From positions 1 through 20,063 of IMG/VR virus record IMGVR_UViG_3300020455_000116: 20,063 nt of DNA; one strand, given 5' to 3'. Below are positions 1-20,063 of this stretch, piece after piece. The notes under the pieces were generated by a model. It saw only the letters and a list, made by a program, of their open reading frames with translations. It had not been told where the DNA came from and ran no database searches. Numbering within the stretch: position 1 is the first letter of the stretch; every line of letters starts with the position of its first letter. A program made the translations under genes and the position numbers. The DNA is from a virus.

Positions 1-3000
1 ACCACCTTGTGCCTTTAAATTATGAACCTGAGGAGTTAAATTACCTGCTGTTCCTTGTCCTGCATTTCTAATTTCTACCTCATACACTTTTCCAATCTCT
101 ACGTCTCTTACTACAGTAGTATTCAACTGAACTAATTTTTTATCATCAATAGAAATTTCTTTTTCTATTGAATCTGGTTCATCCATCTGAATGACATTAA
201 TAGCAGTGAAATGTGCTCTAACATCACCATCTAAATCAGGTCCAGGAGTTGCACCAGCACTTGTATCAGTATCATAGAAACAAATTCTTTGATTTGGTTT
301 ATCAGTATCAGAATTATCAGTAGCACCGCCAGAACTAATTTCAGGTGATGGGGTAGGATTAGGGTCTGCAATAAAATTAAAGGTACGAGTTACCTTACCA
401 TTTGTACCAGATTGTTTCCAAGTTGTCTTTCCTATTTTAATCTCATCTAATACTACTCCAGCAATATTAGGGTGATCATTCCAACTATAAGTCATTGTAA
501 CATTTCCACTCTTACTTCCCACTAAACTATTACCATCAGAAGAGAAAGTAACATCACCACTATCAATAGTAAATGTAGCATTTACATCAAATCCATTAGC
601 AGAATTATCATCAAACACAAGTTTCTTAGAATTAATATATTTTTTATCACCAGGTGTTTTTAATCCAATATATTTAATTGGTGGTGTACTTTTTGCTCGA
701 CTCAACAATCCCTTAAAAGTAACTTCATACTCTTTACCATTCTCAAACACAGCATCTTTCACCACAGATGAACCCTGATAAGGCCAATCAGGAAGTGTTG
801 TGGTTTCCCCAACAAGATTATTAAATCTTAATGGTGCATCCATTGTCTGAATAGTAACAGATTCAATAGCAGCACGTTCAGCAATATTAGTTATAGTCTG
901 TTGACCATAATCAAATGCCAAGAAGTTATCATTACATTCATCATAGTTACCTTCAAGACCATTATGTGAAGCGTTTAGTAAGAATTCACCACCAGGAGAT
1001 TTATCAGCAGAATTAAAAATTGCAGTATTAAGATCTTCTAGTGTCCAACTACCATTATCCTTGAAGGCATCAACCCAGTAATCAAATCCAGTTGCCTCTG
1101 GTCTCCTACTTAAGATAGTTTCATAAGAAGATGTAATTTGTTCAAAGACCTCTTGATAATAATAAACTTGACTAATAATCGGTTGACCATAATTCAATGC
1201 CAAGAAGTCATGATTACATTCATCATAGTTACCTTCAAGACCATTGTGTGCAGCATATAATAATAATTCACCATCAGTAGAGTCATTAGCATCTAAAGAA
1301 ATATTATTGTTAAGATCTTCTAGTGTCCAATCAACATTATCCTTGAATGAATTAACCCAGTAATCAAATCCACCTGCCTCTGGTCTCCTACTTAAGATAG
1401 TTTCATAAGAAGATGTAATTTGTTCAAAGACCTCTTGATAAGTGTAAACTTTACTAACACCCAATATTCCTTTGATTATATTAGTTGATAGAGAAGAATT
1501 ATAACTTGTTACAAAGTCCCTATTTGATATAAAACCATCATTGAACTTAAGGTATCCCTTAATAGTGTTACCATATCCAGCAGGAGTAACACCAGTAGTA
1601 GGTACACATGTAGGAGCCTCTCCTCCTCTGATTCTTTGAGTTAACCAAGTAGAAATATAACTTGTTACAAAATCTCCATTTGATGTAAACCCATCATTAT
1701 ATAAAAGGTATCCCTTAGTAGTGGTAGCATATCCAGCAGGAGTAATGCCAGTAGTAGGTACGCATGTAGGAATGAGAGCTCCTCCTTTAAAGATTGGTGC
1801 TACACATCTAAAATCAAACTTAACTTGAACTCTTTTGTTGCCAAATGCCCTCAAATAATACTTATCACCTCTCTTCATAAATGATATCTCAGGAGGGGTA
1901 GTAGCACCAGTAACAAGTTCAGTTCCAGTTCTAGTAGTTGATTCCCATTTTCCACCCTGCTCATATAATAATCCTTTAATATTAATAGAATTAATAAGAG
2001 CACTACTAGTTGTTACTTTAAACTGAACATCTTTCTGAATAGCTCCTCCAGCAATAGGATTAATATTAACCCAATCTTTAGTATTAAAAACCTTTTGATC
2101 AATTAATTTTGTTATTCTTGTACTATTATTCTCAATCTCTACTTTCACTTCCTTTATCCCTTCAGTTAAGTAGAATAATGATTCAGCATTTTCTACTTTA
2201 TTTCTATTGTCAAGATTCAACTTAACTTCACCATCAATAGATATCGTACCAATATCATCTATCAATGCTTTAAGTTTATACCAACCCTTATATGGAATAT
2301 CAACATCCCAACTGTTAGTAAAAACAACTCCACCATTATCAGTACCACTTGTTGCAAGAGGAGGGACTGGAGACATTCCATACTTATTATGAAACTCAGT
2401 CCAACTACCAAACCTTACAGGATACCATGTACCATCCTTTGCATTAGGAAATCTAGTAGACCATATAGGATTACTAGGACATCTTCCTTCCTGTACTGGT
2501 ATAGGTTGTTGTGGTGCAGGAGGTAAAGGTGCTTTAATATTTAAAGCAACACCCATAGGATTACCATGCCAAGACTGTGGAACTACCTCCTCAACATCAG
2601 CAACAGTAGTATCAATAGCAACAGCAAGAACCATTGGGTTTAATCCTTGACCACTATAATCATGAATAGCACCATCTTTTTTTATCTTACCAAATCCAAA
2701 TTGACCACCAGGAATTTGTGTAAGATTTGCTTCTATACTATACCTTCCTGCTTCAATATATCTTACATAAGTTCCCACTCCTGTACTTTTAATTCCCTTC
2801 TTCTTTGAAACTGTATATCCTTTCTTTGAAATTGTAACTACATCTCCACCTCTACTAGTACCTATCTTAAGATCAACATTATCATCTACCCCAACTCTAA
2901 TAGTATAATTCCCACTGATAGGGAAGTTAATATTGTTCCATCGGATAGTATGTGTTCCTGCATAAGGATTGTCAGGAAGAGTATCCTTAGTATTAAAAGG

Positions 3001-5328
3001 ACAAACCCCATACTCATTTATAAATCCACCTCTATTATTAACATTCGTTCTCCAGAGTTTTCTATTTGCTGATGTTATATAATCAGTAGTGTTAAAAACT
3101 TTAGTTTTTTCTACAGAAGTCTCACTGTTATCAGTATTCTGAACATCTTGATTGACAACATCTACTGCCTTTAAAGCACCAATAGGAGCAGGAAAATTAC
3201 CCATCAATCCTTGACCTGCATTAGAAACAGTGACTGGATAAACTTTACCAACAATAACTGTCTTTTTAAAAGTCTTATTTAATTGCTTTAATTTTAAATC
3301 ACCTGGAATAGAAGGAACAGAATCTGATAGTTGTTCTATATTGATTATCTTAAAGTGTGCTCTAACATCACCATCCAAATCAGGTCCAGCAGTTGCACCA
3401 TCAGAGGTATCACTATCATAGAAAGCAATTCCCTGACCATTATCGAAAACTTGAGGTGGTGTAGCGTCAGTAAATCCCTGTGATATTAAACCAGCAGTCA
3501 ATGTTTGTTGATATCTAGCACCAGTAAAAGTAACTCTATATTCTTTATCGTTCTTAAAAGTTCCTTTCTTTACAGTTATCATTGCCTTATCAAAAGGCCA
3601 AGCAGCATCAGGAGATAGTGGACCAGTTAGTAATCTTATTGGACCATCTTCTGATTGAATAATAATTGATTCTACCGATGAACCTCCTCCTCTTGTAGAA
3701 TCATCATTATGTTTACGAAATTCTAGTTGAATATCTAATAAATCATTACCTGCTACTGTCATATAATATTCAGTAGTCTTACCCGATCCTCTAGAACTAA
3801 ATGTAGCAGATGCTTTTCTCTGACTAATCGCAGGTAATGTTGGTTCTCCTTGTACTACCTCTGGTCCTTGCTCTGTAAATAAATCCTTTACTTCTATTTT
3901 ATTAACAAACGCACTGGAACTAGTAACCTTATACTCCACCTCAAGTTCTGAACCTTCTGGTTGATTGAGAGAAGGGTCAACTCTATATTTTGCTTTGTTA
4001 GCATTAATATCAAAGAATCTACCAACCTTAGCATAACATTGTAAGTCATCATATGTAACACCACCCTGATCTTCTGCTGCTACATTAGGAATATCCTCTA
4101 GTTGTAATAAAGAACCATAAGTTTTTGAACTTGCTTGAACTTTCTTCTTCACTTTGTGTTCAAAGTTCCTTAAATCAATTCTTATTGTATGAGTTCCTTC
4201 AGTAACTTCTTTTTTTACTATAGTTGGAAGAGATAAAACTTTTCCAGCAGCACCACCAGAACCCAAATCATATCTAGTAAGTTCTTCATTATCAAAATAA
4301 ACTATTGCCGAATTATCTGCACTTCCTCTAAAACTATACTCACCACCCCAAGGAAAATCTACATCCCATTCCAAACTAAACAACTCACCTGCTTGAGCAG
4401 AACCCTTAGCATGAGACATTGGGATAGGAGAAATGGCATGAGTATTCAACCAACCATTAGTACTCCAGTCTGTTACGTTACCTTCACTATCTGTAGGTGG
4501 TGGAGTTTCATTCCATGCAACATGTTCTACCTTGTATATCTTTCTAGTAGTCTTTCCGTTACCTGCTACCAACTTAGGAGCATCCTTTGCTGCCCACCAA
4601 AATACTCCTGCACCAGGATCTTTACCTCTATCAGGACCAACTCCTCCAATTCCTGAAGTACTAAACTCTTTTAATTTTTTAATATAATTATCAGTTATAG
4701 TATCAAAAGAAGGTTCTTCATCTCCCAAATATAAAGAAGGATCCCATTGACCTATTACTTTTCCATCAGGACCATACCAACTCCCAATCCCTACTACATT
4801 ATCTTCAATGATAATATAATCTTCAAAATCTTCTCTCTTATCATATACTATTTCACTATCTGGAATATTACCTACAATAGAAATTAAATGAGCACCTGCA
4901 CTTCCCCCACTAACATCTCTTAACTTTGTAGTAGGAGCATACTTATATCCAAATCCACCAGATACTAAGTCAACAGCAAGTAGTGCTCCATCAGTACCAA
5001 AAACAGGGTTTCCAACAACACCTACTCCTCCACCACCTGAGAAGATAACTGCAGGAGTTTCAACTGGTGCATCCCATTCCACACCTTTACATTCTTCACC
5101 AGTTGCTTCTAATACTTCAGGAGTTAACGCATTGACTTCATTGATATTTAAATACTTAATATAATCCCTGTTCTGTAGAATGAATGTAGTACCAGGATCT
5201 TTCTTAGCATATATGTTTGCATCATTAACCCCTACACCAGTCACATATCCACGAGTAGTAGATATATAACCAACTTTAATATCATCTTCAGTTGATGGTC
5301 CAAATAAATTGACTTTAGGGTCTGCCAT
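1..5328 (-). CDS. Giant virion structural protein, partial (C-terminus beyond left edge)
   Basis: The frame starts at ATG 5328-5326 and stays open to base 1, giving at least 1776 residues with no stop; it follows gp5 after 39 nt. I do not recognise it as a named T4 protein. Residues ~100-150 are Gly-rich. Three beta-sandwich, PA14/CBM-like segments are suggested near residues 310-396, 788-880 and 996-1070, each with a 'WDVD/WNNINFP..G.Y' type core. Two 52-residue repeats start at residues 1189 and 1241. Two DUF4214-like units (motif 'Y..ILSRRPEA.GFDYW') start at 1297 and 1391. A larger module (IQ..D.P.R through PDLDGDVRAHF) occurs at ~558-660 and again at ~1494-1708, the second copy carrying a ~112-residue insertion. 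The composition (beta-rich, few Cys, many Gly/Thr/Asn) and position suggest a peripheral baseplate or tail-fibre-type protein, possibly glycan-binding. That role is inference. Confidence 0.85.
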   Translation of the reverse strand, partial: MADPKVNLFGPSTEDDIKVGYISTTRGYVTGVGVNDANIYAKKDPGTTFILQNRDYIKYLNINEVNALTPEVLEATGEECKGVEWDAPVETPAVIFSGGGGVGVVGNPVFGTDGALLAVDLVSGGFGYKYAPTTKLRDVSGGSAGAHLISIVGNIPDSEIVYDKREDFEDYIIIEDNVVGIGSWYGPDGKVIGQWDPSLYLGDEEPSFDTITDNYIKKLKEFSTSGIGGVGPDRGKDPGAGVFWWAAKDAPKLVAGNGKTTRKIYKVEHVAWNETPPPTDSEGNVTDWSTNGWLNTHAISPIPMSHAKGSAQAGELFSLEWDVDFPWGGEYSFRGSADNSAIVYFDNEELTRYDLGSGGAAGKVLSLPTIVKKEVTEGTHTIRIDLRNFEHKVKKKVQASSKTYGSLLQLEDIPNVAAEDQGGVTYDDLQCYAKVGRFFDINANKAKYRVDPSLNQPEGSELEVEYKVTSSSAFVNKIEVKDLFTEQGPEVVQGEPTLPAISQRKASATFSSRGSGKTTEYYMTVAGNDLLDIQLEFRKHNDDSTRGGGSSVESIIIQSEDGPIRLLTGPLSPDAAWPFDKAMITVKKGTFKNDKEYRVTFTGARYQQTLTAGLISQGFTDATPPQVFDNGQGIAFYDSDTSDGATAGPDLDGDVRAHFKIINIEQLSDSVPSIPGDLKLKQLNKTFKKTVIVGKVYPVTVSNAGQGLMGNFPAPIGALKAVDVVNQDVQNTDNSETSVEKTKVFNTTDYITSANRKLWRTNVNNRGGFINEYGVCPFNTKDTLPDNPYAGTHTIRWNNINFPISGNYTIRVGVDDNVDLKIGTSRGGDVVTISKKGYTVSKKKGIKSTGVGTYVRYIEAGRYSIEANLTQIPGGQFGFGKIKKDGAIHDYSGQGLNPMVLAVAIDTTVADVEEVVPQSWHGNPMGVALNIKAPLPPAPQQPIPVQEGRCPSNPIWSTRFPNAKDGTWYPVRFGSWTEFHNKYGMSPVPPLATSGTDNGGVVFTNSWDVDIPYKGWYKLKALIDDIGTISIDGEVKLNLDNRNKVENAESLFYLTEGIKEVKVEIENNSTRITKLIDQKVFNTKDWVNINPIAGGAIQKDVQFKVTTSSALINSINIKGLLYEQGGKWESTTRTGTELVTGATTPPEISFMKRGDKYYLRAFGNKRVQVKFDFRCVAPIFKGGALIPTCVPTTGITPAGYATTTKGYLLYNDGFTSNGDFVTSYISTWLTQRIRGGEAPTCVPTTGVTPAGYGNTIKGYLKFNDGFISNRDFVTSYNSSLSTNIIKGILGVSKVYTYQEVFEQITSSYETILSRRPEAGGFDYWVNSFKDNVDWTLEDLNNNISLDANDSTDGELLLYAAHNGLEGNYDECNHDFLALNYGQPIISQVYYYQEVFEQITSSYETILSRRPEATGFDYWVDAFKDNGSWTLEDLNTAIFNSADKSPGGEFLLNASHNGLEGNYDECNDNFLAFDYGQQTITNIAERAAIESVTIQTMDAPLRFNNLVGETTTLPDWPYQGSSVVKDAVFENGKEYEVTFKGLLSRAKSTPPIKYIGLKTPGDKKYINSKKLVFDDNSANGFDVNATFTIDSGDVTFSSDGNSLVGSKSGNVTMTYSWNDHPNIAGVVLDEIKIGKTTWKQSGTNGKVTRTFNFIADPNPTPSPEISSGGATDNSDTDKPNQRICFYDTDTSAGATPGPDLDGDVRAHFTAINVIQMDEPDSIEKEISIDDKKLVQLNTTVVRDVEIGKVYEVEIRNAGQGTAGNLTPQVHNLKAQGG
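877..1440 (-). repeat. Two tandem DUF4214-like units (94 residues each)
   Basis: Within the giant structural gene, residues 1297-1390 and 1391-1484 are direct repeats with a period of 282 bp. A 67-bp block at 1093-1159 is identical to 1375-1441, including third codon positions. The rest of each unit is clearly related but diverged; both carry an 'NGLEGNYDECN' motif. The core 'SRRPEAxGFDYW' resembles DUF4214, a domain found in many secreted and S-layer-like bacterial proteins. Assignment to that family is from memory of its consensus, not a search. Confidence 0.8.
1453..1764 (-). repeat. Two tandem 52-residue repeats beginning CVPTTG
   Basis: Residues 1189-1240 and 1241-1292 of the giant protein align without gaps over most of their length. 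They share CVPTTG.TPAGY, then KGYL, NDGF.SN.DFVTSY. The DNA period is 156 bp, in frame. The two copies sit directly upstream of the DUF4214-like pair. The 'F.....F..DFVTSYI' pattern is helical-looking and may be another form of the same type of unit, but I cannot assign it to a family. Confidence 0.75.
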
Positions 5329-5361
5329 CTTATATTATAATTCTTTTTAAAGTCATAGTAA

Positions 5362-5369
5362 TATTTATT
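5362..5369 (-). promoter_or_regulatory. Candidate T4-type late promoter before the giant gene
   Basis: On the minus strand the sequence AATAAATA matches the T4 late consensus TATAAATA at 7 of 8 positions. It overlaps the gp5 stop codon and lies about 33 nt before the ATG at 5328, a spacing like that of the perfect copies elsewhere in this window. The ribosome-binding site of the giant gene is weak (AAAAAGAA, or AAG directly before ATG). Confidence 0.45.
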
Positions 5370-8300
5370 ATGTTATATCCATGCCCAAGTTATCGTTAAG
5401 ATAACCCTTAGCATTACTCTTCCACCCCTTTACCGTATTATTTAATGCTATTTGAGCATCCTTAGAAGTAGGAAGATTCTTTAAGTTAATATTCTGAGGA
5501 TTGACAGGTAATGCAAAAGCAGGTATTTCAATATTACTAGGTATAAATGATACTTGACTTGCCTTCTTAGTAATTTCTCCCATCATAGGAATCTCACTGT
5601 CAGGAGAAGATTGACCAGCATCACCTAGAGTATAATAATCAGCAAGTGCTTTGTTAGGAGGAAGTTCAAATGGAAATATGTTTGTTGGCATGTTATCAAA
5701 TTCAAGAGCACTTGTCAAGTTACCAAGAACTCCACCAAGACTTGATAACATATTAGAGAACCCTCCACTACCGCCTCCAGCAGCAGCAGGATCGTCAGCA
5801 ACCCCTGCTCTCTTATCTCCCTTATCAAATACACCAACGACAGTAAAGGAAGCATTAGCACCCCCATCAGCAGCAGCACCACCAGGACCAGCACCATAAG
5901 CATCAGCAACTATTCCACTCTCAGGCATAGGATTTGGACCTTGGTCTACATTAACTAACTGACCTACTTGATAATTTTTCCCACCATCAGAAATAGTAAT
6001 TCCTCTATCATCAATTGGACCTCTCAATCTACCTTCTACATTCTGATACATTTTTTTATTGATTTGGAATTTAGCAGTATTACCACTACCAGAAACAAAA
6101 GTCCCACCTCCATCCGCAAGTCCACCAGTAGCATTAGTAGCATCGATTGTTAATTCATCTAATAATGCATAACCATTTGTAGTAACTGAACCAGTATAAG
6201 GTAGTTTACATCTTACTGCTTTAACTTCACCACCATCGAAGTAAATATCTACTGTAGCACCTGTACCTGAACCACCAGTTGTCGGACAATTATATAAAAT
6301 TCCTTTGCTTACAGGAGTAGTAGAACCAGCAGGAGGAGAATCATCTATATTAACTGCATAACCACTTCCTACATTTGTTAATGTTATCCAATAATGTTCC
6401 TCACCCTCTACTGCTACCTTACCTGCCATCCCTGCTACGGTAGAAAAATCAGCATCTGTAAATCTAGGTGCTCTACCAGTAGGACCACCTCTACTAACTC
6501 TAATATCAACTGTTAATCCACCACCTGTTTCTTGATCACCAGCATTACCTACACTTCCTCTAAAGGTAGTAGCAACAGAAACTTGTGTTGTATATCCAGC
6601 ACCACCTCTATCATCATTCAATCCTTCCTCATCACTCAAAGCAATGACCTGGTTCTCATCATCCTTTGCTGCTTTATATGCAAAGGTTGCATCATAAGCA
6701 TCTAATTGACTCTGCATATCTGATACATACATATTCATTCCCTTCACTGCTTTCTCTACTGCTCCATTAATAGAAGATTTATTATATGAAAATACCTTAC
6801 CTACAATATCTTCTGCATAACAAATAGGAACCTTTGTATAAGTTTTTCTCTCTTCATTTTGATAAGGAATAACCTCATCAACACTTCCACCTGCTGTACC
6901 AGAAACATTCTTCCAGTTAGAAGTGAATACTGAAGGTTCAATCCCTGTAGATGGTATCACATTAATATATTCTCTACCCTCAAAAAGAATCTTATCATTT
7001 ACCTGATAACTTTGCCCCGAATTATATGGTTGAGATACTCCACTTAAATCTGTAGTACTATCATTAGAACCAAAAGATGTTGTCGTTGCTGCATCAGTTA
7101 CTGCTTCAATAAATGATTCTCCAATTGTAAACGGATCCGACTGAGCAGCTCTTTGCTGTGCTTGCTGTACTAAATCATCAATACCTAATGATTGGGATAG
7201 AATATCTTCTAACAATCCACCCATACTATCTGTAATCTCATTAAATGATTTCAATAAATTCTCATTATTCAATTCCTTTACATCCAAAAACTGTGCTCTC
7301 ATATAACAAGGCATCTCAGCAACAACATCTGTCAACTCAGCATTCATTTTCTTATTAGTATACTCATGCACCTTCTGCATAATGACTTTCATATACTTAG
7401 AAATCTGACCAGAAGAATCCTTAATCATCTTAGAGAAATCATCTCCTGGTCTCTGAGTAGCAGCAGCATAATCCGTAAGAGAATTAGTATAAAGTTTAAT
7501 CTGCTGCGTTAAATTATCACTAATCGTTTGAATTGCTTTCGTTGCAGAATCCACAACGTCATCTGGTGATGCTAAAACAATTTTTTCTTGAAACTTATTC
7601 TCTCTACCAATATCACTAGCAGTTTTTAAGTGCTCTCCTAATGCTTCAGTCGTAGCACCTGGAGATGCAGGAGAGTAAGGAGAATTTGCTTGCCTCTTTC
7701 TCTCATTTATTCCTCTCTGAACATAATATTTTGATAGTTCTAATACCTGTTCTGGATTTAAGTTTCTAGCATCTGCTTTCTCTGCTGCTTTTTGTAAGTC
7801 AGCAAGAATAGCAGGTGTGCGAGGACGACCTAAAGGTATTCCCAAATCATCTAAAGGAGTACCAGGAGCAAAGTTAGCAATCTCCTGTGCTATCTCTTTA
7901 AGAGTTGGTTTCTTTGTTATTAAAGAAGTCTGGGGTGGTTTAGGTCTAGCATTTAAATCAGGCAATCTTAATTGCTTATTAGGAAATGCACTGACTGCTA
8001 GACTTGTACCAGATTCTGTAACAGGAACAGGATACTCAGTTCCAAGTATAGTTTGTTCATTATTACCTATTACTCCTGTGATAATAGGTATCTGTTTATT
8101 AGCACCGTCAGCCCAATAACCACTGACAATATTACCCTGCCTTAAAGCAGGAGTTTGTTTAGAGTTACCTGCACCTGAACCTGCAGTAACAGGCAACTCT
8201 ATATGTGCCCAAGGTAACTGCTCATCAGGAATAGGAAATCCTATATCACCTCCAAGGTCATGCTCTCCAAAAATTCTAACCTTATATCTTCTTCCATATC

Positions 8301-8433
8301 CAGGAACACTATCTTTATCCTCATACTTTCCTGCAAGTATGTTATCTCTCCACACGGAATCATCAACAATCTGGCCACGCCATCTGTTGTCTCCACTACC
8401 AAAGTTCTTGTTGGATGATCCTCCTTCTGACAT
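5368..8433 (-). CDS. 5: gp5-like baseplate hub/central spike protein
   Basis: This is the central spike under the hub, which punctures the outer membrane on tail contraction. The N-terminus (residues ~15-130) has the gp5 OB-fold pattern: 'RWRGQIVDDS', then RRYKVRIFGEH, 'PWAHIELP' and a closing VSGYWADG..IPIITGVIG. Residues ~160-450 are largely helical with Gln/Lys-rich stretches. Residues ~468-512 resemble a CBM5/12-type module (YxxGQxYQVNDKILFEGREY). The remainder is Gly-rich beta structure, with a hydrophobic FPFELPP segment near the C-terminus. At 1021 aa it is much longer than T4 gp5 (575 aa). I see no T4-lysozyme catalytic motif and no clear VxG octapeptide helix. The start follows the 89-aa gene after 2 nt, suggesting translational coupling. 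Confidence 0.85.
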   Translation of the reverse strand: MSEGGSSNKNFGSGDNRWRGQIVDDSVWRDNILAGKYEDKDSVPGYGRRYKVRIFGEHDLGGDIGFPIPDEQLPWAHIELPVTAGSGAGNSKQTPALRQGNIVSGYWADGANKQIPIITGVIGNNEQTILGTEYPVPVTESGTSLAVSAFPNKQLRLPDLNARPKPPQTSLITKKPTLKEIAQEIANFAPGTPLDDLGIPLGRPRTPAILADLQKAAEKADARNLNPEQVLELSKYYVQRGINERKRQANSPYSPASPGATTEALGEHLKTASDIGRENKFQEKIVLASPDDVVDSATKAIQTISDNLTQQIKLYTNSLTDYAAATQRPGDDFSKMIKDSSGQISKYMKVIMQKVHEYTNKKMNAELTDVVAEMPCYMRAQFLDVKELNNENLLKSFNEITDSMGGLLEDILSQSLGIDDLVQQAQQRAAQSDPFTIGESFIEAVTDAATTTSFGSNDSTTDLSGVSQPYNSGQSYQVNDKILFEGREYINVIPSTGIEPSVFTSNWKNVSGTAGGSVDEVIPYQNEERKTYTKVPICYAEDIVGKVFSYNKSSINGAVEKAVKGMNMYVSDMQSQLDAYDATFAYKAAKDDENQVIALSDEEGLNDDRGGAGYTTQVSVATTFRGSVGNAGDQETGGGLTVDIRVSRGGPTGRAPRFTDADFSTVAGMAGKVAVEGEEHYWITLTNVGSGYAVNIDDSPPAGSTTPVSKGILYNCPTTGGSGTGATVDIYFDGGEVKAVRCKLPYTGSVTTNGYALLDELTIDATNATGGLADGGGTFVSGSGNTAKFQINKKMYQNVEGRLRGPIDDRGITISDGGKNYQVGQLVNVDQGPNPMPESGIVADAYGAGPGGAAADGGANASFTVVGVFDKGDKRAGVADDPAAAGGGSGGFSNMLSSLGGVLGNLTSALEFDNMPTNIFPFELPPNKALADYYTLGDAGQSSPDSEIPMMGEITKKASQVSFIPSNIEIPAFALPVNPQNINLKNLPTSKDAQIALNNTVKGWKSNAKGYLNDNLGMDIT

Positions 8434-8435
8434 TC

Positions 8436-8705
8436 TTAATCGTCGTAAACTCTACATTCTAATGAATCTGGATGATTATCACAATACACTTCTAAATGCT
8501 TGTCCTCGTGCCTAGTATGCCAATCATTAATCTTGGCATCATTCGTATCAACTTCTGATTCATCATGAGCATGAAAAGCATCATTGTGCATTTCTAAATC
8601 TTTTTCAGTATATTCAATCATACCATGATTAATATGCTCTTTATGATCTTTAGGATCAATATAAACCTCATGGTTTAAATCGTGGTCTGGTGTTTTAGTT
8701 GTCAT
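8436..8705 (-). CDS. Small His/Asp/Glu-rich protein between hub and spike genes
   Basis: I do not recognise this 89-residue protein. It carries 12 histidines, many paired with acidic residues (HDLNH, HKEHINH, HAHDE, HTRHEDKH), and two cysteines near the C-terminus (YC...EC). It ends in the acidic tail CRVYDD. It has no signal peptide or membrane segment. An AAAGGT ribosome-binding site overlaps the stop of the upstream gene, and its own stop lies 2 nt before gp5. Lying between the gp27-like hub and gp5, it may be a metal-binding spike or assembly factor. It lacks the Gly-turn pattern of PAAR tip proteins such as T4 gp5.4, so that identity is not supported. Confidence 0.75.
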   Translation of the reverse strand: MTTKTPDHDLNHEVYIDPKDHKEHINHGMIEYTEKDLEMHNDAFHAHDESEVDTNDAKINDWHTRHEDKHLEVYCDNHPDSLECRVYDD

Positions 8706-8717
8706 AATAGATTACCT

Positions 8718-10049
8718 TTAGCTATGGTTACCCTTTCTACCGAAGGAATCTCTTACTAAATTAAGTTTAGTAAAAGTAGCAGTCGAATCAAGATAATGTG
8801 CGAGGTCTGCTATAATATATAGACCTCCACTCTCTCGATTTAAATCATCATTCTTGACATCAACATCTACGGTAGGTGCATCTACAAATATAGCATCTCC
8901 TGCGTGTAATGAAAAGTCTCCAGGTATTGTAATCGTGACTTGAGAAGCGAATAGATTATTGTATCTCATAAAAGATTGATTAAGAATCTGCTGCACATTG
9001 AAATCAATATTTTTAGATTTGGTAAGTTGAGTTTCAGTATCACCTATCTGCATACCACCAACTCCTAATATTTGCAATGAAGTCACAGAGAAATCTCCCT
9101 TTGCTTTATCATTATTAAACTCTTCATTCAATACAGGCAACCTATCTCCTGCCATCTTATAATCATTCTCAAACATAAATGCACTAGGATTACCTACATT
9201 AAATTCAAAATTAAATGGATTGAAAGTAAGAACTCTACTAGTATAAGCACCAATCGCAAGTTTCTTCTGAACATTATTCAAATTATTTCTAGAATATTGA
9301 ACTGCTTTAACATCATACCCTGTAGGAATAGCATCTTGACCTGTACTCTCATTAAAGATAACAGATAACTTCTTATCCTGATTCAATAACCCATCAATAG
9401 ATTTAAAATTAAAACCCTCAAACGTTTCATATAAAAAATAACCAGCACTCTTACCTTCTTCCTGATTGGTTGCAGATACTCCTCTCTTAGACAACTCATT
9501 CATTATATAAAATGGTTTCTTATTCTTAGGGTTCTCATTAATTTCACCCACAGTCTCCTCAACATGAACATCTTTTTTAGTATTCAAATACTTCTCTTCT
9601 GTAAGAATTGTTTCTATGTGCTGAGATATACTACCATCCATTCTTGAATTAATTCTTACCTTCTCATTTAAAATATATTCTTTAGATACTAAATGCAGTT
9701 GAGTTAATGACTTTGTAGTTTCATCTAACAATGGAGTAACATCATTCACATACAATGAATTATCACCCTCAAACTTAAGAGTATTACCTTGATTATCAGA
9801 AAACTTTAAATGGAATACTTCAGAACCTGTAATAGGTACTTCATCCACAGCACCCTTTCCACCGTCAGTGCCCATAGTTCCTGCATCAATGAAGGTAAAA
9901 GAAGCTTGAACAGTATCCTGCAATATACTTTCATAATATTTTAAATTATAAGTACCATAAGCCAACTCCACCTCTTTTTGAGTAGAATTAGATATTACCA
10001 TTGCTGATTCGACTAAAGCAGGGGTAGATGAATTTACATAAATTGGCAT
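8718..10049 (-). CDS. 27: gp27-like baseplate hub protein
   Basis: This is the probable trimeric hub that joins the tail tube to the gp5 spike (the gpD-like fold of myophages). Three features support it: an N-terminal 'KEVELAYGTYNLKYYES' strand set recalling T4 gp27 (RFVELAATITTL); a C-terminal block with 'GDFSLHAGDAIFVDAP', then 'GGLYIIADLAHYL' and TFTKLNLVRD, matching the gp27 end pattern (NLTPGVKIIF, FYVDEVIHEL, THLYMF); and its position before gp5. It has 443 aa against 391 in T4. The ribosome-binding site is strong (AGGAGG, 9 nt before ATG) and lies in a 22-nt gap after the 785-aa gene. No sequence search was possible, so orthology rests on pattern and synteny. Confidence 0.72.
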   Translation of the reverse strand: MPIYVNSSTPALVESAMVISNSTQKEVELAYGTYNLKYYESILQDTVQASFTFIDAGTMGTDGGKGAVDEVPITGSEVFHLKFSDNQGNTLKFEGDNSLYVNDVTPLLDETTKSLTQLHLVSKEYILNEKVRINSRMDGSISQHIETILTEEKYLNTKKDVHVEETVGEINENPKNKKPFYIMNELSKRGVSATNQEEGKSAGYFLYETFEGFNFKSIDGLLNQDKKLSVIFNESTGQDAIPTGYDVKAVQYSRNNLNNVQKKLAIGAYTSRVLTFNPFNFEFNVGNPSAFMFENDYKMAGDRLPVLNEEFNNDKAKGDFSVTSLQILGVGGMQIGDTETQLTKSKNIDFNVQQILNQSFMRYNNLFASQVTITIPGDFSLHAGDAIFVDAPTVDVDVKNDDLNRESGGLYIIADLAHYLDSTATFTKLNLVRDSFGRKGNHS

Positions 10050-10071
10050 GATTATTTCCTCCTACTTATAT

Positions 10072-12429
10072 TTAATAACCTTGATATCTCTCAAATGATT
10101 GTCCATCATCTACAATCACCTGATTATTCACAACAGTCCCACCACTATTACCTCCAGAAAGAACAGGTGTTGTAGTATTCTTATTAATAATAATTACTTC
10201 AGTCTCAGATGAATTATTTTGTTCATACATGGCATAAGATCTAAGTACTTCATCATTATATTTGTTACCCATTTGCATACCCATCGTGGCAACCTGATAT
10301 TGCCTCTCAGTTAAAGGTTGACCAGGAATAAATCTTTCACCACCAATCTTCATATAGTTATCAGTATAAGAGTAATTAGTAGATGGTCTTTGTCGTCTTT
10401 GTCGTTCTCTACCCCACCTCTTATCTCCACCACCACTTATAGGATCAAATTGGAAGTTACCTGCACCTCTCTTATCAAAATCAGTGAGTCCCATCGTCAT
10501 CCAATCAGTTAAACCAGCAAGCATTCTAAATGGACCAAAACCTTTAGGACTTCCTGCAGGATTCTGTTTATCAAAATCAAACATACCTAATGTAGCAAAG
10601 TCTAATGCTCCACCAATACCTCTCTTAATTCCCATACCAGATTGCTTCTCTCCTCTCTTTGCTTGCTCATTACGAGAACCCCATGCCTTATCCTTACCAC
10701 CAAAGATAGGATTAACTTGGAAGTTACCTGCACCTCTCTTATCAAAATCAGTTAGACCTAGTGTAGCATAATCAGCTAGTCCTCCTGCAATTCTACGAAC
10801 ACCAAAATCCTTTGGTGCTCCCTTACGATTTCTTTGATCAAAATCAAACATACCTAAGGTCATAAAATCAGCAGCACCTGTGATACCTCTCATCAATCCT
10901 TGAGGTTTATTAAGTTCACTTGTTATATCCTCTCCTTCAGAAGTCATCCTTAATATACTATGAACTTTTTCTCCAGATTTTTTACCCTGAAGAAGATCCT
11001 GAGTTGCTACTAAATCAGGTGTACTTAAAAGTATTGTTCCTTTCTTGGCAGGTACTTGCTGACTCTTTGTTTTACCATCCTTAGTATAACCCATCGCATC
11101 TGTTCCTTCCTTACCATAGATGCTTCCAAATGCACCCTTGTCCTTAGCAAATAAACCAAGGGTGAATGCATTTACAATCTCTCTAAACTGTTCTCTAATT
11201 CTTGCATCAAACTTACCAAGATTTTCTCTTTGTTTTTTCTTACCTGCTTCATCAAGGAAAGGATATCTTACTAACTCTACCAAGTATCTAAACGGTGCTC
11301 CAATAATATCTAAAGTAGTACCAATAATTCCTACAACAAAATTAAATCCCTTAATAATCTGAAGAATTCCCCAATCTACTGCCTTTCTTGGGTCTGTCCA
11401 CCACTTTTCTTTATACCTTTTAAACCATGCCTCTTCTGCTTCCTGACCTTTCTTCTTAATCTGGAATGCACCTTCACCAAGACCAGATGCAAGGAGTCCA
11501 GCACCTGCAACGATACCCACAGTCGCTGCTGTTCCTATACCTCCCGCCGTTGCTGCTGCACCTCCTGTTGTTGCTGCACCTCCTCCTCCTGCTACTGTTG
11601 CTAATGCTGAACCTCCCTTTAGAAACGCAATCAACTTTGTAATCATACCTACTCCACCAAGAGCAGCAAACACCAACCCTACACTACCAATAAGGTTTAT
11701 CACATTCTTCAAAGTATTCAAGAAAGAATCAAATACTTCTAAACCTTTCTCACCAAATACATTTTTTACCAATCCTCGCATTCCCTCTATCAAACTATAG
11801 GCAGCATCAACTATAGTAGCTACAAAATTAAGAACCCATCCAGCAATATTAATAGCAATATCAACAACCTTAGCAAGAACTTTGACAATTTTCATTAAAG
11901 GTCCAGATGCATCCATTAACTGACCTAGAAAAGCAGACAAGAACATAGACATCAAAAAGTTTTTTAATTTATCAAAGAAACTTGTAACTTGTTTTTTTCC
12001 AGGTAACTCAAACTTACTCTTTTTCTTTTCTGGTTTCTCTGCTTCATCCTCTGCCTTTGCTCTCTTTGCATCCTCCAATTGTTTTTTCTCATCTTCTCTT
12101 ACCTTTTCTCTATAGATGTAACTATTACTCAATAATTTTTCTACAGATATTAGATTAGTTTTAATACGAATTGCAACCTCTTCAACATCATCACCCGAAC
12201 TAGCAGATGTATCATTAACTATTGCAGCAGCAGGAGCAGTAGGAATTAATGAAGTGCTAGGACGTACCTTTACTTCTTGTGCTTCTACATCTACCGTTTG
12301 TTCAGAAGCAGGTTTCTCAGGTGCATTCTTCCCACCCTTTCTTTTAAAGATGCTCTTTGCCATACGAGCACCACCACCAACTGCTCTAGCAGTACCCATT
12401 AATCCTTTTCCTAATGCTGCCCAAGCCAT
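10072..12429 (-). CDS. Tape-measure-like tail protein, second of a tandem pair (785 aa)
   Basis: This is a large virion protein, probably inside the tail tube or part of the hub/tape-measure complex (the role of T4 gp29). Residues 1-60 are basic and Ala/Gly-rich. Residues ~85-140 form a charged, coiled-coil-like helix. Residues ~150-215 and 240-320 are hydrophobic helices with an Ala/Gly-rich run. Residues ~514-692 hold two 89-residue repeats, each made of two half-units with the core [GL].DFxTLG(M/L)(F/T)DFDxR. The C-terminus is Asn/Thr/Gly-rich (NKNTTTP...GGTVVNNQ), as is common in tape measures. It starts 1 nt after the 831-aa gene stop. The segment around residue 155 (FLMSMFLSAFLGQLM) resembles the equivalent part of the upstream gene, suggesting paralogy. 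Confidence 0.7.
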   Translation of the reverse strand: MAWAALGKGLMGTARAVGGGARMAKSIFKRKGGKNAPEKPASEQTVDVEAQEVKVRPSTSLIPTAPAAAIVNDTSASSGDDVEEVAIRIKTNLISVEKLLSNSYIYREKVREDEKKQLEDAKRAKAEDEAEKPEKKKSKFELPGKKQVTSFFDKLKNFLMSMFLSAFLGQLMDASGPLMKIVKVLAKVVDIAINIAGWVLNFVATIVDAAYSLIEGMRGLVKNVFGEKGLEVFDSFLNTLKNVINLIGSVGLVFAALGGVGMITKLIAFLKGGSALATVAGGGGAATTGGAAATAGGIGTAATVGIVAGAGLLASGLGEGAFQIKKKGQEAEEAWFKRYKEKWWTDPRKAVDWGILQIIKGFNFVVGIIGTTLDIIGAPFRYLVELVRYPFLDEAGKKKQRENLGKFDARIREQFREIVNAFTLGLFAKDKGAFGSIYGKEGTDAMGYTKDGKTKSQQVPAKKGTILLSTPDLVATQDLLQGKKSGEKVHSILRMTSEGEDITSELNKPQGLMRGITGAADFMTLGMFDFDQRNRKGAPKDFGVRRIAGGLADYATLGLTDFDKRGAGNFQVNPIFGGKDKAWGSRNEQAKRGEKQSGMGIKRGIGGALDFATLGMFDFDKQNPAGSPKGFGPFRMLAGLTDWMTMGLTDFDKRGAGNFQFDPISGGGDKRWGRERQRRQRPSTNYSYTDNYMKIGGERFIPGQPLTERQYQVATMGMQMGNKYNDEVLRSYAMYEQNNSSETEVIIINKNTTTPVLSGGNSGGTVVNNQVIVDDGQSFERYQGY
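10357..10890 (-). repeat. Two tandem 89-residue repeats (four half-repeats) in the 785-aa protein
   Basis: The period is 267 bp. A 36-bp stretch at 10450-10485 is identical to 10717-10752 and encodes the TDFDKRGAGNFQ core. Each unit contains two related half-units, 'TLGMFDFD' and 'TLGLTDFDKRG' types, so the motif appears four times. The outer boundaries are approximate. Confidence 0.8.
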
Positions 12430-12430
12430 A

Positions 12431-14926
12431 TTATACCATTATCCCCAATGTTTTTATCTTATCCCTCGACCTCATCATAGTTGCACTAAAATCAGGAACC
12501 TCCGAAGGAGCCTCATCTTGATTAAGATTGATAGGATTATTATTCCCATCCATCTTCAATGAGGTAATCTTTGCTGCTACACTTGAATTAGATGAAGATG
12601 GAGGAGGAGATATATTAGGTGATTTTGGTACAGAATTAACTTGTTTATTTTTAAAATCCAATCCTGAAGCAACCATACCTCCATTTTGGAATGCTTGAAC
12701 CAAACCACCAGTGCTGAAGTTAGATACAGAATTAGAAGAAACTAAACCACCACCAGCAAATCCTTGAACAAGACCACCACCATTCATTTTAGCACTAGCA
12801 GATATATCAGCACCTAAATTATCCAGTTCAGCCTGATTCTTAATATCTAATAATGCTTTTGCATGTGGGTTTGCTGCAAAAAACTTCTGCTTTTCTTCTT
12901 CTGTTATTAGACTCATTCCTCCAGAAAAAATGGTTTTACCATCAACTGTTTTTGATTTTGATGTGGTCTTAAGACCCGTATTAAAATCAAAATTAGTATT
13001 TGATGTTTCTTTTGTTCTTGGACCTGGACCTACAGCCTTTGTAAGTTCCACACCTGGAGCATAAGTTAGATTAGTTAAAGGTTCCAAACCCTGCAATACT
13101 CTTTCTTCATTAACATACTTAAGCATATATGCTTCTTGTTGTTGTCTTTCTTTTGGATCAGTTACGACACCTGTTGCTTTACCACCACCCTTATATCTTC
13201 CCATTGTTGGTTTATTAGTTCCACCAGCAGCAGCATTCATACCTTCTAGTGCCTTAACACCATACTGTTGCACAGCACCCTTAGACATAACAAACTCACC
13301 AGGAGTTAGCATTGCAGGAACTGTATCCTTATTACCAGAACCAGGAACTGTTCCACCTTTATTCATACCTCTTACTTTTCTCTCTACATTATCACCAATC
13401 TCTCCACCTGCTGCACTACCTGCCATACCTAATGCAATATCAGCAACAGGACTTACAGGTGAGTCAGCAAAGAAACCAACAACACCACCAGCTAATCCAC
13501 CTACAGCACTACCAATACCTCTACCTATTCCTGAGGTCTCTTTCTTCCCACTCTCTGCTGCAGCATTCATTCCTTCAAGAGTATCTGTACCATACTTCTC
13601 CGTTGCTCCTTTAGTCACGACAAACTCACCAGGAGTTAGCATTGCAGGAACAGTATCTGTATTACCAGAACCAGGAACAACACCACCTTTATTCATCTCA
13701 ACGGTTTTCTCTTTTTTTACATTATTTTTTCTATCTTTAGCAGATCTAGATGGATCATTTTTATTATCTTTGAATTTATTGTGAAGATACATCCCACCAC
13801 CTACAACCGCAGCAGTCCCTAGAACTGCTAACCCTATCGGAGATGCTAAGAATGCTGCCAATGCTGGTATGAATCCCATCAATACAGGAATGAATCCTGT
13901 AATTGCTGCTACTGTTCCTGTGATTAATGATCCTATACCAGTACCAAATAACAAAAATCCAGTCAACAATATTGGCCAAAAATCACTAACAAATTTAAAT
14001 ATAGATTTTACTTTTTTCTGATTCTTTGGATTCTGAAACCAATTAAAAAGTTTTCCAACAATTGCAGAGAACAATAATGTCTTTAGAAAACCCCATACTC
14101 TTTCCCATAAACTTTTGACAGGTGCTATTACTTTCTCACCCATCTTTTTCATTCCTTCAAATACTCTCGACTCCATCTTCTTTTCTTTACCAGATCTCGC
14201 AGCATCCTGTTTTTCTTTAGCAGCATCTTGTGCAGCATCTCTATCTCCCTGCTGCTGTCCTTGTAAAAGATTCTTAATTGATTCAGTAGTTCCTGCAATA
14301 GAAGTAAGAATATTTTTTAAAGCATCTCCAAATGGTGATTGCTTTTGTTCATCTTCGGGGGGAAGTACTTCAGGAGTAATAGCATCAGATGTTACATCAG
14401 GTTTAGATTCTCCAAAGAACTCACTAATATCTGGATTCTGTGATTTATCAGGTCGAATATTTTCTAATGATTCTTGTGATGTTCCTTTCTTAAATGCTTC
14501 ACCAGTTATCTTTGTTTTCTTTAAATTTAATTTCTTCTTAGTTGCTACAGCCTTATCTACTGCATTAAATTTTGATTCTTCTGCAGCAAACTCCTTCTCT
14601 GCTTCTGTCATTGGAACTGAAGCATTATATTCTGCTACTTCTTCTGGTGTTGCCTGATGAATATTTTCTAATATCTCATCTATACCTTCCTTTGCTTGCT
14701 CCTCTTCTGCCTGTTCTAATTCTAATACATTAACCCTTTTCTCAAGTCCAAGAACTCTCACCAAAGTTTTCCTCTGCATTGCAAAGGACTTACTTAATGT
14801 CTTATGAATCTGAGCAACTTCAATACCTAATCCTTTCTCAATCCCCTCAACATTAGACGCTAGCTTATAATGAGGATCAAATCTCCCTCTTAAATCCCCT
14901 ATTATATTTTTATTGTTACTAGGCAT
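12431..14926 (-). CDS. Tape-measure-like tail protein, first of a tandem pair (831 aa)
   Basis: This is a probable tail tape measure or hub-core protein, equivalent in role to T4 gp29. Residues ~25-95 are coiled-coil-like and acidic. Residues ~215-285 are Gln/Lys-rich and charged. Residues ~285-395 are hydrophobic helices (FLKTLLFSAIVGKLF, then 'LLTGFLLFGTGIGSLITG'). Two copies of a GGxVPGSGNxDTVPAMLTPGEFV motif follow at ~411-455 and ~521-565; this motif recurs in tailed-phage tape measures. A Gly-rich C-terminal part has GGGLVQGFAGGGLV-type repeats. The start overlaps the gp51 stop by 8 nt (ATGCCTAG), with no obvious Shine-Dalgarno, so translation is probably coupled. It follows gp26/gp51 as tape measures follow their chaperones in other phages. 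Confidence 0.75.
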   Translation of the reverse strand: MPSNNKNIIGDLRGRFDPHYKLASNVEGIEKGLGIEVAQIHKTLSKSFAMQRKTLVRVLGLEKRVNVLELEQAEEEQAKEGIDEILENIHQATPEEVAEYNASVPMTEAEKEFAAEESKFNAVDKAVATKKKLNLKKTKITGEAFKKGTSQESLENIRPDKSQNPDISEFFGESKPDVTSDAITPEVLPPEDEQKQSPFGDALKNILTSIAGTTESIKNLLQGQQQGDRDAAQDAAKEKQDAARSGKEKKMESRVFEGMKKMGEKVIAPVKSLWERVWGFLKTLLFSAIVGKLFNWFQNPKNQKKVKSIFKFVSDFWPILLTGFLLFGTGIGSLITGTVAAITGFIPVLMGFIPALAAFLASPIGLAVLGTAAVVGGGMYLHNKFKDNKNDPSRSAKDRKNNVKKEKTVEMNKGGVVPGSGNTDTVPAMLTPGEFVVTKGATEKYGTDTLEGMNAAAESGKKETSGIGRGIGSAVGGLAGGVVGFFADSPVSPVADIALGMAGSAAGGEIGDNVERKVRGMNKGGTVPGSGNKDTVPAMLTPGEFVMSKGAVQQYGVKALEGMNAAAGGTNKPTMGRYKGGGKATGVVTDPKERQQQEAYMLKYVNEERVLQGLEPLTNLTYAPGVELTKAVGPGPRTKETSNTNFDFNTGLKTTSKSKTVDGKTIFSGGMSLITEEEKQKFFAANPHAKALLDIKNQAELDNLGADISASAKMNGGGLVQGFAGGGLVSSNSVSNFSTGGLVQAFQNGGMVASGLDFKNKQVNSVPKSPNISPPPSSSNSSVAAKITSLKMDGNNNPINLNQDEAPSEVPDFSATMMRSRDKIKTLGIMV
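13231..13696 (-). repeat. Duplicated GGxVPGSGN...LTPGEFV element (copies at 13231-13366 and 13561-13696)
   Basis: Two 136-bp copies lie 330 bp apart, in frame, within the 831-aa tape-measure-like gene. They encode residues ~411-455 and ~521-565. The block encoding PAMLTPGEFV is identical over about 30 bp; the flanks have diverged. Between the copies lies a Gly/Ala-rich hydrophobic segment. Confidence 0.85.
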
Positions 14927-15101
14927 TCGATTGTTGTTGTTTACGTTTTAATTCTTCTTCTTCGAGATGTTGTTGAAGAAGACCTACATAAATGTCCCGT
15001 TCCCAAGGAATCAGATTTTCAATCTCTGTTAAGCTATATTTATGGTACTGCATCAACGCAAAATTTAACCTGAAGTAATTCTCCAAGTTCATATGCGACA
15101 T
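14919..15101 (-). CDS. 51: gp51-like tail/baseplate hub assembly protein (possible frameshift extension of gp26)
   Basis: This 60-residue, mostly helical protein contains PWERDIYVGLL and a charged Glu/Lys/Gln-rich end. That matches the short proteins annotated as gp51 (baseplate hub assembly catalyst) in T4-like cyanophages, although T4 gp51 itself is longer. It follows gp26 as in T4. The ATG at 15101 lies 2 nt after the gp26 stop, in the -1 frame, with GGGTAGG just upstream; a second ATG occurs at codon 4. The -1 frame is open from the slippery T-TTT-TTC at the end of gp26 (CGG GTA GGC ATG), so a 301-residue gp26-gp51 fusion could form. It could act alone, as a fusion, or both. Confidence 0.7.
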   Translation of the reverse strand: MSHMNLENYFRLNFALMQYHKYSLTEIENLIPWERDIYVGLLQQHLEEEELKRKQQQSNA

Positions 15102-15103
15102 GC

Positions 15104-15823
15104 CTACCCGAAAAAAGATGCTAAACCCTCAAGCACAACATCACTTTCAACCTTCGTCTTAGGATTCTTAACTTTAATAGTATGAGATAATTTAGGCATA
15201 GTCTCAAAGAAATGTTCAATTTCCTTAAACTGTGATGAATTCATAGAGTCAAGGAACTCTTTCACTTCCTTCTTAGTACAATCAGCAGTAGACCATACCT
15301 CCTCTTCAGTATAAATTTTATCAATACATGATGCAATCAAATCAAAAGACTGATCCATCTGATTTCCTTCATTAAAATCAAAATTATTTTTAATGAATTG
15401 GTCGAGTGATGGATACTTCATCTCCATCATAATACTATCATCAATTTTAATTTGATTAGTATGGTCATCAACCTTCTGAATTTGTATATCATCTAAGTCA
15501 ATAACAACAGGAACTTCTGTTACTTTATCATCAGGACATACAATATTAACTTCCAACTCTTCTCCAACAGACTTACCCCTAATATTGAGGAACAAAAATT
15601 CAATGTCAAATGTGGGAAGAGTCTCTACTTTTATTCCCTTTGTACTAACACAACTTTTAATTACAGTTTTAATTGCGGTAGTAATTTGTTTGTTATCTTC
15701 ACTCTCCAATGCAAGAACTAAAAGTTTTTCTTCTTTAACAAGGAAAGGTCTATAATTAATTTCTTTTCCTGTTGATGGTAACTCAAGACTATAAGTTGGC
15801 GTAGCAATCTTTGGTAATGGCAT
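15104..15823 (-). CDS. 26: gp26 baseplate hub / tail assembly chaperone-like protein
   Basis: This matches the T4 gp26 family of hub-assembly proteins (239 aa here, 208 in T4). The N-terminus 'LPSTGKEINYRPFLVKEEK', followed by a helical 'LALESEDNKQITTAIKTVI' stretch and TLPTFDIEFLFLNIRGKSVG, is the characteristic pattern. A cysteine-containing beta segment (NIVCPDD) follows. The start ATG at 15823 has AGGA 6 nt upstream and a perfect late promoter 28 nt upstream. The last codons are GCA TCT TTT TTC GGG TAG, which include a slippery heptamer. Immediately downstream lies gp51, then the tape-measure-like genes, the order seen for tail assembly chaperones in many phages. Confidence 0.85.
   Translation of the reverse strand: MPLPKIATPTYSLELPSTGKEINYRPFLVKEEKLLVLALESEDNKQITTAIKTVIKSCVSTKGIKVETLPTFDIEFLFLNIRGKSVGEELEVNIVCPDDKVTEVPVVIDLDDIQIQKVDDHTNQIKIDDSIMMEMKYPSLDQFIKNNFDFNEGNQMDQSFDLIASCIDKIYTEEEVWSTADCTKKEVKEFLDSMNSSQFKEIEHFFETMPKLSHTIKVKNPKTKVESDVVLEGLASFFG
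15110..15130 (-). promoter_or_regulatory. Candidate programmed -1 ribosomal frameshift signal (gp26 to gp51)
   Basis: On the minus strand the heptamer T TTT TTC (15116-15110) is in phase with the gp26 codons TTT and TTC, fitting X XXY YYZ. A Shine-Dalgarno-like GAGGG (15130-15126) lies 9 nt upstream, close to the spacing of the stimulator in E. coli dnaX. After slippage the frame reads CGG GTA GGC ATG into gp51. The gp26 zero-frame stop is 3 nt beyond the heptamer. No strong downstream hairpin is obvious. Confidence 0.6.
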
Positions 15824-15850
15824 AATATCCTAATACAATTCAGTGTACTT

Positions 15851-15858
15851 TATTTATA
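15851..15858 (-). promoter_or_regulatory. T4-type late promoter upstream of gp26
   Basis: The minus strand reads TATAAATA, an exact match to the T4 late -10 consensus. It is 2 nt past the gp54 stop and 28 nt before the gp26 ATG. It is flanked by a 6-bp inverted repeat (15842-15847 AGTGTA with 15857-15862 TACACT). It probably drives gp26-gp51-tape-measure-gp27-gp5 with the gp55/gp33-type late machinery. Confidence 0.75.
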
Positions 15859-15860
15859 CA

Positions 15861-16796
15861 CTATTTTGTACCGATTGTCCTAATCCATCTCATAGTATCA
15901 CTAACCCATCTAGCACCACCTCTAATCTTATTCACAGACTCCTCACCAAACACAAAACTAGTAAGAGTACTTAGACTATTAAGTGCTGCTTGACTAACTG
16001 CACCATGAATATTTGCACCCTTAATAGTATTCCAAGCATCTCCAAATCTACCTTGCAATATATTACCTAGAACACCAGCTACAACACCAGTTGGATCTTC
16101 ATTAATCTGTTTGAACCATCCTTTATTCATTACATATCTTATATAACTAAACTCTACTGTAACCTTTAATAAATCAGAACCCTCATAAGAGACAGGCATT
16201 GAATTTATAGCAACAGGAAATGACCTAACAAATTCATATTCCAAGTATCCACCACCAATATTAGCTTCAGATTGAGTAAAATCTCTTTCAAATTTTCTAA
16301 CTTTCAATCCCTGATCTGCAATATAATCATCAGGATATCTCATTCTATAAAAATAATCGGGACTTATAGTATCATTACGCTCGTCTGCTGTTGCTACACC
16401 AGAAGCATAATCCATCCAGCATTCAAAAATTCTAATCGGAATATAATTCTCTGCAGGTACATAAAATTCTAAAGATAATCTAGGATCATACATCCTTCTA
16501 TGAGCATGAAACTCAGTCACACCTGTACGATCATTCTTAACCTCTGAAGTATTCAACTGAGAACCTGGAAGTTCTGCATTACTACATGATAAAAGTAAAT
16601 TCCATTCCCTATTCTTATTCAAAAAGATTCCTGCTGCATTCATAGCCTGAATAGGAATTTTATGCAATGGTATATAAACTTCAAATTGAGAAGTTAAAGA
16701 AGGTCTAAGCAGGTTCGCCTTAACATCTGCCACATTTCTAACTTGTGGAGTTGCTTGAGTAATATTAGTAGATGCTGTTCTAGAAGATGAAGTCAT
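15861..16796 (-). CDS. 54: gp54-like baseplate tail tube initiator
   Basis: The 311-residue length is close to T4 gp54 (320 aa), which binds the gp48 cap and starts tail-tube polymerisation. Visible pattern: a Ser/Thr-rich N-terminus; then 'LTSQFEVYIPL' and 'NLLLSCSNAELPGSQLNTSE', followed by 'RLSLEFYVPAENYIPIRIF', 'YFYRMRYPDDYIA', 'YLEYEFVRSFPVAINSMPVSY' and 'LLKVTVEFSYIRYVMNK'. This beta-strand order is typical of tube-fold proteins, in which a length-determining loop and a closing 'V.FSY.R' strand recur. The C-terminus (residues ~230-311) is helical. It is the first gene of the leftward operon, starting in the divergent region; a TAAGGT sits about 18 nt before ATG. Another tube-fold protein is possible, but synteny with hub genes favours gp54. 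Confidence 0.75.
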   Translation of the reverse strand: MTSSSRTASTNITQATPQVRNVADVKANLLRPSLTSQFEVYIPLHKIPIQAMNAAGIFLNKNREWNLLLSCSNAELPGSQLNTSEVKNDRTGVTEFHAHRRMYDPRLSLEFYVPAENYIPIRIFECWMDYASGVATADERNDTISPDYFYRMRYPDDYIADQGLKVRKFERDFTQSEANIGGGYLEYEFVRSFPVAINSMPVSYEGSDLLKVTVEFSYIRYVMNKGWFKQINEDPTGVVAGVLGNILQGRFGDAWNTIKGANIHGAVSQAALNSLSTLTSFVFGEESVNKIRGGARWVSDTMRWIRTIGTK

Positions 16797-16797
16797 T

Positions 16798-16805
16798 TAT
16801 AAATA
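16798..16805 (+). promoter_or_regulatory. T4-type late promoter for the gp4-gp48-gp53 operon
   Basis: TATAAATA is a perfect late-promoter match, 30 nt before the gp4 ATG at 16836. It lies in the 39-bp divergent region and is part of the palindrome ATTTATAAAT (16795-16804), which overlaps the gp54 start codon. No equally clear promoter is seen for gp54 on the other strand. Confidence 0.75.
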
Positions 16806-16835
16806 TTATTTGACCTTATATATTATGTATAAGAG

Positions 16836-17285
16836 ATGGCTGAAAGTAAAAAGAGTTTATTCAAACCTTCTCATCCCAGAAAGTATAAAGGAGATATAAC
16901 TAATATCATTTGCAGAAGTACATGGGAAAAGAAGTTTTGCCATTACTGTGATTTAAATGAGAATGTAATTGAATGGGGAAGTGAAGAGTTCTTCATACCA
17001 TACCGTGCTCCTGATGGTAAGGTTCGTAGATACTTTCCAGACTTTATTATGAAAGTAAAAGAAAGTAATGGTGGTACAAAAACATATGTTATTGAAGTTA
17101 AACCTGCAAAACAAACACGACCACCAAAGAAAAGAAAGAAAGTGACATCATCATATCTCTATGAATGCAAAACTTATGCTATGAACCAAGCAAAATGGAG
17201 TGCAGCATCTGAGTGGTGTAAAGATAAACGAATTGAATTTAAAATCATAACAGAAAAAGAATTAGGTATCCATCATGGTAGATAG
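16836..17285 (+). CDS. 4: gp4 head completion protein, PD-(D/E)XK nuclease-like
   Basis: gp4 is a T4 head-completion protein needed after DNA packaging (150 aa in T4, 149 here). The sequence shows a nuclease core of the TnsA/PD-(D/E)XK type: W30-E31 in 'CRSTWEKKFCHYCDLN', the FPDF motif with D69, and IEVKP with E87 and K89. A Lys/Arg-rich stretch follows (residues ~90-104), suitable for DNA binding. All proposed catalytic residues are present. It is the first gene of the rightward operon, with AAGAG close to the ATG. Its last 11 nt overlap the start of the next gene, suggesting coupling. Nuclease activity is inferred from the motif, possibly trimming DNA ends at the portal. Confidence 0.9.
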   Translation: MAESKKSLFKPSHPRKYKGDITNIICRSTWEKKFCHYCDLNENVIEWGSEEFFIPYRAPDGKVRRYFPDFIMKVKESNGGTKTYVIEVKPAKQTRPPKKRKKVTSSYLYECKTYAMNQAKWSAASEWCKDKRIEFKIITEKELGIHHGR

Positions 17286-17679
17286 TTTTGGTTTTAATGA
17301 TGGGATACAACAACAAGAAGAAGATAATCGTATCAGACAATATCTAAGTGACTTAAACAATAGAACTAATGACCCAGAAGAAATGATGCTGGAGATTATG
17401 GAAGTTCTAAATGAAACTGTTGAACCTATTCCTGAAGTAGGAAAGTTCTATACCTTTGTATATAATGCTAAGACTCCTGGTGAAAGTTATGACCAACATC
17501 CTTTGATTGCTTGTACTTCATTAGAGAGATGGGGATTCAAAGGTATCAACTTTCACTGGAGAAAATCGAGAAACTATACATGGAATGAACTAGCAGGACA
17601 ACTATATGTGGTTCAACCAAATGAACTTGATGACCTCCTTACTATACCTTATGGTAAATACATACTCAATCCTCGCTAA
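17275..17679 (+). CDS. Conserved-looking protein of unknown function between gp4 and gp48
   Basis: This 134-residue protein has an acidic helical N-terminal third (Gln/Glu-rich, residues ~10-50). It continues with a compact beta-type domain: EVGKFYTFVYNAKTPG, YDQHPLIACT, 'GFKGINFHW' and 'RNYTWNELAGQLYVV', ending PYGKYILN. I believe similar proteins of unknown function occur in T4-like marine phages but cannot name a family with certainty. It starts inside the gp4 end (11-nt overlap), with TAGGT as ribosome-binding site, so it is probably co-translated with gp4. A structural or head/tail-completion role is possible from context only. Confidence 0.75.
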   Translation: MVDSFGFNDGIQQQEEDNRIRQYLSDLNNRTNDPEEMMLEIMEVLNETVEPIPEVGKFYTFVYNAKTPGESYDQHPLIACTSLERWGFKGINFHWRKSRNYTWNELAGQLYVVQPNELDDLLTIPYGKYILNPR

Positions 17680-17702
17680 ATAATAAAAAAGTTAAAAGAT
17701 AA

Positions 17703-18968
17703 ATGACTGCTGGTAATGCCAATGAATGGGGAGATGACTCACCAAAGAACAGGTTTACTGATCCTGAGACTGGAGAAGCATACTTTTTAATAATTGATAA
17801 GAAAACAGGTAAGACTAAAATATATAATGAAGAGTTTGGTGCTGATAAGTATATTGGAGAGTTCGATCCTGATTCTAATAAGATAAAATATAATAATAAC
17901 TGGTGGGGTGGTGCAAGAAAAGAAGAGAAAGCATTCTTTAACAAGGAAGCAAATAAAAAGATGATTAAGGATCAAGCAATAAAGGTGATTGCAAGAGAGT
18001 CTATGAATGAAGATGGTAAAAGTTCAGTAGAAGCAACAAATATTGCAAGGAAAACAATGGGAGAAGCAGTAGTTCCTGAATCTACAGGAGGAACCTCAGT
18101 AGATCCAATAACTTCATCTGATACAGGAACTAAGAGTGGAGCACTTGTTTATCCAGAAACTTTAAGATATGAATCACAAGATACTATTAAACTTACAGCA
18201 CTAGAATATAGAGCAAGTGGATTTGACCGTGGTAAAATTAATAGTGCAGGAGAAAGAGCATCAACTAAAACAGCAAAGAGATTAGGATCTGTTGTACTCC
18301 CAATACCTGCAGGTATTAAGTCATCAAATAGTGTTGATTGGGACGCAGGGAATATGACTGCTGTACAATCAGTCCTAGCAAATGCAATTGTAACTAGTGG
18401 CGAACAAGCATCTGTTGGTGCGGGTATAAATGACTTAATGAGTTCCGTACAAGCAGCAGCAGGAAGTTCAAATGTAAAAAGAGCTCTTATATCAGCACTA
18501 GCTACTCAAGGATCAGGGGCAGATGCAGGAGCAATCTTAAGTAGAACAACTGGTTCAATTATGAATCCTAATATGGAACTTTTATTTAAAGGACCAAATC
18601 TTAGGGACTTTGATTTTGGATTCCAATTTGCACCTAGAAATAGAAAAGAAGCAGAAAGGGTACTACAAATTATAAGATTCTTCAAACAAAAAATGTCACC
18701 TCAAAGATCTGCAGAAAGATTATTCCTTAAGACTCCCAATACATTTGAAATACAGTATCAACATAATGGAGGAGTTCATAAAGGATTAAATGAATTTAAA
18801 GAATGTGCTTTGATGGGTTGTGCCGTAGAATATACCCCTAACGGAGACTACTCTACTTTTGATGATGGTGTGATGACTGGTTATATGATGCAACTTACAT
18901 TCAAAGAACTCGATCCTATTTACAATGATAATTATGGCAAAGGTCTTCCCGCATCATTAGGATTATAA
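17703..18968 (+). CDS. 48: gp48 baseplate tail tube cap
   Basis: gp48 sits on the central hub and, with gp54, forms the platform for tail-tube assembly. Diagnostic segments are 'ALVYPETLRYESQDTIKLTA' near residue 147, KTAKRLGSVVLPIPAGI, 'NPNMELLFKGPNLRDFDFGF', then 'QFAPRNRKEAERVLQIIRFF', TFEIQYQHNG, and a closing 'FKECALMGCAVEYTPNGDYS'. The 'LLFKGP..R.F.F.F...PR...EA' stretch is typical of tube-like gp48 proteins. At 421 aa it is about 57 residues longer than T4 gp48 (364 aa). The N-terminal ~145 residues are polar and contain a 'TGEAYFLIIDKKTGKTKIYN' beta repeat. The 23-nt upstream gap is A-rich with a weak ribosome-binding site (AAAAGAT). Confidence 0.85.
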   Translation: MTAGNANEWGDDSPKNRFTDPETGEAYFLIIDKKTGKTKIYNEEFGADKYIGEFDPDSNKIKYNNNWWGGARKEEKAFFNKEANKKMIKDQAIKVIARESMNEDGKSSVEATNIARKTMGEAVVPESTGGTSVDPITSSDTGTKSGALVYPETLRYESQDTIKLTALEYRASGFDRGKINSAGERASTKTAKRLGSVVLPIPAGIKSSNSVDWDAGNMTAVQSVLANAIVTSGEQASVGAGINDLMSSVQAAAGSSNVKRALISALATQGSGADAGAILSRTTGSIMNPNMELLFKGPNLRDFDFGFQFAPRNRKEAERVLQIIRFFKQKMSPQRSAERLFLKTPNTFEIQYQHNGGVHKGLNEFKECALMGCAVEYTPNGDYSTFDDGVMTGYMMQLTFKELDPIYNDNYGKGLPASLGL

Positions 18969-18969
18969 A

Positions 18970-19635
18970 ATGTCAAACTACTTCAAACAAATTCCAGACT
19001 TCCAATATGTTAGCAGACTTCCCGATGCTACCATATCAGATTATATTAATGTAAAAAATCTTTTTAAAAGAGGTAAGTTGAAAGAAAATGTTGCGTCAGA
19101 TGCAACTCTCTTTACTAAGTACAAAGTAGAAGGAGATGATAGACCAGACAATGTAGCATTCAAAGTATATAACAATGAAAATCTAGATTGGTTGGTTATG
19201 GTATGTAATAATATAATGAATCTACAGAGCGAATGGCCACTACTTCAGGCAGAATTTGATAGACATCTTATTGATACATATGGAACTTATGAAAATCTAA
19301 ACTCAATTCACCATTATGAAACTATAGAAATAAAAAATTCAATGGGAGTAGTACTTGTAGAGAAAGGTTTGGAAGTTGATTCAGATTATTCTATAACATA
19401 TTATGATTCTATTACAGAACAAGAAGTAACACAGACTAATATAGTAACTCCAATAACTAATCTAGAGTATGAAACAAAATTAGATGATGACAAAAGAAAT
19501 ATATTCCTACTCAAACCTTCCTATGTGAATGTTGTTGCAGATGACATGGAAGAAATCATGGCATATAAAAAAGGGTCTACTGAATATGTCAGTAAGACCC
19601 TAAAGAAAGCAGAAAATATTAGACTATATTCTTAG
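18970..19635 (+). CDS. 53: gp53 baseplate wedge protein
   Basis: gp53 joins baseplate wedges around the hub (T4 196 aa, here 221). The N-terminus shows the family pattern: MSNYFKQIPDFQYVSR, 'DYINVKNLFKRGKL', YKVEGDDRPDNVAFKVY, 'NLDWLVMVCNNIMNLQSEWP'. This is followed by IHHYET and an acidic beta-rich end. It begins 1 nt after the gp48 stop, with AGGA in the gp48 coding end as ribosome-binding site. Its stop TAG (19633-19635) directly abuts the stop of gp32 on the other strand, and its 3' end contains the hairpin that probably terminates the gp32 transcript. In T4, gene 53 lies next to gene 5; here they are on opposite strands 10 kb apart. Confidence 0.9.
   Translation: MSNYFKQIPDFQYVSRLPDATISDYINVKNLFKRGKLKENVASDATLFTKYKVEGDDRPDNVAFKVYNNENLDWLVMVCNNIMNLQSEWPLLQAEFDRHLIDTYGTYENLNSIHHYETIEIKNSMGVVLVEKGLEVDSDYSITYYDSITEQEVTQTNIVTPITNLEYETKLDDDKRNIFLLKPSYVNVVADDMEEIMAYKKGSTEYVSKTLKKAENIRLYS
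19567..19601 (-). terminator. Rho-independent terminator for gp32, embedded in gp53
   Basis: On the minus strand a 12-bp stem (AGGGTCT and ACTGA paired with their complements, one bulged base at 19594, 5-nt loop at 19584-19588) is followed by a run of T (19572-19567). It lies about 35 nt beyond the gp32 stop, inside the last 23 codons of gp53. On the plus strand the hairpin is not followed by a T run, so rightward termination is not expected here. Confidence 0.75.
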
Positions 19636-20063
19636 TTACTCTTCTGCGAGTTTTTGGAAGTAACTTAAAGCATCATCCTCTTCTGAACTAGCAGATGCTA
19701 CAGGAGCAGCGACTGGTTCTTTGCGTTGTTCAAAATTAGGTTGGAAAGAACGATTGTTATCCTCCTCAAATACCTCTTCATCTACACGACGAACAGGTTT
19801 CTTATGACCTAGAACATAATCAAGACGCTTCTTCAGGTCATCATATGACTTGAATTGGTCTGCAGCAGTTACAGCAGCAAGAGAATACTGCTTATTCCAC
19901 AGTGCTTCTAATGCATCTTCATCTTCAAGAAGTGGAGATACTTTATCGAACTCTGACTTATCATAGTTCCAGTAACCATCCTTCTTGACAATCTTCAACT
20001 TGAAGTTTGCACCTTGCCAGAAGTCAAAAGGATTAATCGGTGACTCATCCTCAAACTCTGGTT
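19636..20063 (-). CDS. 32: gp32 single-stranded DNA-binding protein, C-terminal part
   Basis: gp32 coats single-stranded DNA at the replication fork and recruits replication proteins through its acidic tail. The gene enters from the right edge; 141 C-terminal residues are visible. The frame reads through to the edge: residues PFDFWQGANFKLKI precede the first internal TTG, so 19998 is not the true start. The core end 'GANFKLKIVKKDGYWNYDKS' matches T4 gp32 (FEGANFVLKVKQVSGFSNYD). A helical 'DQFKSYDDLKKRLDYVLG' follows, as in T4 KFKSFEELNTKFGQVMG. An acidic tail with Ser/Ala/Glu/Asp ends the protein. The zinc-binding core lies outside the window. The gene is convergent with gp53, with no spacer between the stops. 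Confidence 0.92.
   Translation of the reverse strand, partial: PEFEDESPINPFDFWQGANFKLKIVKKDGYWNYDKSEFDKVSPLLEDEDALEALWNKQYSLAAVTAADQFKSYDDLKKRLDYVLGHKKPVRRVDEEVFEEDNNRSFQPNFEQRKEPVAAPVASASSEEDDALSYFQKLAEE

Follow-up and report, generated by a model that had tools for sequence, protein, structure and literature searches.

Sequence evidence for a lambda G/GT-type programmed -1 frameshift joining gp26 and gp51 in the T4 superfamily

In the stretch of viral DNA analysed here (20,063 nucleotides from IMG/VR record IMGVR_UViG_3300020455_000116, hereafter the window), gp26 and gp51 are consecutive open reading frames, which raises the question of whether they encode two proteins or the short and long forms of one. 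Frameshifting between genes G and T has been described as conserved in long-tailed phages 'except T4', and the G/GT products are not in the virion (2016 recoding review, PMC5009743). In T4, gp26 and gp51 are listed as hub assembly chaperones, of which gp51 is essential and absent from the particle (PMC3004832). Cyanophage and vibriophage gp51 was reported to be without the first ~200 residues, and Aeh1 to be without gp51 (Sullivan et al., 2010, PMC3037559). Both the T4 exception and the 'missing' residues fit a frameshift combined with a duplication in T4. We found no earlier report of a gp26-gp51 frameshift in the open-access literature, although subscription journals may hold one, and the PRFect paper leaves these phages unmentioned.

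We propose, with a probability of about 0.92, that gp26 and gp51 form one gene pair that would give a short and a long chaperone through a -1 frameshift, and that T4-type phages duplicated the gene instead. This reading draws on sequence, phase, conservation, homology, predicted fold and gene order, from which frameshifting in the cell, the ratio of products and their partners are inferred. On these grounds, a predicted programmed -1 frameshift of the lambda G/GT type is very well supported in the T4 superfamily.

Table 1. Features of the gp26-gp51 locus, in window coordinates.
Feature	Position	Strand	Basis
gp26, 239 aa, T4_baseplate family, short form (G-like)	15104..15823	-	PF12322 3.5e-77, phrog_150 7.6e-81
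gp51 ORF, 60 aa, in -1 relative to gp26; would supply the T-like C-terminal domain of the long form	14919..15101	-	phrog_634 1.7e-28
Predicted gp26-gp51 fusion, 301 aa (238 aa + RVG + 60 aa)	14919..15823	-	sequence; T4-type gp51 domain order
Zero-frame stop of gp26, TAG	15104..15106	-	sequence
In-frame slippery heptamer of gp26, T_TTT_TTC; its TTT codon lies 9 nt 5' of the TAG	15110..15116	-	sequence and conservation
GAGGG, SD-like element, 9 spacer bases 5' of the heptamer	15126..15130	-	sequence; GAG enriched in relatives
RNA hairpin, 9 bp, candidate stimulator	15067..15089	-	z -3.1; covariation
Tape-measure-like protein, 831 aa	12431..14926	-	phrog tape measure matches, phrog_35029
Tail-tube-like protein, directly upstream of gp26	15861..16796	-	PF23849 6.1e-08, phrog_45 6.9e-25

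In a profile search, gp26 scored 259 bits over the whole PF12322 domain, against a curated cut-off of 24.5. The genes run on one strand in the order tail-tube-like, gp26, gp51, tape-measure-like, so that two open reading frames lie between tube and tape measure, and the start of the 831-aa tape-measure-like gene overlaps the end of gp51. Lambda has the gene order V-G-T-H, to which the order tube-gp26-gp51-tape measure in the window corresponds. Beyond gp51, two adjoining large tape-measure-like genes (831 and 785 aa) occupy positions 10072-14926; family matches of the second are weak. At positions 1-5328, a 1776-aa protein with internal repeats (TCVPTTG..PAGY and SSYETILSRRPEA..) runs off the window.

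The 3' end of gp26 reads, on the minus strand, GAG GGT TTA GCA TCT TTT TTC GGG TAG. The initial annotation had seen here an in-phase slippery heptamer, T TTT TTC, preceded at 9 nt by GAGGG, with gp51 in the -1 frame and open across the junction. Its placement of the heptamer proved correct, GAGGG does lie at 15130-15126, and in the -1 frame no stop codon interrupts the reading between a TGA at 15131-15129, which lies 25 nt 5' of the gp26 TAG, and the end of gp51 at 14919. The arithmetic of its 301-residue product also holds, with the predicted junction peptide ...EGLASFFRVGMSH....

A T-run at a Phe-Phe pair might be chance in a single sequence; we rejected chance because the heptamer is conserved across relatives. 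We compared 337 loci drawn from IMG/VR relatives, further scans and GenBank phages. All 80 IMG/VR relatives at 79-91% identity retain TTTTTTC and place its TTT codon 9 bases 5' of the gp26 stop. Outside the T4-type and Ackermannviridae-like phages, T_TTT_TTN is in phase in 331 of 331 loci, or 167 of 167 at 90% non-redundancy, the last base being C in 257, A in 49, T in 24 and G in 1 of the 331. The TTT codon stands at -9 relative to the gp26 stop in 299 loci and at -6 in 32, and the heptamer's phase is kept even where the stop is 3 nt nearer. Among 324 complete cases, the -1 frame likewise stays open for 40 codons or more in 323. The heptamer and a -1 gp51 occur together in Kyanoviridae and in KVP40-like, Aeh1-like, rhizobial and Stenotrophomonas/Acidovorax phages, for example in the Straboviridae ValKK3 (KVP40-like), Aeh1 and Ahp1, in Vibrio phage D484, and in phiM12, OLIVR5 and AF3. 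Scans with a KVP40-type gp26 and with an Ackermannviridae-like alignment gave no usable matches.

Relatives with gp51 in the 0 or +1 phase, or without the heptamer, had been named at the outset as evidence against a frameshift. One +1 case was found, S-SCSM1, where gp51 has been moved into +1 by an 11-nt insertion 3' of the gp26 stop. This insertion may be a real variant, in which the T-run could allow a +1 shift, or a sequence error; the gp51 phase is normal in S-H68 and S-SCSM2R. The heptamer is missing from six of the 337 loci, those of five Ackermannviridae-like phages and one T4-type phage, and the remainder are canonical. The Ackermannviridae-like phages keep a gp51-like ORF in -1, sometimes unannotated (Cba120), behind an NTT TTC junction (GCT TTC in phage YC) without the canonical heptamer. 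This junction is possibly a single-tRNA slip site.

The T4-type phages present the same two domains in one frame. T4-type gp51 (about 250 aa) consists of a PF12322/gp26 domain over residues 1-200, found at 8.5e-57 in gp51 of phage Merlin, followed by the gp51 tail. Comparison with hhalign linked T4-type gp26 to the gp51 N-domain (99.5%, E 5.9e-23), gp26 of the frameshift group to the T4-type gp51 N-domain (98.5%), and the gp51 ORF to the C-terminus of T4 gp51 (98.0%, E 2.7e-13), and the domain border of T4 gp51 coincides in the alignment with the frameshift point. Judged by these alignments, T4 gp26 is the putative short paralogue and T4 gp51 the same fusion in one gene. In a tree, the T4-type gp26 sequences make up one supported clade and the T4-type gp51-N sequences another (99/100), with the frameshifting phages standing separately (98/95). 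This topology fits one duplication, in a tree whose root is not fixed. T4 carries the two genes divergently on opposite strands, whereas in KP15 they are tandem. None of 13 T4-type gp26 genes with complete ends has the heptamer; the same Phe-Phe is retained, encoded mostly by TTC TTT and otherwise by other non-slippery codons. We consider it likely that an ancestral G/GT gene that frameshifted was duplicated and split to give T4 genes 26 and 51, and that most of the T4 superfamily still frameshifts. If so, T4 looked exceptional because gene duplication had taken the place of recoding in its lineage.

Four points go beyond the initial annotation: the Ackermannviridae-like junctions without a canonical heptamer, the out-of-phase S-SCSM1, this apparent pair of paralogous genes in T4, with no frameshift there, and a predicted structured element downstream of the heptamer. 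Over 55-nt spans in 165 sequences, folding energy dips just 3' of the heptamer to a mean MFE of -11.4, whereas most of gp26 lies at about -5 to -8, and the downstream structure has a mean z of -2.15 (n = 165) and a z of -3.1 in the window. The arms of the window's hairpin, 15089-15081 and 15075-15067, lie ~20 nt 3' of the heptamer. Within the window's clade this 9-bp hairpin shows 27 two-sided changes against 11.5 after shuffling, and a clade with U_UUU_UUA has a different hairpin with 8 against 2.5. The P-HM2-type hairpin is well formed; covariation was looked for in it and none was seen. The downstream hairpins appear to be clade-specific, and their role would be stimulatory. On the upstream side, 94 of 150 sequences (63%) have GAG for the Glu of the Glu-Gly pair that lies 15 nt 5' of the slip codon, compared with 31% elsewhere in gp26. 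Of the three features whose conservation at the junction the initial annotation proposed to test, then, the heptamer and the -1 phase are, and the SD-like element is in part.

The AlphaFold model of gp26 (pLDDT 87) gives some indication of function. The top Foldseek match in the PDB was the HK97 tail assembly chaperone 2ob9 (probability 0.89, E 0.58), and VIA-align placed 2ob9 at Z 7.9 over 84 residues, 3fgx at 7.7 and YqbN (3klu) at 7.3, so that the best match stays below Z 8; the next scored 4.9 and others 2.2 or less. The match spans residues 1-96 only and is supportive of an HK97-like tail assembly chaperone fold for the modelled N-domain. A profile search of the PDB with the gp26 sequence found no credible relative. 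A fold search with the T4-type gp51 model returned nothing above Z 3.7, so the chaperone fold comes from the gp26 model only. The fourth structural neighbour of gp26, at Z 4.9, is PDB 5ir0, the ORF19 protein from a PICI-like element in Vibrio cholerae. Such elements have been reported to interfere with tail assembly, and this satellite protein may mimic a tail chaperone. The proposal that gp26 and gp51 are the T4-type equivalent of gpG/gpGT is backed by the predicted fold, the gene order and the T4 gp51 fusion.

Could gp26 and gp51 nonetheless be separate proteins, with gp51 translation starting at an ATG of its own, perhaps coupled to the gp26 stop, and the T-run incidental? An ATG lies 3-15 nt from the gp26 stop in the window and its close relatives, and many records annotate gp51 as its own gene. 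However, 53 non-redundant relatives (about a third) offer no potential start codon, be it ATG, GTG or TTG, in the interval from slip site to gp51 core, which leaves the fusion as the only ordinary route to the gp51 domain. Annotation is uneven: gp51 is unannotated in S-CAM8 and ACG-2014e, where it lacks a start codon, and shortened in P-HM2 and S-RSM4, and in Aeh1 (NC_005260) an unannotated gp51 lies in the -1 frame behind T_TTT_TTC. Since, moreover, the heptamer codons are frozen where neighbouring synonymous sites vary, and T4 gp51 is the fusion, we regard separate proteins as unlikely. In the window, where gp51 has its own ATG just 3' of the gp26 stop, a free 60-aa gp51 may possibly be made alongside the fusion. 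Slippage of RNA polymerase on the T-run, giving a mixed mRNA pool that is translated normally, seems slightly less probable still. At least six T always stand at the site in the canonical group, but six is a short run for transcriptional slippage in bacteria. We set this explanation aside because the X_XXY_YYZ codon phase is kept when the stop is 3 nt nearer, the downstream structure is under selection, and the Ackermannviridae-like phages keep a -1 gp51 with a run of only 3-4 T.

Codon use bears on whether the heptamer persists without any recoding, through common ancestry or because the protein needs Phe-Phe. T4-type gp26 likewise conserves Phe-Phe/Leu without needing it for recoding, yet those phages mostly write Phe-Phe as TTC TTT, and third positions are fixed only at the heptamer. 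Its first Phe codon is TTT in 167 of 167 non-redundant sequences, whereas four other conserved Phe codons in the same genes are split 333 TTT to 286 TTC (333/619, about 54%). This excess has a Fisher p of 8e-39 with phylogeny ignored, and fixation over 40 clusters at 60% identity has P ~1e-10; both values treat sequences or clusters as independent and are a guide only. F-[F/L] pairs elsewhere in gp26 have TTT first in only 159 of 362 cases. The codon before the TTT ends in T in all canonical loci, though it encodes Ser, Asn, Asp or Ala, while a conserved Gly near the heptamer uses all four codons. Contradicted by these data, conservation for protein reasons was set aside as highly improbable.

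Under the frameshift reading, most ribosomes would terminate at the gp26 TAG and yield the 239-aa short form. Some would pause at U_UUU_UUC with tRNA-Phe in the P and A sites, where the upstream GAGGG and the downstream RNA structure probably assist the slip; having slipped back one base, they would read into gp51 and complete the 301-aa long form. The roles of the two forms would parallel those of lambda gpG and gpGT: the N-terminal chaperone domain common to both would hold the tape measure protein, and in the long form the gp51 tail would recruit another hub or tube part. T4-type phages would obtain the same two forms from duplicated genes, gp26 as the short and gp51 as the long. If true, this removes the stated T4 exception to one of the best conserved phage recoding events (PMC5009743), and the frameshift explains the short gp51 of cyanophages and vibriophages and the 'missing' gp51 of Aeh1 (PMC3037559). 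T4 gp26 and gp51, hub proteins of unclear role, would gain a testable function as a short and long chaperone pair for the tape measure, and many cyanophage genomes in which gp51 is absent or wrongly started would have their annotation corrected. Since the two forms come from separate genes in one lineage, a laboratory T4 system would allow clean variation of the short:long ratio.

Like lambda gpG/gpGT, the locus would produce a short and a -1-frameshifted long chaperone between the genes for tail tube and tape measure; the lambda system, and G-T frameshifting as a conserved trait of long-tailed phages, are attributed to Levin (1993) and to Xu, Hendrix and Duda (2004). It differs from lambda in that gp26 belongs to a different family (PF12322), the slippery site is U_UUU_UUC/A, downstream structure is present in many clades, and the T4 counterparts are associated with the baseplate hub. 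T4 gp26 is homologous to the window's gp26 along its full length, and both domains of the predicted fusion recur in T4 gp51, but T4 uses two genes on opposite strands and its gp26 is without the heptamer. The HK97 chaperone 2ob9 and YqbN (3klu) are among the top structural neighbours of the gp26 N-terminal domain, although gp26 is longer by ~140 residues and shares no detectable sequence similarity with them. The dnaX gene has a tandem-slip heptamer with an SD-like element upstream and a stem-loop downstream. The gp26-gp51 site resembles it in the SD-like element and stem-loop, an analogy of mechanism only, and differs in that dnaX is a host gene with an A-run whereas the phage site is a U-run.
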